DNA from: Lachnospiraceae bacterium NK4A144
GTDB taxonomy: Bacteria; Bacillota; Clostridia; Lachnospirales; Lachnospiraceae
Direction: 5' to 3'
DNA: 64,000 bases
NCBI GenBank assembly: GCA_000424365.1
Contig: AUJT01000003.1
Span: 1-64,000, forward strand
Both the position numbers and the translations under genes were made by a program. How positions within the stretch are numbered: the stretch's first letter is position 1; each line of letters begins with the position of its first letter. Under the pieces are notes generated by a model. The model was not told the origin of the DNA. It worked only from the letters and a program-made list of their open reading frames with translations, and ran no database searches. Positions 1 to 64,000 of the stretch are shown one piece after another.

Positions 1-114
1 TGCTTAAATGAATGAAAAAAGCTATGAAACCGCAAATAGTCAGGATTTCAATATGCGTTGAACAAAAAACTGACAAGAACGTGATTTTTTATAGACAGGC
101 TAAAATGTCCCGGT

Positions 115-1251
115 TTATCCGGCATCGACAATATTTATAGGATAACAATGGGTTAGTTTTGACAAATGAGATGTTTTAAGATCCATGCTTGGATGAACAT
201 AGCGATTAAGGGTTATGGAAACACTGGCATGCCCCAGCATCTCCGAAAGACATTTAACATCTACTCCCTGTTCTATACAACGTGTTGCATACGAGTGACG
301 TGTTGTATGATAATTTGCCTTTGCAATTCCTGCTTTCTCCAGGATCCTTTTGAAACGATTCTGAAGCGTACGAGGTTCGATATACTTATCCCTATTTCCG
401 GTCAAAATAAAAGCTCCTTTCTCTTGTTCAGAAAGAAGCAGTAATTTCAGATTATCTGGTATTGGAATGGTTCTTACAGAACATCTGCTTTTGGGCTCAA
501 GTATCTTTACTTCGCTTTTTTTATCAGAGTCTCCTTTTATTCTTACGCGCTGCATCGTCTTTGTTACTGAAAATGTACCCGAATTAAAATCAAAATCATC
601 CCATGTAAGGGCACATATTTCGCCTACACGAAGGCCTGAAAAAAGACAAAGCAGGATTCCAAGTGAGGTAAGATTGTAATTTTTGCAGAGATATTCGATA
701 AGCTTTTGTTCTTCTGCCTCAGAGAAAACACGAATTTCATCAGGAGCTTTCTTTATTGTTACGCACTCCGTGCTGTAATTCACTGTATAATTATGGCGCA
801 GAGCATGTATACGGAGACAATTCATTACTGACAATATTTGTTTTACCGTGGATGGCGAAAGCCCTTTCCCTTTAACTCCGCCTGTGTTTAACAACTTACC
901 ACTGAAATCTATCAGGTTTTCATTAGTTATGTCAGATAGGTCAGAATTCTGAAATTGGGGAATGATATAGTTTTGAAGAATATCCTCATATTTATTAATT
1001 GAAGACTCCTTTAGCAACGGCGAAATCTCGGCCAGCCAATTTTTACTTATCTTTTCAATATTTCCGGCAGGACTATTCAGCTTCCGTTTTGAAATTCTTT
1101 CTTTTAGCTTGGCAAGCTTGTCCTTCACCTCCTGACATGTATGACCATATACAGATCCGTATTTTGCTCTTCCGTTTTCGTAATACTTGATGTAACGGCC
1201 TTCCCATCTTTTGTCTTTTCTTTTATATATGTATTTTCCAGCTCTGGACAT
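115..1251 (-). CDS. Tyrosine site-specific recombinase (phage/ICE-type integrase)
   Basis: Catalyses site-specific integration or excision of a mobile element. Of 378 residues, about 1-55 form an Arm-type N-terminal DNA-binding segment (KYIYKRKDKRWEGRY), about 65-165 the SAM-like core-binding domain and about 175-370 the catalytic domain. The full catalytic set is visible: Arg208 in SGLRVGE, Lys254, His315-x-x-Arg318 in HTTRHSYAT, His341 in LGHAS and nucleophile Tyr351 in NRYVH, so the enzyme should be active. The start is the ATG at 1251, 7 nt after GGAG; the longer frame has no ribosome binding site. It lies at the window edge, pointing away from the sigH operon, so its element probably extends to the left. 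No att core could be identified. Family assignment is firm; the element type is not known. Confidence 0.93.
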   Translation of the reverse strand: MSRAGKYIYKRKDKRWEGRYIKYYENGRAKYGSVYGHTCQEVKDKLAKLKERISKRKLNSPAGNIEKISKNWLAEISPLLKESSINKYEDILQNYIIPQFQNSDLSDITNENLIDFSGKLLNTGGVKGKGLSPSTVKQILSVMNCLRIHALRHNYTVNYSTECVTIKKAPDEIRVFSEAEEQKLIEYLCKNYNLTSLGILLCLFSGLRVGEICALTWDDFDFNSGTFSVTKTMQRVRIKGDSDKKSEVKILEPKSRCSVRTIPIPDNLKLLLLSEQEKGAFILTGNRDKYIEPRTLQNRFKRILEKAGIAKANYHTTRHSYATRCIEQGVDVKCLSEMLGHASVSITLNRYVHPSMDLKTSHLSKLTHCYPINIVDAG

Positions 1252-1585
1252 AGTGATTCTCCTTTTTGAATTCAAATAAATTATATATGCTGCGGATTAA
1301 CCAGACTGTATGACCAAATTTTTGACCATAATGAAAATGCTTTTACAGTGTATGGATATAGATAATTGCGCCGAATAAATATTCAAATGCTTTTTACCGA
1401 TAGAAAATATAGTATTTTTAAAATTTTCAGCAATACACCCAAAATATTACGTATATATTTCAGTACATTTGTTAACATTTATTGTAATTGATTAGGGTAA
1501 GTGATATCATAAATTCAGATTTTATTTTTAAGGACTTACAGATATTTAAGCATTCTACGAAAGTTTTGAGCATATAGTGTCCGTG
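1252..1585. other. Gene-free AT-rich region upstream of the integrase
   Basis: About 330 bp with no credible open frame on either strand. It separates the integrase from the 3' end of the sigH operon and would have to hold the integrase promoter and possibly one attachment site. No repeat pairing with the rest of the window was found that would define an att site. Confidence 0.5.
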
Positions 1586-1630
1586 CAACAAGTTACGCTA
1601 AGCTCGAAAACCTCGCTAAGTGCTCCGCAT
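1586..1630. repeat. Interspersed hairpin repeat, family R5, copy 1
   Basis: The core TTACGCTAAGCTCG followed by CCTCGCTAAGTGCTCCGC recurs downstream of tuf at 39202-39292, where two diverged units lie in tandem. It can fold by pairing GC(T)AAGC-like arms with GCT(A)AG. Both locations are 3' untranslated regions of minus-strand operons, next to a terminator. Confidence 0.55.
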
Positions 1631-1678
1631 AAAAAGCAGAGCAGGAACCCGTGATAAATGGTTCCTGCTCTGCTTTTT
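1631..1678 (-). terminator. Terminator of the sigH operon
   Basis: A perfect 19-bp stem (1631-1649 with 1660-1678) encloses a 10-nt loop. The arms carry A and T runs at their outer ends, so it can work in both directions. It begins 20 bp after the sigH stop codon. Confidence 0.92.
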
Positions 1679-1697
1679 AGATGGTGATCTTACACTC

Positions 1698-2291
1698 TTA
1701 CAGTGCCTTACGCACCTTGGCTCTGATACGCTGGAGGGCATTATCGGTGGATTTTTCATCGCGTCCGAGGACCCGCGCGATCTCACCGTTTTTAAGTCCA
1801 GTCATATGAAGGTCCAGCACTTCTTTCTCAAGGGGGCTCAGTGTATCAAGGATTTCTTCGATATGTTCTGCATTTTCCCTGTCAATGAGAACCGTTTCCG
1901 GATTCTGATCGTCACTGGACAAGAACTCTGCAAAGGGCTCCTCCTGGCTGTTCTCCGGCCCGGTGGAAAGAGACACTGATCCGTTCAGAGGCATGTGCTT
2001 CTCACGTGTTGACGAACGGACAGCGGAATAAAGCTGGCGGGTTACGACCAGCTGACAGAAGGTGGAAAGTGAAGCATCTCTTCCCGGATCGTAATCACGG
2101 ATCGCTTTATAAAGTCCGATCATACCTTCCTGAATGAGATCTTCCTTCTCTCCTCCAAGCACGAACATGGATCTGGCGCGAAGGCGCACCATGTTCTTAT
2201 ATTTTTCCATGAGATAATCCATAACACACTGGTCACCCTCACGAAGAGCGGTGATCAGTTCTGCATCTGTCATTTCATCATAGTTCTGCAT
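1698..2291 (-). CDS. sigH: RNA polymerase sigma factor SigH (stationary phase/sporulation type)
   Basis: Sigma-70 family factor of 197 residues. Region 2 is clear (EDLIQEGMIGLYKAIRDYD, the core-binding and -10 recognition part), followed by the SigH-typical TFCQLVVTRQLYSAVRSSTR. Region 4 ends the protein (LSPLEKEVLDLHMTGLKNGEIARVLGRDEKSTDNALQRIRAKVR). The start chosen is the ATG at 2291, which overlaps the rlmB stop codon (TGATG) and has GGAAG upstream; a TTG six codons earlier lacks a site. Gene order ispF-cysE-cysS-mrnC-rlmB-sigH is the usual Clostridia/Bacilli context. In relatives SigH drives early sporulation or competence genes. Unusually, a terminator and an integrase follow it rather than rpmG-secE-nusG. 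Confidence 0.93.
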   Translation of the reverse strand: MQNYDEMTDAELITALREGDQCVMDYLMEKYKNMVRLRARSMFVLGGEKEDLIQEGMIGLYKAIRDYDPGRDASLSTFCQLVVTRQLYSAVRSSTREKHMPLNGSVSLSTGPENSQEEPFAEFLSSDDQNPETVLIDRENAEHIEEILDTLSPLEKEVLDLHMTGLKNGEIARVLGRDEKSTDNALQRIRAKVRKAL

Positions 2292-3049
2292 CAATTTGCA
2301 TTCTTCCAATCTCCGCGCTGACGAACGATCTCAAACGCAAGAACTCCCGCTGCCACGCTGGCATTCAGGGAATCAATATCTCCCATCATAGGGATACGTG
2401 TAACAAAGTCGCACTTCTGCTTTACAAGTCTTCCGACACCTTCACCCTCAGAGCCGATAACAAGGCCGATAGGACCTGTGAGATTCTGCTTGTACATTAC
2501 ATCTCCGTCCATATCAGCGCATACGAACCACATTCCCTGCTTTTTCAGGTCCTCGATGGTGTTTCCGATATTTGTTACCCTGGCAACCGGTGTGTAGTTG
2601 ATCGCACCTGCTGAGGTCTTTGCTACAGTAGCTGTGAGGCCTACTGCGCGATTTTTCGGGATGATGACACCATGCGCACCGCAGAGATTTGCTGTACGGA
2701 TGATAGCTCCTAGGTTATGCGGATCTGTGATGTTATCAAGCAGGAAAATAAACGGCGGTCTGCCGGATTCTTCTGCCTTTTTCATGATCTCGTCAACTGT
2801 TGCATAGGTGTATGCTGCTGTATAGGCAACAACTCCCTGATGTTTTCCTGTTTCTGAAAGCTGATCCAGTCTTGATTTCTGAACAAAATCAATCCTTACA
2901 TCATGCTTTTTCGCCTCACGCTTTATAGTCTGGATCGGTCCATCCTGCGCACCGTCCAGGATGAAAAGACGGTCAATGGTCTTTCCGGAACGGAATGCTT
3001 CTATTACTTCATTTCTTCCTTCGATGATGGATTCTTCGTATCTACTCAT
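2291..3049 (-). CDS. rlmB: 23S rRNA (guanosine-2'-O)-methyltransferase RlmB
   Basis: SpoU/TrmH-type SAM-dependent 2'-O-ribose methyltransferase of 252 residues; the family modifies G2251 of 23S rRNA in the peptidyl transferase P-loop. The N-terminal SpoU substrate-binding domain starts ESIIEGRNEVIEAFR. The catalytic trefoil-knot motifs follow: NITDPHNLGAIIRTA (motif 1), LVIGSEGEGV (motif 2) and IPMMGDIDSLNASVAAGVL (motif 3). The stop codon overlaps the sigH start, implying translational coupling. There is a 66-bp gap to mrnC upstream. TrmH paralogues are the only alternative, but the context favours RlmB. Confidence 0.93.
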   Translation of the reverse strand: MSRYEESIIEGRNEVIEAFRSGKTIDRLFILDGAQDGPIQTIKREAKKHDVRIDFVQKSRLDQLSETGKHQGVVAYTAAYTYATVDEIMKKAEESGRPPFIFLLDNITDPHNLGAIIRTANLCGAHGVIIPKNRAVGLTATVAKTSAGAINYTPVARVTNIGNTIEDLKKQGMWFVCADMDGDVMYKQNLTGPIGLVIGSEGEGVGRLVKQKCDFVTRIPMMGDIDSLNASVAAGVLAFEIVRQRGDWKNAN

Positions 3050-3115
3050 TATTTCTTTCCAATCTTAATTTCAGTGGTAACTGTTCAAACCTCTTTGGGT
3101 TCTTACTCATTACTT

Positions 3116-3517
3116 TCAGCGTTTCTTTGACGCAGCCTCATTTATTTCTGCCGCACGATTCATAAGCTCATTGAGTCTCTCATGGTCGCCCTTTAGATAC
3201 AGCCATCCCATGAGACACTCAAGTCCGGTCGCCTTATGATACGTGGTGAGAGAAGCATTCTTTGCATGAGTCTCGACTTTAGTGTTTTTGCCTCTCTCGT
3301 ATATGTCTCTTTCTTCTTCCGTTAAGTCATCAAGGAGACCGTCAATGGCGGTCTCCTGTGCATTAGCAGAAACATATATTATTGTTGCGTTGTGCAATTT
3401 CTTTGCCGGACAGTTTCCCCTCTGGACCACGCGGTTTCGCATAAAGAGACTGTACACTGCGTCTCCGAGGTAGGCAAAAGTCTGCGGTGAATAAGTTCTT
3501 AATCTGCTCTCTTCCAT
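3116..3517 (-). CDS. mrnC: Mini-ribonuclease III
   Basis: RNase III-like endonuclease of 133 residues that lacks the dsRNA-binding domain; the family trims 23S rRNA precursors. The catalytic-domain signature [18 protein letters not shown] is near the N-terminus, with the acidic pair of the active site in LGDAVY, and the second acidic cluster is in [16 protein letters not shown]. The start codon lies inside the 3' end of cysS (19-bp overlap), so the two are translationally coupled. Length and neighbours (cysS, rlmB) match the family closely. Confidence 0.92.
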
Positions 3518-4926
3518 TTTACACCCTGTCTGGTATCCTCAAGGATTATTCCCTTTGCTGCGAGTTCATCACGGATCTCATCCGCACGTGCAAAGTTCTT
3601 GTCCTTACGTGCCTGCTGACGCTCTTCGATAAGTGCTTCGATATCAGCATCGAGAAGGCCTTCTTCCTTCGGCTCTACAATGAGACCAAGGATATCGCTG
3701 AGCATCACTACTTCATCACGAAGCGCCTTGAGATATTCCTTTGAACTGTTTTCATCTGCTGTTGTATTTATGAATTTTACAAGCTCAAAGATTACAGAAA
3801 TGGCATCGGCTGTATTGAGATCATCGTCCATTGCTTCATCAAAGCGTGTTACGTACTCTGCTGCCTTTTCTTTCTTCTCTTTTTCATCGTCTGTAAGAGC
3901 TTCCGCTGCGTTCTGCTTCATCAGGAAGTCAAGATTCTTCACTGCTGTACGGATTCTCTCAAGACTTGTCTTTGCAGCTTCCATGAGGTCTGCAGAGAAA
4001 TTCAGCGGGCTTCTGTACTGTGCTGTCAGCATAAAGAATCTAAGCACCTGAAGCTCATACTTCTCTGCGATATCACGAACTGTAAAGAAGTTTCCGAGTG
4101 ATTTACTCATCTTCTCGCCGTTGATATTAAGGAAACCGTTGTGCATCCAATAGTGAGAAAACTCTACACCGTTTGCAGCCTCAGACTGGGCGATCTCATT
4201 TTCGTGGTGAGGGAAGATAAGATCTTCTCCACCTGCATGGATATCGATGGTTGCACCGAGGTATTTTTTTGCCATTACGCAGCACTCCGTATGCCATCCC
4301 GGACGGCCTTCGCACCAGGGAGCCTTCCAGAAAGGCTCACCTTCTTTTTTTGGTTTCCAGAGTACAAAGTCGAGGTCGTCCTCTTTTCCTGCTGTACCGG
4401 AGACTTTCAGTGCATGTCCTTCTGAACGGTGTCCTGACTCCAGATCATCGATATTTTTATGAGACAGCTTTCCGTAGGTCTCAGCCTTACGTGTACGGAA
4501 GTATACTGTTCCGTCCTCTGTAGGATATGCATATCCCTTGTCGATAAGGTCAGTGATGAGGTCGATCATTCCATCGATCTCTTCTGTTGCCTTTGGATGT
4601 ACTGTGGCAGGAAGGACATTCATGCCTTCCATGTCTTTCTTACACTCTGCGATATATCTCTCAGAAATTTCAGAAGGATCTACTCCCTCTTCGTTTGCTT
4701 TATTGATGATCTTATCGTCTACATCGGTAAAGTTTGACACATAGTTTACTTCATATCCCTTATGTGTCATATATCTGCGAAAAGTATCAAATACGATCAT
4801 TGGTCTTGCATTTCCGATATGGATCAGATTGTAAACGGTAGGTCCGCATACATACATGCTGATCTTTCCGGGTTCGATCGGCTTGAACTCTTCCTTTGTG
4901 CGTGTCATTGTATTAAAAATTCTCAT
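3499..4926 (-). CDS. cysS: Cysteinyl-tRNA synthetase
   Basis: Class I aminoacyl-tRNA synthetase of 475 residues that charges tRNA-Cys in the cytosol. The HIGH-type motif is HIGNARP (about residue 37) and the KMSKS loop is [10 protein letters not shown] (about residue 270). Zinc ligands are expected from Cys27 (YVCGPTVYN), the [13 protein letters not shown] segment and HHENEIAQ. A helical anticodon-binding region fills the C-terminus. The ribosome binding site GAGGAG precedes the ATG. It follows cysE, so cysteine synthesis and use are co-transcribed. No T-box is visible in the short intergenic space upstream. Confidence 0.97.
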
Positions 4927-4952
4927 AACTGCTCCTCAGGTTTACTATCTAT

Positions 4953-5672
4953 TTACTCTGCTTTCTTTTCTTCCAGAGATTTTTTCAGGTATTTCAGCTC
5001 GTCCTTGAGTTCTAATAGCTGATTTGTGATCTCTGAATCAGCGTGTTTAAGGACATTGATATCATCTTTTACCGGATCAGGCAGATCGATCTGGTTCATG
5101 GTTTCTCTCGGTATATGACAGTTGTGATAGCGGACTATTCTTCCGGGTACACCTACTACCGTACAGTTAGGCGGTACTTCGTCGAGCACTACGGATCCTG
5201 CTCCGATCTTTGAGTTTTCGCCTATCGTGAATGATCCTAAGACTTTTGCGCCGACTGACACCATTACGTTGTCTTTCAGGGTCGGATGGCGCTTTCCGTG
5301 TTCTTTTCCGGTTCCGCCAAGTGTTACGCCCTGATACAGGGTAACATTGTTTCCGATTATGGTTGTCTCACCGATCACTACTCCTGAACCGTGATCTATA
5401 AAAAATCCTGTTCCGATCTGTGCTCCGGGATGTATCTCTATTCCCGTGCGATTCCTTGCAAACTGTGATATGGCTCTTGCTATGAAGTAGTTCTTTTTTT
5501 CATAGAATCGATGAGCGATCCTGTAAAAAAGTATCGCCCAAAAACTGGGATAGAGGAATACTTCCCACGGATTATGTATCGCAGGATCACGTTCTTCAAT
5601 TACCTTTATTTCTGCCCTTACGTAATCAAGCACAACATCTAATGCTCCCATAGCCTTATGACGTCTGCTCAT
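4953..5672 (-). CDS. cysE: Serine O-acetyltransferase
   Basis: Makes O-acetylserine from serine and acetyl-CoA, the first step of cysteine synthesis. The N-terminal helical part (residues 1-65) carries the NPWEVFLYPSFWAILFYRIAHRFY signature. A left-handed beta helix of hexapeptide repeats spans about 75-185, including IDHGSGVVIGETTIIGNNVTLY with its catalytic His and GGTGKEHGKRHPTL. The C-terminal 50 residues are helical and charged, an extension beyond the short EpsC form. AGGAGG precedes the ATG. The gene lies between ispF and cysS. Confidence 0.95.
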   Translation of the reverse strand: MSRRHKAMGALDVVLDYVRAEIKVIEERDPAIHNPWEVFLYPSFWAILFYRIAHRFYEKKNYFIARAISQFARNRTGIEIHPGAQIGTGFFIDHGSGVVIGETTIIGNNVTLYQGVTLGGTGKEHGKRHPTLKDNVMVSVGAKVLGSFTIGENSKIGAGSVVLDEVPPNCTVVGVPGRIVRYHNCHIPRETMNQIDLPDPVKDDINVLKHADSEITNQLLELKDELKYLKKSLEEKKAE

Positions 5673-5711
5673 GATATTGTCCTCCTCTGACTCTTTTTTC
5701 GATGTTTTACC

Positions 5712-6257
5712 TTATTGTTTTCTGCACCCTGCGCAGCTCATACATCGTGCGGAGTCAGAATCTGCTACCTGATATGAATAGTCTGACGGGCTTGTGAGCG
5801 CACATATCGCCTGGGAGGAGATTCCTTTTCCCTCTCCTGTGAAGCCCATTCCTTCTTCAGTCGTTGCTTTGACATTTACCTGATCGATATCGATTCCCAG
5901 GGTGTCTGCAATATTTTTTCTCATCTGATCGATATGAGGACGCATCTTTGGTCTCTGCGCAATGATGGTCGCATCTATATTTTCTACGATATAGTGCTTT
6001 TCTTCCAGCATTTCTCCCACTCTTTTAAGGAGCTTCATGGAGTCTGCGCCTTTGTATTCCGGATCTGTGTCCGGGAAGTGCTTTCCTATATCTCCGAGCG
6101 CGGCTGCACCGAGCAGTGCATCCATTATGGCATGCAAGAGCACGTCTGCGTCAGAGTGTCCCAAGAGTCCCAGTTCATACGGGATTTCCACGCCGCCGAT
6201 TATCAGCTTGCGCTCCGGGACAAGTTTATGTACATCGTATCCTGTTCCTACTCTCAT
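5712..6257 (-). CDS. ispF: 2-C-methyl-D-erythritol 2,4-cyclodiphosphate synthase with cysteine-rich tail
   Basis: Fifth step of the MEP isoprenoid pathway: CDP-methylerythritol 2-phosphate is cyclised with release of CMP. The metal site is GYDVH (Asp8, His10) with His42 in LLGHSDADV, and the substrate loops [15 protein letters not shown] and [13 protein letters not shown] are intact. The catalytic domain ends near residue 157 (ISSQAICAL). The remaining 24 residues form an extension ending [10 protein letters not shown], which the compact trimeric enzyme normally lacks. An AGGA site precedes the ATG. It heads the sigH operon, and a palindromic repeat begins 40 bp upstream. Confidence 0.94.
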
Positions 6258-6296
6258 TTATTTGTCCTGTTCTGTATTCATTTATGACATAGTTAC

Positions 6297-6491
6297 GTGC
6301 AATCCATGTACATATATCCTGTCACGGCTCGGACAGACACTAAGCTCACGCACCGTCCTCATATACACGGAAATTTCTGCCCAACTCGATGCTTCGCATC
6401 TCAAACAGTGCGCAGAAATTTCCTATTCGGACGATGTGTTCACTAAGTGCTGCCGGCTAATTGTTCCAGGATATATGTACACGGCTTGCAC
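6297..6491. repeat. Palindromic element family R1, copy a (195 bp)
   Basis: Terminal arms 6297-6321 and 6467-6491 are inverted and match at 23 of 25 positions. The core is conserved with copies at 6725-6920 and 19114-19306; this copy is inverted relative to both. It contains a central GATGCGAAGCATC mini-hairpin (on the minus strand) inside a longer stem. TTAC flanks both sides, compatible with a 4-bp target duplication. The window shows no transposase for it. Confidence 0.8.
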
Positions 6492-6724
6492 TTACGTTGC
6501 TTTCAGCTCGTAAGTGTGCGAGTGCTACGTATCAATTACCAAATATTCGGCAAAAATGCAATGCCACTATGCAATCTGTGCGTTCGACTTTGCTATTTCA
6601 AACACTTAGCCTATTATAAACGATTTATCATCATGTATAAAGTGATGACTTTTGCTCAATTCAACAAAACTCATTTCCACAGCTATGCAAGTAAAACGTG
6701 TCTCTGGGATGTGCCACAACGTAA
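6492..6724. other. Spacer between two inverted R1 elements
   Basis: This 233-bp stretch has no credible coding frame. Inverted copies of GCACTTACGTTG lie at its two ends (6488-6499 and 6717-6728), so similarity of the flanking elements extends slightly past their arms. With both R1 copies it forms a large inverted-repeat structure between ispF and the GH3 gene. Confidence 0.5.
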
Positions 6725-6920
6725 GTGCCGGGCATATAAGCTATCTCCAGAGACAATCAGCCGGCATCTCTTAGAGAATGCGTTGTCCGATTAGATAATT
6801 TCTGCGAGCTGTTTGAGATGCGGAGCATCGAGTTATGCGCAAATCTCCATGTTTATGAGGACAGCGCATGAGCTTAGTGTCTGTCCGAGCCGTCTCAGGA
6901 GATACTTATATGTCCGGCAC
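6725..6920. repeat. Palindromic element family R1, copy b (196 bp)
   Basis: Terminal arms 6725-6748 and 6898-6920 are inverted with one mismatch and one indel. Their sequence differs from those of copies a and c, yet they remain complementary to each other. The conserved core includes CTGTTTGAGATGCGGAGC and CTGTCCGAGCCGT. Flanks are GTAA and GTAT. It ends 26 bp beyond the GH3 stop codon. Confidence 0.8.
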
Positions 6921-6946
6921 GTATATAGCCAACATCTTCACAAACA

Positions 6947-8383
6947 TCACTCCTCCGCATCATCAGAAACAGTCTCATGAACCTCAGCAGGCGGGATTTC
7001 TCCCATGTCTTTGGCCGCTGCCGTTTTTAGCTTAACTGTGAGTATACGCCTAACAGACTCATCGATACGGTCTTCTGAAATAGTTTCGTCTGATACTGCA
7101 TCCATAATTGCCTGAAACGCCTCGTTGTAGTCCTGCGGCATGAGGAGCATATCTCCACCGGCTTTTATAACTGCCACAGCAGCTTCACCCGATGAATACT
7201 TGGACACTACAGCCTCGGCACTCAGCGCATCAGTGATGACCACACCGTTATAACCCATTTTCTTTCGGAGTACGTCAGTAATGATCGTGGATGACATACA
7301 TGCAGGCCTGTCGTCTCCCGAGATTGCCGGGAATGACATGTTACCCGCCATTATCATGTTTGTACCATTGTTAATAGCATCAGCGTACGGGATCAGATCC
7401 TTAGACTCAAGAGAAGACAACTCTGTTCCAAGCTTTACATATGCAAAGTCCGTATTCTCGTCTGCTCTGCCAAATCCCGGAAAATGCTTCATGCACGGAA
7501 TGATACCGTTCTCCTTAAGACCATCTGATAAAGAAATAGCCATAGAGGACACAAGTCCTGCATCTGAACCGAACGATCTGTCACCGATCGCGGAGCTGCC
7601 GTCTTCCATCTGTACATCTGCAACAGGTGCGAAGTCTACATTAAATCCAAGGTCTGACAGATATTCTCCGATATGCTCGCCTGCCTTACGAGCATTGTCG
7701 GTGTCACCGCTCTTACCGATTTTTTCCATTGAATCGGTATTCTCGATACCGAAGTCTCCATTCTTGGCGATCCTTGCTACCGCGCCGCCCTCTTCATCAA
7801 CTCCGAGAAGGATCGGTATACCGCTTGCTTCCATGGCATATTTCTGTGTGCCTGTCAGAAGAGCTTTTGTCTGATCTTTATTCAGTAGATTTTTGTCAAA
7901 ATAAATGATTCCGCCGGGTGTTCTCTCTCCGAGTGCAGTCTGAGTCACACTGCCTGCTTCTGTCACCTGTCCAAAGCCCGTAACTGCCTCAGGTGTCACA
8001 AAGAAAAGCTGTGCAACTTTCTGCTCAAGAGTCATGCCAGCCAGTAAATTCTCAATATCTACAACCCTTGAAGTACTTACTTCTTCATTCATAACAGATT
8101 CATATTCCGATGCCATGTCTTCCGAAGACCTCGCAGGTTCATTGTCTGCTTCAGTTTCTCCTGTCTCTTCCGGTTCTGTTTCTTCCTCTTCGGTCGAACT
8201 TTCTCCTGCTGATGCGGTTTCAAGCTCCGGTACCAGCTGAAATCCATTCGGGAAGAAATATTTATATCCCTGCACTGCTCCGAATATCACTACACCCAGT
8301 ACCAATGTAATTACAAAAAGAAACGACACCGTGGCAATGATACGGCGTCGCATTATTTTTCTATGTTTATCTGATTTTCTCAA
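6947..8383 (-). CDS. Membrane-anchored glycoside hydrolase family 3 (NagZ-like beta-N-acetylhexosaminidase)
   Basis: Predicted extracytoplasmic beta-hexosaminidase of 478 residues. A positive start and one membrane segment (about 12-36, IIATVSFLFVITLVLG) are followed by an acidic low-complexity linker (EEEETEPEETGETE), then a GH3 barrel from about residue 105. GH3/NagZ signatures are present: LLGVDEEGGAVARI, DVNFDFAPVADV-like FNVDFAPVADV, and CMKHFPGFGRADENTD (the NagZ His-Asp loop region, here with FG in place of HG). The nucleophile Asp is in VVITDALSAEAV. The start is TTG at 8383 with AGGAGA 7 nt upstream, rather than an ATG 16 codons earlier. It may act in peptidoglycan or chitin-oligosaccharide turnover; the substrate is inferred. 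Confidence 0.85.
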   Translation of the reverse strand: MRKSDKHRKIMRRRIIATVSFLFVITLVLGVVIFGAVQGYKYFFPNGFQLVPELETASAGESSTEEEETEPEETGETEADNEPARSSEDMASEYESVMNEEVSTSRVVDIENLLAGMTLEQKVAQLFFVTPEAVTGFGQVTEAGSVTQTALGERTPGGIIYFDKNLLNKDQTKALLTGTQKYAMEASGIPILLGVDEEGGAVARIAKNGDFGIENTDSMEKIGKSGDTDNARKAGEHIGEYLSDLGFNVDFAPVADVQMEDGSSAIGDRSFGSDAGLVSSMAISLSDGLKENGIIPCMKHFPGFGRADENTDFAYVKLGTELSSLESKDLIPYADAINNGTNMIMAGNMSFPAISGDDRPACMSSTIITDVLRKKMGYNGVVITDALSAEAVVSKYSSGEAAVAVIKAGGDMLLMPQDYNEAFQAIMDAVSDETISEDRIDESVRRILTVKLKTAAAKDMGEIPPAEVHETVSDDAEE

Positions 8384-8494
8384 AGTATTCTCTCCTATGT
8401 AAACGCCTTTATTTACATAAGATTTTATCATACTGCCTTATTAAAAAAAATGTCATTTTCCAATTTGAATGATGACATACCGGACTTAGATAAT

Positions 8495-8657
8495 TCTTGT
8501 TGGTTACTGTTCACTCGCTATCAGCTCGTTCCAGTAACTGATTTTGCCAATTAAATCGCCTACGGCGATGGGCAAAATCATAATGGCTCGCCTTATTCTA
8601 TGGTCGCAACCTCCGCAGCGTAGTGCTCCGGTTGCGTCTGAACAGTAACTCTTGTTG
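8495..8657. repeat. MITE-like element family R2, copy a, with 8-bp target duplication
   Basis: Ends GTTACTGTTCA (8503-8513) and TGAACAGTAAC (8639-8649) are perfect 11-bp inverted repeats. The 147-bp element is flanked by direct repeats TCTTGTTG at 8495-8502 and 8650-8657. Two internal hairpins are present: GATTTTGCC pairing with GGCAAAATC, and GCAACC with GGTTGC. Other copies are at 23070-23215 and 25070-25213. Confidence 0.88.
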
Positions 8658-8751
8658 TTCTGTCCTTAACCCTGTTTCTTTATAAAATCTATAAAACCCA
8701 CTTTCAAAGTGGTAAAATAAACATGAGAAGATTTATAAACGAGGACTAGAA

Positions 8752-9294
8752 ATGAGCAATAAGGCTAAGATCAGAGAAGTAGCCAAGAAACTTGTACCTA
8801 TTGATGACATTATGTTCAGGAAAATGGCTGAGGATGACGGCTTCTGTCAGGAAATACTTCGGGTTATTCTTAATGATTCCAAACTGATAGTTGTAAGAAA
8901 TCAGCCTCAGTTTCCAGTAACAAACTTACAGGGAAGATCCGTCATACTCGATGCACACTGCATCTTAGGAGATGGTCGTGAAGTCGATATTGAAGTACAA
9001 AAAGCAAATGATGACAATCATCAAAAGAGAGTTCGCTACAACGAGAAGTTTCCTCTGACTTCTGCCGGTAAACACAGATATCGTGAAACTGAGGAGGGAC
9101 AGCAGATTATGTGTGAAATAATTGAAAAGCTTAATTCAGAAGCAAGAGAAGAAGGAATTAATGTTGTTAATGCCCTCAATTTACGTCTTTTAAGCGAAAA
9201 CCGTATTGACGATTTACGCCGGGCAGCAACAGATACTGCTTATCAGACCCAGCTTATAAATGAGCTATTTCCTGAAAAAACGCAGCAGCAATAA
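8752..9294 (+). pseudogene. Internally deleted Rpn-family/PD-(D/E)XK nuclease transposase-like gene
   Basis: The 180-residue product has the beginning and end of the Rpn/PD-(D/E)XK transposase-like family, whose members are usually near 300 residues. Residues 1-93 match the start (KLVPIDDIMFRKMAEDDGFCQEILRV, then the catalytic strand ILDAHC...DIEVQKANDDNHQKRVRYN). At residue 94 the sequence jumps directly to the family's C-terminal helix region (AGKHRYRETEEGQQIMCEIIEKL). About 100 residues between the nuclease core and the tail are therefore absent, in frame. It keeps its own ribosome binding site (GAGGA) and stop codon. I call it a decayed gene, although an expressed short form cannot be excluded. 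Confidence 0.75.
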
Positions 9295-9445
9295 AATACC
9301 TTACTTCTGTAAATCAGATTACGTTTCACAGAAACAAGGCAGCCGCTTTCATCCCAGCGACTGCCTTTCTTATTTACCTGCAATCCCGTCACCATTGGAT
9401 CTCATTTATATGTCCGGCACGTATATAGCCATAGCTACCTTATGA

Positions 9446-10603
9446 TCATTCCTCCGCCTCACCGCGTCTCTCATCCTGCGGAATGAGCGTTCTTACATTA
9501 ACACCATTTACCTGTACATGGTCATCCACTGCAATGACGATACACTGCCTGCCGTCAACCACGCGCGCTTCGATAAGATCTACATAGTCAGGCTTTACGT
9601 GGATCTCTATATCAGGTGTCTTTACGTCAAACTTCTTGATACCGGGAACATTTGATACCATGATCTCCTGATCACCTGCTATGTCTTCGTAGCTGGCATC
9701 AAATTTCTCCATGGCTTCTTCAGGCGCTCCGCTCTTTTCGAAGATCTTCTTAACTTCCATTTTTCCGATCGCGAGGGGTTCGGGATTTTCTTTATTGTCC
9801 TGTACGATCTCAGTGAGGCTGTCATGGATATTCTTCATGACTTCCACATCAGCGCTTTCCCCGAGCACTTCCTCAACAAGCATATTGAAAGTTTCTTTCT
9901 GGTCGCCTGCTGTAAGAGGAGCATCTGCACCAAATACGAAGTTAATGAAATCCGGCTGTATCTCTTCCGGCTTCTTTGTGTAGTAAAGCATCTCATGAAT
10001 ATCCGCAGTGCGGTCTGCGAATGACGGGAAGAGGAAGCCCTTATCGGGAACCTTTACTACCCAGTCCTGAGGCAGTTCGCCGATACGGTTCTTTTCCGGA
10101 TCATAGCCAAGCTCACCCTTTGTAAGCTCTACAGGACAGAGACAGCAGAGCATGTAGCGGTATACGTTCTCTGATGCATCGTCTTCTTCAAGGTTATCTG
10201 TTCCCTTACCCGGTACATCATATACAGCGTAGATCAGAAGGATACAGTACTTTTCGGGATGATCGTAGTGCTCGATAATCTTGTCATAAAATTTATCCAC
10301 GAGTTCATCATCATCCAGCTCACTGTCACGGAGTTTCAGAAGAAATTCCTGCTTTCCGCCCTCTGCTTCTTCTGCGAGAGGGAATTCAAGGTTCATTAAG
10401 TTCTTTCCGATGGTTCCGGTCAGCACCTTCTTGAAAAAAGCAAGGTACTTATGCATTTCCTCTTCCGGAAGAGAAAGAAATGCGTCCTTTGCTGTGAATT
10501 TTTTCTCTTTTTCTGCGCCTACATAGCAGGTGCATATATGCTGTATCGTACATTTATCCGGTGTAAACTGCTTTTTGATTTCAGATATTTCTACTTTGTT
10601 CAT
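9446..10603 (-). CDS. DUF4317 family protein
   Basis: Soluble, acidic protein of 385 residues with no signal peptide or membrane segment. It is recognised as DUF4317 from its start (EISEIKKQFTPDKCTIQHICTCYVGAEKEK) and the segment YDVPGKGTDNLEEDDASENVYRYMLCCLCPVELTKGEL. The family is widespread in Lachnospiraceae and has no known function. No catalytic motif is evident; the CTCYVG and LCCLCPV clusters hold conserved-looking cysteines. It is a single gene with a purine-rich site (AAGGG) before the ATG, and a hairpin repeat (R4) precedes its start. Do not infer an activity. Confidence 0.8.
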   Translation of the reverse strand: MNKVEISEIKKQFTPDKCTIQHICTCYVGAEKEKKFTAKDAFLSLPEEEMHKYLAFFKKVLTGTIGKNLMNLEFPLAEEAEGGKQEFLLKLRDSELDDDELVDKFYDKIIEHYDHPEKYCILLIYAVYDVPGKGTDNLEEDDASENVYRYMLCCLCPVELTKGELGYDPEKNRIGELPQDWVVKVPDKGFLFPSFADRTADIHEMLYYTKKPEEIQPDFINFVFGADAPLTAGDQKETFNMLVEEVLGESADVEVMKNIHDSLTEIVQDNKENPEPLAIGKMEVKKIFEKSGAPEEAMEKFDASYEDIAGDQEIMVSNVPGIKKFDVKTPDIEIHVKPDYVDLIEARVVDGRQCIVIAVDDHVQVNGVNVRTLIPQDERRGEAEE

Positions 10604-10638
10604 AACTTTTCCCTTGCCTTATCAATTATTTAAAACAA

Positions 10639-10690
10639 GAATCCAACTTTGTCGGATTCTCCGCGCCAGCGCGGAAGCCGTAGTTTTTTC
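10639..10690. repeat. Double-hairpin repeat family R4, copy 1
   Basis: GAATCC(N9)GGATTC at 10639-10659 is followed at once by CCGCGC(CA)GCGCGG at 10661-10674. The same two-hairpin unit occurs at 34735-34790. Both sit 20-40 bp upstream of a minus-strand start codon (DUF4317 and the P-type ATPase), so they may be part of the 5' leader. Confidence 0.65.
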
Positions 10691-10734
10691 CTATCCATGC
10701 GCGTCGCATCCGGCACACTAATTGCCCCGCATGA

Positions 10735-10764
10735 GAACAGGGACAAGTTTTCTTGTCCCTGTTC
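10735..10764. terminator. Perfect 13-bp hairpin, possible terminator of the sensor kinase gene
   Basis: GAACAGGGACAAG pairs perfectly with CTTGTCCCTGTTC around a TTTT loop, 41 bp beyond the hybrid kinase stop codon. No T run follows, so intrinsic termination is uncertain; it could protect the mRNA 3' end. Confidence 0.5.
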
Positions 10765-10804
10765 TGTCTATGTATGATTAATAATCAGTATACCGCAAAC
10801 CATC

Positions 10805-13800
10805 CTAGATTTCATTTATTATTTCTTCAAGCTTTTCCCAGTCAAAAAGCTTTAAGTTTTTCCGGATCTCTCCAAGTATCTCACTGTCTTTTTCCGGAAG
10901 ACGATACTTCATCACCTCATCCAGAATGGTCTCGACTGCATCATAATCCATCTGCGGTATGACTTCCTTAAGTGCCTCATAGGCTTCCTTCAGTTCATCC
11001 TCAGGTATCAGTTCTTTGCCGTCATCGTCCTCTTTCTGATTTTTGATCCGCTCCAGTGCCTCCTTAAACCAGAGATACTTATCAATTAGCGGTCTGTGAT
11101 TGGCCTTTATGAAGTCGATATCGCCTTTCTTCCCTGCCATTTCCAACGCTTCTGCAGATTTTGACAATTCATTCGCTCCGATTATCCTGGCAGAAGACTT
11201 CAGCGCATGAACCTTTACGGTATATAACTGATAATCGCCATCTGCAAAGGACTTTTCCAGCACATCAGTATTTATTTCGATAGTTGAATAAAACATACTG
11301 ATGCTGTTTATAAAGAGATCATATCCACCGGAGCACCTGACACCATCTTCAACAGATATTCCATCCACATCATTTAACCAACTATATTCTTCAGGAAGCT
11401 CCTGCAGCTTAGGTTCTTCATCTCCACAAACCTCATCTATCAGTTCCTTTGGCAGGCTGTTATATAGAGCTTCCTCGAGTTTTACAGTATCTACAGGCTT
11501 TGACAGATAACCGTTGAACCCCTTTGAAACATAGAAATCCTCACCTCCGGGCTCTACATTTGCCGTTAGTGCAAAGACTATCTGCTCCGGCAAAAACTCA
11601 CGGATCTTTTCCAGAGTCTCCAGTCCATCCATTCCCGGCATCATGTGATCCAGAAGGATTATCTCAAAGCTTTCTTTTTTTAGTATCTCCAGGCATTCTT
11701 CACCACTTTCGGCTGTGGTTACCTGTACCTTCATAGCTTTTAATAATCCTCTCATGACCGACAGATTCATGGAATTATCGTCCACAACGAGGATTCTCGC
11801 CCGCTCTGAAATAAATTTAGGCACATACGGACCACCTGACACATTATCTTTATGCTCCTTAAATACACCTATCGGTTCTTTATCGACAATTTTTTGATCG
11901 ATCGTCAGGATAAAATCAGAGCCTTCACCATAGACACTTTCGCACCAGAGATCACCGTCCATAAGTTCAGCAAACCGCTTTGAGATATCCAGGCCCAGTC
12001 CGGTTCCCTGTATGCTGCTGTTTTTTTCCTCATCTAGTCTCTCATAGGCGTTAAAGATCTTTGTCATATCCTCTTCCTTTACGCCTATGCCTGTATCCTT
12101 TACAGAAAAACGCAGCGAGCAGACATCATTTTCTATCTTTGTCACGGAAACAGTCAGCGTGAAACCGCCCTTTTCCGTATATTTGACTGCATTAGTCAAA
12201 ATATTCAATACGATCTGCTTTATCTTTCCTACGTCTCCATAAAGCTTCCTCGGCAGCTTTTCATCGATATCAACCTTAAAGAAAAGATCCTTTTCACTGC
12301 TCCTTACGCGTACCATTGATACAATAGCACGGAGATTATCTACAGTAGTCCACTCCTGTTCTACCAGATGCATCTTTCCGGATTCTATTTTTGATATATC
12401 CAGTATGTCATTGATCAGTCCCAAAAGAGATTCTGCCGCACTTTTTATATCAAGTCCGTAATTTACTATTGCCGTATAGTATGCTGCCGGAACATTTTCA
12501 TGATCTTCCCTCAGCATTATCTCATTCATTCCCATGATGGTATTAATTGGCGTTCTGATCTCATGTGACATATTTGCGAGGAATCGTGACTTTGCAGTGC
12601 TTGCTCTGTCTGCCTCATCCTTTGCTACGCGTATCTCCCTGTATTGGCGCTGTATGATGGTAAACCTGAGAATAACCCATACGAGCAGTACCACAGATGT
12701 AAGTATCAGTAATGCTATCGCTATCCTCACAGAGGTTCGCTCAAAAAATCCCGGAAGCTTAACGATTTTGTAACTATCATCCTGCAGTACTTTCCTTGTT
12801 TCATTATCAAGTATCTGTATATGAAGCTTATATGAGCCATAATTGAGATTTGTATACTCAAGCGCCGTATCTACGCTCCTGCGGCTGGTGATACCACTAT
12901 CGTTTGCCCCCTCAAGCTCCACATGAACCAAGGGATCACTCAGCGAATAATCCATTATAGAAGGTTCTATCCGTATACGTCTCACTGCCGGCGGGATAGT
13001 ATACACACCGTCTTTGTCCTGTATTATCGGAGCACCGTCACAATATACAGCCTTTATACCGGTCTTGATAAAGGGACTATTATCTGTATAATCATAGATA
13101 TTTACCCTGTTCACTCCATCCGCAGATGAGATAAACAGGAAGCCATTATCCGACATATCGTTATAGGCATTCCTTATCGGTGTGCTGGTCAGACCATTAT
13201 TTATCGTATATTCCCGATATTCCTCTATAGAATCATTCAGAGCATCTTCTGCATGTATACGGCACAGTCCAAAGGCAGACAACAGCCACAGGGTATCATC
13301 ATCGCCATGGAACACATCAAAGTTTCCTAAAAATGGGATCGTGGAGACTTTTTTTACTTTTCCGTCTTTTATGTACTGCATCGAATTTGATGTAAATATC
13401 CAGACAACACCGTTCTTATCATCTCTTCTAATACGCTGGATCACCATGCTCGTAAGCCCGTCTTCCATGCCGATCTTGCTTACCTTTTCATCCTTGACCA
13501 CATATATTCCACCGCCATCCGTGCCAAGGTAGTATTCTCCGTCAAACCCGTCAGCAACAGAGATCAAAACCGGATCCGTTATCCCGTCTCTTTTCGTATA
13601 AACACGTTCGATAGCATTATTGCTTATCACAGCAAGACCGCCGCTGGTTCCTACCAGAATACTGCCATCCTGAGCTTCATAGGTACTGCGTACCTCAGAA
13701 TTCGGCAGTCCGTCCTCAACCGTATAATTTTTTATTTCCCCTTTTTCCGAATAGCAAACAACTCCCAGCTCTTTTTTATACGTCGATATCCACAGGTTGT

Positions 13801-15028
13801 TTTTAGAGTCCCTTTTTAAACACCGTATTCTTTCTCTTCCGATAAAATCGACGATCGGACTGCTCTTAACTTCACTTATGGTAGGCAGATTTATTATCTT
13901 TATTCCGGAATCCGTTCCTATATAGAGATAGTTATTTATGACGCAGCAGCAAGACGCTAATTCCGAGTCTATTCCGGCTAAGGAATTTACGTTCAAAAAA
14001 TTACTCGTCACAATTTTCATGAGTCCCTGTCTGCTAGATGCAACCCATATATTTCCCTGATAATCGGCAGTCAGCATTTCAATTCCGTCATTCATCGGAA
14101 GCTCAGGCAGTTCGACAAATCTGTCTTTTCTGTCTATATATCCGATCTTCTCAGCTGATGCCAGCCATATCCTATCGCATGCTGAAATGATCCACTTAAT
14201 GGATGTAAGTCCATCAACGTAGATTTTTTGCATTTCATCTGCTTTTTTTCCAAAATCACCATAGTAAAGAACTCCTTCATTTGTTCCCAGATATATTTTA
14301 CCCGGATTATTCTCGTCCGGATAAATTGAAGTGATCTTGGGCGTTGAAATAGTCGTATTTCGGTAGTATGCAGATACTACACCATCTTCTATCGAAAAAA
14401 TATTTCCTGTTTTTGTATAACCGTATATTATTCCGTCTTTACCCGTACACATTCTCAGTACGCGTTCATTTCTAAGTCTGGTATCAGCTAACGGAGTAAA
14501 GTTAAAGTTTTCATCTACGCAATATATGCCGTCGGTTGTCCCGACAAAGATCCTGCCATCGTTATCTTCTGCAAAAGACCGGATCGAAGCTGCCCGAAGT
14601 CCTTCTTCATATCCAAAATGTCTGTAATCATCCTGGTGCAGATACACCATCACACCGTCACCATTTGTTCCGATCCAGATCCTTCCCTTGCTGTCCTCAA
14701 ACAATATCCTTCCGCTTGTGAAACCATCCGCCGAATTAAATATTTCAAATGCGGATCCATCGTAACGCATGATGCCACTGTATGTTCCAACCCAGATATA
14801 ACCCTTTCTGTCAGAAATTATATAATTTGCATCGATACTGTAGCCCACCAGATTATTGAGCATTATCGGTGCATAGGTGGTATTCTCTATCTGCTTTGTA
14901 ACTGCATATCCGCCGCCTCTGTCCGTTTTATTTGCCTTAAATTCCTTCGCTGATATATCTTTCGACAGGCAGCACAAAATCATTCCAGCTAAAAGCAAAA
15001 ATTTTACAATGAATTTCGATTTATTCAT
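10805..15028 (-). CDS. Hybrid sensor histidine kinase with periplasmic-type propeller, REC and HPt domains
   Basis: Large membrane sensor of 1407 residues with the domain order of hybrid two-component system (HTCS) proteins. A signal/anchor segment (3-27) is followed by about 650 residues of two-component propeller repeats (recurring Y-x-G-T-x-x-G and IWIGT blades such as RIWIGTNGDGV), a Y_Y_Y domain (about 690-770), a membrane helix near 785-810, HisKA with FLANMSHEIRTPINTI (His about 820), and HATPase_c (VLNILTNAVKYT, DTGIGV, GTGLGLDISK). A receiver follows (LLDHMMPGMDG, Asp about 1126), then HPt (VKVHALKSSARIIGA, His about 1273). No DNA-binding domain follows, unlike Bacteroides HTCS proteins. 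The start chosen is the ATG after AAAGG. Next to glgP it may sense carbohydrate; that is inference. Confidence 0.9.
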   Translation of the reverse strand: MNKSKFIVKFLLLAGMILCCLSKDISAKEFKANKTDRGGGYAVTKQIENTTYAPIMLNNLVGYSIDANYIISDRKGYIWVGTYSGIMRYDGSAFEIFNSADGFTSGRILFEDSKGRIWIGTNGDGVMVYLHQDDYRHFGYEEGLRAASIRSFAEDNDGRIFVGTTDGIYCVDENFNFTPLADTRLRNERVLRMCTGKDGIIYGYTKTGNIFSIEDGVVSAYYRNTTISTPKITSIYPDENNPGKIYLGTNEGVLYYGDFGKKADEMQKIYVDGLTSIKWIISACDRIWLASAEKIGYIDRKDRFVELPELPMNDGIEMLTADYQGNIWVASSRQGLMKIVTSNFLNVNSLAGIDSELASCCCVINNYLYIGTDSGIKIINLPTISEVKSSPIVDFIGRERIRCLKRDSKNNLWISTYKKELGVVCYSEKGEIKNYTVEDGLPNSEVRSTYEAQDGSILVGTSGGLAVISNNAIERVYTKRDGITDPVLISVADGFDGEYYLGTDGGGIYVVKDEKVSKIGMEDGLTSMVIQRIRRDDKNGVVWIFTSNSMQYIKDGKVKKVSTIPFLGNFDVFHGDDDTLWLLSAFGLCRIHAEDALNDSIEEYREYTINNGLTSTPIRNAYNDMSDNGFLFISSADGVNRVNIYDYTDNSPFIKTGIKAVYCDGAPIIQDKDGVYTIPPAVRRIRIEPSIMDYSLSDPLVHVELEGANDSGITSRRSVDTALEYTNLNYGSYKLHIQILDNETRKVLQDDSYKIVKLPGFFERTSVRIAIALLILTSVVLLVWVILRFTIIQRQYREIRVAKDEADRASTAKSRFLANMSHEIRTPINTIMGMNEIMLREDHENVPAAYYTAIVNYGLDIKSAAESLLGLINDILDISKIESGKMHLVEQEWTTVDNLRAIVSMVRVRSSEKDLFFKVDIDEKLPRKLYGDVGKIKQIVLNILTNAVKYTEKGGFTLTVSVTKIENDVCSLRFSVKDTGIGVKEEDMTKIFNAYERLDEEKNSSIQGTGLGLDISKRFAELMDGDLWCESVYGEGSDFILTIDQKIVDKEPIGVFKEHKDNVSGGPYVPKFISERARILVVDDNSMNLSVMRGLLKAMKVQVTTAESGEECLEILKKESFEIILLDHMMPGMDGLETLEKIREFLPEQIVFALTANVEPGGEDFYVSKGFNGYLSKPVDTVKLEEALYNSLPKELIDEVCGDEEPKLQELPEEYSWLNDVDGISVEDGVRCSGGYDLFINSISMFYSTIEINTDVLEKSFADGDYQLYTVKVHALKSSARIIGANELSKSAEALEMAGKKGDIDFIKANHRPLIDKYLWFKEALERIKNQKEDDDGKELIPEDELKEAYEALKEVIPQMDYDAVETILDEVMKYRLPEKDSEILGEIRKNLKLFDWEKLEEIINEI

Positions 15029-15061
15029 GATAAAACCTTTCATAGCCCGAACCAGACTCAT

Positions 15062-15075
15062 TTCAAACGCTTTCG
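15062..15075. promoter_or_regulatory. cre/LacI-operator-like site
   Basis: On the minus strand CGAAAGCGTTTGAA matches 12 of 14 positions of the catabolite responsive element consensus (TGWAARCGYTWNCW). It lies 35-50 bp upstream of the preferred start codon of the hybrid kinase and beyond the glgP terminator. Confidence 0.35.
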
Positions 15076-15080
15076 GATAT

Positions 15081-15114
15081 TAAAACGCGCCCAGCCTATA
15101 CAGGATGGACGCGT
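15081..15114 (-). terminator. Terminator of glgP
   Basis: ACGCG and CGCGT pair, continued by CCA/TGG and CCT/AGG around an ATAC loop; on the minus strand TTTTAAT follows. It is placed 70 bp after the glgP stop codon. Confidence 0.75.
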
Positions 15115-15184
15115 ATGTCTTTTACTATCTCTTCACCCTCACACCTGTATTATCGGATACACAGTGTAAAACTTTAGAGTTTCT

Positions 15185-17497
15185 TTATTTTTTAGTTGCT
15201 GCCTTTTTTTCTTCAGTTGGCTTCCATACAGGAACCTTCCAGATGTCACGATTGTACTCTGCAATGGTTCTGTCTGATGAGAAGAAGCCTGCGTTTGCGA
15301 TGTTTACGAGCATCATCTTCTTCCACTTATCACGATCTTCGTAGTCTGCAAAGATCTTGTCCTTTGCCTTGATGTAGTCCTCAAGGTCAAGGAGTGTCAT
15401 GAACCAGTCTTTATTTAAGAGTTCTTTGTAGAGACGCTCCAGATTTTCCTTGTGACCTACCTTCATGCACTCAGGTCCTACGATAAAGTCTACAGCTTCC
15501 TTGATGACCTTTGACTTCTTGTAGTAGTCCTTTGATACATAATCAGCTTTCTCATAATGCTTGATGACTGTATCGGAATCTACACCAAAGATGTAGATAT
15601 TGTCATCACCTACGAGCTGATGGATCTCTACATTTGCTCCGTCATCTGTTCCGAGAGTTACAGCTCCGTTAAGCATAAACTTCATGTTTGATGTGCCGGA
15701 TGCTTCCTTTGATGCAAGGGATATCTGCTCGGAAATATCGCAGGCAGGTATCAGCTTCTCTGCGTAGTCTACGTTGTAGTTTGTGACCATAACAACCTTG
15801 AGGTACGGGCTTACCTTCGGATCATTATTGATGATCTTCTGCAGTACGAGGAGCAGATGGATGATATCCTTTGCGATCACGTAAGCAGGTGCAGCCTTTG
15901 CTCCAAAGATGCAGGTAATAGGTCTCTTCGGAATCTTTCCGCCCTTGATCTCCAGATATTTATGGATGATGTAGAGCGCATTCATCTGCTGTCTCTTATA
16001 CTCATGGAGTCTCTTTACCTGGATGTCAAAAATGGAGTTCTCGTCAAGCTCTACGCCCTCGCGTTCCTTTATAACCTTTACGAGCTCTTTCTTTTTGCCT
16101 GCCTTTATGGAAAGGATCTCATCAAGAGCTTCTTCGTTGTCCTTGAACTCAAGGAGCTTCTTCAGCTCATCTGCATCCTTTCTGTATCCTGTTCCGATCC
16201 ACTTATCAAGAAATGCTGCCAGAGGACGGTCGCACTCGAGGAGCCAGCGGCGGAAAGTGATTCCGTTTGTCTTGTTATTAAACTTATCAGGATAGATCTT
16301 GTAGAAGCAGTTAAGTTCTGTGTTCTTTAAGATATCTGTATGGATGGCAGCTACACCGTTTACGGAGTATCCGTAGTGAATGTCGATGTGAGCCATGTGT
16401 ACTCTCTTATCAGCATCGATGATCCATACCTTTTCATCCTTATACTGCTTCTTCACGCGATTTGCGAGCTCCTTGATGATGGGTACCAATACCGGAACCA
16501 CTTTCTCAAGGTAAGGAAGCGGCCACTTCTCAAGTGCTTCCGCAAGGATCGTATGGTTAGTGTATGCGCAGGTCTTGCTGACAACTGCAATGGCATCATC
16601 CATGGTGAATTCTTCTTCCTGAGTAAGGATACGGATAAGCTCCGGAATTACCATTGTCGGATGTGTGTCATTTATCTGGATAGCTACATGCTTATCCATC
16701 TCATGGAGATCAAAACCCTTTTCCTTAAGTTCCTGAATGATGAGCTGTGCTCCGTTTGATACCATGAAGTACTGCTGATAGATTCGGAGAAGGTTTCCTG
16801 CTTCATCAGAATCATCAGGATACAGGAAAAGTGTCAGGTTCTTTTCGATCTCAGTCTTATCGAAGTCGATTCCCTTCTTTACGATAGACTCGTCTACTGT
16901 CTCTACGTCAAAGAGATGCAGCTTATTGATGCCGCTCTCATAACCTGTTACGTCGATGTCATACATTCTGGACTGAACTGTTCTGTCACCAAACTTTACA
17001 GGGAATGATACGTCTGTCTTCTGAAGCCAGGATTCCTTTTCGATCCAGGTGTCCTTCTCTGCGTTCTGCAGGTAGTCCTTGAATACCTGATGGAAAAGTC
17101 CGTAATGATAATTAAGTCCGATACCTGCGCCCGGGATACCGAGAGTCGCGATAGAATCCATGAAGCAGGCTGCGAGACGTCCCAGTCCACCGTTTCCGAG
17201 TGACGGCTCCGGCTCTTCCTCTTCGATCTCTGTTAAGGACTTTCCGTTTTCCTTGAGGATCGCTTCCACCTCATCGTAAGCACCTACATTTATAAGGTTA
17301 TTGGATAAGAGCTTACCGATAAGGAACTCAGCGGAGATGTAATAGATTTTTCTGTCTCCGTCGATCTGAGGTCTCTCTTCCATCAGATCCTTTGTGAGCT
17401 GCATAACTACGTGGTACAGTTCTGCAGTCGTACACTGCTTGATGGGACGGCCATAGAGCTTACGTGCGAGCTTGTCAAAATGTTCTGCGATAACCAT
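15185..17497 (-). CDS. glgP: Glycogen/maltodextrin phosphorylase
   Basis: Releases glucose-1-phosphate from alpha-1,4-glucans with inorganic phosphate (GT35). It has 770 residues. The pyridoxal phosphate lysine is Lys606 in [27 protein letters not shown], and the upstream phosphorylase signatures [46 protein letters not shown] and [12 protein letters not shown] are all intact. The C-terminal lysine-rich tail (EEKKAATKK) is dispensable-looking. AGGAGG precedes the ATG. A sigma-A promoter and a perfect LacI-type palindrome lie upstream, and a LacI family gene lies upstream on the same strand, so control by sugar supply is likely. Confidence 0.96.
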
Positions 17498-17525
17498 AGA
17501 TTAGATCCTCCTTCATAAACATCAG

Positions 17526-17555
17526 TTTATATCTGACAAAATGTTAAACATTCAA
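17526..17555 (-). promoter_or_regulatory. Sigma-A promoter of glgP
   Basis: Reading the minus strand, TTGAAT (17550-17555) and TATAAA (17526-17531) are separated by 18 bp. The predicted start of transcription lies about 20 bp upstream of the glgP start codon, just before AGGAGG (17507-17512). Confidence 0.7.
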
Positions 17556-17595
17556 CTGGTTTTCTTTTGTTTGTTGACTCCCTCAAGCTAACATA

Positions 17596-17609
17596 GGAAA
17601 ACGTTTTCC
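17596..17609. promoter_or_regulatory. Perfect LacI-family operator palindrome
   Basis: GGAAAACGTTTTCC is a perfect 14-bp palindrome with the central CG typical of LacI/GalR/CcpA operators. It sits about 40 bp upstream of the glgP -35 element, between glgP and the LacI family gene at 17739-18752. Confidence 0.65.
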
Positions 17610-17678
17610 GCAATACATTTCCAAAAATAAATCAAAAACTGTGTATTTCTACTATCAGAAGGTTCATTTTTTTGTCTA

Positions 17679-17738
17679 TTATGATGATGACAGGGTCAAA
17701 AGTAAAAAATCCGAGTGTGTTTGCACATGAAGGATTTT
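17679..17738 (-). terminator. Terminator of the LacI family gene, derived from repeat family R3
   Basis: AAAAAATCC pairs with GGATTTTTT around a GTGTG/CACAT stem; on the minus strand a run of T follows the stop codon region. About 49 bp (17679-17727) is nearly the same as the end of the R3 element at 23325-23374 read on the other strand, so the terminator seems to be a piece of an R3 copy. Confidence 0.75.
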
Positions 17739-18752
17739 TTATCTGATAATATCAAGATATTCCATCCGTACCAGTGTGTGCGGTACCACTACCTTTTGTC
17801 CGCTTTCTCCTTCCATGAGGCGCTTTACTTCCAGCACTGCTGTACGCGCTATCTGATAAAAGTCCTGCTGCACTGTATTCATCTGTTTTCCGACGTAACC
17901 CATGAGTGTGATGCCGTCAAAGCCACATACCGGATGGAAAACATCCAAGTCTCTCAATGCATTCATAGCACCGATTGCCATGAGGTCTGATGCACATACG
18001 ATGACGTCTCTGTCTTTTCCTGCAGCAAGCGTGATGTCACGCGCTTTCTTTTCAGAGTAATCTCCGTAACGGACAGTAAGATTAAGATTTAACTCCTGCG
18101 CAAGCCGTCTCATTCCCTTTGTCCTGTCAGCCGTCACATAGCCATTTCCGTTTCCTGCAATATACAGGACACTCTGCGGACCATGATCTTCCGGCAGGTA
18201 CTGTATGTTATCTACGATAGTTTTCTGCGCTACATCATACTGCGCCTGTTCATGATCTATGCCGACGCAGGACATTTTTTCTCCTACGAGAGGCACATCT
18301 ACCAGAACCGCAGGGAATTCCTCACGCTCTATGAGATCACGTATTTTTTTATCCTCTCTGGACATATTGAATACTATGAAGCCTGATATATTTAAGCTCA
18401 TTAGATAACGTATGATGTCATCTACGTCCATATTGTCCAGCATGGAGAAAAAGATGGTTACGGCTTCCAGATCAAGTTCTTTTACACAGTCAAGTGCACC
18501 TATAAGGTATTGCATAAATACCTGATCGATAGCCGCTGTCTGACGTTTCGGATCCATAAGGAGCGCAATACGCCCGGATTTTTTGCTGGATAATGCCGCC
18601 GCTATGGAATTTGGTACATAGTTCAGCTCTTTTATGGCCGCATGTACTTTTTCCTGAGTGGCTTCTGAAATATTGGGATAGTGATGGAGAACTTTAGATA
18701 CGGTCGAGATTGCAACCCCCGCCCGTTCTGCAACATCTCGAATAGATACCAT
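17739..18752 (-). CDS. LacI/GalR family transcriptional regulator
   Basis: DNA-binding repressor of 337 residues. The N-terminal LacI helix-turn-helix is VSIRDVAERAGVAISTVSKVLHHYPNIS (residues 2-29), and the hinge helix is YVPNSIAAALSSKKSGRIALLM. A periplasmic-binding-protein fold for effector binding follows (for example FIVFNMSREDKKIRDLIE and CVGIDHEQAQYDVAQKTI). It contains many more effector-domain substitutions than CcpA, so it is more likely a local sugar regulator. The next minus-strand gene is glgP with a perfect LacI palindrome in front of it; this suggests glgP as a target. The effector is unknown. Confidence 0.9.
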   Translation of the reverse strand: MVSIRDVAERAGVAISTVSKVLHHYPNISEATQEKVHAAIKELNYVPNSIAAALSSKKSGRIALLMDPKRQTAAIDQVFMQYLIGALDCVKELDLEAVTIFFSMLDNMDVDDIIRYLMSLNISGFIVFNMSREDKKIRDLIEREEFPAVLVDVPLVGEKMSCVGIDHEQAQYDVAQKTIVDNIQYLPEDHGPQSVLYIAGNGNGYVTADRTKGMRRLAQELNLNLTVRYGDYSEKKARDITLAAGKDRDVIVCASDLMAIGAMNALRDLDVFHPVCGFDGITLMGYVGKQMNTVQQDFYQIARTAVLEVKRLMEGESGQKVVVPHTLVRMEYLDIIR

Positions 18753-19113
18753 GTTTTTTGTCCTTTTTTGTTTTTTATTGTTTTATCATGGTTGTGGCAT
18801 CCCGCTCGTGCCAGCACGTATAAGTATTTCCTGAAACGCTCGGACTGCACAACATTATATTTATCGGCTGAGAGGCCGATAATATTAATACCAGGTCAAT
18901 CTATGATATTATTATGATTATAGACCAAAAAATGTACGTCGTAGCAAAATCGAGACATTTTAATGTTCTTTATCAAGAACGTTGCTAACAGAGATAACCA
19001 AAACTATAGTGTTAGCTGTTAAACATACTCATCTCGACAAAAACATAGACGCTGGAGCGAGCCAGGGGCGAGCAATCAGCCTGTACAAAACAATGAACTG
19101 CCACAGTCAGTAC
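18753..19113. other. Gene-free region between lacI and repeat R1 copy c
   Basis: About 360 bp with no credible coding frame. It holds a small hairpin (TTATCGGC, 6-nt loop, GCCGATAA at 18861-18882) about 110 bp upstream of the lacI start. The rest is AT-rich and unremarkable, and it must contain the lacI promoter. Confidence 0.5.
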
Positions 19114-19306
19114 GTGCGAACCGTATATTACCTTCCGGAACAATCAGCCGGCAGCGCTTAGTGAACACACTGTCCGAGTAGGGGATTTCTGTGTACTGTT
19201 TGAGATGCGAAGCATCGAGTTACACAGAAATCTCCACGTTTACGAGGACAGTGCGTGAGCTTAGCGACTGTCCGAGCCGTGACGGAAGGTAATATACGGC
19301 TCGCAC
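19114..19306. repeat. Palindromic element family R1, copy c (193 bp)
   Basis: Arms 19114-19136 and 19284-19306 are inverted with one mismatch. The arm sequence differs from the other two copies while internal pairing is kept. The centre holds a 12-bp stem GATTTCTGTGTA/TACACAGAAATC that encloses GATGCGAAGCATC. GTAC flanks both ends. It ends 17 bp before the preferred start of the next gene. Confidence 0.82.
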
Positions 19307-19323
19307 GTACGTCACCAAAAACC

Positions 19324-20121
19324 ATGACCAATAAAACATCAACCAAAACCTTACACCGAGCGGTCAAAACACCTGCCGGTTTCAAAATTACATATACCCT
19401 CACGCGGAAACAGGTAAAAAACGTAAATCTCCGCGTCAAAGCTGATGGAACTGTCAATGTTTCTGCATCACCGCAGATTTCGTTGTCTTTCATTGATGAA
19501 TTTGTACTGTCTCGGGCAGATTTTATCATCGAAGCATTGGAACGCTTCAACACAAAAAATACACTCCATGCTCTGCCATCAGAATTTAACAGCGGTGATA
19601 CCGTGCGGATACTTGGAATGAATATTCCGCTGCTTATCAAACAGGACTCAAACGAAAGCGTAACCCTTATTACCAAGGATTCTTCCGGAAATCCGAGCGC
19701 AGTAAATATAGCTGACTATAATTACTCCATTCCTTATCACGCTATCCTTTGCATATCACTTAAAAACCCTCTCCACACCCAAAAAAAGCGCCAGCTCTTT
19801 CTGAAATGGAAAGCAGAACTAACGGAGACTATATTTAAGAAACTTATAAATGATGGTTATGAAGTATTTCAGCAATATAATGTACCTGAACCCACTCTCA
19901 GGATCACTGAAATGAAATCACGATGGGGCACCTGCAAACCATGCGACAAGCTGATCACTCTGAACAGCCGGCTTATCGAATATCCCATGCCGGCTATTAA
20001 GTATGTCGTGTGGCACGAGTATAACCATTTTCTCCATATGGACCACTCACATGCCTTTCACGAATCACTGTCACGCATGATGCCCGACTGGAAAAACCGA
20101 ATGAACATGCTGCGTCACTAA
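19324..20121 (+). CDS. YgjP-like M48/DUF45 family metallopeptidase
   Basis: Predicted zinc metallopeptidase of 265 residues. The YgjP/DUF45 arrangement is visible: an N-terminal beta-rich part with the typical NVNLRVKADGTVNVSAS, the KSRWGTCKPCDKLITLNSRLIEYP segment, and the zinc motif HEYNH in VVWHEYNHFLHMDHSHAFHESL (His-Glu-x-x-His, with the third ligand His downstream). The family role is not well defined; a member has been linked to restriction-modification loci elsewhere, but no such genes are here. The ATG at 19324 is preferred over an upstream one because the longer frame would be encoded by repeat R1. No good ribosome binding site is visible, so the start is uncertain. Confidence 0.8.
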   Translation: MTNKTSTKTLHRAVKTPAGFKITYTLTRKQVKNVNLRVKADGTVNVSASPQISLSFIDEFVLSRADFIIEALERFNTKNTLHALPSEFNSGDTVRILGMNIPLLIKQDSNESVTLITKDSSGNPSAVNIADYNYSIPYHAILCISLKNPLHTQKKRQLFLKWKAELTETIFKKLINDGYEVFQQYNVPEPTLRITEMKSRWGTCKPCDKLITLNSRLIEYPMPAIKYVVWHEYNHFLHMDHSHAFHESLSRMMPDWKNRMNMLRH

Positions 20122-20162
20122 AAGCTTTTTATTAGCAAACGCTAACTTTATAAAAATTTTTC

Positions 20163-20191
20163 TTGTTTTGATAATAGCAGACCGTTATACT
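20163..20191 (+). promoter_or_regulatory. Sigma-A promoter of ddh
   Basis: TTGTTT (20163-20168) and TATACT (20186-20191) are separated by 17 bp. The predicted transcript would start about 70 bp before the ddh ATG. Confidence 0.65.
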
Positions 20192-20269
20192 GTTTATCGT
20201 AATGTTTTTAACGAATTACAGTAGGAAAGCTTTTATATGTCGGCAAAGGAGTCGATAAGAAAGGAAAAT

Positions 20270-21253
20270 ATGAGCATTAAGATCGGTATTCTCGGATATG
20301 GTAATCTTGGTCGTGGCGTTGAAAAGGCCATCGCACTTAATGATGATCAGGAGCTCGTGGCAGTTTATTCCCGCCGCGATCCCTCATCTCTTAAAATTGA
20401 TACAGCAGGCGTACCTGTTAAGTCCGTAAAGGATCTCGAGGCAGGAAAAGAGGACATCGACGTTCTCATCATCTGCGGCGGTTCTGCAACAGACCTTCCG
20501 GAGATGACACCGAAGTACGCTGCTCTTTATAATGTAGTTGATTCATTTGATACACACGCAAATATCCCGACTCACTTCGCAAATGTCGATAAGGCATCTA
20601 AAGAGGCTGGTAAGATCGGACTCATCTCCTGCGGTTGGGATCCGGGTATGTTCTCTCTGAACCGTGTATATTCCCACTCAGTTCTGCCGAATGGTAAGGA
20701 TTACACATTCTGGGGCAGAGGCGTGAGCCAGGGTCATTCCGATGCTATCCGTCGTATCCCGGGTGTAGTAGACGCACGCCAGTACACAGTACCGGTTCCA
20801 GCTGCACTTGATAAGGTTAGAAGCGGAAGCAATCCGGAACTCACTACCAGAGAAAAGCACACCAGAGAGTGCTGGGTAGTTGCAGAGGAAGGCGCTGATA
20901 AGGACAAGATTACAGAAGCGATCAAGACTATGCCTAACTACTTCTCCGATTATGATACAACTGTAAACTTTATCTCTGAGGAAGAGCTCCAGGCTAAGCA
21001 CGCTGGTCTGCCGCACGGCGGTTCTGTGATCTACACAGGTTCCACAGGCGACGGCTCCACAAAGCACGTCATCGAGTACAGCCTGAAGCTTGACTCCAAT
21101 CCGGAGTTCACAGGTTCCGTACTTGCAGCTTATGCTCGTGCAGTAGCACGTCTCAATGCTGAGGGTCAGACAGGCGCAAAGACTGTTCTCGATATCGCTC
21201 CGGCATACCTTTCCCCGTTAAGCGGAGAGGAACTCAGAGCACATCTGCTGTAA
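20270..21253 (+). CDS. ddh: meso-Diaminopimelate D-dehydrogenase
   Basis: NADPH-dependent enzyme that aminates tetrahydrodipicolinate directly to meso-diaminopimelate, a one-step branch for lysine and peptidoglycan synthesis. Of 327 residues, the N-terminal Rossmann fold shows GILGYGNLGRGVEKAI, the substrate domain has CGWDPGMFSLNRVYSHSVLP and FWGRGVSQGHSDAIRRIPGV, and the C-terminal LDIAPAYLSP fits the family. The start at 20270 has AAAGGA 5 nt upstream and fits the usual MxIxIGILGYGN beginning; an ATG 11 codons earlier is possible. It is a single-gene transcript with its own promoter and terminator. Confidence 0.95.
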   Translation: MSIKIGILGYGNLGRGVEKAIALNDDQELVAVYSRRDPSSLKIDTAGVPVKSVKDLEAGKEDIDVLIICGGSATDLPEMTPKYAALYNVVDSFDTHANIPTHFANVDKASKEAGKIGLISCGWDPGMFSLNRVYSHSVLPNGKDYTFWGRGVSQGHSDAIRRIPGVVDARQYTVPVPAALDKVRSGSNPELTTREKHTRECWVVAEEGADKDKITEAIKTMPNYFSDYDTTVNFISEEELQAKHAGLPHGGSVIYTGSTGDGSTKHVIEYSLKLDSNPEFTGSVLAAYARAVARLNAEGQTGAKTVLDIAPAYLSPLSGEELRAHLL

Positions 21254-22079
21254 GGATTTCCATCTGATAGGACTTTCGGTCTGAAAAAGGCCATGTGAGA
21301 GTTCGGGAAGAAACGAGGTTTAACTCGCCTTCCCGGGCTCTTTTTCTTATGTCATTCATACCCTGGAGCGCTCCCTCTACAGCGCCTATCGTATCAAAAG
21401 AAGAACGCTCACATCCGATAATGACACGACCGTGGGCCGCACGCAGCACTGCTTTATTAAATCGGGACGTGATAGCATCATTTTCTGCTGCAACACGGAT
21501 CGGAACCTTTATGTTTTGCGCACGAACGAGTTCGAGAAGAGCTGTCCATATCCATGCAGGCATGTTGTTTAGCTGACTGTGAACGCCCAGTGCCACAGCC
21601 ACATCAAAACGATCTTCACCAAAATCCGGTGTATAGGTATGTGCATTTGCGTATATCCTGTCCAGTTCTCCGATAGCTGCAGGCACTATATCCTCGGGAT
21701 TAAAGTCATATTTCATGCGACTCAGTTCACCTGTGATTAAATTTATGTACTCATAGTAATCCGCATCATCGATACCTGTGAAATCAGACTGATATATCTG
21801 TATTCTGGATGATCCTGAAAGCCCGTAATGCTGCAGTGCTTCATCCATGGCTTCGATATCCCGATCAAAAAGAGCAATGTTCTCAAAGTACCCTGACATC
21901 ACAGCAAGATCCAGATCCGCGCTTCTGCCTGCTCCAAACACAGCGATACGACTTCCTGCCGGTGACTGCGAGATGATATGCTCTGTTACACTGTCACGAT
22001 ATGTTTCCCACCTCGTATAAGCATCCGGTATGATCTGAGATCTTCTGAGTTCTGTTAGTATTTCTCTTGCATTAGTCAT
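21234..22079 (-). CDS. Class I SAM-methyltransferase-like protein of unknown function
   Basis: This 281-residue protein is not recognised as a named family. A SAM-binding-like motif I is visible (SRIAVFGAGRSADLDLAVM, about residues 42-60), followed by an acidic strand end ALFDRDIEAMDEAL as in class I methyltransferases, and DVAVALGVHSQLNN at the motif IV position. The catalytic residue and substrate are unknown. It starts 7 bp after the stop codon of the AmmeMemoRadiSam radical SAM gene, so the two are co-transcribed. Its last seven codons overlap the 3' end of the convergent ddh gene, and its C-terminal region is encoded on the complement of the ddh terminator. Confidence 0.7.
   Translation of the reverse strand: MTNAREILTELRRSQIIPDAYTRWETYRDSVTEHIISQSPAGSRIAVFGAGRSADLDLAVMSGYFENIALFDRDIEAMDEALQHYGLSGSSRIQIYQSDFTGIDDADYYEYINLITGELSRMKYDFNPEDIVPAAIGELDRIYANAHTYTPDFGEDRFDVAVALGVHSQLNNMPAWIWTALLELVRAQNIKVPIRVAAENDAITSRFNKAVLRAAHGRVIIGCERSSFDTIGAVEGALQGMNDIRKRAREGELNLVSSRTLTWPFSDRKSYQMEILTADVL
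21296..21347 (+). terminator. Terminator of ddh
   Basis: A long stem (CGGGAAG pairing with CTTCCCG, inner CGAG with CTCG, outer GAG with CTC) is followed by TTTTTC. It lies inside the 3' coding part of the convergent gene at 21234-22079. Confidence 0.72.
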
Positions 22080-22086
22080 GTTAAAC

Positions 22087-22992
22087 CTATATATTTCCTA
22101 AATGTACGTGTTTCAGATGATTTAATGCGATCGTTCCGAGTTTCCGCATGGTATCTATATCCGTGGGTCCCCTGTCCATCATACGATACATAGGGAAAAA
22201 TCTCGTTAAATGAAGTGGGATATCCGGCCGGATCTCAGAAAGCCATGATGATAATTCATCAATTTCTGTCTGCGAATCATTTTCTCCGGGGATAAGCAAT
22301 GTCGTGACTTCCACATGACAACACTCAGCAGCTCTTTTTATGAAGTGCTTCACCGTCTCCAGATCTCCACCGCATTTTTTATAAAATACCTCGCTAAATG
22401 CTTTTAGATCTATATTCATGGCATCAATAAAAGGAAGTATCTCCTGTATCACATCCTCCGTAAAGCATCCATTAGATACAAGTACAGTTTTTTGTCCATT
22501 TTCATGCAGTTTCTGTGACACATCCCTCACAAATTCCCACGATACCAGCGGTTCATTATACGTGAAGGCGACACCGATATTTCCGTTTTCTTTTTCCTCT
22601 TCGGATATCTCTATAAGCCTTTCAGGAGAAACATCATATATCGGGATTCTTTGTTGTCTCCTCATATTTTTTTCAGATGATCCGCCCATTGCAGGGTCAT
22701 CATAATGGCCGTTTTCTTGACACTGACTTATTTCATAATTTTGACAAAAAGAACAACGGAGATTACACCCAAAGCTTCCAACAGACAAAATTTTGCTCCC
22801 CGGATAAAAATGCGCTAAAGGCTTTTTTTCAATGGGGTCGAGGGCTATGGAAGTAACTTTCCCGTAATTTATCGAGACTGACTGCCCGTTAAGGTTTGTT
22901 CTCGCGCGGCAGTATCCGGTACTGTTCTCCGACAATTCGCAGTGATGAGGACAATATGGGCATTTTATTGTACCGTTTCCAACTTCATTCAT
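22087..22992 (-). CDS. amrS: AmmeMemoRadiSam system radical SAM enzyme
   Basis: Radical S-adenosylmethionine protein of 301 residues. The [4Fe-4S] motif is CNLRCSFCQNYEIS with Cys76, Cys80 and Cys83 (CX3CX2C). An N-terminal cysteine cluster (Cys11, Cys14, Cys18, Cys28: KCPYCPHHCEL...GYCRA) resembles the extra metal-binding ribbon of activating-enzyme relatives. Core motifs GVAFTYNEPLVSWEF and VLVSNGCFTED are intact. Homologues (related to pyruvate formate-lyase activating enzymes) occur with Memo and AMMECR1 proteins, and the substrate is not established. Here the fused Memo-AMMECR1 gene lies 414 bp upstream on the same strand, with repeat elements in between, and a methyltransferase-like gene follows directly. 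Confidence 0.9.
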   Translation of the reverse strand: MNEVGNGTIKCPYCPHHCELSENSTGYCRARTNLNGQSVSINYGKVTSIALDPIEKKPLAHFYPGSKILSVGSFGCNLRCSFCQNYEISQCQENGHYDDPAMGGSSEKNMRRQQRIPIYDVSPERLIEISEEEKENGNIGVAFTYNEPLVSWEFVRDVSQKLHENGQKTVLVSNGCFTEDVIQEILPFIDAMNIDLKAFSEVFYKKCGGDLETVKHFIKRAAECCHVEVTTLLIPGENDSQTEIDELSSWLSEIRPDIPLHLTRFFPMYRMMDRGPTDIDTMRKLGTIALNHLKHVHLGNI

Positions 22993-23055
22993 ACATATCC
23001 CTCGTTTGTCAGATCATAAAGATGTAAGGATCAAAAGTAAATTTTGTCCCTTACT

Positions 23056-23374
23056 GATGTCACGGATTGGTTACTGTTCACTCGCTTCCAGCTCGCTCAC
23101 GTAACGGATTTTGCCAATTAAATCGCCTCCGGCGATGGGCAAAATCCAATGGCTTTTCATCTTTCTTGGTCGCAACCTCCGCAGCGTAGTGCTCCGGTTG
23201 CGTCTGAACAGTAACACGGATTGCTTCATTGCTACGCAATTCCCGCAATCCTAAAACACTCGCATTCCGCGTAATAACGCTACTTGCTCGTGTTTTGCGG
23301 GTCCCAAGGTCTCAATCCTCTTTGTGCAAGCACAATCGGATTTTGACCTTTTGACCCTGACATCATCATAAATC
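23056..23374. repeat. Interspersed element family R3, copy a, interrupted by R2 copy b
   Basis: Without the inserted R2 element and one duplicated 8-mer, this stretch matches R3 copy b (25046-25357) read in reverse. Hairpins are GGATTGC with GCAATCC, AAAACAC with GTGTTTT, and AATCC with GGATT around TTGTGC/GCACAA. The insertion is exactly at ACGGATTG. Confidence 0.8.
23062..23223. repeat. MITE-like element family R2, copy b, with 8-bp target duplication
   Basis: The 146-bp element (23070-23215) has the ends GTTACTGTTCA and TGAACAGTAAC. Direct repeats ACGGATTG flank it at 23062-23069 and 23216-23223. It is inserted into an R3 element whose other copy shows the uninterrupted site as ACGAATTG. 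Confidence 0.9.
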
Positions 23375-23406
23375 TATTTCAAGCATAAATAATGCGGTCT
23401 TTCATT

Positions 23407-24819
23407 TTACATCTCTACAGTATGACGTGTGACAGTAAACCTCTCCAGCTCGACCTCTTCATCTTCGTCTATCCCTGCTTTTCGTTTTGCGATCGCTATC
23501 TGCTCCTCCACAGTATCAACACCCTCAAGGTCAGGTAGAAGCAGGCCGCGTCTCCTGCCATTTGTCACGATCACACCATATACTTTTGGATCGAGCTCCG
23601 CTTCAGACGAGATTGGCTCAGTTGGATTTAATACATCAACATTATATTCCAATGCTTCGAGTTCACTTTTTTGTACAGGATTGAATCTCGGATCATAATT
23701 TGACGCCGATACCGCGTTACGGATTATCTCCTGTGCAAGACTTTCTTCCGTAGGCCCTGTCGTACCGATACATCCTCTGAGCTGTCCGTCTTTATGAAGT
23801 GATACAAATGCTCCGGCTCTGCGATTTAATAGTTCTTCCGGCAATCCATCCGGGAGCTTCAGTACCGTTCCTGTTTTTACAAAATGCTCGACAGATGCGC
23901 GGGCGAGACGGATATATGCATCTTCTTTTTCAAGAGCAACTTTTCTTTCTTCCTCTTTTTCTATATCAAATTTTTGTAAAAAAGCTCTGTTTTCATCCGC
24001 TCCGACTGCTCTATATATGCACACTCCGTAACCTACTCCGGTCACGTCTTCATGAGTCAGTTTCTCTGTTTCTACAGCAGTTTTGTCCAGTGCTCCTGCC
24101 ATCATGATAAATGATCTGTGACCGCACTCTGCCGCCTTGTCACAAAAGCTTTCGCTAAATCTCATGAGTTCTATAAAATCGCCGCTTCCCATGACGTTCA
24201 TGATACGAGAGTCATATTCCGGACCTTCTTTTGATAAACCATAGGGCCCATCTTCTTTTAATTTATGCGACAGGTCTCCACTCGCCACGTACACGACTTT
24301 CCTATGCAGCTCCTCTGCGGTATCACGTATCAGCTGCCCTACCCTGTAGTGTTCTCTATAGGGCAGTCCCGATATACCAATGCGTACGAGCTTATAATCA
24401 GGTGTTATCCCGGCTTCTTCATACGCTTCATTTATAAATACCAAAGGTATCATCGTTCCATGGTCAAGACGTGGTTTTCTTTCTCCGCTTGTACCTGCAG
24501 GTATGCCTGTTTCAAAGGCTTTTTCGCTAAAGAGCGATACAAATTCCTCGTCATAGTCTGCATCAACCTGTATCTCGGGCGCCCCAAATTCTGAAAAGCT
24601 TCCTGATGCGTGAGATCCCGGAGACACATGAAAATAATCCGCATACATAACGGTATGCGGACTGGATATTACTATGGTATCGGGATTCATTGAAACTACG
24701 GCACGTGCCGCCTTTCGATAGGAATCGATAGTTGGCTGGATCGTCTTTTCAGAACCTTTCCCGACACCCGGAAGGATCATAGGTGGATGAGGAACCATGA
24801 TGGCACCGACAACTGACAT
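23407..24819 (-). CDS. amrBA: Fused AmmeMemoRadiSam system protein B (Memo) and protein A (AMMECR1)
   Basis: This 470-residue protein joins two domains of the AmmeMemoRadiSam set. Residues 1-270 are Memo-like, of the class III extradiol dioxygenase fold, with candidate metal-site histidines in VPHPPMILPG, ISSPHTVMYAD, LDHGTMIPL and ASGDLSHKL. Residues about 290-470 are AMMECR1, with the family hexapeptide LRGCIG (in SLHKDGQLRGCIGTTGPT) and NAVSASNYDPRFNPV. The system's chemistry is unknown. The start is ATG 24819 with GGAGGG upstream; a longer frame would run through tRNA-Leu and is rejected. Inverted R3 repeats flank the gene together with tRNA-Leu. Confidence 0.9.
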   Translation of the reverse strand: MSVVGAIMVPHPPMILPGVGKGSEKTIQPTIDSYRKAARAVVSMNPDTIVISSPHTVMYADYFHVSPGSHASGSFSEFGAPEIQVDADYDEEFVSLFSEKAFETGIPAGTSGERKPRLDHGTMIPLVFINEAYEEAGITPDYKLVRIGISGLPYREHYRVGQLIRDTAEELHRKVVYVASGDLSHKLKEDGPYGLSKEGPEYDSRIMNVMGSGDFIELMRFSESFCDKAAECGHRSFIMMAGALDKTAVETEKLTHEDVTGVGYGVCIYRAVGADENRAFLQKFDIEKEEERKVALEKEDAYIRLARASVEHFVKTGTVLKLPDGLPEELLNRRAGAFVSLHKDGQLRGCIGTTGPTEESLAQEIIRNAVSASNYDPRFNPVQKSELEALEYNVDVLNPTEPISSEAELDPKVYGVIVTNGRRRGLLLPDLEGVDTVEEQIAIAKRKAGIDEDEEVELERFTVTRHTVEM

Positions 24820-24842
24820 AAAAACCCTCCTTATATGTGACG

Positions 24843-24888
24843 AGCAGGTAACTGTCCACTCGCCTGCTGCTCGTTTCAGTACCTGCTC
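24843..24888. repeat. Hairpin related to the end of R2 elements
   Basis: AGCAGGTA(A)CTG pairs with CAGTACCTGCT. The inner text GTAACTG-TCCACTCGCC-TGCTGCTCG resembles the first 37 bp of R2 copies. It lies between tRNA-Leu and the Memo-AMMECR1 start, so it may also act as the tRNA 3' hairpin. Confidence 0.4.
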
Positions 24889-24905
24889 AACTCGTTTTCT
24901 GATAA

Positions 24906-24988
24906 TGCACCGGATGGGAGTCGAACCCACACGCCACGGGGACACAGGAACCTAAATCCTGCTCGTCTGCCAATTCCGACACCAGTGC
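24906..24988 (-). tRNA. tRNA-Leu (anticodon TAG)
   Basis: An 83-nt class II tRNA on the minus strand. The acceptor GCACTGG pairs with CCGGTGC (one G-T pair). The anticodon stem CAGGA/TCCTG encloses loop TTTAGGT, giving anticodon TAG. There is a long variable arm (TGTCCCCGTGGCGT) and a T arm TGGG-TTCGACT-CCCA. The discriminator is A and CCA is not encoded. Upstream, an extended -10 (TGTTATACT) lies about 15-25 bp beyond the 5' end. Confidence 0.95.
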
Positions 24989-25045
24989 GAAACCGTAATA
25001 AGTATAACACAATTTTTTGTAGATGTGGTAGAATAGATGAAATTT

Positions 25046-25357
25046 GGTTGATAACAGGGTTCTAAGTAAGTTACAGTTCACACGTAAACGGAGCATTTAC
25101 TGCGGAGTTTACGACCAAAAAGTGGAATAGCCAATGGATTTTGCCCATCGCCCTAGGCGATTTAATTGGCAAAATCCGTTACGTGAGCGAGCTGAAAGCG
25201 AGTGAACAGTAACCGAAGTAAAAAATCCGATTGTGCTTGCACAAGGAGGATTTTTTATTTGGAACCCGCAAAACACGAGCATGTAGCGTAAATACGCGGA
25301 ATGCGAGTGTTTTAGAATTGCGTGAGCTTCGTAAGAAGCGTAGCAATTCGTGTCATC
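25046..25357. repeat. Interspersed element family R3, copy b, interrupted by R2 copy c
   Basis: It is the inverted partner of copy a. The left remnant GATAACAGGGTTCTAAGTAA aligns with GATGACAGGGTCAAAAGTAA at 17687-17706, showing that R2 copy c also split an R3 element, at a different position from copy b. The uninterrupted remainder is 25222-25357. Confidence 0.75.
25062..25221. repeat. MITE-like element family R2, copy c, with near-perfect 8-bp duplication
   Basis: The element 25070-25213 has ends GTTACAGTTCA and TGAACAGTAAC (one mismatch), inverted relative to copies a and b. Flanks CTAAGTAA and CGAAGTAA match at 7 of 8 bases. The outer hairpin stem is GTAAAC/GTTTAC here, compared with GCAACC/GGTTGC in copies a and b. 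Confidence 0.85.
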
Positions 25358-25385
25358 AAAAGTACGTTTTAAGGAGTCACCATTC

Positions 25386-26108
25386 ATGTTCACTTTTTCT
25401 TCAAAGATACGTTACAGCGAAGTTGGTCCTGACTGCATCCTGACGCTTCCTGCTCTTGTAAATTATTTTCAGGATTGCTCGACTTTCCAGTCAGAAGGGA
25501 CCTGCGGTTCGCTTGCTGCACTCAAAGAAAAGAACTGGGCATGGATGCTCTCCTCCTGGCAGATTGATGTTCTACGCTACCCCAAACTCTGCGAAGACGT
25601 TATTATCGGAACGATTCCCTATGAGCTAAAGGGTCTTTTCGGCATGAGAAATTTCTTTATGAAGACCGCTGAGGGTGAACTTCTCGCACAGGCAAACTCC
25701 ATATGGGCTCTCATTGATCTTGAAAACAATCTTCCAATCCACATACCTGAATACTTTGCGGAAGCCTATCCTATCGAACCTCGTCTCAATATGGACTACG
25801 CTCCCCGTAAACTTCCTTTCCCAAAGGAGGGAGAAAATCACACGGTTGAGGATATCACGGTTCGATTAAGGGATCTGGACAGTAATCACCATATGAACAA
25901 CGAGCAGTATATCCGCATGGCTCTTGACTGCCTCGACGGAAAACTCCTGCACCCGTCCCACATGAGAGCCGAGTACAAGAAGCAGGCTTTCCTCGGAAAT
26001 ATCATCCACCCTGTTGTAAACGAGCGTACCGTTTTTGATCAAACAATTTATACCGTCGGACTCAATAACGATGAAGGCAAAGCTTACTGCAATGTATTAT
26101 TTCTATGA
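25386..26108 (+). CDS. Acyl-ACP thioesterase (FatA/FatB type)
   Basis: Hydrolyses acyl-ACP to release free fatty acids. This 240-residue protein has two hotdog domains. The N-terminal one covers about 1-140 (DCSTFQSEGTCG...WAWMLSSWQIDVLRYPKLCEDV, typical of bacterial members). The C-terminal one holds DSNHHMNNEQYIRMALDCL, with the family Asp-x-Asn-x-His arrangement. The start at 25386 follows AAGGAG by 9 nt; the earlier ATG has no site. It is convergent with the 4Fe-4S gene and overlaps its 3' end by 25 bp. R3 copy b ends 28 bp upstream, so the promoter may lie within repeat DNA. Confidence 0.88.
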   Translation: MFTFSSKIRYSEVGPDCILTLPALVNYFQDCSTFQSEGTCGSLAALKEKNWAWMLSSWQIDVLRYPKLCEDVIIGTIPYELKGLFGMRNFFMKTAEGELLAQANSIWALIDLENNLPIHIPEYFAEAYPIEPRLNMDYAPRKLPFPKEGENHTVEDITVRLRDLDSNHHMNNEQYIRMALDCLDGKLLHPSHMRAEYKKQAFLGNIIHPVVNERTVFDQTIYTVGLNNDEGKAYCNVLFL

Positions 26109-26935
26109 TGTAAACTAAATTTCAATGCTTTCTTCGGACAGGCGCTTACACATTTACCACACCTTATGCATTCCGGACTTTTTAACTCCTTTACCGGATC
26201 CACATCCATATCGCATACCGCTGCGCACATGCCGCAGCGAACGCACATACTTTTGTCCAGTGACATATGGTAGATACTGATCTTATTCATCAATCCGTAA
26301 AATGCACCAAGTGGACAAAATACTTTACAAAAAAATCTCTTTACAAAAATACAGCCTGCGATGACGATCACCAGGATCGTCATCTTGAGGGCAAAAATAT
26401 GTCCTATTGTTCCTGCAAGTTCTGCATGTGTTGAGAGAAGCGGTATACCTCCCTCAAGCGTTCCAACAGGGCATATATATTCGCAAAAAGTCGGCTTTCC
26501 TATTCCCATATAATTTGTGACTGCCGCCGGAAGTATCAGCACAAATACCAACAGTACAATATATTTAATATACTTAAACGGCTTCGGCAGTCTGAATTTT
26601 GGAACCGGTATTTTTCCTATCAGATCCTGTAAAAATCCAAAAGGACATAAAAATCCACATACCCATCTGCCGCATAGCGCCCCTATCGCCAATATTATTC
26701 CCACTACATAAAAACTAAAACTGAAATTCATGGAATCAGATACCGCCTGCATTGCGCCTATAGGGCAGGCAAGACTGGCCGCGGGACACGAATAGCAATT
26801 CATTCCCGGATTACAGAAATTCTTAAAGCTTCCCTTATAGATTTTTCCAGCAGGAAAATTTGATAAAAATGGATTAGAATATCCAAACGCAACTATCTGA
26901 AGCAATCTGCGCTTTATTTCACTCTTTATCTTCAA
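26084..26935 (-). CDS. Membrane 4Fe-4S polyferredoxin (NapH/CcoG-like)
   Basis: Integral membrane electron-transfer protein of 283 residues. Cys-rich loop NPGMNCYSCPAASLACPIGA (about 35-55) is followed by several membrane helices (FSFYVVGIILAIGAL, YIKYIVLLVFVLILP, MTILVIVIAGCIFV) with CPFG and CPLG loops between them. Two ferredoxin motifs lie at the C-terminus (CVRCGMCAAVCDMDVDP and CIRCGKCVSACPKKAL). The start is TTG 26935 with AGAGGTG 5 nt upstream; the longer frame overlaps the preceding small gene. Last gene of a four-gene redox cassette; it likely passes electrons across the membrane to the thioredoxin-like lipoproteins, which is inference. Confidence 0.85.
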   Translation of the reverse strand: MKIKSEIKRRLLQIVAFGYSNPFLSNFPAGKIYKGSFKNFCNPGMNCYSCPAASLACPIGAMQAVSDSMNFSFSFYVVGIILAIGALCGRWVCGFLCPFGFLQDLIGKIPVPKFRLPKPFKYIKYIVLLVFVLILPAAVTNYMGIGKPTFCEYICPVGTLEGGIPLLSTHAELAGTIGHIFALKMTILVIVIAGCIFVKRFFCKVFCPLGAFYGLMNKISIYHMSLDKSMCVRCGMCAAVCDMDVDPVKELKSPECIRCGKCVSACPKKALKFSLHHRNNTLQ

Positions 26936-26946
26936 TCTTTCACCTC

Positions 26947-27096
26947 TTATCCTAATCCAATACATTCCAGACAGATATTTATTGCCTTATTTAACACGTG
27001 TGAAACTTCTCCTCTTGAAACTCCATAAATAACAAACAGTATCCCCAGTACTATTCCTGCATATCCAGGTCTGATCTTATTTAATAATTCTTTCAA
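26947..27096 (-). CDS. CD1871A family small CXXC membrane protein (49 residues)
   Basis: A small protein that starts with TTG 1 nt after the stop codon of the TlpA-like gene. Order: a charged start (KELLNKIRPG), one membrane helix (YAGIVLGILFVIYGV), then SRGEVSHVLNKAINICLECIGLG, with CLEC close to the C-terminus. This matches the CD1871A-type family, which is found beside polyferredoxin and TlpA genes in Clostridia and has no assigned function. AAGGAG at the end of the previous gene serves as its ribosome binding site. The CXXC may be a redox or metal site. Confidence 0.85.
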   Translation of the reverse strand: MKELLNKIRPGYAGIVLGILFVIYGVSRGEVSHVLNKAINICLECIGLG

Positions 27097-27097
27097 T

Positions 27098-28186
27098 TTA
27101 TTTCAGCTCCTTAAGGTAACTTTCTACCAGCGCTTTGTATTTTTCGATCTGCGCTCCTTCTACATTTGTGTCCGGGATTATATTTCCGTTCCTGTCTACA
27201 AGAAATGTTGTCGGAAATGCCAGTACACCGTTTAACAGATCGTTTTTCAAACTCTGATCCGGGATGATATTCTTAAATGTGATAGCTGCTTTGTCCCTTA
27301 TCTTCTTTGCAAGTTCCAGATGTTCTGTGTCCTCAGTTCCATCTACATCTGCTACGACACCGATAATCTGCACTTCCGGTCCCATTTCGGAATACCACTC
27401 CTGCAGCTCCGGCATTTCCTCTATGCACGGTGTACAAAAAGTTCCCCATAAATTGACAACGGTCACATCTGCGTTTCCAAAGATGTCATTTGTAACCTTA
27501 TTTCCATCAAGATCCACTGTCTCAAAAGTCGGCATCGCATCCGGCAAAGTAGTTTCATCTGTCTCCGGTTTTAACTCTGTAAACACAAGTGTTTCTCTTA
27601 CTGTTTTCATATATTCAAGGCATTCATGATACTGATCCAGTTCTTCTTTACCCATTTTTGACGTGTCTTCTGATTGAGGGATTGACACCAGATAGGAATA
27701 TCCTGCATTCTCTCCCAGATACTCTGTATCCGTCCATCCGCTTATCGTATTCATTGTTTCAACGTCATGCTTTATGTTCTTATACTCATCATTAGGGACC
27801 AGCGTAATACACATGAGGCACTTTGAATGAGCATACATCTGCTCATAAAATGCTTCCGTAACTTCATCTGTTCTTTCGTCCGGAGAAAGCGCGATCATAT
27901 CATCAAATAGCTTATCAGTGATCGGATGATAGTAATAATACACTCCAACGTTCTTATAACCTTTAAGATTTTCATTTGCACCTTCAACCGTTACTCCCTT
28001 TTCCTCATACTCTTTAGAAACAGTTATTGCTATTCCCCTTTCGTCTATAACTGTTGCATCCTCAGGTACTTCTCCATATGCAGCCGATGCTTCTGTCGCC
28101 TCTACTCCTGTATTTCCATTACATCCCGAAAGAATTGATACAGCGCACACTATTGCTGCAATTCCTCTAAAAAATCTATTTCTCAT
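27098..28186 (-). CDS. TlpA-like thioredoxin-fold lipoprotein
   Basis: Secreted lipoprotein of 362 residues. Signal peptide and lipobox are ILSG-Cys22. Residues 40-210 form a domain of unknown type (GVTVEGANENLKGYKNVGVYYYY...). Residues about 230-362 form a TlpA/ResA-like thioredoxin domain with active site WGTFCTPCIEEMPELQEW and cis-proline region FPTTFLVDRNGNI. It would act as a disulfide reductase or thiol transfer protein at the outer face of the membrane. It belongs to the cassette 28899-26084, with a 14-bp gap to the upstream lipoprotein gene and a 1-bp gap to the small CXXC gene. Confidence 0.88.
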   Translation of the reverse strand: MRNRFFRGIAAIVCAVSILSGCNGNTGVEATEASAAYGEVPEDATVIDERGIAITVSKEYEEKGVTVEGANENLKGYKNVGVYYYYHPITDKLFDDMIALSPDERTDEVTEAFYEQMYAHSKCLMCITLVPNDEYKNIKHDVETMNTISGWTDTEYLGENAGYSYLVSIPQSEDTSKMGKEELDQYHECLEYMKTVRETLVFTELKPETDETTLPDAMPTFETVDLDGNKVTNDIFGNADVTVVNLWGTFCTPCIEEMPELQEWYSEMGPEVQIIGVVADVDGTEDTEHLELAKKIRDKAAITFKNIIPDQSLKNDLLNGVLAFPTTFLVDRNGNIIPDTNVEGAQIEKYKALVESYLKELK

Positions 28187-28200
28187 TTCTGTTTCCTTTC

Positions 28201-28899
28201 TTAATTGCCTGCATTATGATTTTTTTCCTGTTCTGCAAGGTCTGTCTGATACGCGTCAAAGAGCTCTTTATTTTTTTCTGTATCTACTCCGACAACTAAC
28301 GTATCAGGAATAATATTTGTGAACTTATCTACAAAAAATGTTACCGATCCTTCAGGTAAATGATCGATCACTTCTCTCTGAAGTTCGGGATCGATCTTAT
28401 ATACATCAAAAGATATTCCTGATTTCTCAAATTGATCCTTTGCCTCAGCTGCACTTTTTTCATCGTTTGCTATCAGTCCAAGAATCTGCATGCTGCTTCC
28501 GCATTTCGTTCTTATGTCATTCAGCTTTTCCAGTTCATCAGCAGATGCAGTACTTGGATCCCATACATATACAAGTGTCACATCTGCAGGACTCCAGTAA
28601 TTGTCATCGTCAAACATGCTTCCATCCAGCATCTCTCCTCTTAGTACCGGCATACTTATCGGTAGGTCTGCTCCACGACTTACCACGTTCACCTTGACCT
28701 CATCTGATGTACCTGACATCGTTTCCGACACATTTGGGGTACTTTCGGCATTCTCTTCTGTGCTTTCCGTCTCAGTAGTCGTTTCTACCCTGCTCTCTGT
28801 AAATGTCTCCTTGTTTTCTGCTGTATTTCCACATGCTGTAAGTATTTCAACACTCATGACAAGAGTTACGATTACTGTCTTTACTATGTTGTTCTTCAT
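28201..28899 (-). CDS. Thioredoxin-fold lipoprotein lacking the CXXC active site
   Basis: Secreted lipoprotein of 232 residues. Lipobox LTA-Cys23 is followed by a Thr/Glu-rich linker (TESRVETTTETESTEENAEST), then a TlpA-like domain: VTLVYVWDPSTASADELEKL stands where the family has VVNFWATWCxPC, and VTFFVDKFTNIIPDTLVVGV matches the TlpA C-terminal strand pair. No CXXC is present, so it should not catalyse thiol exchange. It is the first gene of the redox cassette; AAGGAG precedes the ATG. It may be a scaffold or ligand-binding partner of the next gene. Confidence 0.8.
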   Translation of the reverse strand: MKNNIVKTVIVTLVMSVEILTACGNTAENKETFTESRVETTTETESTEENAESTPNVSETMSGTSDEVKVNVVSRGADLPISMPVLRGEMLDGSMFDDDNYWSPADVTLVYVWDPSTASADELEKLNDIRTKCGSSMQILGLIANDEKSAAEAKDQFEKSGISFDVYKIDPELQREVIDHLPEGSVTFFVDKFTNIIPDTLVVGVDTEKNKELFDAYQTDLAEQEKNHNAGN

Positions 28900-29206
28900 A
28901 TCTGCTCCTTAATTATTCATTTGTACCTGAATTAACTATATTCTCCATTTATCTGTCAGCTGACTTCTATGCTTCTTCACAGCACAGCTGCGACTATAAC
29001 ACTTCTTTTTTGAAAAATGCGGATTCTGTCCTGTTTCAATTCCTTTTGTCTTCACTTCACTCACTCCCCATTCATTCAGGACAAAAAAACAACGTTCATG
29101 ACAGATCATTCATCTTTTAAGAAAGCCGATATATTATATGGTAATGAAAAATTGCGCCGCTCAATGCAGCTCATCAGAATATTTAAATAATATATGGAGC
29201 GTTCCT
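28900..29206. other. Divergent intergenic region between the redox cassette and the LytTR system
   Basis: This 307-bp stretch has no credible gene. It must contain the outward promoters of both units. An imperfect inverted pair (TTCTGTCCTG at about 29024-29033 and CAGGACA at 29077-29083) is the only structure noted. No LytTR-type direct repeats could be defined with confidence. Confidence 0.4.
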
Positions 29207-29947
29207 ATGATCAGAATTGTGTGTGTAGATGATGACATTTTTTCTTTACGACTACTTACAGAACTAATCGAAAAAGCGGCAAACAAGCTCGATTTAAATA
29301 TAGAGGTATCCTGTGCAGCATCTTCCGGCGAAGAAGCGATCACTTTTCTTAACGCCAATCCGGGGAGCTTTTTGTGTTTTTTTGATCTGGAAATAGGAGA
29401 AAACCATATTAACGGCATAGACCTTGCCAAAGCTGTTCATAAAATATCGATTGATAATAAGATCGTGTTTGTAACGAGCCACGGTGAAAAAACTTTGGAC
29501 ATACTAAAGAGCAGTGCTGAACCATTTGGATTTATAGAAAAGAATGTAAATTTAGACATGATGGAATCTGAGTTTCTAAGCTATCTTAGGAAATACAGCA
29601 TCCTCTTCCCAGATCAAGATAACGAGTCTCTGTCTTCAGAAACAATCTCTTTACCTGTAGGAATAGATGAATTTATAAATATTGAAAAGACACGCATCAC
29701 TTATATCGAAGCATTGAAAAATCTGCCTCACCACATCTGTTGGCACACAATAGATGGATCTTCCATAACAGTTCGGGATACGTTGGAAAATGCGTTGTCT
29801 CAAGCCGGAGAACAGTTTTCGAAATGCCACCGTTCCTATATCGTGAACAGGCAGTTTATCATAGGATGTGATCGCTCATCACTTAAACTATCAAATGGTG
29901 AATTTGTTCCATGTTCAACCCGATTACGAAAGGACTTTAAGAAATGA
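29207..29947 (+). CDS. LytTR-family response regulator
   Basis: AgrA/VirR-type regulator of 246 residues. The receiver domain (1-125) has the acidic pocket VDDD (7-10) and phospho-acceptor Asp60 in LCFFDLEIGENHINGIDLA, VFVTSH, and the conserved Lys in FIEKN. The LytTR DNA-binding domain follows (about 140-246; VNRQFIIGCDRSSLKLSNGEFVPCSTR). The ATG at 29207 has GGAG 7 nt upstream and fits receiver alignment. Its stop overlaps the kinase start by 4 bp. It is divergent from the redox cassette, which is a plausible target. Confidence 0.9.
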   Translation: MIRIVCVDDDIFSLRLLTELIEKAANKLDLNIEVSCAASSGEEAITFLNANPGSFLCFFDLEIGENHINGIDLAKAVHKISIDNKIVFVTSHGEKTLDILKSSAEPFGFIEKNVNLDMMESEFLSYLRKYSILFPDQDNESLSSETISLPVGIDEFINIEKTRITYIEALKNLPHHICWHTIDGSSITVRDTLENALSQAGEQFSKCHRSYIVNRQFIIGCDRSSLKLSNGEFVPCSTRLRKDFKK

Positions 29948-31455
29948 CATTACCGATCGGAAGTATTTCTTCTTTATTTTTTGAGACACTTATCGAAACA
30001 TCAAGCTGGTTTGCAATCCTGCTTATCCTTTGCCTGTTTATCCGCCTGACCAAAGAGTACAGTACTCTAAAGCTTTTCATAGGATCCGCACTACTGCTTG
30101 CAGCCTTGATCTTTTATTCGTTTTCTGTTTCAAAAGCAGATGCTCTGCAATGTCTTGTTAATTCAGGATTCATTGCTTTTTTGCTCTATTTTTTTCCCGG
30201 CTTGGATATAGAATATAGCGAACTTCCATTTTTAACACTGATGTTCTCCGTACCACCTCATCACTTTAACAGTACTTCCATGGTATTTGCATCTGGTTAT
30301 TATTTCATGATCTTACTGATTGCCGGTATCGGATACTCGTTCGCCTCCGGAAAAATTAAAACAGAACCGTCCATCATGCTTTATATGCGTTATGTCACCG
30401 TCTGTTTTTTCGGTATTATCTATTTTTCGATAAATGACTGTATATTAACCATTTTCAGATATGTTCTTGATTCAAACCCTTTATTTCTCGTTATAAGCGA
30501 GATCCTTACCTGTGCTGTTCTGATCTATATTTACCTGCTTATTATAAAAAAGAACCGTTCTTCAATCGTCTCCATCAGGCGTATCGGATTACGAACTCCT
30601 TCGCTAAACAAATATGTCTGCTTCTTCACTTTTTTGACATTTATAATATTATCCTGCACTCATCTTCCCTTTATTTTTTCACGAACTTCCAGCGAAATAC
30701 TTCAGCAGATGCTTACTGTCTTTTTTATTATCATCTTTCTCATGCAGTTTAGTTTTTTGGTAGTGCTCAGCCTTTCTCTGGACTACAGGACAAATCTGAA
30801 CCAATTTCATCAAAATAGTGATATGAAACAGCAGTATTACAATTCGCTTAATGCTAATCTTGACGCTATGGCTGATATACGCCATGACTTGAAAAACCTA
30901 TTATTAACTATGGGAAAATATGTCGAGCGAAATGATGATTCTGAAATGAAAGATTTCTTTACACAAAAAGTATACCCACTCGCAGCTAATCAGCTTAATC
31001 GTAATGATATCTTTTCCAAACTTTCAGGTATTCCCGACGATATCCTTAGAAGCTTTTTTTATATGAAGATTGAGCAGATGATCTCGTCCGGAATTTCGGT
31101 ACAGGTAAAAGTAACCGTGCCCGCAGAGGACTATTGCCCGAAAATGGACATTATCGATCTTATAAGGATCCTCGGCATACTCCTGGACAATGCTTCCGAA
31201 GCAGCATCTTTTGTTTCAAACGGTTATGTTTATATTTCTGTTGCCGCAAATAAAGAACAGATTTCATATTCAATAAAAAATAATTACACCGGAACTATAC
31301 CGAATGAATATCGGTCCCGTGGACAATCCGGAAAAGCATCTCATTCAGGTCTAGGTCTCTCTATAATTAACAAGATTCTGGAAATGTATCCAAATGCAGC
31401 ACTTAACACAGTTATCAAGGAAGATGTATTTGAGCAGATCTTAAATATCTTTTAA
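29944..31455 (+). CDS. GHKL-type sensor histidine kinase (AgrC-like)
   Basis: Membrane sensor of 503 residues. The N-terminal 290 residues hold about six to seven hydrophobic helices (for example SSWFAILLILCLFI, LFIGSALLLAALIFYSF, MLTVFFIIIFLMQFSFLVVLSLSL). The phospho-acceptor is in DIRHDLKNLLLTMGKYV. The GHKL ATPase domain has LGILLDNASEAASFV (N box) and GLGLSIINKILEMYPN (G box). No AgrB/AgrD-like peptide genes are nearby, so the signal is unknown. It is translationally coupled to the LytTR regulator, and a terminator follows. Confidence 0.9.
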   Translation: MTLPIGSISSLFFETLIETSSWFAILLILCLFIRLTKEYSTLKLFIGSALLLAALIFYSFSVSKADALQCLVNSGFIAFLLYFFPGLDIEYSELPFLTLMFSVPPHHFNSTSMVFASGYYFMILLIAGIGYSFASGKIKTEPSIMLYMRYVTVCFFGIIYFSINDCILTIFRYVLDSNPLFLVISEILTCAVLIYIYLLIIKKNRSSIVSIRRIGLRTPSLNKYVCFFTFLTFIILSCTHLPFIFSRTSSEILQQMLTVFFIIIFLMQFSFLVVLSLSLDYRTNLNQFHQNSDMKQQYYNSLNANLDAMADIRHDLKNLLLTMGKYVERNDDSEMKDFFTQKVYPLAANQLNRNDIFSKLSGIPDDILRSFFYMKIEQMISSGISVQVKVTVPAEDYCPKMDIIDLIRILGILLDNASEAASFVSNGYVYISVAANKEQISYSIKNNYTGTIPNEYRSRGQSGKASHSGLGLSIINKILEMYPNAALNTVIKEDVFEQILNIF

Positions 31456-31512
31456 TTATAGTTACTTAGTTCTCCTTGATTACTTGTCTATATGCTCCAT
31501 ATAGTGAAAAAC

Positions 31513-31541
31513 GCGGCAGTTATTGTAGCTGCCGCATTTTT
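31513..31541 (+). terminator. Terminator of the LytTR/GHKL operon
   Basis: GCGGCAG pairs with CTGCCGC around a 9-nt loop and is followed by a T run, 57 bp after the kinase stop codon. Confidence 0.85.
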
Positions 31542-31614
31542 CTGTATCGTCATTTCAAATATGTGATCGTGTCATATGTTCTCACGATCAACGTTTATGT
31601 CTTTTTTAACCTCA

Positions 31615-32811
31615 TCACATAGTAGCGATATGTATCAGTGCTTCTGCGCTCTTTTCCATTTCCTGGATCGATGCGTATTCATATCTGCCGTGATAGTTGT
31701 AACCACCGGTCGGGAGATTCGGACATGCGATTCCTGCATTTTCACAGAGCATTGCTCCGTCCGTACCGCCGCGGATGGGCTCATTAACCGGTGTTACTCC
31801 GACTTTCTTCATAGCTTCCATAGCATTTTCTACGAGATCCATGTGATCCTTCATTGCATCTGCCATGTTGTGGTACTGATCCTTAACCTCTGCGCTGAAT
31901 GTACCCTCACCATATTTGTCGTTAAGGTAAGCAGTGATCTTCTTTATATTTTCTTTTCTGGCAGCAAAGAGTTCTGCATCATGATCTCTGATGATGTATG
32001 AAAGTTCTGCTTTTTCCACGTCACCCTTCATGCTGTCAAGGAAGTAAAATCCCTCGTATCCTTCAGTATGCTCCGGAACTTCTACAGCAGGAAGCATATT
32101 CTGAAACTCGATTGCAAGTGTTGATGCGTTCTTCATGATATTTTTTGCGCTTCCGGGATGCACGCTTTTTCCTGTCACATGAATGTGTGCAGACGCAGCA
32201 TTGAAGTTTTCATACTCAATGATACCGAGCTTTCCGCCATCAACGGTGTATGATTCTTTGGTGCCAAATCTCTCTGCGTCAAAATAATCTGTTCCGCATC
32301 CGATCTCTTCATCCGGTGTAAATGCTATGTGGATCGGGCGATGAGATACTTCCTTGTGTGTCAGGAGATATTCTGCGAGGTTCATGATCTCTGCGACGCC
32401 GGCCTTATCATCAGCTCCGAGAAGTGTTGTCCCATCAGTTGCGATGATATCTTCCCCGATATGATTTAAAAGCTCCGGAAATTCATCAGTTTTAAGCAGA
32501 AAGTCCTCGCCGTTATAATTCTCGATGATCCTGGGTTTTACATCCTTTCCTGTTACAGCCGGTGATGTATCCATGTGAGCGATAAATCCCAGAGGTGAAC
32601 GGTCATCTCCCGGGATACGCGCATATACATAGCAGTGCTCCGTGTCATAATATACATCAGATGCACCCATTTCTTTCAGCTCTTCATAAAGAACCTTTGC
32701 AAGATCGTGCTGTTTTGCCGTGGACGGTGATGTTCCTGTCTCTTCCGAAGACTGGGTATCAATCTTTACATATCTGAAAAAACGATCTATTAGTTCTTTG
32801 TTCTTTATCAT
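31615..32811 (-). CDS. pepT: Peptidase T (tripeptide aminopeptidase)
   Basis: Cytosolic M20B zinc aminopeptidase of 398 residues that frees the N-terminal residue of tripeptides. Metal and catalytic motifs are FIAHMDTSPAV (His and Asp), TTLLGADDKAGVAEIM (bridging Asp), and FTPDEEIGCGTDYFD (Glu pair). The dimerisation lid spans about 200-310 (VHPGSAKNIMKNASTLAIEF), and the C-terminal ligand is in GGYNYHGRYEYASI. It starts 18 bp after the P-type ATPase stop codon, so it probably lies on the same transcript, though the functions are unrelated. Confidence 0.95.
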   Translation of the reverse strand: MIKNKELIDRFFRYVKIDTQSSEETGTSPSTAKQHDLAKVLYEELKEMGASDVYYDTEHCYVYARIPGDDRSPLGFIAHMDTSPAVTGKDVKPRIIENYNGEDFLLKTDEFPELLNHIGEDIIATDGTTLLGADDKAGVAEIMNLAEYLLTHKEVSHRPIHIAFTPDEEIGCGTDYFDAERFGTKESYTVDGGKLGIIEYENFNAASAHIHVTGKSVHPGSAKNIMKNASTLAIEFQNMLPAVEVPEHTEGYEGFYFLDSMKGDVEKAELSYIIRDHDAELFAARKENIKKITAYLNDKYGEGTFSAEVKDQYHNMADAMKDHMDLVENAMEAMKKVGVTPVNEPIRGGTDGAMLCENAGIACPNLPTGGYNYHGRYEYASIQEMEKSAEALIHIATM

Positions 32812-32829
32812 GTGTTTCTTTCCTTTCTT

Positions 32830-34713
32830 TTAATCCTTCACCCGAAGCGCGCGCATGGAATTGAGGATAGCGATAACCGTGACACCTACATCTCCGAATA
32901 CAGCTTCCCACATATTTGCGAGACCGAAAGCGCCAAGGATTATCACCGCAAACTTTACAGCAAGCGCAAATGTGATATTTTCCTTAACGATTCTCATTGT
33001 CTTTCTGCCTATCTTCACTACAGAAGCGATCTTCCTTATATCATCATCCATAAGAACGATATCAGCAGCTTCTATCGCAGCATCTGAGCCAAGAGAACCC
33101 ATGGCGATACCTACATCCGATCTCATGAGTACCGGTGCATCATTTATGCCATCTCCGACAAAAGCAAGTTTTTCGCCTCTTTCTTTTGTTTCAAGGAGTT
33201 TTTCGACCTCAGAAACTTTATCCGCAGGCAGAAGTTCTGCATGTACATCATCTATACCGATCTCTCTCGCAACATTTTGTGCGGTTTCACGTCTGTCACC
33301 TGTGAGCATTACAGTCTTTCTGATACCGACCGATTTCATCTTTTTGATAGCTTCTGACGCTCCATCTTTTATGATATCTGAGATCACTATTGCTCCAACG
33401 TACACGCCATCAGCTGCTACATATACGATCGTTCCGTTTTCTGAATGCTCCGGAGATTCTACGCCCTTTGCCGTCAGAAGTGCTCTGTTCCCGAGAAAAA
33501 TCTGCTTACCGTCAACTACTGCCGAAAGTCCGTGTCCTGCTTCTTCCTTTGCGTCCTTAACCCGATTACTATCGATAGACTTTCCATATGCTTCGCGAAT
33601 CGACTGCGCTATAGGATGATCTGACATGCTTTCTCCTATAGCAGCAATTTCAAGTATATCACCTTCTGATAAACCTTTCTCATTATCCGGTAAAATTTTT
33701 GTTACCTTAAATTCTCCCTTTGTGAGAGTTCCAGTTTTATCAAATACAATAGTCGTTGTTTCTGCTATTGCTTCCAGGAAGTTTCCACCCTTAACGAGTA
33801 CTCCCATTTTTGATGCCGCACCGATTCCTCCAAAAAATCCGAGAGGAACTGATATGACCAGTGCGCACGGGCATGATACGATCAAAAAAATGCACGCTCT
33901 GTGGATCCAGTCTGCAAAGCCTCCACCTAAAATGATCGGTGGGATTATCGCGAGAAGCGCTGCGCCGATAGTTACAACAGGCGTATACCATCTGGCAAAA
34001 CGGGTAATGAATTTTTCTACCTTTGCTTTTCTTGTCGCTGCATTTTCTACGAGTTCCAGTATCTTTGCAACCGTTGAGTCTTCATATCCCTTTGTGACAC
34101 GTACTTTCAGAGTTCCCTTATCATTTACGCATCCGCTTATCACTTCATCACCGACATTAACCCTTCTCGGAACGTTTTCACCTGTGAGAGCTGCAGTATT
34201 AAGAAATGATTCTCCCTCGATAACTACACCATCCAGCGGAACTTTTTCTCCTGCACGGATAACGATAACATCGTCTATAGCTACGTCTTCCGGATCGACT
34301 TCCTCTATGACTCCATCTTTTTCAAGATTTGCATATTCAGGAGCGATGCTCATCATTTCTGTGATCGATGCTCTGGACTTACCGACAGCGTAGCTCTGAA
34401 ACAGCTCACCTATCTGATAAAAAAGCATTACTGCTGTTGCTTCCGGAAATTCTCCTATTGCAAAAGCGGCAATAGTCGCAACTGCCATGAGAAAACTTTC
34501 ATCAAATGCCTGTCCCCTGATGATATGTGTAAATGCTTTTTTCAGAACGTCATATCCTATGATGAGATACGGGATCACATAAAGCACAAGCCTTACAGGC
34601 TCGGAAACACCTATACTATTTAAGATATCCGCTTTATCTAAAACAAAAATCGCAAAGAAGATCACCAACGTGACGATAATACGATTTCTGGTTTTTTTCA
34701 TTTTCTTATCCAT
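32830..34713 (-). CDS. Zn2+/Cd2+/Pb2+-type P1B ATPase without its own HMA domain
   Basis: Metal efflux pump of 627 residues. The transmembrane metal site is SCPCALVISVPLG; the phosphorylation site is DKTGTLTKGEF; the nucleotide domain has SMSDHPIAQS (HP motif) and MLTGDRRETA; the hinge is VGDGINDAPVL. The last two helices show the P1B-2 (Zn/Cd/Pb) signature: an Asn-Lys pair in NITFALAVKF and Asp-x-Gly in FGDVGVTVIAILNS. It begins directly with the membrane domain (RNRIIVTLVIFFAIFV); the usual N-terminal HMA domain is a separate gene just upstream. Under control of the adjacent ArsR-type zinc sensor. Confidence 0.93.
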   Translation of the reverse strand: MDKKMKKTRNRIIVTLVIFFAIFVLDKADILNSIGVSEPVRLVLYVIPYLIIGYDVLKKAFTHIIRGQAFDESFLMAVATIAAFAIGEFPEATAVMLFYQIGELFQSYAVGKSRASITEMMSIAPEYANLEKDGVIEEVDPEDVAIDDVIVIRAGEKVPLDGVVIEGESFLNTAALTGENVPRRVNVGDEVISGCVNDKGTLKVRVTKGYEDSTVAKILELVENAATRKAKVEKFITRFARWYTPVVTIGAALLAIIPPIILGGGFADWIHRACIFLIVSCPCALVISVPLGFFGGIGAASKMGVLVKGGNFLEAIAETTTIVFDKTGTLTKGEFKVTKILPDNEKGLSEGDILEIAAIGESMSDHPIAQSIREAYGKSIDSNRVKDAKEEAGHGLSAVVDGKQIFLGNRALLTAKGVESPEHSENGTIVYVAADGVYVGAIVISDIIKDGASEAIKKMKSVGIRKTVMLTGDRRETAQNVAREIGIDDVHAELLPADKVSEVEKLLETKERGEKLAFVGDGINDAPVLMRSDVGIAMGSLGSDAAIEAADIVLMDDDIRKIASVVKIGRKTMRIVKENITFALAVKFAVIILGAFGLANMWEAVFGDVGVTVIAILNSMRALRVKD

Positions 34714-34734
34714 AGAAATCTCCTAATTAACAAC

Positions 34735-34790
34735 GAATCCGAATCTGTCGGATTCTCCGCGCAAGCGCGGGAGGCGGAGACTTTTTCCGT
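34735..34790. repeat. Double-hairpin repeat family R4, copy 2
   Basis: GAATCC(N9)GGATTC (34735-34755) is followed by CCGCGC(AA)GCGCGG (34757-34770), then GGCGGAGACTTTTTCC. It parallels 10639-10690 and lies between the HMA gene and the ATPase gene in their shared transcript. Confidence 0.65.
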
Positions 34791-34834
34791 CCCCGCCTGT
34801 CATTTCCATCCGTGACACAGAGAGGATACACGGA

Positions 34835-35050
34835 TCAGATTGTGATAACTGTATCCGGCTCAATTCGCTTTGCCTCTTTTACTACTTTCTCAAGTACTGC
34901 ATCAAATTCACTTTCTTCAGCTACCAGTGTGAGTTTCTGAGTAAGGAAATTCACTGTAGCATCCTGTACTCCCTCAATCTTCTTGATAGCATCCTCAAGC
35001 TTCGCTGCGCAATTTGCGCAATCAACTTCACAAGCAAATTTTTTCTTCAT
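34835..35050 (-). CDS. Stand-alone heavy-metal-associated (HMA) domain protein
   Basis: Small metal-binding protein of 71 residues, the size of a single HMA domain. The metal motif is in CEVDCANCAAKLEDAI (CXXC, Cys11 and Cys14), followed by a ferredoxin-like beta-alpha-beta-beta-alpha-beta pattern ending in DTVITI. The family delivers metal to, or regulates, P1B ATPases, and the next gene is a P1B ATPase without this domain, so the pair looks like a split form of CadA/ZntA. AAGGAG precedes the ATG. Confidence 0.9.
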   Translation of the reverse strand: MKKKFACEVDCANCAAKLEDAIKKIEGVQDATVNFLTQKLTLVAEESEFDAVLEKVVKEAKRIEPDTVITI

Positions 35051-35114
35051 AGCAATCTCCTTTTTCTGACAAGTTCATGTCTGATATTTACTGCTAAAAT
35101 TTTGGATTTACTTA

Positions 35115-35489
35115 TTACTCTTTTACATGATTTAAGCCCTGACCGATTATAGTCCTGACATGATCATCTGATAGAAAATAAAAAACTGTCTTACCTTCTC
35201 TGCGGTTTCCTACAAGCTTTGCATTTTTTAATATCTTTAACTGATGCGAAACTGCGGACTGTGTCATGTTAAGAGCTTCTGCTATATCACAGACACAGGT
35301 TTCTGATTCAAATAATACGAAAAGGATCCTTATTCTGGTTGAATCTCCAAATGTCTTAAATAGTTCTGCCAGATCATATAGTGTATCTTCATCCGGCATA
35401 TCTTTTTCTATCTTCTGAAGTCTGTCCGGATGCAGCTTGTATACGTCGCAGCTCTCTACGTCATGTAATGCCATATTTCTTTCCTCCAT
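35115..35489 (-). CDS. ArsR/SmtB-family metal-responsive repressor (zinc-type)
   Basis: Winged-helix dimeric repressor of 124 residues. The recognition helix is in MTQSAVSHQLKILKNAKLV. The C-terminal helix has Asp108, His110, His121 and Glu124, with the same spacing as the zinc-sensing alpha5 site of SmtB/CzrA. Cys65 and Cys67 (TCVCDIAEAL) match the alpha3 metal site, so both site types are present. It is the first gene of the efflux operon and has a perfect 15-bp-arm palindrome over its promoter, which indicates autorepression lifted by zinc or cadmium. Confidence 0.93.
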   Translation of the reverse strand: MEERNMALHDVESCDVYKLHPDRLQKIEKDMPDEDTLYDLAELFKTFGDSTRIRILFVLFESETCVCDIAEALNMTQSAVSHQLKILKNAKLVGNRREGKTVFYFLSDDHVRTIIGQGLNHVKE

Positions 35490-35546
35490 TAAACACTCTT
35501 TTGGGTTAAATGTTGTCGGATCTTCGTTTTCTGTTACGACGTTTAT

Positions 35547-35607
35547 TCATGAACATATGAATAACTGTTCATATGTTCATGATATAACCATACCTTAATT
35601 CCGTCAA
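35547..35607 (-). promoter_or_regulatory. Promoter and operator of the metal efflux operon
   Basis: On the minus strand TTGACG (35602-35607) and TATCAT (35579-35584) are 17 bp apart. A perfect palindrome with 15-bp arms (35547-35561 and 35568-35582; core ATGAACATATGAA, spacer 6 bp) overlaps the -10 element and the start of transcription, as expected of an ArsR/SmtB operator. Confidence 0.88.
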
Positions 35608-35651
35608 CACTTTTTTATAGAAATTCCAACGAATCTTCCTGTAAGTCAAAA

Positions 35652-35689
35652 ATGCCCTGCCGGCAAGTTTAATCCTGCCGGCAGGGCAT
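35652..35689 (-). terminator. Terminator of thrS
   Basis: A perfect 14-bp stem ATGCCCTGCCGGCA/TGCCGGCAGGGCAT with a 10-nt loop is followed on the minus strand by TTTTT, 18 bp after the thrS stop codon. Confidence 0.93.
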
Positions 35690-35706
35690 CATGATCATCT
35701 TAAAGA

Positions 35707-37479
35707 TCAAAGATTTTCAGGAACATCCTCAAGTAAGTCAAGTGAGTATTCTCTATTCATCTTGTTGCACATCTTGATAAATGTATCAAGCGGGATATTC
35801 TGCAGATTCTTCTTTGTACCACGAATATTGATAGATACAGTATTTGTCTCTGCTTCCTTATCACCGAGAACGATGATGTACGGATCACGCATTGTCTTAA
35901 AGCGTTTGATCTTAACCTTCATGTTCTCATCTGTGTAATCAGCCTCAAATCTGATACGATTCTCGAAGCAAAGGTCTGCTACCTTCTTTGCATACTCGTT
36001 GTTTTCTACACGGATAGGAACGATTCCTACCTGCTTCGGAGCAAGCCAGAACGGGAAGCTGCCCTTGAAGTTCTCGATGAGGATTCCGATGAATCTCTCA
36101 AGGGAACCAAAGATAGCTCTGTGGATCATAACCGGTCTCTGCTGGCTTCCGTCAGAAGCAATATACTTCAGATCGAAATTCAGCGGAAGCTGGAAGTCAA
36201 GCTGGATAGTACCCATCTGCCACTCACGTCCGATGCAATCCTTCATCTTAAGGTCGATCTTCGGACCATAGAATGCGCCATCACCCTCATTGATCTCAAA
36301 TCCGTCAGCTCCAAACTTGTGAGTCAGGATAGTCTTAAGTGAAGCCTCTGCCTGATTCCAAAGCTCAATATCACCCATGTAGTCCTCCGGGCGAGTAGAA
36401 AGCTCAGCTGCATATGTCAGACCGAATGTTCCGTAGATTTCCTTTGCGATATCCATGATGTCGCCGATCTCTTCCTCGATCTGTTCGTTTGTAACAAATG
36501 TATGACAATCATCCTGATGGAATTCCTGTACGCGGAAGAGTCCGTTCAGCGCACCGGATTTCTCTCTTCTATGGATCGGATCAGTCTGTGAGAAACGAAG
36601 CGGAAGCTCCTTGTAACTTCTCTGACGGCTGCGATATACATTGATCGCATTCGGGCAGTTCATAGGCTTGATCGCATAAGTATTGTTCTCATCGATCGGA
36701 ACTACAAACATTCCGTCCTGATAGTGATCCCAATGTCCTGACTGAACCCAAAGTTCCTTTGAGCTCATGATAGGGCCAGAAATCTCCTGATATCCATGAG
36801 GCATATGCTTTCTTCTCCAGTAATCAAGAAGTGCATTATATACCTCCCAGCCTCTCGGAAGCCAGTACGGCATACCCGGTGCTGTCTCCTGGAACATAAA
36901 GAGTTCCATTTCAGGTCCGATCTTCTTATGATCTCTCTCCATTGCCTCTTTAATGAATGCGAGATGATCTTTAAGACCCTTCTTATCAGGGAACGCATAT
37001 ACATAAATTCTCTGAAGCTGATCCTTATGCTCATCACCTCTCCAGTAAGAACCGGATACGGACTTGATCTGGAAAGCTGTATTCATAAGTTCCTGAGAGT
37101 TCTCAACATGAGGTCCACGGCAAAGATCTACGAAATCTTCACCTGTGTAGAATATAGTGAGTGTCTCTCCTTCCGGAAGATCCTCAATAAGCTCTGTCTT
37201 GTACTTCTGATTCTTGAAGATACTAAGAGCCTCTTCACGTGATACTTCCTTTCTTGTCCAGTCTTCACGACGCTTGATGATCTCACGCATCTTGTCCTCG
37301 ATGGACTTGAAATCATCAGTTGTCACTGCACGAGGCAGATTGAAATCATAATAAAATCCATCTGCTATCTGCGGTCCGATGGCATACTGAACATCTTTAC
37401 CAAAGATCTCTATCACCGCTTTTGCAAGAATGTGTGCCAGTGAATGACGATACAGTTTCAGAAATTCTTCTTTTTCCAT
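35707..37479 (-). CDS. thrS: Threonyl-tRNA synthetase lacking the TGS domain
   Basis: Class II synthetase of 590 residues that charges tRNA-Thr. It starts directly with the editing domain (LYRHSLAHILAKAVIEIFG, with the HxxxH motif, and the CRGPHVENS segment); the usual N-terminal TGS domain of about 60 residues is absent. Core motifs are ELPLRFSQTDPIHRREKSGALNGLFRVQEFHQDDCH (motif 2) and MIHRAIFGSLERFIGIL (motif 3), with the zinc ligand Cys in AIKPMNCPNAINVY. The C-terminal anticodon-binding domain (APKQVGIVPI) is intact. A GAAGGAG site precedes the ATG. The leader carries three anticodon-like hairpins, suggesting feedback on translation. Confidence 0.96.
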   Translation of the reverse strand: MEKEEFLKLYRHSLAHILAKAVIEIFGKDVQYAIGPQIADGFYYDFNLPRAVTTDDFKSIEDKMREIIKRREDWTRKEVSREEALSIFKNQKYKTELIEDLPEGETLTIFYTGEDFVDLCRGPHVENSQELMNTAFQIKSVSGSYWRGDEHKDQLQRIYVYAFPDKKGLKDHLAFIKEAMERDHKKIGPEMELFMFQETAPGMPYWLPRGWEVYNALLDYWRRKHMPHGYQEISGPIMSSKELWVQSGHWDHYQDGMFVVPIDENNTYAIKPMNCPNAINVYRSRQRSYKELPLRFSQTDPIHRREKSGALNGLFRVQEFHQDDCHTFVTNEQIEEEIGDIMDIAKEIYGTFGLTYAAELSTRPEDYMGDIELWNQAEASLKTILTHKFGADGFEINEGDGAFYGPKIDLKMKDCIGREWQMGTIQLDFQLPLNFDLKYIASDGSQQRPVMIHRAIFGSLERFIGILIENFKGSFPFWLAPKQVGIVPIRVENNEYAKKVADLCFENRIRFEADYTDENMKVKIKRFKTMRDPYIIVLGDKEAETNTVSINIRGTKKNLQNIPLDTFIKMCNKMNREYSLDLLEDVPENL

Positions 37480-37497
37480 TTTTTCTCCTTCTTTTCG

Positions 37498-37592
37498 CAG
37501 CCGGTCTGTACCGCAGACCGCTGATCGTTCTTTGAGAGCCTGTACCGCAGGCTGCTCGTTTATTAATTCTGCTCCGTCTGCACCTCAGACAG
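37498..37592 (-). promoter_or_regulatory. thrS leader with three tRNA-Thr anticodon-like hairpins
   Basis: In the mRNA, three hairpins occur at 37574-37592, 37534-37557 and 37498-37523. Their loops read GAGGUGC, GCGGUAC and GCGGUAC, each putting GGU at positions 3-5 of a 7-nt loop, like anticodon 34-36 of tRNA-Thr(GGU). The stems TGTCT/AGAC, AGCCT/AGGCT and GGTCT/AGACC resemble anticodon stems, and the last two have longer bulged bases. The third hairpin ends 8 nt before the AAGGAG site (37485-37490). No T-box AGGGTGG-type motif is seen. Confidence 0.7.
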
Positions 37593-37642
37593 TTCAGAAG
37601 CTCGGTGTAATTAACGGTATATTCTATACACAGAACGCATAC

Positions 37643-37671
37643 ATAATAGCCCCTGCTCTAAAAAAAATCAA
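37643..37671 (-). promoter_or_regulatory. Sigma-A promoter of thrS
   Basis: On the minus strand TTGATT (37666-37671) and TATTAT (37643-37648) are 17 bp apart. The predicted leader is about 155 nt long and covers the three anticodon-like hairpins. Confidence 0.75.
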
Positions 37672-37714
37672 GTTAAAATGAGTTAACATATGTCGGCATA
37701 TTTCGGTCAAAAAG

Positions 37715-37741
37715 CCAATGATTTTTCATCTTTCTTGGTCG
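37715..37741. repeat. R2-family fragment
   Basis: This 27-bp stretch matches 23146-23172 of R2 copy b with two mismatches (CCAATG..TTTTCATCTTTC core) and continues as GGTCGTAAAC, the variant seen in copy c. No inverted ends remain, so it is a truncated relic beyond the 3' end of the GGDEF gene. Confidence 0.6.
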
Positions 37742-37765
37742 TAAACAGCTACGCATACACTCTCA

Positions 37766-38875
37766 CTAAGAACACTTAGCAAACCCGGCTGAATTGTACG
37801 CTGATTTTTTCTGCTTAACTTTATTTTCATACATTTTTTTATCAGCTCTTTTGAGGCAGTCTTCGATTTTTTCTCCACAGGTTCTTTCCGCTGTTCCGTA
37901 TGCCAGACTAAACTTGAAATCACCATATTCCGAATAGCAGTTTTTTAACTCCTTAAATACCTCTATTCGTTTATCAAGAATATACTTATTAACATTTACA
38001 GAAATCAGACAGAACTCGTCTCCACCAACTCTGTAAAGTCTGCCAATTCCTTTAAAGCACTTCTGGATCGTTTTCGCTGTTGCGCGAAGATAATGATCTC
38101 CAACTGCATGACCTTGATTATCATTGATTTTTTTCAGATCATTTAGGTCAAAACTGATCATGATAACATTTTTTTCTTTTTTTAGCTGATGAATTCGAAA
38201 ATTAAAGACATTACGATTCTTCAATCCTGTTACTGTATCAGTCTTATAATAAAGTTCCTGAATAAACATATAATACATCAGTGTCGCGATCGAAACACAG
38301 CACCATAGTATCTGGACCGTTGGAAATATCATCTGTACCAATGTTCCAGATAACATCATCAAATAAACCAGAGTGAGATACGCTACATCATATGGTTCCA
38401 ATTCATATTCTTCTCTAAGTTTTCCATACATAAATAGTAAAAAAGAATATGCGGAAACTATCGTAACGACAGGAATCAATGGTCCTCTAAAGTAACTATT
38501 ATCAACCGGATTTATCCCGAATATTATCGGATATTTGATATTTAAAATGCACAAACCTTCGTATATCAAAATGGGGATCATTATCTTTTTTTTGCTTCTA
38601 AACATCCCCTCTTCCGTATAATAGTTAAATCCAAGCGGAACAAGAGGTGATAGCATTTTAGAAATAGAATTACCAAAATGTGCCAACACATATCCTATTG
38701 TACCTGTTGAACCAGTCACAAGCTCTGCTATCTGTTCTCCTATAACGATAAACGCGATCATCATCGATGCAAGGATAAATGCTTTTTTTACACCAGGTTT
38801 TATATATACATTATGATGAACCTGAAATATGACAAAAAGGAGAATGAAAATACTGATCAATGTTACTCCCTGCAT
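37766..38875 (-). CDS. Membrane GGDEF-domain diguanylate cyclase
   Basis: Predicted maker of cyclic di-GMP, 369 residues. The N-terminal 200 residues contain about six membrane helices (VTLISIFILLFVIFQV, AFILASMMIAFIVIG, VAYLTLVYLMMLSGTLV and others). The GGDEF domain (about 210-365) has DTVTGLKNRNVFN, MISFDLNDLKKINDNQGHAVGDHYL, and active site RVGGDEFCLI. No RxxD inhibitory site could be placed with certainty. The ATG at 38875 follows GGAGG by 7 nt; a frame 32 codons longer has no site. It is a single gene with no adjacent EAL or PilZ gene. Confidence 0.9.
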   Translation of the reverse strand: MQGVTLISIFILLFVIFQVHHNVYIKPGVKKAFILASMMIAFIVIGEQIAELVTGSTGTIGYVLAHFGNSISKMLSPLVPLGFNYYTEEGMFRSKKKIMIPILIYEGLCILNIKYPIIFGINPVDNSYFRGPLIPVVTIVSAYSFLLFMYGKLREEYELEPYDVAYLTLVYLMMLSGTLVQMIFPTVQILWCCVSIATLMYYMFIQELYYKTDTVTGLKNRNVFNFRIHQLKKEKNVIMISFDLNDLKKINDNQGHAVGDHYLRATAKTIQKCFKGIGRLYRVGGDEFCLISVNVNKYILDKRIEVFKELKNCYSEYGDFKFSLAYGTAERTCGEKIEDCLKRADKKMYENKVKQKKSAYNSAGFAKCS

Positions 38876-39070
38876 TTTCAATCCTCCTTTCTTTAAATCC
38901 ATCAGTAACTGCTGAAGAGCCTTCAGAGTTCTGACAGTTACATTCATCATTTCTTTACCGTATAATTGCAAGTTTCCATGAATACAATATACATTTCACG
39001 CAATCTACATAATTTTAATATGCTTGTTACTGTAAAGCAACAATATGGATCAATGTTTGTGCTTTTATAC
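38876..39070. other. Gene-free spacer upstream of the GGDEF gene
   Basis: AT-rich spacer between the GGDEF start and the tuf terminator. No gene or repeat was recognised; it should hold the GGDEF promoter. Confidence 0.4.
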
Positions 39071-39100
39071 AAAAAAGAGCTGACTCCCGAAGGAATCAGC
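39071..39100 (-). terminator. Terminator of the str/tuf operon
   Basis: On the minus strand GCTGATTCC pairs with GGAGTCAGC (one mismatch) around TTCG, followed by TCTTTTTT. It is the first strong terminator after tuf, about 190 bp downstream. Confidence 0.85.
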
Positions 39101-39201
39101 CCTTAATTTATGCTTGGACAAATATCTATTCAGATATGCGAAACACTGATAAACACTAGGATTACAGTGATTCTAAATATAAATTCTATCTAGTAAGATC
39201 G

Positions 39202-39292
39202 AACAAGTTACGCTAGACTTGACAAAACCTCGCAAAGCGAACTTGAATGGCACGCACTAAGCTCGATAATACCTCGCTAAGTGCTCCGCACA
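39202..39292. repeat. Interspersed hairpin repeat family R5, two tandem units after tuf
   Basis: Unit 1 (39202-39241) begins AACAAGTTACGCTAGACTTG; unit 2 (39253-39292) is GCACTAAGCTCG...CCTCGCTAAGTGC, which folds as an 8-bp stem with one mismatch. The last unit ends 1 bp before the tuf stop codon complement. The related single unit is at 1586-1630. Confidence 0.55.
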
Positions 39293-39293
39293 A

Positions 39294-40487
39294 TTACTCG
39301 ATGATGGAAGCAACTCTTCCAGATCCTACTGTACGACCACCCTCACGGATAGCGAATGTAAGACCCTGCTCCATAGCGATAGGATGGATGAGCTCGATTG
39401 TCATCTCAACGTTATCACCAGGCATGCACATCTCTGTTCCCTCAGGAAGGTTGATCACACCAGTAACGTCAGTTGTTCTGAAGTAGAACTGAGGACGATA
39501 GTTGTTGAAGAAAGGTGTATGACGGCCACCCTCGTCCTTTGTCAGAACGTAAACCTGAGCTGTGAACTTTGTGTGGCATGTAACTGTTCCAGGAACAGCA
39601 AGAACCTGACCACGCTCGATGTCCTTACGATCAACACCACGAAGAAGTGCACCGATGTTATCACCAGCTTCACCCTGATCAAGGAGCTTACGGAACATCT
39701 CGATACCAGTTACAACAGTCTTCTTAACTTCTTCCTTGATACCAACGATTTCTACTTCGTCGTTAAGGTGGATAACACCACGCTCTACACGACCTGTAGC
39801 AACTGTTCCACGACCTGTGATTGTGAATACATCCTCAACAGGCATAAGGAACGGCTTATCTGTAGGACGCTGAGGAGTAGGAATGTACTCATCAACAGCC
39901 TTCATAAGCTCAAGGATCTTGTCGCCCCACTCACCGTGAGGATCCTCAAGAGCCTTAAGAGCAGAACCCTGGATGATCGGAGTGTCATCGCCTGGGAACT
40001 CGTACTCTGTAAGAAGGTCTCTGATCTCCATCTCAACGAGCTCGATAAGCTCAGGATCATCAACCATATCGCACTTGTTAAGGAATACTACGATGTAAGG
40101 AACGCCTACCTGACGAGCAAGAAGAACGTGCTCCTTTGTCTGAGCCATAACACCGTCAGTTGCAGCAACAACAAGGATAGCACCATCCATCTGAGCTGCA
40201 CCAGTGATCATGTTCTTTACATAGTCAGCATGGCCAGGGCAGTCAACGTGTGCATAGTGACGATTCTCTGTCTCGTACTCAACGTGAGCTGTAGAGATGG
40301 TGATACCACGCTCTCTCTCTTCCGGAGCCTTATCGATATTTTCGAAATCAACCTTTGCATTACCTGCAATTCTATCAGCAAGTACGCTTGTGATAGCAGC
40401 AGTCAGGGTTGTCTTACCATGGTCAACGTGGCCGATTGTACCAATGTTAACATGGGGCTTAGTTCTCTCAAATTTAGCTTTAGCCAT
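39294..40487 (-). CDS. tuf: Elongation factor Tu
   Basis: GTPase of 397 residues that brings aminoacyl-tRNA to the ribosome. G motifs are [10 protein letters not shown] (G1), DCPGHADY (G3) and NKCDM (G4); domains 2 and 3 are complete, ending [16 protein letters not shown]. The start is the ATG at 40487 after AAGGAGG, matching the family's [14 protein letters not shown]; the longer frame is not supported. It is the last gene of the rpsL-rpsG-fusA-tuf operon. Confidence 0.98.
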
Positions 40488-40616
40488 TTTTATCCTCCTT
40501 AAAATTGCACTTGCGGAGTCTCGTATGCTCCGCAAGGGCATAAAAAGATACACAACTGATTTGTATTATATTTCAACAGACGCTATTTTTCAAGCTTTAT
40601 GCCTGTGAACGGTACC

Positions 40617-42734
40617 TTATTTCTTTAATACCTTTTCAGCAACGTTCTTCGGAACCTGCTCATAGTGATCAAAGAACATAGAGTAGTTACCACGTCCCTG
40701 TGTTCTGGAACGAAGGTCTGTAGCGTATCCAAACATCTCGGAAAGAGGAGTCATAGCCTTAACCATCTTTCCGCCCGGGATATCTTCCATACCCTGAACC
40801 TGTCCACGTCTGGAGTTCATGTCGCCGATAACGTCGCCCATGTACTCTTCAGGCATAGTAACTTCAACCTTCATGATAGGCTCAAGAAGTACCGGTGAAC
40901 CCTTCTGCATAGCATCCTTCATAGCCATAGAACCAGCGATGTGGAATGCCATCTCGGAAGAATCGACTTCATGGTATGAACCATCATAACATGTAGCCTT
41001 GATACCGGTCACAGGGAATCCACCAAGGATACCAGTCTTCATAGCTTCCTGGATACCTTCGTCTACAGACGGGATGTATTCCTTCGGAATAGCACCACCT
41101 GTAACGTTGTTGATGAACTCGTACTCCTGCTCGCCATTTACATCCATAGGCTCGAATACAATCTTAGCGTGACCGTACTGACCACGACCACCAGACTGCT
41201 TAACATACTTGGAATCGATATCAACCTTCTTAGTGATAGCTTCCTTGTATGCAACCTGAGGAGCACCAACGTTTGCTTCAACGTTGAACTCACGGAGAAG
41301 TCTGTCAACGATGATCTCAAGGTGAAGCTCACCCATACCAGCGATGATAGTCTGACCAGTCTCCTCATTTGTATGAGCACGGAATGTAGGATCTTCTTCA
41401 GCAAGCTTTGCAAGTGCCTGACCAAGCTTATCCTGTCCAGCCTTTGTCTTAGGCTCGATAGCAAGCTCGATAACGGGATCCGGGAACTCCATAGACTCAA
41501 GGATGCAAGGATGCTGCTCATCACAGATTGTATCACCAGTTACAGTCAGCTTAAATCCAACTGCAGCTGCGATATCTCCGGAATATACAGTATCCAGCTC
41601 GGATCTCTTGTTAGCATGCATCTGAAGGATACGTCCTGCACGCTCTTTCTTACCCTTTGTAGAGTTAAGAACGTAAGAACCGGAATTCAGCTTACCACGA
41701 TATACACGGATGAATGCAAGCTTACCTACGAACGGGTCTGTCATGATCTTGAATGCAAGAGCTGCGAACGGGCCATCATCTGTAGCCTCAACAGTCATTG
41801 CGTTACCATCAAGATCTGTTGCCTCTGCTGCCGGAATATCAACAGGTGAAGGCATGTACTCAATAACACCGTTCAGAAGCTTCTGAACACCCTTGTTCTT
41901 GTAAGCAGAACCAGCAAATACCGGAACAGCTCTGTTCTCGATACAAGCCTTACGAAGAGCTTTCTTCATCTCATCGATGGACGGGATCTTGTCCTCAAGA
42001 TACTGCTCCATCAGATCATCATCAAGCTCGCAGATCTTCTCGATTGTCTCGGTTCTGTAAAGTTCAACATCATCAGCCATATCCTCAGGAATGTCTCTGA
42101 TGTCTTCCTTCTTACCCTGCTCATCGTCATAGAAATATGCCTTGTTCTCGAGCAGGTCGATAACTCCAGCGAAGTCATCTTCCTTACCAATCGGGATTGT
42201 GATCATGATCGCGTTAGAACCAAGTCTGTTACGGATCTGATCAACAGTGCCGTAGTAGTCAGCACCCATAGCATCCATCTTGTTTATGAATGCCATTCTC
42301 GGAACATGGAATCCCTCTGCCTGACGCCATACGTTCTCAGACTGAGGCTCAACACCGCTCTTTGCAGCGAATACGCCGACAGCGCCATCAAGTACACGAA
42401 GTGAACGCTCAACCTCTACTGTGAAGTCTACGTGACCAGGTGTATCGATAATGTTGATTCTGTGCTCCGGTGCGCCCTTCTTAGGTGCGCCATTTTCTTC
42501 CAATGTCCAGTGACAGGTTGTAGCAGCTGATGTGATAGTAATACCACGCTCCTGCTCCTGCTCCATCCAGTCCATTGTAGCTGTACCATCGTGAGTTTCA
42601 CCAATCTTATAGTTTACACCGGTATAATACAGGATACGCTCTGTAAGAGTTGTCTTACCAGCGTCGATATGAGCCATAATACCAATGTTTCTGGTTCTCT
42701 CAAGAGGATACTCTCTTCCAGGATCGTTAGCCAA
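40617..42734 (-). CDS. fusA: Elongation factor G
   Basis: Translocation GTPase of 705 residues. G motifs are [40 protein letters not shown] and NKMDAMG; domains II-V follow, with domain IV ([20 protein letters not shown]) and domain V intact. Translation begins with TTG, preceded by AAGGAGG at 8 nt. It sits between rpsG and tuf in the standard str operon order. Confidence 0.98.
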
Positions 42735-42868
42735 GGAATTTTCCTCCTTATATTACAGCAACCTAAGAGATAGGAATCCCTGTCTCTCAGGTCATACACG
42801 AATACCTTACCGGCAAAGCCGGTACAGGTATGTTAATCGCGTAAATATAACAGAAACAGACTTTAATA

Positions 42869-43351
<483 letters not shown>

Positions 43352-43465
43352 CTAAATTGAGTCATTGGGCTCAACGGTACTCAGAGGCGTATGCCCCTGT
43401 TCGTGCGGTCTTGAAGCTATCTGTATAGATAACCTAAATCCCAACACTACCGTATATTATCGAAA

Positions 43466-43888
43466 TTACTTTTTAGCAGCCTTCGGTCTCTTTGCTCCAT
43501 ACTTGGAACGAGCCTGCATTCTGTTTGCGACACCTGCAGTATCAAGAGTACCACGGATGATGTGATATCTTGTACCAGGAAGATCCTTTACACGGCCGCC
43601 GCGGATCAGAACTACGCTATGCTCCTGAAGGTTGTGACCTTCTCCGGGGATGTAGCTAGTAACTTCGATTCCGTTGGAAAGACGTACACGGGCAATCTTT
43701 CTAAGAGCAGAGTTCGGCTTCTTCGGTGTAGCAGTCTTAACAGCTGTACAAACACCACGCTTCTGCGGTGAAAGTGTAGAAGTAGACTTCTTCTGCAGTG
43801 AATTGAATCCTGCCTGAAGTGCCGGAGACTTAGACTTCTTTACAGATGTCTGTCTGCCCTTTCTAACTAACTGGTTGAATGTTGGCAT
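43466..43888 (-). CDS. rpsL: 30S ribosomal protein S12
   Basis: Decoding-centre protein of 140 residues. The streptomycin-related loops are present: [17 protein letters not shown] with the Lys at the classical resistance position unaltered, and [16 protein letters not shown]. First gene of the str operon, separated from rpoC by a hairpin terminator, so it is partly uncoupled from RNA polymerase genes. Confidence 0.98.
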
Positions 43889-43983
43889 TTAAGTTTCACC
43901 TCTTTCTATAGTTTATTTTGTGTAAGCTCCTTTTCTCATCCTTGAGTGGTTCCGCCTCGCCTCCTGGCATGGCAGCTTACAAG

Positions 43984-44021
43984 ATTTTAGCGTGCCATTC
44001 TATTGAACGGCACGCTAAAAT
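43984..44021 (-). terminator. Hairpin between rpoC and rpsL
   Basis: A perfect 13-bp stem ATTTTAGCGTGCC/GGCACGCTAAAAT with a 12-nt loop. It has A/T tracts in its arms but only a short T run after it, so it may be a partial terminator or an RNA processing site. Confidence 0.75.
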
Positions 44022-44095
44022 ATTTTATATGAATGAAGTTATGATGTCAAGAGATATATTGTACTATTATTCGAGCTTTACGCTTTCTATAAAAG

Positions 44096-47000
44096 TTACT
44101 CTGTGATTTCCTGACCTGCTTCTACCATCTCTTCACCTGAGATCATTTCATCATCAAGTCCGATGGTCTCATCATCCTCACTGATCACTTCATCAGTTGA
44201 AAGTTTGATGTTTCTGTAACGTCTGAGACCTGTACCTGCAGGAATCAGCTTACCGATGATAACATTTTCCTTAAGACCTACAAGGTGATCTACCTTACCC
44301 TTAATAGCGGCATCAGTAAGAACCTTTGTTGTCTCCTGGAAGGACGCTGCTGACATGAAGGAATCTGTAGCAAGTGAAGCCTTTGTAATACCAAGGATGA
44401 TATTTGTAAATGTTGCAGGCTTCTTGCCCTCTTCTTCAGCTGCCTCGTTGATCTCATCCAGATCAAGATTATCCATTCTTGTACCAGGAAGGAGCTCTGT
44501 ATCACCCGGATCATCAACTTCTACCTTCTTCAGCATCTGATGAACAATGACTTCGATATGCTTGTCATTGATCTCAACACCCTGCAAACGGTATACTCTC
44601 TGAACTTCCTTAAGGAAGTAATCCTGTACAGAGCGGAGTCCCTTGATCTTTAAGAGATCATGAGGGTTGATAGAACCTTCAGTGATAACGTCACCGGCTT
44701 CAACTACGACACCATCCTCAACCTTGATTCTGGAACCGTAAGGAATCAAATAAGCCTTTGACTCACCTGTTTCATCGTTTGTAACGATAACTTCCTTCTT
44801 GGTCTTTGTATCACGTACCTCGACCTTACCGCCAAATTCAGCGATGATCGCAAGTCCCTTAGGTTTACGAGCCTCAAAAAGCTCCTCAACTCTAGGAAGA
44901 CCCTGTGTGATATCAGAACCGGCAACACCACCGGAGTGGAATGTTCTCATTGTAAGCTGTGTACCAGGCTCACCGATTGACTGAGCAGCGATGATACCTA
45001 CTGCTTCACCAACCTGTACAGGCTCACCTGTTGCCATGTTTGCACCATAGCACTTAGCGCAGATACCCTTATGGCTGCGGCATGTGAGGATCGTACGGAT
45101 CTTTACGGACTCGATAGGCTCACCGTCACGTACACCAACTGTTACAACCTGACGAGCTCTGAGAGGAGTGATCATCTGGTTTACACCAACGATCTTTCTG
45201 CCATCCTTATCAAAGATATCCTCGCAGGAGTATCTTCCTGTAATACGTGCCTCAAGGCTTTCGATCTCTTCCTTACCGTCCATGAATGCAGATACAACCA
45301 TTCCAGGTATCGGACGCTTCTTGCCTTCATTACAATCCATATCACGGATTACGAGCTCAGAAGATACGTCAACCATTCGACGTGTAAGGTATCCGGAATC
45401 GGCTGTTCTAAGAGCTGTATCGGAAAGTCCCTTTCTTGCTCCATGTGCAGACATGAAGTATTCCAGAACGTTAAGACCCTCACGGAAATTAGCCTTGATA
45501 GGAAGCTCGATAGTATGACCTGTTGTATCAGCCTGCAATCCACGCATTCCTGCCAGCTGCTTGATCTGCTTATCAGATCCTCGAGCTCCGGAGTCTGCCA
45601 TCATTCGGATATTGTTATATTTATCAAGACCTTTCAGCAGGTCATGTGTGATAGTATCGTCACACTCTTTCCATGTCTCGATAACTTCGTTGTAACGCTC
45701 TTCATCTGTAATAAGACCACGCTTAAAGTTCTTTGTGATCCTATCCACTGTATCCTGTGCCTGCTGAAGAAGTTCCGGCTTAGACTCAGGAACGATCATA
45801 TCAGAAATGGATACACTGATCGCAGCGATCGTTGAGTAGTGATAACCCATAGCCTTGATGTGATCAAGAACTTCTGCGGTCTTTATGGATCCATGTGTAT
45901 TAATGATAGCCTCGATGATCTGCTTCAGCTGCTTCTTACCAACCTGCTGATCGATCTCAAGAACGAACTCGTTCTCAGGCTTTGTTCTATCCTGGAAACC
46001 AAGATCCTGCGGGATGATCTCATTGAAAAGCAGACGACCCAGTGTAGCATTTACAATACCGGAACGCTTCTCACCGTTGACAGTCTTCTCAATTCTAACC
46101 TTGATCTTACTCTGAAGAGTGATCATATGGTTTACATAAGCCATGATCGCTTCGGAAATGTCCTTGAAGATCATTCCCTCACCAGGCTCACCATCTTTAT
46201 CAAGTGTGAGGTAATAAATACCAAGGATCATATCCTGTGTAGGTACGGTTACCGGTCCACCATCTGACGGCTTCAGAAGGTTATTAGGAGAAAGCAGCAT
46301 GAATCTGCACTCTGCCTGTGCTTCTACTGAAAGCGGAAGATGTACAGCCATCTGGTCTCCATCAAAGTCAGCATTAAACGCTGTACATGCAAGAGGATGA
46401 AGCTTAATAGCCTTACCTTCTACAAGAACAGGCTCAAATGCCTGAATACCAAGTCTGTGAAGCGTAGGAGCACGGTTAAGCATAACAGGATGCTCCTTGA
46501 TAACTTCTTCAAGAACGTCCCAAACTTCGGGCTCAAGTCTCTCGACCATCTTCTTCGCATTCTTGATATTATGAGATGTACCGTTAGCAACAAGCTCCTT
46601 CATAACAAAAGGCTTGAAAAGCTCGATAGCCATCTCTTTCGGAAGTCCGCACTGCCAGATCTTAAGCTCAGGTCCAACGACGATAACGGAACGTCCTGAA
46701 TAGTCAACTCGCTTACCGAGAAGGTTCTGACGGAAACGTCCACCCTTACCCTTAAGCATATCGGAAAGAGACTTCAGTGCACGGCTACCCGGACCTGTAA
46801 CAGGACGTCCACGGCGACCATTATCAATAAGGGCATCAACTGCCTCCTGAAGCATTCTCTTTTCGTTTCTAACGATAATATCCGGTGCACCGAGCTCAAG
46901 AAGTCTCTGCAGACGGTTATTACGGTTAATGATTCTTCTGTAAAGATCATTAAGATCGGATGTTGCAAAACGACCACCATCCAGCTGAACCATAGGTCTA

Positions 47001-47743
47001 AGATCAGGCGGGATAACCGGGATACAATCCATGATCATCCATGCCGGATTATTTCCGGATTCACGGAATGCTTCAACAACATCAAGTCTCTTGATGATTC
47101 TTGCTTTCTTCTGACCTGTTGCATCCTGAAGTTCTTCCTTCAGTTCAGCAGATTCTTTTTCAAGATCAATAGCTTCCAGAAGTTCCTTAACTGACTCGGC
47201 ACCCATGCCTACGCGGAATTTCTTTTCGCCATTTCTCTCTCTGGCATCCTGATATTCTTTTTCGCTAAGAACCTGCTTGTACTCAAGATCTGTATCCATA
47301 GGATCAAGTACAATGTAGGAAGCAAAGTAAAGAACCTTTTCAAGGATCCTCGGTGAAAGATCAAGAATAAGACCCATTCTGCTGGGGATTCCCTTGAAGT
47401 ACCAGATATGGGAAACCGGAGCTGCAAGCTCGATGTGTCCCATTCTCTCACGACGAACGGAAGACTTTGTTACTTCAACGCCGCATCGGTCGCAGACAAT
47501 GCCTTTATAACGAATCTTCTTATACTTTCCGCAGTGACATTCCCAGTCCTTGCTAGGTCCGAAAATGCGCTCGCAGAACAGTCCATCCTTTTCCGGCTTC
47601 AGCGTTCTGTAGTTGATCGTCTCAGGCTTCTTTACTTCACCATGTGACCATTCTCTGATTCTGTCCGGTGAAGCCAGGCCGATCTTGATCGCATCAAATG
47701 TCAACGGCTGATAGGTTTCAGACTGCTTATTTGTCTCTGGCAT
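44096..47743 (-). CDS. rpoC: RNA polymerase subunit beta'
   Basis: Largest polymerase subunit, 1215 residues. The N-terminal zinc site is [23 protein letters not shown]; the catalytic Mg site is [15 protein letters not shown]; bridge helix and trigger loop regions [17 protein letters not shown] and [11 protein letters not shown] are intact. There is no large lineage insertion. The second ATG (47743) is chosen because AAGGAG lies 7 nt before it, compared with 1 nt before the first ATG. Confidence 0.98.
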
Positions 47744-47846
47744 GAACATGCTCCTTCCAAAGTATTGTCATATCCGGACTGAATGCCCTTCAATCCGGAT
47801 ATTTTTTCTATATATGTGTAATGTCGAAATCGTTTGGATCAGTTTC

Positions 47847-50800
47847 TCAGCTGTTAACCGGATCCTGCTCCTCATCATAAACGTCAACGGAATCGTCCTC
47901 GGAAATCTCCTCGATCTCATCCTCCTCGACATCTACAAGTTCACCGGCCTCGTTGTGCTCCTGTACATGATAACCATGGCTTGCATAGTTTTCCTGCTGC
48001 TTAAGATCATGATCATCATTCAGGATAGCGCGCATATCTGTCTCGCCGTAATCAACGTTTTCGCTGATCTCAACCTCAGAGCCGTCCTCTTTAAGAACAC
48101 GAACATCCAGACCAAGTGACTGAAGCTCCTTAAGGAGAACCTTAAAGGACTCCGGAACACCGGGCTCAGGGATATTCTCACCCTTAATAATTGCCTCGTA
48201 AGTCTTAACACGTCCGATGACATCATCAGACTTAACTGTAAGCACTTCCTGAAGAGTATATGCTGCACCGTATGCTTCCAGTGCCCAAACTTCCATCTCT
48301 CCGAATCTCTGTCCACCGAACTGAGCCTTACCACCAAGAGGCTGCTGTGTAACCAGTGAGTAAGGACCTGTAGAACGTGCATGGATCTTATCGTCTACCA
48401 GATGATGCAGCTTCAGATAGTGCATGTGTCCGATAGTTACCGGAGACTCGAAATACTCACCTGTACGACCGTCTCTAAGATTTACTTTACCGTCCTTACG
48501 GATCTTTACACCCTTCCACAGTGCTCTGTGATCTCTGTTCTCATCGAGATACTGCATTACTTCCGGAAGAAGAGTGTCCTTATACTTCTCATAGAACTCT
48601 TCCCACTCGTCATTAACGTAGTCGTTTGCAAGCTCAAGCATATCCTCGATATCGATCTCGTTTGCACCGTCAAATACAGGTGTGGAGATATTGAAGCCAA
48701 GAGCCATTGCAGCAAGAGAAAGGTGAATCTCAAGGACCTGTCCGATATTCATTCGAGACGGCACACCCAGAGGATTAAGCACGATATCCAGAGGTCTTCC
48801 GTTAGGCAGGTACGGCATATCTTCTACAGGAAGGACACGGGAAACTACACCCTTGTTACCGTGACGACCGGCCATCTTATCACCAACCTGGATCTTTCTC
48901 TTCTGTGCTATATAAATACGTACTGCATGATTTACACCCGGAGCCAGCTCATCGCCGTTCTCTCTTGTAAATACTTTTGCATCTACGACAATACCATATT
49001 CACCATGCGGTACCTTAAGTGATGTATCACGAACCTCGTGAGCCTTTTCACCAAAGATCGCACGAAGAAGTCTTTCTTCTGCTGTAAGCTCAGTCTCACC
49101 CTTAGGTGTAACCTTACCTACAAGGATATCACCGGCACGAACTTCCGCACCGATTCTGATGATTCCTCTCTCATCAAGATCCTTAAGAGCATCCTCACCA
49201 ACACCGGGAATATCACGAGTGATCTCCTCCGGTCCGAGCTTTGTCTCACGTGCCTCTGACTCATACTCTTCGATATGAACAGAAGTATATACGTCACGCT
49301 GTACAAGACGCTCAGAAAGAAGAACAGCATCCTCGTAGTTGTAACCTTCCCACTCCATGAATCCGATAAGCGGATTCTTACCGAGAGAAAGCTCACCTTC
49401 CTTAGTAGAAGGACCGTCTGCTATAACGTCTCCTGCTTCAACATGATCACCCTTGAATACGATAGGTCTCTGGTTGTAGCAGTTGCTCTGGTTGGAACGC
49501 ATAAACTTGATCAGGTGATACTCATCCTTTGTTCCATCATCGTTGTCCATGCAGATTCTGTTTGATTCTGACATGGTGATGATTCCGGACTTTCTGGCAA
49601 CTACACAGTCACCTGAATCGACAGCTGCCTTATGCTCCATACCTGTACCGACAGCCGGTGCCTCTGTTGTAAGAAGCGGAACCGCCTGACGCTGCATGTT
49701 TGATCCCATCAGCGCACGAGTAGGGTCATCGTTCGGAAGGAACGGAACGAGTGTAGTAGCGATAGAGAATACCTGTCTCGGTGAGACATCCATGTACTCA
49801 AATCTACTTCTATCCCACTCCTGTGTCTGATCTCTAAAACGACCTGATACCTGCTTATTAACGAAGTGTCCCTCTGCATCAAGAGGCTCAGAAGCCTGTG
49901 CTACATGATAATTATCTTCCTCATCGGCTGTCATGTAGACAACTTCGTTAGTAACGACCGGGTTGCTTTCGTCTGTAAGATCGATCTTTCTATACGGTGC
50001 CTCTACGAAACCATACTCATTAATACGTGCAAAGCAGGCAAGAGAGTTGATAAGACCGATGTTCGGTCCTTCAGGTGTCTCTACCGGGCACATACGACCA
50101 TAGTGAGAGTAGTGGATATCGCGGACCTCCATGCCGGCACGGTCTCTTGAAAGACCACCGGGACCAAGTGCAGAAAGACGACGCTTATGTGTCAGCTCGG
50201 AAAGAGGATTGTTCTGATCCATAAACTGTGACAGCTGTGATGATCCGAAGAACTCCTTAACTGCAGCAGTTACAGGCTTGATATTGATAAGAGCCTGCGG
50301 TGTGATCGTACTAATATCCTGAGTTGTCATTCTCTCACGAACAACTCTCTCCATACGGGAAAGTCCGATTCTGTACTGGTTCTGAAGAAGCTCACCAACC
50401 GCACGGATACGACGATTTCCAAGGTGGTCGATATCATCCTTATTTCCGATCCTGTACTCAAGGTGCATATTATAGTTAATAGAAGCAAAGATATCTTCCT
50501 TTGTAATATGCTTCGGAATAAGCTCCGGAATGTTCTTTCTGATAGCAGCCTGAAGATCCTCAGGAGTATCACACTCTTCCATGAGCTTTGCAAGAGCAGG
50601 ATAGTAAACGAGCTCAGTAATACCGTAGTCCTCTGCTGTCTTTCCTTCAGGGAACTCAATGTAATGATTGATATCTACCATAAGAGAAGAAAGAACCTTA
50701 ACGTTTCTCTCCTCTGTCTGGATCATTACATAAGGAACTGCACTGTTCTGGATCTCGATAGCGAGTTCTCTGGTAATAACAGCTCCTGCCTCAGCCTTAA

Positions 50801-51740
50801 CATCGCCTGCCTCAACAACTTCACCTGTTGCAGGATCGATAACATCTTCTGCAAGTGTATGACCGGTAATACGGTTCTTAAAATGAAGTTTCTTATTAAA
50901 TTTATAACGACCAACTTTTGCAAGGTCATATCTTCTCGGATCGAAGAACATTCCTTCGATGAGAGTTCTTGCGCTTTCCTCAGCAAGAGGCTCGCCCGGA
51001 CGAATCTTCTTATAAAGTTCCAGAAGACCCTGAACTGCATTCTCAGTGGTATCCTTTGTGAAAGATCCCTGAATCTTTGGCTCATCTCCAAAATAATCGA
51101 GAATCTCTTCATTGGAACCAATTCCAAGTGCACGGATCAGTACAGTGATCGGCACCTTTCTGGTACGATCTACACGAACATAGAAGACATCGTTAGCATC
51201 TGTCTCATACTCGAGCCATGCTCCTCTGTTCGGGATAACCGTACATGAGAAAAGTTCCTTTCCGAGTTTATCGTGATCTATACCATAATAAATTCCGGGG
51301 GAACGAACTAACTGGCTGACAATTACACGTTCTGCTCCGTTGATAACGAACGTGCCGGTATCCGTCATAATAGGGAGATCACCCATAAAGATCTCGTGTT
51401 CCTTGATATCTTCTTCCGGGTTCTCACTGTTTCTGAGACGTACCTTCACCTTAAGCGGTGCTGCATACGTTGCGTCTCGTGCTTTGCACTCTTCAATGGA
51501 ATACTTTGCCTCATCCTTAGCAAAATCGTAACCTACGAAATCCATGCTGAGGTTTCCGCTGTAGTCTGTAATTGGAGAAATATCTGCAAACGCCTCTTTT
51601 AATCCCTCATTGATGAACCAATCATATGAGGACTTCTGAACATCAATGAGATTAGGCATCTCAATGACATCCTGCTTTCTCTGAAAGCTCATTCGCATCG
51701 CTTTCCCATTGTAGACCGGATGTATTCTGTTCTTTTCCAT
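47847..51740 (-). CDS. rpoB: RNA polymerase subunit beta
   Basis: Second-largest polymerase subunit, 1297 residues. The rifampicin region reads [40 protein letters not shown], with wild-type residues at the commonly mutated positions. GHDKA-type flap and the C-terminal clamp segment [32 protein letters not shown] are present. The tail after about residue 1230 is acidic ([23 protein letters not shown]), longer than minimal RpoB. It follows rplL after a terminator-like hairpin and a leader with a possible attenuator. Confidence 0.98.
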
Positions 51741-51792
51741 TAACGTTTCACCCCGTTCTTAAAAACTTCACCTAAGCAACCGCACTACCCGT

Positions 51793-51814
51793 AAAAAAGG
51801 GCGCAAAAAAGCCC
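51793..51814 (-). terminator. Possible attenuator in the rpoB leader
   Basis: On the minus strand GGGC-TTTTTTGC-GCCC is followed by TTTTTT. The stem is short, so this is a weak attenuator candidate; an imperfect inverted pair (CCATGTAACC and GGTAACATAGG) immediately precedes it. Confidence 0.4.
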
Positions 51815-51969
51815 ATGTAACCACAATAGTGCATTTTCCATGGTAACATAGGTTTATAAATTAGTCAACTATTAATTTTGGATATTTATTAAAACAATTC
51901 TCAATTGCATTTCACCGACAAAACACCATCTAATATATCGGCAAATTCTTTTAAAAAATAATAACACCA

Positions 51970-51989
51970 GGCTGTGCTAAAGCACAGCC
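51970..51989 (-). terminator. Terminator-like hairpin between rplL and rpoB
   Basis: GGCTGTGCT pairs perfectly with AGCACAGCC around 2 nt; on the minus strand TGGTGTTATTATTTTTT follows. Partial termination here would lower rpoBC expression relative to rplJL, as known in other bacteria. Confidence 0.75.
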
Positions 51990-52014
51990 CAGCGTCGAAT
52001 AAGCAAGTGACAAA

Positions 52015-52383
52015 TTACTTAAGAGTAACCTTAGCACCAACTTCCTCAACCTTAGCCTTGATGTCCTCAGCAGTAGCCTTATCAACATCTTCCTTAAGGA
52101 TCTTAGGAGCTCCATCAACGAGATCCTTAGCTTCCTTCAGGCCAAGACCGGTGATCTCACGAACAACCTTGATAACCTTAACCTTGTTAGCGCCTACCTC
52201 TGTAAGCTCTACGTTGAACTCAGTCTTCTCTTCGCCTGCTGCTGCGCCTGCTGCGCCAGCTGCTGCTACTACAACGCCTGCAGATGCAGATACGCCGAAC
52301 TCTTCTTCACAAGCCTTAACGAGGTCGTTAAGCTCAAGAACTGTAAGACCCTTTATAGCCTCGATCATTTCTTCCTTTGTCAT
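52015..52383 (-). CDS. rplL: 50S ribosomal protein L7/L12
   Basis: Stalk protein of 122 residues. An N-terminal dimerisation domain ([30 protein letters not shown]), an Ala/Gly-rich hinge ([16 protein letters not shown]) and the C-terminal factor-binding domain ([25 protein letters not shown]) are all present. The ATG at 52383 follows GGAGG by 8 nt; five extra residues in the longer frame are not supported. Confidence 0.98.
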
Positions 52384-52439
52384 TTTATTTACCTCCAAAT
52401 TGGTATAGTGTGAATTTCAAATATACACGATCCGGAAAA

Positions 52440-52991
52440 TTATGCTTCCGGAGCTGCCTCTGCTGCCGGAGCCTCTGCTGCCGGAGCCTCTGCTGCCTCG
52501 CCGCCTTCTGCCTTCTGCTCTGCGATCTGCTTGATAACACGAGCGAAGTTTGCGATAGGAGACTGCATGCTTCCAAGGAGTCTGGAGAGAAGTTCCTCTC
52601 TGGACGGGATCTTGGAAAGATCAATTACTGCGTTTGTATCGTAGTATGTACCTTCTACGACTGCACCCTTAACCTCAAGGGCCTTTGCCTTCTCAGCGAA
52701 CTTGCAGATGATTCGTGCCGGAGCAGTAACATCATCCTCGGCGATCGCCAGAGCAGAAGGTCCATCGAGAAGCTGATCAAGCTGAGCAAAATCAGTTCCC
52801 TCGAAGGCACGCTTCATCATGGTATTCTTATAAACCTTATAAGAAACACCGGCCTCACGAAGCTGCTTTCTGAGCTCTGTATCCTGCTCTACTGTCAGTC
52901 CACGGTAGTCAACAAGAACTGCTGCCTTGGCATCCTTAACCTTAGCTACGATCTCATCAACAACGGGCTGTTTCAGTTCTACCTTTGCCAT
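52440..52991 (-). CDS. rplJ: 50S ribosomal protein L10
   Basis: Stalk base protein of 183 residues. The rRNA-binding N-terminus is VDEIVAKVKDAKAAVLVDYRGLTVEQDTELRKQLREAGVSYKVYKNTMMKRA, and the C-terminal helix binds L12 dimers. The last 20 residues are an Ala/Glu/Pro repeat (AEAPAAEAPAAEAAPEA), encoded by near-identical short DNA repeats and so prone to length change. It is led by a structured leader with an attenuator. rplK and rplA, usual upstream partners, are not present. Confidence 0.97.
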   Translation of the reverse strand: MAKVELKQPVVDEIVAKVKDAKAAVLVDYRGLTVEQDTELRKQLREAGVSYKVYKNTMMKRAFEGTDFAQLDQLLDGPSALAIAEDDVTAPARIICKFAEKAKALEVKGAVVEGTYYDTNAVIDLSKIPSREELLSRLLGSMQSPIANFARVIKQIAEQKAEGGEAAEAPAAEAPAAEAAPEA

Positions 52992-53034
52992 GGTTTACTT
53001 TACCTCCTTACGAAATTGATAGCCGAATTTCGTA

Positions 53035-53200
53035 ACCGTATGGCACAATACGATAAACGAAAAGGCTCCTGCCAAAAGACAGGAGCCCATAAAAGTCAAT
53101 TAAATAAAACTCTTATTTCCTCGGCAGGCGTTTTCGCCTTACGCGCATCCGCGCACCTGCTGTCTTCGGCCGGTTCAATTCAGAACCTTTCGTAATTTAA
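53035..53200 (-). promoter_or_regulatory. L10-type leader with attenuator upstream of rplJ
   Basis: The rplJ leader contains a strong hairpin GGCTCCTG/CAGGAGCC (53064-53071, 53080-53087) followed on the minus strand by TTTTCGTTT, preceded by a GC-rich structured part (53120-53175). This layout fits the L10 leader, where excess L10(L12)4 binds and favours termination. Assignment rests on position and structure, not on a covariance search. Confidence 0.65.
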
Positions 53201-53230
53201 CACAGGTCAGATGCGATGTCAAGATGTTTT

Positions 53231-54292
53231 TTAAGAAACTTTTACTTTAACGACAAACTTCTTATTTGAGCCATCGTTGCAGGTATATGTTACTGTGTAT
53301 ATTCCACGCTTATTTGCGATAAAGCTTGTAACATTACCCTGATGATCTGTGACAGCTGTAATGTTCTTCGGCTTACTTACCTTGATATCATAAGCGCCAA
53401 GCGGAATATAAGATCCGTCAGTGAACTTATATACATAATCTGTCGCATATGCATAATCAGATGTTACCGGCATAGATGAGATTGAATATGTAGTTCTCTT
53501 AACAAATCCGAGATCCTTTGTCTTCTTTCCGTCAGAATAGAAAATAGTATCATTAAAATCATACTTTGTCGGCGCTGTGGTTCCAACAAGAGCCTGAATG
53601 TTATCAACGCTGATCACCTGACCTACAGAATATGTCTTTGCAGCAGCTGCTGATGACTTTGCCTTGCTATGAACGATCTGAAGGAATGCAATTGTCTTCG
53701 GACGAACAACCATTGTTTCAACAGCTGCAACTCCGCCGTATGCTCCAAACACATATACAACAGCACTTGTAGACATAGTCTTGCTGCACTTTATAGAGCC
53801 GTTCTTAACAGAGATTTCTGCAGGAGACTCTGTAAGGACACCGGTCTTCATGTCATAAGAAAAGACATTCCACTCGATATCATTCTTTTTAAGTCCCTTG
53901 ACCTTTGCTCCTGTGATATCTGTAAGTGTAAGCTTCTGTGTAGCTCCTGTTCCAAGGTAAGAAATACCGTTAGTTGAAACAGTTCCTGTCTTTGTCTTGA
54001 AAGCATACTGATGGTTCTGACTTGCCATTAATAAAAGCTTATAAAGTTTTGCCTGAGCCTCTGCTGAATTACAGGAAAGTGCCTCTGCATCAACTGATGA
54101 GATCTCATCCACACTCTTACCTGTTGCTTCCTCAAAGACCTCTTCTGCTGTCTTGATCTCTACAACCTCGTTATCAGCTGCAACAGCCTCAACTTCAGCA
54201 GTTACTTCTTTCTCAGCAGCTGATACAGGTACAGATATGCTGAGAACCATTACCGCGCTAAGTATCAGCGCAAGATTCTTCTTGAACTTCAT
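53231..54292 (-). CDS. Secreted protein sharing a C-terminal module with the adjacent subtilase
   Basis: Exported protein of 353 residues with no named family recognised. A typical signal peptide (KFKKNLALILSAVMVLSISVPVSAAE) is followed by an acidic stretch (VTAEVEAVAADNEVVEIKTAEEVFEEATG). The rest is beta-rich: an Ig-like part (IEWNVFSYDMKTGVLTESPAEISVKNGSIKCSKTMSTSAVVYVFGAYGG) and a final segment GNVTSFIANKRGIYTVTYTCNDGSNKKFVVKVKVS. Both parts recur in the subtilase encoded just upstream. There is no LPXTG or lipobox. AGGAGGAGAACA precedes the ATG. It may be a surface or matrix protein or a subtilase partner. Confidence 0.75.
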   Translation of the reverse strand: MKFKKNLALILSAVMVLSISVPVSAAEKEVTAEVEAVAADNEVVEIKTAEEVFEEATGKSVDEISSVDAEALSCNSAEAQAKLYKLLLMASQNHQYAFKTKTGTVSTNGISYLGTGATQKLTLTDITGAKVKGLKKNDIEWNVFSYDMKTGVLTESPAEISVKNGSIKCSKTMSTSAVVYVFGAYGGVAAVETMVVRPKTIAFLQIVHSKAKSSAAAAKTYSVGQVISVDNIQALVGTTAPTKYDFNDTIFYSDGKKTKDLGFVKRTTYSISSMPVTSDYAYATDYVYKFTDGSYIPLGAYDIKVSKPKNITAVTDHQGNVTSFIANKRGIYTVTYTCNDGSNKKFVVKVKVS

Positions 54293-54362
54293 TGTTCTCC
54301 TCCTAAACTCTAATAAGACTATGTAATCCGCGGAAAATCCACGGTTATTACCGATAAAACAT

Positions 54363-56288
54363 TTAAGACACACGGATCTTCACTTTAAATTTTTTGTTTG
54401 ATCCATCAGCAAGTGTATACGTCACAGTATAACTGCCTTTTTTATTAGGGATAAATGACTCCGGATTTCCACGGTCATCACAACCCGTCACAGTGATCTT
54501 CTTTTTATTCGATATCCTGATCGCGTATCCGATCTTATTCGCACTGACGGAGTTTTCACTTCTGTTTCCGTAAGTTTTATCAGACCAGACTCTTATATCC
54601 TGACCCGCAAGACTGCAGATGTCATTTACGCTCACGTTTTCTCCGGCCTTAACAGAAATCCCTGATCTTACAACATTTTTAACTTTTCCGTTGTTAAGAT
54701 ATCCAAACTTAACAGCAGGTTTGGTGACTGTAAAACATGCAGAGACCGTAACGCCCTTATATGTGGCTATAACATTTGCGGAAGCTCCTGCCGAGGCTGT
54801 TTTGAGACACTTAAGCCTGCCATTTTTTACAGAAAACAGCGACGTATCAGATACTTCCCACGTAATATTCTTTGCTTTCTTTGCGTCAGCCGGCACTGTT
54901 CCCGAGCCATATGCTATTCGCAGCTTCATAGCTTTGCCTGCGCCTATATACTGATCACCGCTTGTAGTCAGATATCCACTGGGTTCGCGGAACTTATATC
55001 CACCGATCGCACTGTAAATATCAAGACCTCCTGTCACAGAGTGTCCTCCGCAGGAATAAGTTATTCCATCCGCAGCCCCAACGATACGGGCCGAAACCTC
55101 ATCCGCCGCAGAGGAACCATGACTGTTTTTTAAGGAACTGTCAGAGGCATATATCAGCGCTGCCGCTGCCGCAACCATCGGACTCGCCTGACTTGTACCC
55201 GCAAGACCTTTAAAACCGCCGTCTGATATATATGTAGAGTAGATCGCATTTCCTTCCCCCGAACTTCCTCCCGGTGCAGAAATGTCAACCCAACTTCCAT
55301 AGTTAGAATAGTCGGCAAGTTTTCCATCCTTTGTAGTTGCCGCAACCGCTATTACATGATCACAGGCAGCTGGATAGGTTTTATTTGAAACGCCCTTATT
55401 TCCTGCAGCCGCAACAACTACAATGCCGGCTTCCCAGGCTTCATCTATATAATCCTGAAAATCATTTTTGTAGTCTCCGGTCGCGCCGAAGCTCATATTG
55501 ATCACATCAACTTTTTTGCTTATTGCTTTGCGGATTCCCTCAACTGCATTAGAAAGTGTTATGGATCCGTTTTCTGTGATCCTGATCGAATAAATATCCG
55601 CATCCGGGGCAACTCCGCATCCATAACTTCCATTATTTCTCTCTGCCGCTATGATACCTGCCACATGTGTTCCATGACCGTTTGTGTCTGTTCCGGAGCT
55701 CATATCCCCCGTCCAGGTGATATCGCTGATGCGTTTGAGATCTGTATTTGATACCAGCGTACCGGTGTCCAGTACAGCAACTACAGCACCTTTTCCTGTT
55801 GAAATATCCCAAGCATCCGCATCGTTTATCTTTTCATGAAACCACTGAGAACTGAGTTCGGGATCGTTAAAATCCGAAAGAGATTCCGTTTCAAAGCTAT
55901 AATCATCCAGTATCAGCTGAGGCTTAAGCGCAGCACTGATACTCACAGATCTCTCAGATTCGCCAAGAACTGTTTTTATATCAGACGGAAGTTTCAGCAC
56001 AGCGATCCCCTCTTCATATTCCATCAGCTCTGCGCCATATGTTTCCGCAATTTCTTCCGCTTCTTCAAGTGTCGAGGCATTAGCAAATGCCTCATCTTCT
56101 ATGTAATCTTTCCCTGCTTCCATTCCGGAAAGTCTGGATTCCAGCCTTTCATTTTCTTCTTGGATCGTGAGAACATCCGAACCATTCCCCCTTTCCTCCG
56201 CCATTCCTGACAAAGGAGAAAAAATGGATGTAAACACAAACGCGACAAGAAAACCTAATATTAGCTTTTTTCTTTTATAAATATTCAT
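54363..56288 (-). CDS. Secreted S8 family subtilisin-like serine protease with Ig-like tail
   Basis: Extracellular protease of 641 residues. Signal peptide 1-30, a propeptide of about 100 residues (EEAEEIAETYGAELMEYEEGIAVLKLPS), then the catalytic domain with Asp (about 173, VVAVLDTGT), His (about 204, NGHGTHVAGIIAAE), the oxyanion region and Ser (about 365, GTSQASPMVAAAAALIYAS). After about residue 450, a Big-type Ig-like domain (ITWEVSDTSLFSVKNGRLKCLKTASAGASANVIATYKGV) and a tail shared with the next gene follow. The ATG at 56288 is used; no strong ribosome binding site is seen. It is followed by the related secreted protein 70 bp later. Confidence 0.9.
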   Translation of the reverse strand: MNIYKRKKLILGFLVAFVFTSIFSPLSGMAEERGNGSDVLTIQEENERLESRLSGMEAGKDYIEDEAFANASTLEEAEEIAETYGAELMEYEEGIAVLKLPSDIKTVLGESERSVSISAALKPQLILDDYSFETESLSDFNDPELSSQWFHEKINDADAWDISTGKGAVVAVLDTGTLVSNTDLKRISDITWTGDMSSGTDTNGHGTHVAGIIAAERNNGSYGCGVAPDADIYSIRITENGSITLSNAVEGIRKAISKKVDVINMSFGATGDYKNDFQDYIDEAWEAGIVVVAAAGNKGVSNKTYPAACDHVIAVAATTKDGKLADYSNYGSWVDISAPGGSSGEGNAIYSTYISDGGFKGLAGTSQASPMVAAAAALIYASDSSLKNSHGSSAADEVSARIVGAADGITYSCGGHSVTGGLDIYSAIGGYKFREPSGYLTTSGDQYIGAGKAMKLRIAYGSGTVPADAKKAKNITWEVSDTSLFSVKNGRLKCLKTASAGASANVIATYKGVTVSACFTVTKPAVKFGYLNNGKVKNVVRSGISVKAGENVSVNDICSLAGQDIRVWSDKTYGNRSENSVSANKIGYAIRISNKKKITVTGCDDRGNPESFIPNKKGSYTVTYTLADGSNKKFKVKIRVS

Positions 56289-56413
56289 GACTATCTGTCG
56301 TAAATTCCCCAAATCACGTACAACTTTTCCAACGTTTTCAAATTATACAAAACCGATTGTTCTTTTACAAGGACATAAAAAGATATTGCTTAAATTTTTA
56401 TACAATTCTTAAG

Positions 56414-56437
56414 AATTACGTTCAATCATGCTATACT
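56414..56437 (+). promoter_or_regulatory. Extended -10 promoter placing the start of transcription at the CapA start codon
   Basis: TG-C-TATACT (-10 at 56432-56437) with a weak -35 TTAAGA 17 bp upstream. The ATG at 56444 is 7 nt downstream of the -10, where transcription would start, and there is no Shine-Dalgarno sequence. Confidence 0.5.
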
Positions 56438-56443
56438 AATAAC

Positions 56444-57736
56444 ATGAAAAATACAAAAATTTTAACATTGCTTGCCTTTTCGGTCATCCTCACTTTCTCT
56501 GGATGTGCAGGGCATAAGAGCAATTCAAAATCCGAAACTTCCAATACATCAACATCAGAAGCCATTTCAACCACCGACAACGACCCGATCGTTATCGGCA
56601 ATGATGGTCACGCTGCAGCAGAAGTCACATGGAACAGTGACGGGACTGGTACTGACGACACGTCGTCATCAACTCCTTCCGAGCCCGTTCCTGAAACATT
56701 CGAAGGCTATCAGCTCTCAGATACGGATGTCTCTGAAAACAGCGTTTACAAAAAAAGTGTCAAAAATCCCGGCACTGTTGTTATCGATTTTGCCGGCGAT
56801 ATTGATTTTGACGACCGTTATTCAAACATGCTGGCTCTCAGAGCACGCGGAAACGGCATTTCCGGATGTATCGACAGCAATTTATTAGAGAAACTCCGTT
56901 CAGCAGACATTTTCATGATCAATAACGAGTTTCCTTACAGCACACGCGGCGCTGCTCTCGCCAACAAAAAATTCACCTTTAGAGCAGATCCTGCCACCGT
57001 TTCATTTCTGAATGATATGGGTGTTGATATCGTATCTCTCGCAAATAATCATGCTTATGACTATGGCGAAGAAGCGCTTATCGATACCTTTGAAACGTTG
57101 GAAAACGCAGACATTCCTTATGTCGGAGCCGGCTACAACTTAGACGAAGCCATGCGTCCCGTATACTTCATCGCCGGAGGTATGAAGATCGCTTTTGTAT
57201 CTGCCACACAGATAGAGCGCAGCCTCCCGCCGGACACAAAAGAAGCTACCGATACTTCACCCGGTGTACTCAGAACTCTCGATCCCGAAAAGTTCGTGTC
57301 CGTAATCAAAGAAGCCGAATCAAACAGCGACTTTGTTATCGCCTATGTCCATTGGGGAAGCGAAAATGTTAACGACTTTGAGGCATCGCAAAGAGAACTC
57401 GCAACAGCTTATGTAGACGCAGGTGCAGATCTCATAATCGGCGATCATCCACATGTCCTGCAGGGAATTGAATATATAAAGGACGTTCCCGTTTTATATA
57501 GTCTCGGGAACTTCTGGTTTAACTCAAAAACACTCGATAACTGTGTTGCCGAAGTCGTACTCGGAGGCGGAACCATCCAGTCCCTGCAATTCATACCGTG
57601 CAGACAGTATGACTGCAGCACACATCTCATGACTAAAGGAAACGGCGATTTTGAACGTATTCTTTCCAACATGAGAGGTTACTCCGTAAATATAAGAATA
57701 GACGAAAACGGATACATTACCAAATCCGGAAGCTGA
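56444..57736 (+). CDS. CapA family lipoprotein (poly-gamma-glutamate synthesis-like)
   Basis: Exported lipoprotein of 430 residues. The lipobox is TFSG-Cys20, followed by a Ser/Thr-rich linker. The CapA metallophosphoesterase-like domain begins near residue 105: FAGDIDFDDRYSNML, MINNEFPYSTRG, VSLANNHAYDYGEEALIDT, VAYVHWGSE-type IAYVHWGSEN and IIGDHPHVLQGIEYI. In Bacilli CapA takes part in capsule export or attachment; there are no capB/capC genes here, so a general cell-surface role is more likely. The start is the ATG with a lipoprotein signal; an upstream TTG frame is rejected. Confidence 0.87.
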   Translation: MKNTKILTLLAFSVILTFSGCAGHKSNSKSETSNTSTSEAISTTDNDPIVIGNDGHAAAEVTWNSDGTGTDDTSSSTPSEPVPETFEGYQLSDTDVSENSVYKKSVKNPGTVVIDFAGDIDFDDRYSNMLALRARGNGISGCIDSNLLEKLRSADIFMINNEFPYSTRGAALANKKFTFRADPATVSFLNDMGVDIVSLANNHAYDYGEEALIDTFETLENADIPYVGAGYNLDEAMRPVYFIAGGMKIAFVSATQIERSLPPDTKEATDTSPGVLRTLDPEKFVSVIKEAESNSDFVIAYVHWGSENVNDFEASQRELATAYVDAGADLIIGDHPHVLQGIEYIKDVPVLYSLGNFWFNSKTLDNCVAEVVLGGGTIQSLQFIPCRQYDCSTHLMTKGNGDFERILSNMRGYSVNIRIDENGYITKSGS

Positions 57737-57756
57737 TACAAGGATTTGACAATGAC

Positions 57757-57795
57757 AAAGCCCCCGCAGGTGACCATTGATCCTGCGAGGGCTTT
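57757..57795. terminator. Bidirectional terminator between capA and ppaC
   Basis: AAAGCCC and CGCAGG pair with CCTGCG and GGGCTTT (one A-C mismatch between segments) around an 11-nt loop; A and T ends permit action in both directions between two convergent genes. Confidence 0.88.
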
Positions 57796-57803
57796 ATTAG
57801 ATA

Positions 57804-59456
57804 TCACTGCTGAAGCGCACTTACTACTGCCGGAAGGAACTGTTTCTTTCTGGAAACCACACCCGGGAGAAGTGCTGAATTTTCTCCGGTCTTTTTGCCG
57901 TTAAAGGCATTTTCGATAGTAACATCCGCATCTTTACCGGTAAAGAATACCTCAGAAGACTCTGAAAGAATATCAGTAAAGAGAATGAATATCATATCAA
58001 GCTTATTATCTACTCTCTGATTTTCGAGCTCTTCTGCTACTCTCTTTTCAATCTCTTTAAGCTCTTCTGCGTCCATGGAACTGATCTGACCGATACCGAT
58101 AGTCATATCATTTACAGAGAAACGCTTGAAGTCCTGATGAATGATCTCATCTGCAGTCTTGCTTCCGAGGTTACTTCCTGCTCTGAACATTTCCATAGCA
58201 AATTTCTCAGGATCAATACCTGAAATCTCTGCAAGAGCAGCTCCTGCCTTACGATCAACCTCTGTACATGTAGGAGAACGATAAAGCAGAGTATCGGAAA
58301 CGATAGCTGCAAGAAGAAGACCTGCAGTATTCTTGTCGATCTCAACATTATATTCCTGATACATCAGATAAACGATCGTAGAAGTACTTCCAAGCGGCTG
58401 ATTTCTGAAAAATACAGGTCCCATGGTTTCGATCGTACCAAGTCTGTGGTGATCGATGATTTCCATGATCTCAGCATTTTCAATACCGTTTACTGCCTGG
58501 CTCTTTTCATTATGATCTACAAGGATCACACGCTTCTTTCTTGCACCGAGGAAGTTACGGCGAGAGATCATTCCTACGTAGCGGTCATTATCATCAAGGA
58601 CAGGGAAATAACGGTGATGCTCTTTTGCCATTACAGACTGAATATCCTCGATGTAGTCATTCATGCGGAATGTTACGAGATTCTTTTCCTTCATGAAATA
58701 ACTGATAGGAAGACTCTGGTTGATAAGACGAGCTGCCGTAAATGTATCGTGCGGTGTGCTGATGATCTTACAGCCATGTTCTTCCGCCTGCTTCTTAATG
58801 GTAGAAGCTATGCTGGATCCTTCACATACGATAAGGCATCCTGCATTCATTTCTATAGCGCAGAGCTGAGACTCGTATCGGTTTCCAAGAATAACCACAT
58901 CTCCCTGCTCTACATATTTTTCGATTTCTTCCGGATTACCGGCTGCGATCAGAACTTTACCCTTTTCGATACAGTCGCCTATTTCACCAACCACCATCGT
59001 ACCTGCAAGGCTGTCTACCACATTCTGATAGCTGGTCTTTGCCATCGAAAGCATCTTTGAATCATAGAGATCCATATATGACTCTACGATATCACCCATT
59101 GTGATGACACCTTCAAGTGCTTTTCCCTGTGTGACTGCCAGAGTAACAACATCCTCATCTCTCATGATCTTCCATGCTGCTTTCATGGAAATATCACGGG
59201 ATACGCCTGCTACCATCTTGATTTCCATGTCACGCACCTGAGTACGGACATCCTTGATGTAGGCCGGCTCTTCTACTCCGAGTTTATCAAGCACATACTG
59301 GGTCTCTTCATTCAAATGACCCGCTCTGCAGTCAAGATAAATGTCTCCTGTTACTTTGCTCTTCAGCCTTGAATATGCTATAGCGGCGCAGATAGAATCC
59401 GTATCAGGATTCTTATGACCGATCACAAGCACAGGCTGATGACTCCTTTTTTCCAT
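57804..59456 (-). CDS. ppaC: Manganese-dependent inorganic pyrophosphatase with CBS-DRTGG regulatory insert
   Basis: Family II pyrophosphatase of 550 residues that splits PPi to phosphate. DHH-domain motifs are GHKNPDTDSICAAIAY (N-terminal metal ligands) and MEIIDHHRLGTIET. Between about residues 70 and 305 there is a CBS1-DRTGG-CBS2 insert (MRDEDVVTLAVTQGKALEGVITMGDIVES; CEGSSIASTIKKQAEEHGCKIISTPHDTF; EHHRYFPVLDDNDRYVGMISRRNF). In characterised clostridial homologues this insert binds adenine nucleotides and Ap4A. The C-terminal DHHA2 domain ends the protein. It is a single-gene unit. Confidence 0.96.
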   Translation of the reverse strand: MEKRSHQPVLVIGHKNPDTDSICAAIAYSRLKSKVTGDIYLDCRAGHLNEETQYVLDKLGVEEPAYIKDVRTQVRDMEIKMVAGVSRDISMKAAWKIMRDEDVVTLAVTQGKALEGVITMGDIVESYMDLYDSKMLSMAKTSYQNVVDSLAGTMVVGEIGDCIEKGKVLIAAGNPEEIEKYVEQGDVVILGNRYESQLCAIEMNAGCLIVCEGSSIASTIKKQAEEHGCKIISTPHDTFTAARLINQSLPISYFMKEKNLVTFRMNDYIEDIQSVMAKEHHRYFPVLDDNDRYVGMISRRNFLGARKKRVILVDHNEKSQAVNGIENAEIMEIIDHHRLGTIETMGPVFFRNQPLGSTSTIVYLMYQEYNVEIDKNTAGLLLAAIVSDTLLYRSPTCTEVDRKAGAALAEISGIDPEKFAMEMFRAGSNLGSKTADEIIHQDFKRFSVNDMTIGIGQISSMDAEELKEIEKRVAEELENQRVDNKLDMIFILFTDILSESSEVFFTGKDADVTIENAFNGKKTGENSALLPGVVSRKKQFLPAVVSALQQ

Positions 59457-59661
59457 CTAAATCCTCACTTACTACCCTGGACCGAAAGCATGCTCCGATC
59501 CATCGATCGTGTGAAAGTCCACACAACCATGACTTTTTCATAATCCTCTAGTTAACCACAGCTAACTCATTGTCCACAAGGACAAAACTAATTTGTTGAT
59601 AGTTTTACAGTATAACAGCTGAACAATGACGGGGCAAGTATCATTATTAATTAATCAATAA

Positions 59662-60219
59662 TCAACCAACATTTATCCAGTACCTTTCCGTTATCTGTCC
59701 CTCATCCGGTCCTTCAACTTCATTTTCAAGGACACCGCCGCATTTCAGTATGACTCCTCTGGATGCGGCATTATCGTCATCACAAGTTATAAGTACCCTG
59801 TCAAGACCGATCTTTGCTGCTTCTTTAAGCACAAGTTTCAGCATTTCTGCCGCATACCCTTTTCGTCTCTCGGAAGGCCTCACACTATAACCGACATTTC
59901 CGCCATAACGAAGAAGCCATCTATTGAGCCTGTGCCGCAGATCTATCATTCCTATAAGCCGTTCATTTTTATCTAACGCAAGAAACGTACTTGCCGGCAC
60001 AAAACCTTCCCTTACTGTTTCTTCCTGTCTGTTTCTCCTGTTTGCAGCGAGCCACTCATCATAGGTTTCATAGCCTTCCAGTCCCGCGCCGCCGTTTACT
60101 GTCTCTTCTCCGACATCCCAGGTCTCATGAAGATAATCGGTCACCTGCTCCCTGTCACATTCTTCAGCCAAACGTAAGTGTATTCTGCTCTCTTCGGATA
60201 TTTTATGTTTTTTTCGCAT
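59662..60219 (-). CDS. GNAT family N-acetyltransferase
   Basis: Putative acyltransferase of 185 residues; substrate unknown. The GNAT fold is visible from IHLRLAEECDREQVTDYLHE through GMIDLRHRLNRWLLRYGGNVGYSVRPSERRKGYAAEMLKLVL, where RKGYA is the acetyl-CoA pyrophosphate loop, and the C-terminal LITCDDDNAASRGVILKCGG. The longer frame is rejected because its first 15 codons are encoded by the putP terminator, so the ATG at 60219 is used. No close ribosome binding site is seen. Confidence 0.82.
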   Translation of the reverse strand: MRKKHKISEESRIHLRLAEECDREQVTDYLHETWDVGEETVNGGAGLEGYETYDEWLAANRRNRQEETVREGFVPASTFLALDKNERLIGMIDLRHRLNRWLLRYGGNVGYSVRPSERRKGYAAEMLKLVLKEAAKIGLDRVLITCDDDNAASRGVILKCGGVLENEVEGPDEGQITERYWINVG

Positions 60220-60232
60220 ATATTTTGCATTG

Positions 60233-60260
60233 AAAAGCCCCTCCTTTTTATGGGAGGGGC
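60233..60260 (-). terminator. Terminator of putP
   Basis: GCCCCTCC pairs with GGAGGGGC around an 8-nt loop; on the minus strand TTTTCA follows. It starts 8 bp after the putP stop codon. Confidence 0.88.
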
Positions 60261-60267
60261 GCATCTT

Positions 60268-61845
60268 TTATATTGTTACGGTTCCTTTTGGAGCATCCGC
60301 GCCAGTGTTTCCACCCTTAACCTGTTCAAAGGTTCTCTGGATAGACTCAGAAGGCTCCGGAGTGCAAAGTGAAACAACAACATTTACGACCAGTGCCACT
60401 ACAAACGCAGGAAGCAGTTCATATATTCCAAAGATCCCACCATGCGGTGCTACAAGGTACTTCCACACAAATACCATGATACCACCTGCAGCCATGGAAG
60501 CTGTTGCTCCCTCACGAGTGCTTCTCTTCCAGAAAAGAGCCAGAAGAACAACCGGTCCAAATGCAGCGCCAAATCCTGCCCAAGCAAATGATACCACACG
60601 GAATACGCTGCTGTTCGGATTCCATGCAAGAATTACTCCGATAACCGCTATCGCCACAACTGTGAGACGTGCAACCAGCATGGATGTCTTTTTACTGAGC
60701 TTGATCCCAAGGAAGTCATGCAGCAGATCCTCTGACATGCTGCTGGCTGCTGCAAGGAGCTGTGAATCTGCCGTAGACATTGTCGCTGCAAGTATTCCTG
60801 CCATGATAATACCGGCAACTATGGAAAACAGAATTCCGTTGCTGCTCATAAGATCTGCGATACGGATGATGATAGTCTCGGACTCCGCGCTTGTTGTAAG
60901 GAAATCAAACTTACCTGCTGCCGATACACTGTAACCTATGATACCGATAAATACTGCGATTGCCATGGAAACAACTACCCATACAGCGGCGATACGTCTG
61001 GAAAGCTTTATCTCCTCCGGATTACGGATAGCCATAAATCTGAGAAGGATATGAGGCATTCCGAAATATCCGAGTCCCCATGCGAGAGTTGATACAACTG
61101 AAAGAAAGCCAAAAGTTCCTGCGCTTCCGCTTGCTGCATCGTACCCCTGAGTCAGATTGAGATAACCTGGGAGTGCTTTCGCATTTTCTACTACTGTTCC
61201 AAGTCCGCCTGCCTGATTGATGCCAAATACGATAACGATCAGGAGTGCTACAGACATTACAACCGACTGGATAAGATCCGTTGTTGAAACTGCAAGAAAT
61301 CCTCCGAGTACGGTATATCCTATGATAACTGCTGCGCCGATCAGCATTGCTACATGATAATCCCAACCAAAAAGACTGTTAAAGAGAGTTCCTACTGCCT
61401 TAAATCCGGATGCTGTGTAAGGAACAAAGAATATCAGTATTACAAGCGCTGCAATGCAGGAAAGGATATGTTTCTTATCCTCATATCTTCTGGAGAAGAA
61501 ATCCGGAACAGTATTTGCGCCTATTGTTGCGGAATAAATACGGATCCTTTTTGCAACCAGCAAAAAGTTCAGATATGTTCCAACAGCAAGACCGATGACT
61601 GTCCATCCTACCTCTGCAACACCACAGAGATAAGCAAGTCCCGGAAGTCCCATCAGAAGGTATGAGCTCATATCCGATGCCTCTGCACTCATTGCTGTAA
61701 CTACCGGATGAAGTCCTCGACCTCCAAGATAGAAATTAGCTGTGTCATCCGCACTTCCCTTACGGCTGTAATAAACACCGATAAGAACTGTGACCGCAAG
61801 ATATGCGATGATCACGATCAATACGCAAATACTTGTGCTTGTCAT
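60268..61845 (-). CDS. putP: Sodium/proline symporter
   Basis: SSS-family sodium solute symporter of 525 residues with about 13 membrane helices, closest in motifs to PutP. Signatures are FYLGGRGLHPVVTAMSAEASDMSSYLLMGLPGLAYLCG (helix 2 sodium/proline site), TVLGGFLAVSTTDLIQS (helix 6), and GILAATMSTADSQLLAAASSMSEDLLHDF (helix 9). It imports proline for nutrition or osmoprotection. The ATG at 61845 follows GGAGGAGA. The upstream region holds a nested palindrome that may be regulatory, with a TetR gene on the same strand further upstream. Confidence 0.95.
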   Translation of the reverse strand: MTSTSICVLIVIIAYLAVTVLIGVYYSRKGSADDTANFYLGGRGLHPVVTAMSAEASDMSSYLLMGLPGLAYLCGVAEVGWTVIGLAVGTYLNFLLVAKRIRIYSATIGANTVPDFFSRRYEDKKHILSCIAALVILIFFVPYTASGFKAVGTLFNSLFGWDYHVAMLIGAAVIIGYTVLGGFLAVSTTDLIQSVVMSVALLIVIVFGINQAGGLGTVVENAKALPGYLNLTQGYDAASGSAGTFGFLSVVSTLAWGLGYFGMPHILLRFMAIRNPEEIKLSRRIAAVWVVVSMAIAVFIGIIGYSVSAAGKFDFLTTSAESETIIIRIADLMSSNGILFSIVAGIIMAGILAATMSTADSQLLAAASSMSEDLLHDFLGIKLSKKTSMLVARLTVVAIAVIGVILAWNPNSSVFRVVSFAWAGFGAAFGPVVLLALFWKRSTREGATASMAAGGIMVFVWKYLVAPHGGIFGIYELLPAFVVALVVNVVVSLCTPEPSESIQRTFEQVKGGNTGADAPKGTVTI

Positions 61846-61917
61846 AATCTCTCCTCCATTTTTCAAAATTCATATATTTTTCAATGAAGAGTACTATAGC
61901 ACAACTAATAATAGACT

Positions 61918-61967
61918 AAAATGCAGAATACAGTATAGAATCAATTCTATACCACATTCTGCATTTT
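61918..61967. promoter_or_regulatory. Nested palindrome between putP and the TetR gene
   Basis: Outer arms (61918-61929 and 61956-61967, 12 bp, AAAATGCAGAAT) and inner arms TATAGAAT/ATTCTATA (61934-61941, 61944-61951) are both perfect. It could be the terminator of the TetR gene (TTTTAG follows on the minus strand) or an operator for TetR control of putP. Confidence 0.7.
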
Positions 61968-62048
61968 ATGCTTTAATCCGTTTATTTAAGCCATTTTTAT
62001 ACTAGACTAAAATCTATCCTTATTACCGTATTTTTATAAAAAGTTTTT

Positions 62049-62633
62049 TTAAAATTGATAGCCTTTCAAGAACATCGGCATCATTCTGTCCGCATTTTGC
62101 ACCAAAGAATACTCTCCATCCTCAAGACACCAGTCATATAACAGCGCTCTCTCAAACATAGCGTAATCATTTACTATCTGATTTGCTGTCATATCAGTCC
62201 TGATCTCATGACGTTCCTGACCCTTTCGGATGGTCTGACTCAGCATCTTAAAATAGATGCGCTTCCGGTCCAGAAGATGCTTTTCTCCGTGAGTTATGAG
62301 CTGCGATGAAAAAAGACGCGCCAGCAATTCAATAGAAACCGAAGAGTCTATCATTTCAAACAGTTCATGATTCATATGAACGAGCTTATCTATGGCATTC
62401 ATTTCAGGATCCATACTTTTCTGAAGTTCTTCATATTTTTCATCAAAAAGAATATTCAGCGATCCAAGCAGCGCATCCTTGCCTTCAAAATAATGATAGA
62501 AAGATCCCTTGGAAGTTCCCGATTCAAAGACAATATCGTCAATCGTTGTATCATCGTAGCCCTGTTCATAAAACAGCTTCCACGCAGCAGATACGATTTT
62601 TTGCTTTGTATTTCTTCCGTTTTTTCTCGCCAT
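62049..62633 (-). CDS. TetR/AcrR family transcriptional regulator
   Basis: Repressor-type regulator of 194 residues. The HTH is TKQKIVSAAWKLFYEQGYDDTTIDDIVFESGTSKGSFYHYFEGKDALLGSL (residues 8-55), typical of TetR. The C-terminal ligand domain is of unknown specificity. The ATG at 62633 has GGAG 6 nt upstream; the longer frame lies in the upstream methyltransferase gene and is rejected. It starts 22 bp after the methyltransferase stop codon, so it is co-transcribed with that gene and precedes putP. Confidence 0.88.
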   Translation of the reverse strand: MARKNGRNTKQKIVSAAWKLFYEQGYDDTTIDDIVFESGTSKGSFYHYFEGKDALLGSLNILFDEKYEELQKSMDPEMNAIDKLVHMNHELFEMIDSSVSIELLARLFSSQLITHGEKHLLDRKRIYFKMLSQTIRKGQERHEIRTDMTANQIVNDYAMFERALLYDWCLEDGEYSLVQNADRMMPMFLKGYQF

Positions 62634-62655
62634 ACAAGTCTCCGATACTAGGTCG

Positions 62656-63912
62656 TCAGACCTCATCCACAACTTGGAAAATATAGAACTTAAGATAATA
62701 GCTTGCATCATTTGCCCAGAGGATCGGATGATCCGGTCCCTGCTGACGGAACTCGATCTGACGCAGACGCTTATGTGCATCTCTCGCTGCCTCTTTTATG
62801 GTTTTCATAAAGAGATCCTGCTCCATAAAATGTGAGCAGCTGCAAGTCGCAAAATACCCACCATCCTTTGTGATCTTTAAGCCACGAATATTAATCTCAC
62901 GATAACCGGTCACCGCTTTCTTTACGGAAGCACGCGACTTTGTAAATGCAGGCGGATCAAGAATGACTACGTCAAACTTACGATTTTCTTTCTCAAGTCT
63001 CGGAAGGATCTCAAAAGCATCTCCTACTTCATACGAGATAATATCCTGCAGTCCATTGAGCTTTGCATTTTCCGCTGCCTGCTCTATTCCAAGATCCGAT
63101 GCATCAACTGACAGGACAGATTTTGCGCCTGCCGCTGCGGCATTCAGTCCAAATGAACCGGTATGAGTGAAGCAGTCAAATACTTCCGCACCCTTGCAGA
63201 CCGATCTTATGGACATACGGTTAAGCTTCTGATCCAGGAAAAAGCCTGTCTTTTGTCCATTTTCCACATCTACATTATATTTTATTCCGTTTTCAATTAT
63301 CTGAACCTTTGTATCAAAGCTGTCTCCTATGAATCCCTTTGTGAGCTCCATTCCTTCCTGCTTGCGGACTTTCGCATCACTTCTCTCATAGATTCCCCGA
63401 ATCTTTATCCCATCTGCTGCAAGTACCTTTTTACATTCGTCAAGGATCAGTTCCTTCATCCGGTCTGTTCCGAGAGCAAGAGACTCTATTACCAGAACAT
63501 CCGCAAATTTATCAATTGTTATTCCCGGAAGGAAATCCGCCTCACCAAAGATCAGTCGACAGGAATCCGACACTGTTCCCTCATAATGAAAGAGCGAATC
63601 CTCCGCCTCAAATCCGTATACATGCTTTCTGTAGTCCCATGCATTCTGCACTCTCCTGCGGATAAGCTCCTCCGTAACCGTATTTTCCTTCCTTCGTGAC
63701 ATGAGGCGCACACGTATTTTAGATATGTTATTTATAAATCCATAACCCAGGAAAAAACCGTCAAAATCATTTACCTCGACGATATCACCATTTTCGTACT
63801 CACCCTCATATCGGGCGATCTCATTATCAAAAACCCAAAGACCTCCGGATTTTATTGTCCTTCCCTCGCCCTTCTTCAGGATTATTTTTGCTCCGCTGAT
63901 GCTTATGCTCAT
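62656..63912 (-). CDS. Class I SAM-dependent rRNA methyltransferase (RlmI-like)
   Basis: Predicted 23S rRNA cytosine-C5 methyltransferase of 418 residues. An N-terminal PUA domain (SGAKIILKKGEGRTIKSGGLWVFDNEIARYEGEYENGDIVEV, residues 1-75), an RlmI-type middle domain (FADVLVIESLALGTDRMKEL) and the SAM domain follow: EVFDCFTHTGSFGLNAAAAGAKSVLSVD (motif I) and FDVVILDPPAF (motif IV), with CSCSHFM near the end, where the catalytic Cys is expected. The start is ATG 63912 after GGAGG. The exact rRNA target is not shown by sequence alone. A -10-like TATAAT lies upstream near the window edge. Confidence 0.92.
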   Translation of the reverse strand: MSISISGAKIILKKGEGRTIKSGGLWVFDNEIARYEGEYENGDIVEVNDFDGFFLGYGFINNISKIRVRLMSRRKENTVTEELIRRRVQNAWDYRKHVYGFEAEDSLFHYEGTVSDSCRLIFGEADFLPGITIDKFADVLVIESLALGTDRMKELILDECKKVLAADGIKIRGIYERSDAKVRKQEGMELTKGFIGDSFDTKVQIIENGIKYNVDVENGQKTGFFLDQKLNRMSIRSVCKGAEVFDCFTHTGSFGLNAAAAGAKSVLSVDASDLGIEQAAENAKLNGLQDIISYEVGDAFEILPRLEKENRKFDVVILDPPAFTKSRASVKKAVTGYREINIRGLKITKDGGYFATCSCSHFMEQDLFMKTIKEAARDAHKRLRQIEFRQQGPDHPILWANDASYYLKFYIFQVVDEV

Positions 63913-64000
63913 ATATATACCTCCGGTTTTCCCAGACACTTAAAAATCTTTTGACCCAAACATATAACCAACACATTATAATGAGTGCTTTTATCCGAGT

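Follow-up and report, generated by a model that had tools for sequence, protein, structure and literature searches.

The leader of the threonyl-tRNA synthetase gene thrS in Lachnospiraceae bacterium NK4A144 carries three hairpins whose loops present GGU where a tRNA would present its anticodon, and a hairpin of variable stem, with a loop that is mostly YGGUW, recurs before thrS in relatives. We read these hairpins as a candidate translational operator modelled on the anticodon arm of tRNA-Thr, to which threonyl-tRNA synthetase (ThrRS) would bind so as to repress its own synthesis; judged from sequence, this reading has a probability of roughly 0.8. An anticodon-mimic thrS operator is already known as a kind. 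The GGU-hairpin element itself matches no described family (a search of Rfam release 15 gives no matching family, and the open-access literature yielded no report of it).

Hairpins upstream of thrS

The window (the whole 64-kb stretch of DNA analysed here) shows all three tandem hairpins on the minus strand where a first-pass annotation had placed them (Table 1). The loops of H1, H2 and H3 are the 5-mers AGGUG, CGGUA and CGGUA, which put GGU at would-be anticodon positions 34-36. That annotation had described 7-nt loops; its placement of GGU holds, but G-C pairs in the minimum-energy fold reduce each loop to 5 nt. Nor does the last hairpin lie 8 nt from the ribosome binding site, since 7 nt separate AAGGAG from the end of H3 when its bulged outer stem is counted. 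The H2 and H3 loops are 34 nt apart. The leader is about 157 nt long (about 37480-37636, minus strand), its 5' end being set by the promoter-like site, from which a transcript would start near 37636. Where that annotation saw a good sigma-A promoter a promoter-like sequence is present; the consensus scan finds 1 such site against 0.6 expected in shuffles, a weak sign taken alone. The fold of a 176-nt stretch of the leader reaches -52.5 kcal/mol (z = -3.75), and none of 200 shuffles is equally stable.

Table 1. Features of the thrS region in the window, with scores of the hairpins under the covariance model
Feature	Position	Strand	Sequence or product	Basis	Loop	Covariance-model match
H3, hairpin proximal to ribosome binding site	37498..37523	minus	CAGC.GGTCTG-CGGTA-CAGACC(g)GCTG; inner hairpin CGGTCTG-CGGTA-CAGACCG	fold	CGGUA 37509-37513	37501-37521, 24.2 bits
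H2, hairpin	37537..37553	minus	AGCCTG-CGGTA-CAGGCT	fold	CGGUA 37543-37547	37535-37555, 22.1 bits
H1, hairpin	37574..37592	minus	CTGTCTG-AGGTG-CAGACGG	fold	AGGUG 37581-37585	37573-37593, 18.9 bits
thrS	35707..37479	minus	590-aa threonyl-tRNA synthetase ORF			
Ribosome binding site	37485..37490	minus	AAGGAG	sequence		
Promoter-like site	37643..37671	minus	TTGATT-17-TATTAT	consensus scan		

Several more familiar identities can be set aside. In the genome the core CTGNGGTNCAG is present at 25 sites; among the 16 sites examined a stem of at least 6 bp forms only at the three leader sites, and the remaining 13 reach stems of 3-5 bp, which rejects a genome-wide dispersed repeat. A covariance model of the hairpin (described below), searched against all 64 kb with an E limit of 5, has no match beyond H1, H2 and H3; all three are in its training set, and the lack of further matches in the window is the informative part. 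A tRNA gene is rejected as the identity of the hairpins, ARAGORN finding only a tRNA-Leu gene (24906-24988) in the window. A T-box is likewise rejected, in agreement with the annotation, as a search of 37300-38000 returns no Rfam match, RF00230 included, at E up to 10; elsewhere in the same genome T-boxes do exist (six Rfam matches, three above cut-off).

At gathering score, Rfam reports in the whole window only two Clostridiales-1 RNAs and one ribosomal protein L10 leader (RF00557, 53049-53187, minus). The two Clostridiales-1 RNAs (23209-23365, minus; 25203-25358, plus) flank the tRNA-Leu gene in opposite orientation. Upstream of thrS on the same strand is a 401-aa ORF (37766-38971, minus) whose C-terminal part looks GGDEF-like by eye.

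The ThrRS of the window matches the Pfam families tRNA_SAD, tRNA-synt_2b and HGTP_anticodon, that is, the editing, catalytic and anticodon-binding domains, and shares 99% identity with its counterpart in Lachnospiraceae bacterium MC2017. A TGS domain gives no Pfam match in the window protein, the one protein examined for it; residue 3 of this protein aligns with residue 64 of E. coli ThrRS. Because about 60 leaders belong to ThrRS proteins outside the window's subfamily (defined below) that also begin near this residue, loss of TGS does not set the subfamily apart.

Enrichment of GGU loops in thrS leaders

We surveyed 269 thrS leaders, namely that of the window, the best 80 of a larger number of contig loci, and those from genomes of the family, order and class, for which listed loci and chosen stretches were taken among the matches listed in each search. 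Leaders L059, L060 and L149 were left out as too short, and the rest include 232 non-redundant leaders, 145 with a T-box motif and 87 without. The hairpin scan covers the last 100 nt of each leader and calls for a 5-nt loop on a stem of at least 6 pairs. Scan matches in L143 and L148 were excluded as true tRNA genes, and L313 (a 5-bp A+T-rich stem with loop AGGTG), found in a loose scan, is excluded from the count of carriers.

The 87 leaders without a T-box motif hold 43 five-nt-loop hairpins, of which 16 read nGGTn and 15 YGGTW, the latter in 13 leaders. For YGGUW, at 4/1024 of possible loops, 15 of 43 has a binomial p of about 1e-25; in the 145 leaders with a T-box motif, YGGUW accounts for 1 of 81 such hairpins. 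NGU at the loop centre is thus above chance in thrS leaders, and loops of related leaders do show GGU at the anticodon position, as the first-pass reading requires: when the 5-nt-loop hairpins of 99 leaders lacking the T-box motif are compared, near-copies being counted, GGT forms the loop centre in 21 leaders, AGT in one, and CGT or TGT in none. The background in 983 kb of non-leader DNA from the 80 loci, both strands, is 7 YGGTW hairpins with stems of at least 6 pairs, a rate that predicts about 0.07 in 91 leaders (those without T-box motif by an earlier pattern). The sole background hairpin with a stem of at least 8 pairs, in L047, lies antisense within a coding gene.

A hold-out of 42 leaders drawn after the motif was fixed repeats the pattern, with YGGUW hairpins in 5 of 15 leaders without a T-box motif (L306, L319, L320, L325, L328) and 1 of 27 with one (L308). 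Three of these (L306, L319, L308) are close kin of earlier cases, and the stems of L320, L325 and L328 are new. Beyond the strict scan, L324 (one stem mismatch) and L326 add two carriers to the hold-out. The element sits close upstream of the start codon; for the nearest hairpin of a leader, the perfect stem ends on its 3' side at about -15 to -41. Stems were a selection criterion and carriers are defined by GGU, which makes their pairing partly a matter of construction; the enrichment of GGU loops among all hairpins is independent evidence.

Covariation and the covariance model

Across 20 hairpins, double-sided changes occupy 52 cells against 16.4 after shuffling, and a covariation score of 0.918 compares with 0.221 on shuffling and 0.09-0.18 on sliding. 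The number of pairs with a double-sided change (8 of 8) is not exceptional, being reached by 186 of 500 shuffles. Stem pairs 1-4 form in all 27 hairpins compared, C33 stands in place of U33 in 23 of the 27, and the pair closing the GGU loop is G-C or C-G, with one U-G. The minimum-energy folds of local segments of L103 and L320 lack the GGU hairpin.

The covariance model, built from 20 hairpins and searched over 1.06 Mb at E up to 5, gives 42 matches: 37 in thrS leaders, one before serS and four elsewhere (three that by position run antisense to coding genes, in L047, L058 and L119, and one in the T-box region of L102). The 37 consist for the most part of sequences used in training and their near-copies; L319, L320, L324, L326 and L328 lie outside both, L319 being still kin of L097. 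Single E-values are modest (0.02-4), as expected for a 21-nt motif, and at E up to 5 the model misses the carriers L325, L089/L092 and L201. The first-pass annotation had proposed such a search of relatives' thrS leaders for repeated hairpins; GGU hairpins do recur there, but the repeated arrays met in this survey stay within the clade of the window.

Arrays of two or three hairpins are found, among the leaders surveyed, only in that clade (the window, L041-L043, L045, L046 and L306), with members 34-38 nt apart; other carriers have one hairpin in the stretch scanned. The spacing between H2 and H3 is 34 nt in six of the seven clade leaders and 35 in the other (several are near-copies), and the linker and the distance from hairpin to ATG vary. 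The second hairpin of L046 is imperfect, and the closing pair of H1 is missing in L043 and L306.

Distribution in one ThrRS subfamily and relation to the T-box

The window's ThrRS subfamily, delimited by about 60-99% identity to the window protein, accounts for 127 of the 269 leaders, of which 125 have a usable length. Carriers number 32 of these 125 (near-copies counted), 31 from the hairpin scan and the remaining one, L326, from the covariance model, its hairpin standing at the head of an operon. Other ThrRS leaders give no GGU hairpin in 141 usable cases, the two scan matches there being real tRNA-Thr(GGU) genes.

A FastTree phylogeny of 110 subfamily members divides into 60 leaders with a T-box, 20 with the hairpin, 4 with both and 26 with neither, and calls for at least 12 changes in presence of the GGU hairpin, gains and losses not being told apart. 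By raw counts the hairpin occurs in 20 of 46 leaders without a T-box against 4 of 64 with one (p = 4e-6), but over independent pairs the inverse relation is not significant (sign test, median p = 0.125). On these figures the GGU hairpin has likely, though not certainly, replaced the T-box. The two occur together in L053 and L308 (T-box over the Rfam gathering score) and in L089/L092 (in L089 by motif only, Rfam falling below gathering score); a T-box over gathering score is confined to L053 and L308 among the 28 carriers, the window aside, that were run against Rfam. The T-box motif scan, which spans 260-300 nt, misses distant T-boxes, as in L063, where Rfam finds one, and L067, a leader of identical reading grouped with it.

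Many relatives of the window have neither element. Because this holds for the near kin L044, L047 and L048 and for the 26 leaders of the tree set, the GGU hairpin is labile. The idea of an anticodon-mimic operator in Clostridia keeps its frame and was drawn too narrowly: in its general form the element is one YGGUW hairpin per leader, found here and there in the subfamily and in some leaders accompanied by a T-box.

Leader L326 extends the element to a second gene. There the seryl-tRNA synthetase gene serS (148-1437, identified by Pfam) precedes thrS (start about 1501), and a hairpin TTTCCGGC-CGGTA-GCCGGGAA (within L326:101-160) ends 27 nt upstream of the serS start; the stretch immediately before thrS has no GGU hairpin. 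This arrangement may put the charging enzymes for serine and threonine under one switch read by ThrRS.

Proposed mechanism and its alternatives

G34, G35 and U36 form the threonine anticodon identity set of bacteria, as given in the part of PMC9976931 consulted. Because the hairpin shows this same GGU, ThrRS is its natural reader. In the mechanism that we propose, free ThrRS, when in excess over uncharged tRNA-Thr, would bind the loop through contacts of its anticodon-binding domain with G34-G35-U36, and the bound dimer would block access of the 30S subunit to the nearby Shine-Dalgarno sequence, lowering translation of thrS. A build-up of uncharged tRNA-Thr would compete ThrRS off the leader, so that synthesis could resume. 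The 34-35 nt spacing in the window's clade would suit a single ThrRS dimer holding two hairpins.

ThrRS might instead bind the GGU hairpins and leave ribosome access alone, its effect falling on transcription elongation or on the stability of the mRNA. The variable distance from hairpin to start codon (that same range of about -15 to -41) would allow this, and in L326, where the hairpin heads the serS-thrS operon, it would pay to control the entire transcript. That hairpin, though, is placed as expected of a translational operator, right in front of the serS ribosome binding site, the nearest hairpin in the listed carriers is shortly upstream of the ribosome binding site, and the coding strand of the window's leader has no terminator-like site; we regard control beyond ribosome access as improbable. 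A reader other than ThrRS is less probable still in our estimate. Enzymes that modify tRNA, such as the t6A37 machinery, may also read GGUA at 34-37, and the GGUA of the leader loop copies just these positions of tRNA-Thr(GGU), so another RNA-binding protein or a modifying enzyme might recognize the loop with ThrRS uninvolved. Of the 20 carriers listed from beyond the window's clade, however, 10 have U or C at position 37 and so no t6A site, and on this ground a t6A-enzyme site is rejected. The central triplet is moreover GGU, the identity set of bacterial ThrRS, and not CGU or UGU, and the element tracks one ThrRS subfamily. Last, hairpins are common in leaders and near kin do without these ones, as they might if the hairpins were chance structures or mere spacers (RNA stability elements) with no specific ligand; the loop enrichment, the background rate and the hold-out strongly disfavour this, and we hold it to be the least credible explanation.

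Keeping to the translational operator read by ThrRS, we lean, with less assurance, towards a wider proposal. The element would represent a second class of autoregulation by anticodon mimicry, of independent origin and distributed over one ThrRS subfamily (Lachnospiraceae and neighbouring families), with its dozen or more changes of presence, a possible takeover from the T-box by way of leaders with both, and the capacity to head a serS-thrS operon. At this one gene, a riboswitch that senses tRNA would then have given way to an operator that mimics it.

Comparison with known systems

To our knowledge, and as the reviews consulted present it, anticodon mimicry as a bacterial gene switch has E. 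coli thrS as its one well-studied case. A further case of separate origin, built on so reduced a hairpin, would mean that the anticodon-mimic solution recurs, and its minimal 5-nt loop would define a short RNA tag read by ThrRS. As described in the portions consulted of PMC11088916 and PMC3858243, E. coli ThrRS bound to two anticodon-like hairpins prevents binding of the 30S subunit, and control follows the identity rules of the tRNA (so also the consulted part of PMC9976931). A change of the loop triplet to CAU is reported to shift control in E. coli towards MetRS (PMC9976931, PMC11088916). The likeness lies in an anticodon-like hairpin with NGU at 34-36, in the thrS leader upstream of the start codon, and, by those same portions, in the presence of two mimics as in the window's clade.

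The build is otherwise different. The E. coli operator has four domains, and its start-proximal hairpin in strain K-12 folds as GUGAUCU-UUCGUGU-GGGUCAC, with a 7-nt loop and CGU, whereas here one to three plain hairpins bear 5-nt, mostly YGGUW loops. The window's element thus departs from the E. coli-type architecture (7-nt loop, U33, CGU) in loop size, closing pair, C33, G34 and copy number, and the window's ThrRS is without the TGS domain. Because the build differs and the hosts are distant, the resemblance points to convergence, and the GGU-hairpin operator probably evolved separately from that of E. coli.

The T-box is the usual control of thrS in Firmicutes, the consulted part of PMC2494555 giving at least 29/34 for several ligase genes including thrS, and a T-box leader (RF00230) is present by motif in 64 of the 110 tree-set leaders of the window's subfamily. 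A T-box binds tRNA, whereas the element of the window, at a leader with no T-box, resembles it. If the hairpin is such an operator, a single gene would exist in nature in all four states (T-box, operator, both, neither), a set on which the passage of control from a tRNA-reading riboswitch to a tRNA-copying operator could be studied. Synthetases of yeast also read mRNA elements that resemble an anticodon stem-loop, HisRS on its own mRNA and ThrRS on RPC10, according to the excerpts consulted of PMC6542539 and PMC9956033. These mimics differ from the present one in being eukaryotic and, by the same excerpts, in that the HisRS site is a GUG stem-loop near mRNA position 1094, away from a ribosome binding site, and that RPC10 is not the gene of the synthetase itself.

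tRNA-Thr genes

The anticodon loop of tRNA-Thr(GGU) in relatives reads UUGGUAA or AUGGUAA; compared with UUGGUAA, the leader loop has 5 nt, a closing pair, and mostly C33 for U33. A tRNA-Thr(GGU) pattern matches in 8 of 16 genomes, 7 of them confirmed by ARAGORN (the match in G181 is no tRNA), and has no match in the genome of the window. A tRNA-Thr of another family used as a DNA query finds tRNA-Gly only. Among the 65 tRNA matches listed for this genome (150 of 203 candidates scored, ten long ones of 83-89 nt left out), tRNA-Thr(UGU) and tRNA-Thr(CGU) are present and tRNA-Thr(GGU) is not; Ala and Ile tRNAs are also unseen there, and tRNA-Pro has AGG and UGG. Because Ala and Ile are unseen too, the assembly may lack the tRNA-Thr(GGU) gene. 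If its absence is real, the leader loop would copy an anticodon borne by no tRNA of the cell.

In three genomes of family f19, thrS is immediately preceded by a real tRNA-Thr(GGU) gene of the same orientation (L143:1337-1410, L144:1318-1391, L148:1349-1422), and in these genomes tRNA and synthetase are possibly co-transcribed.
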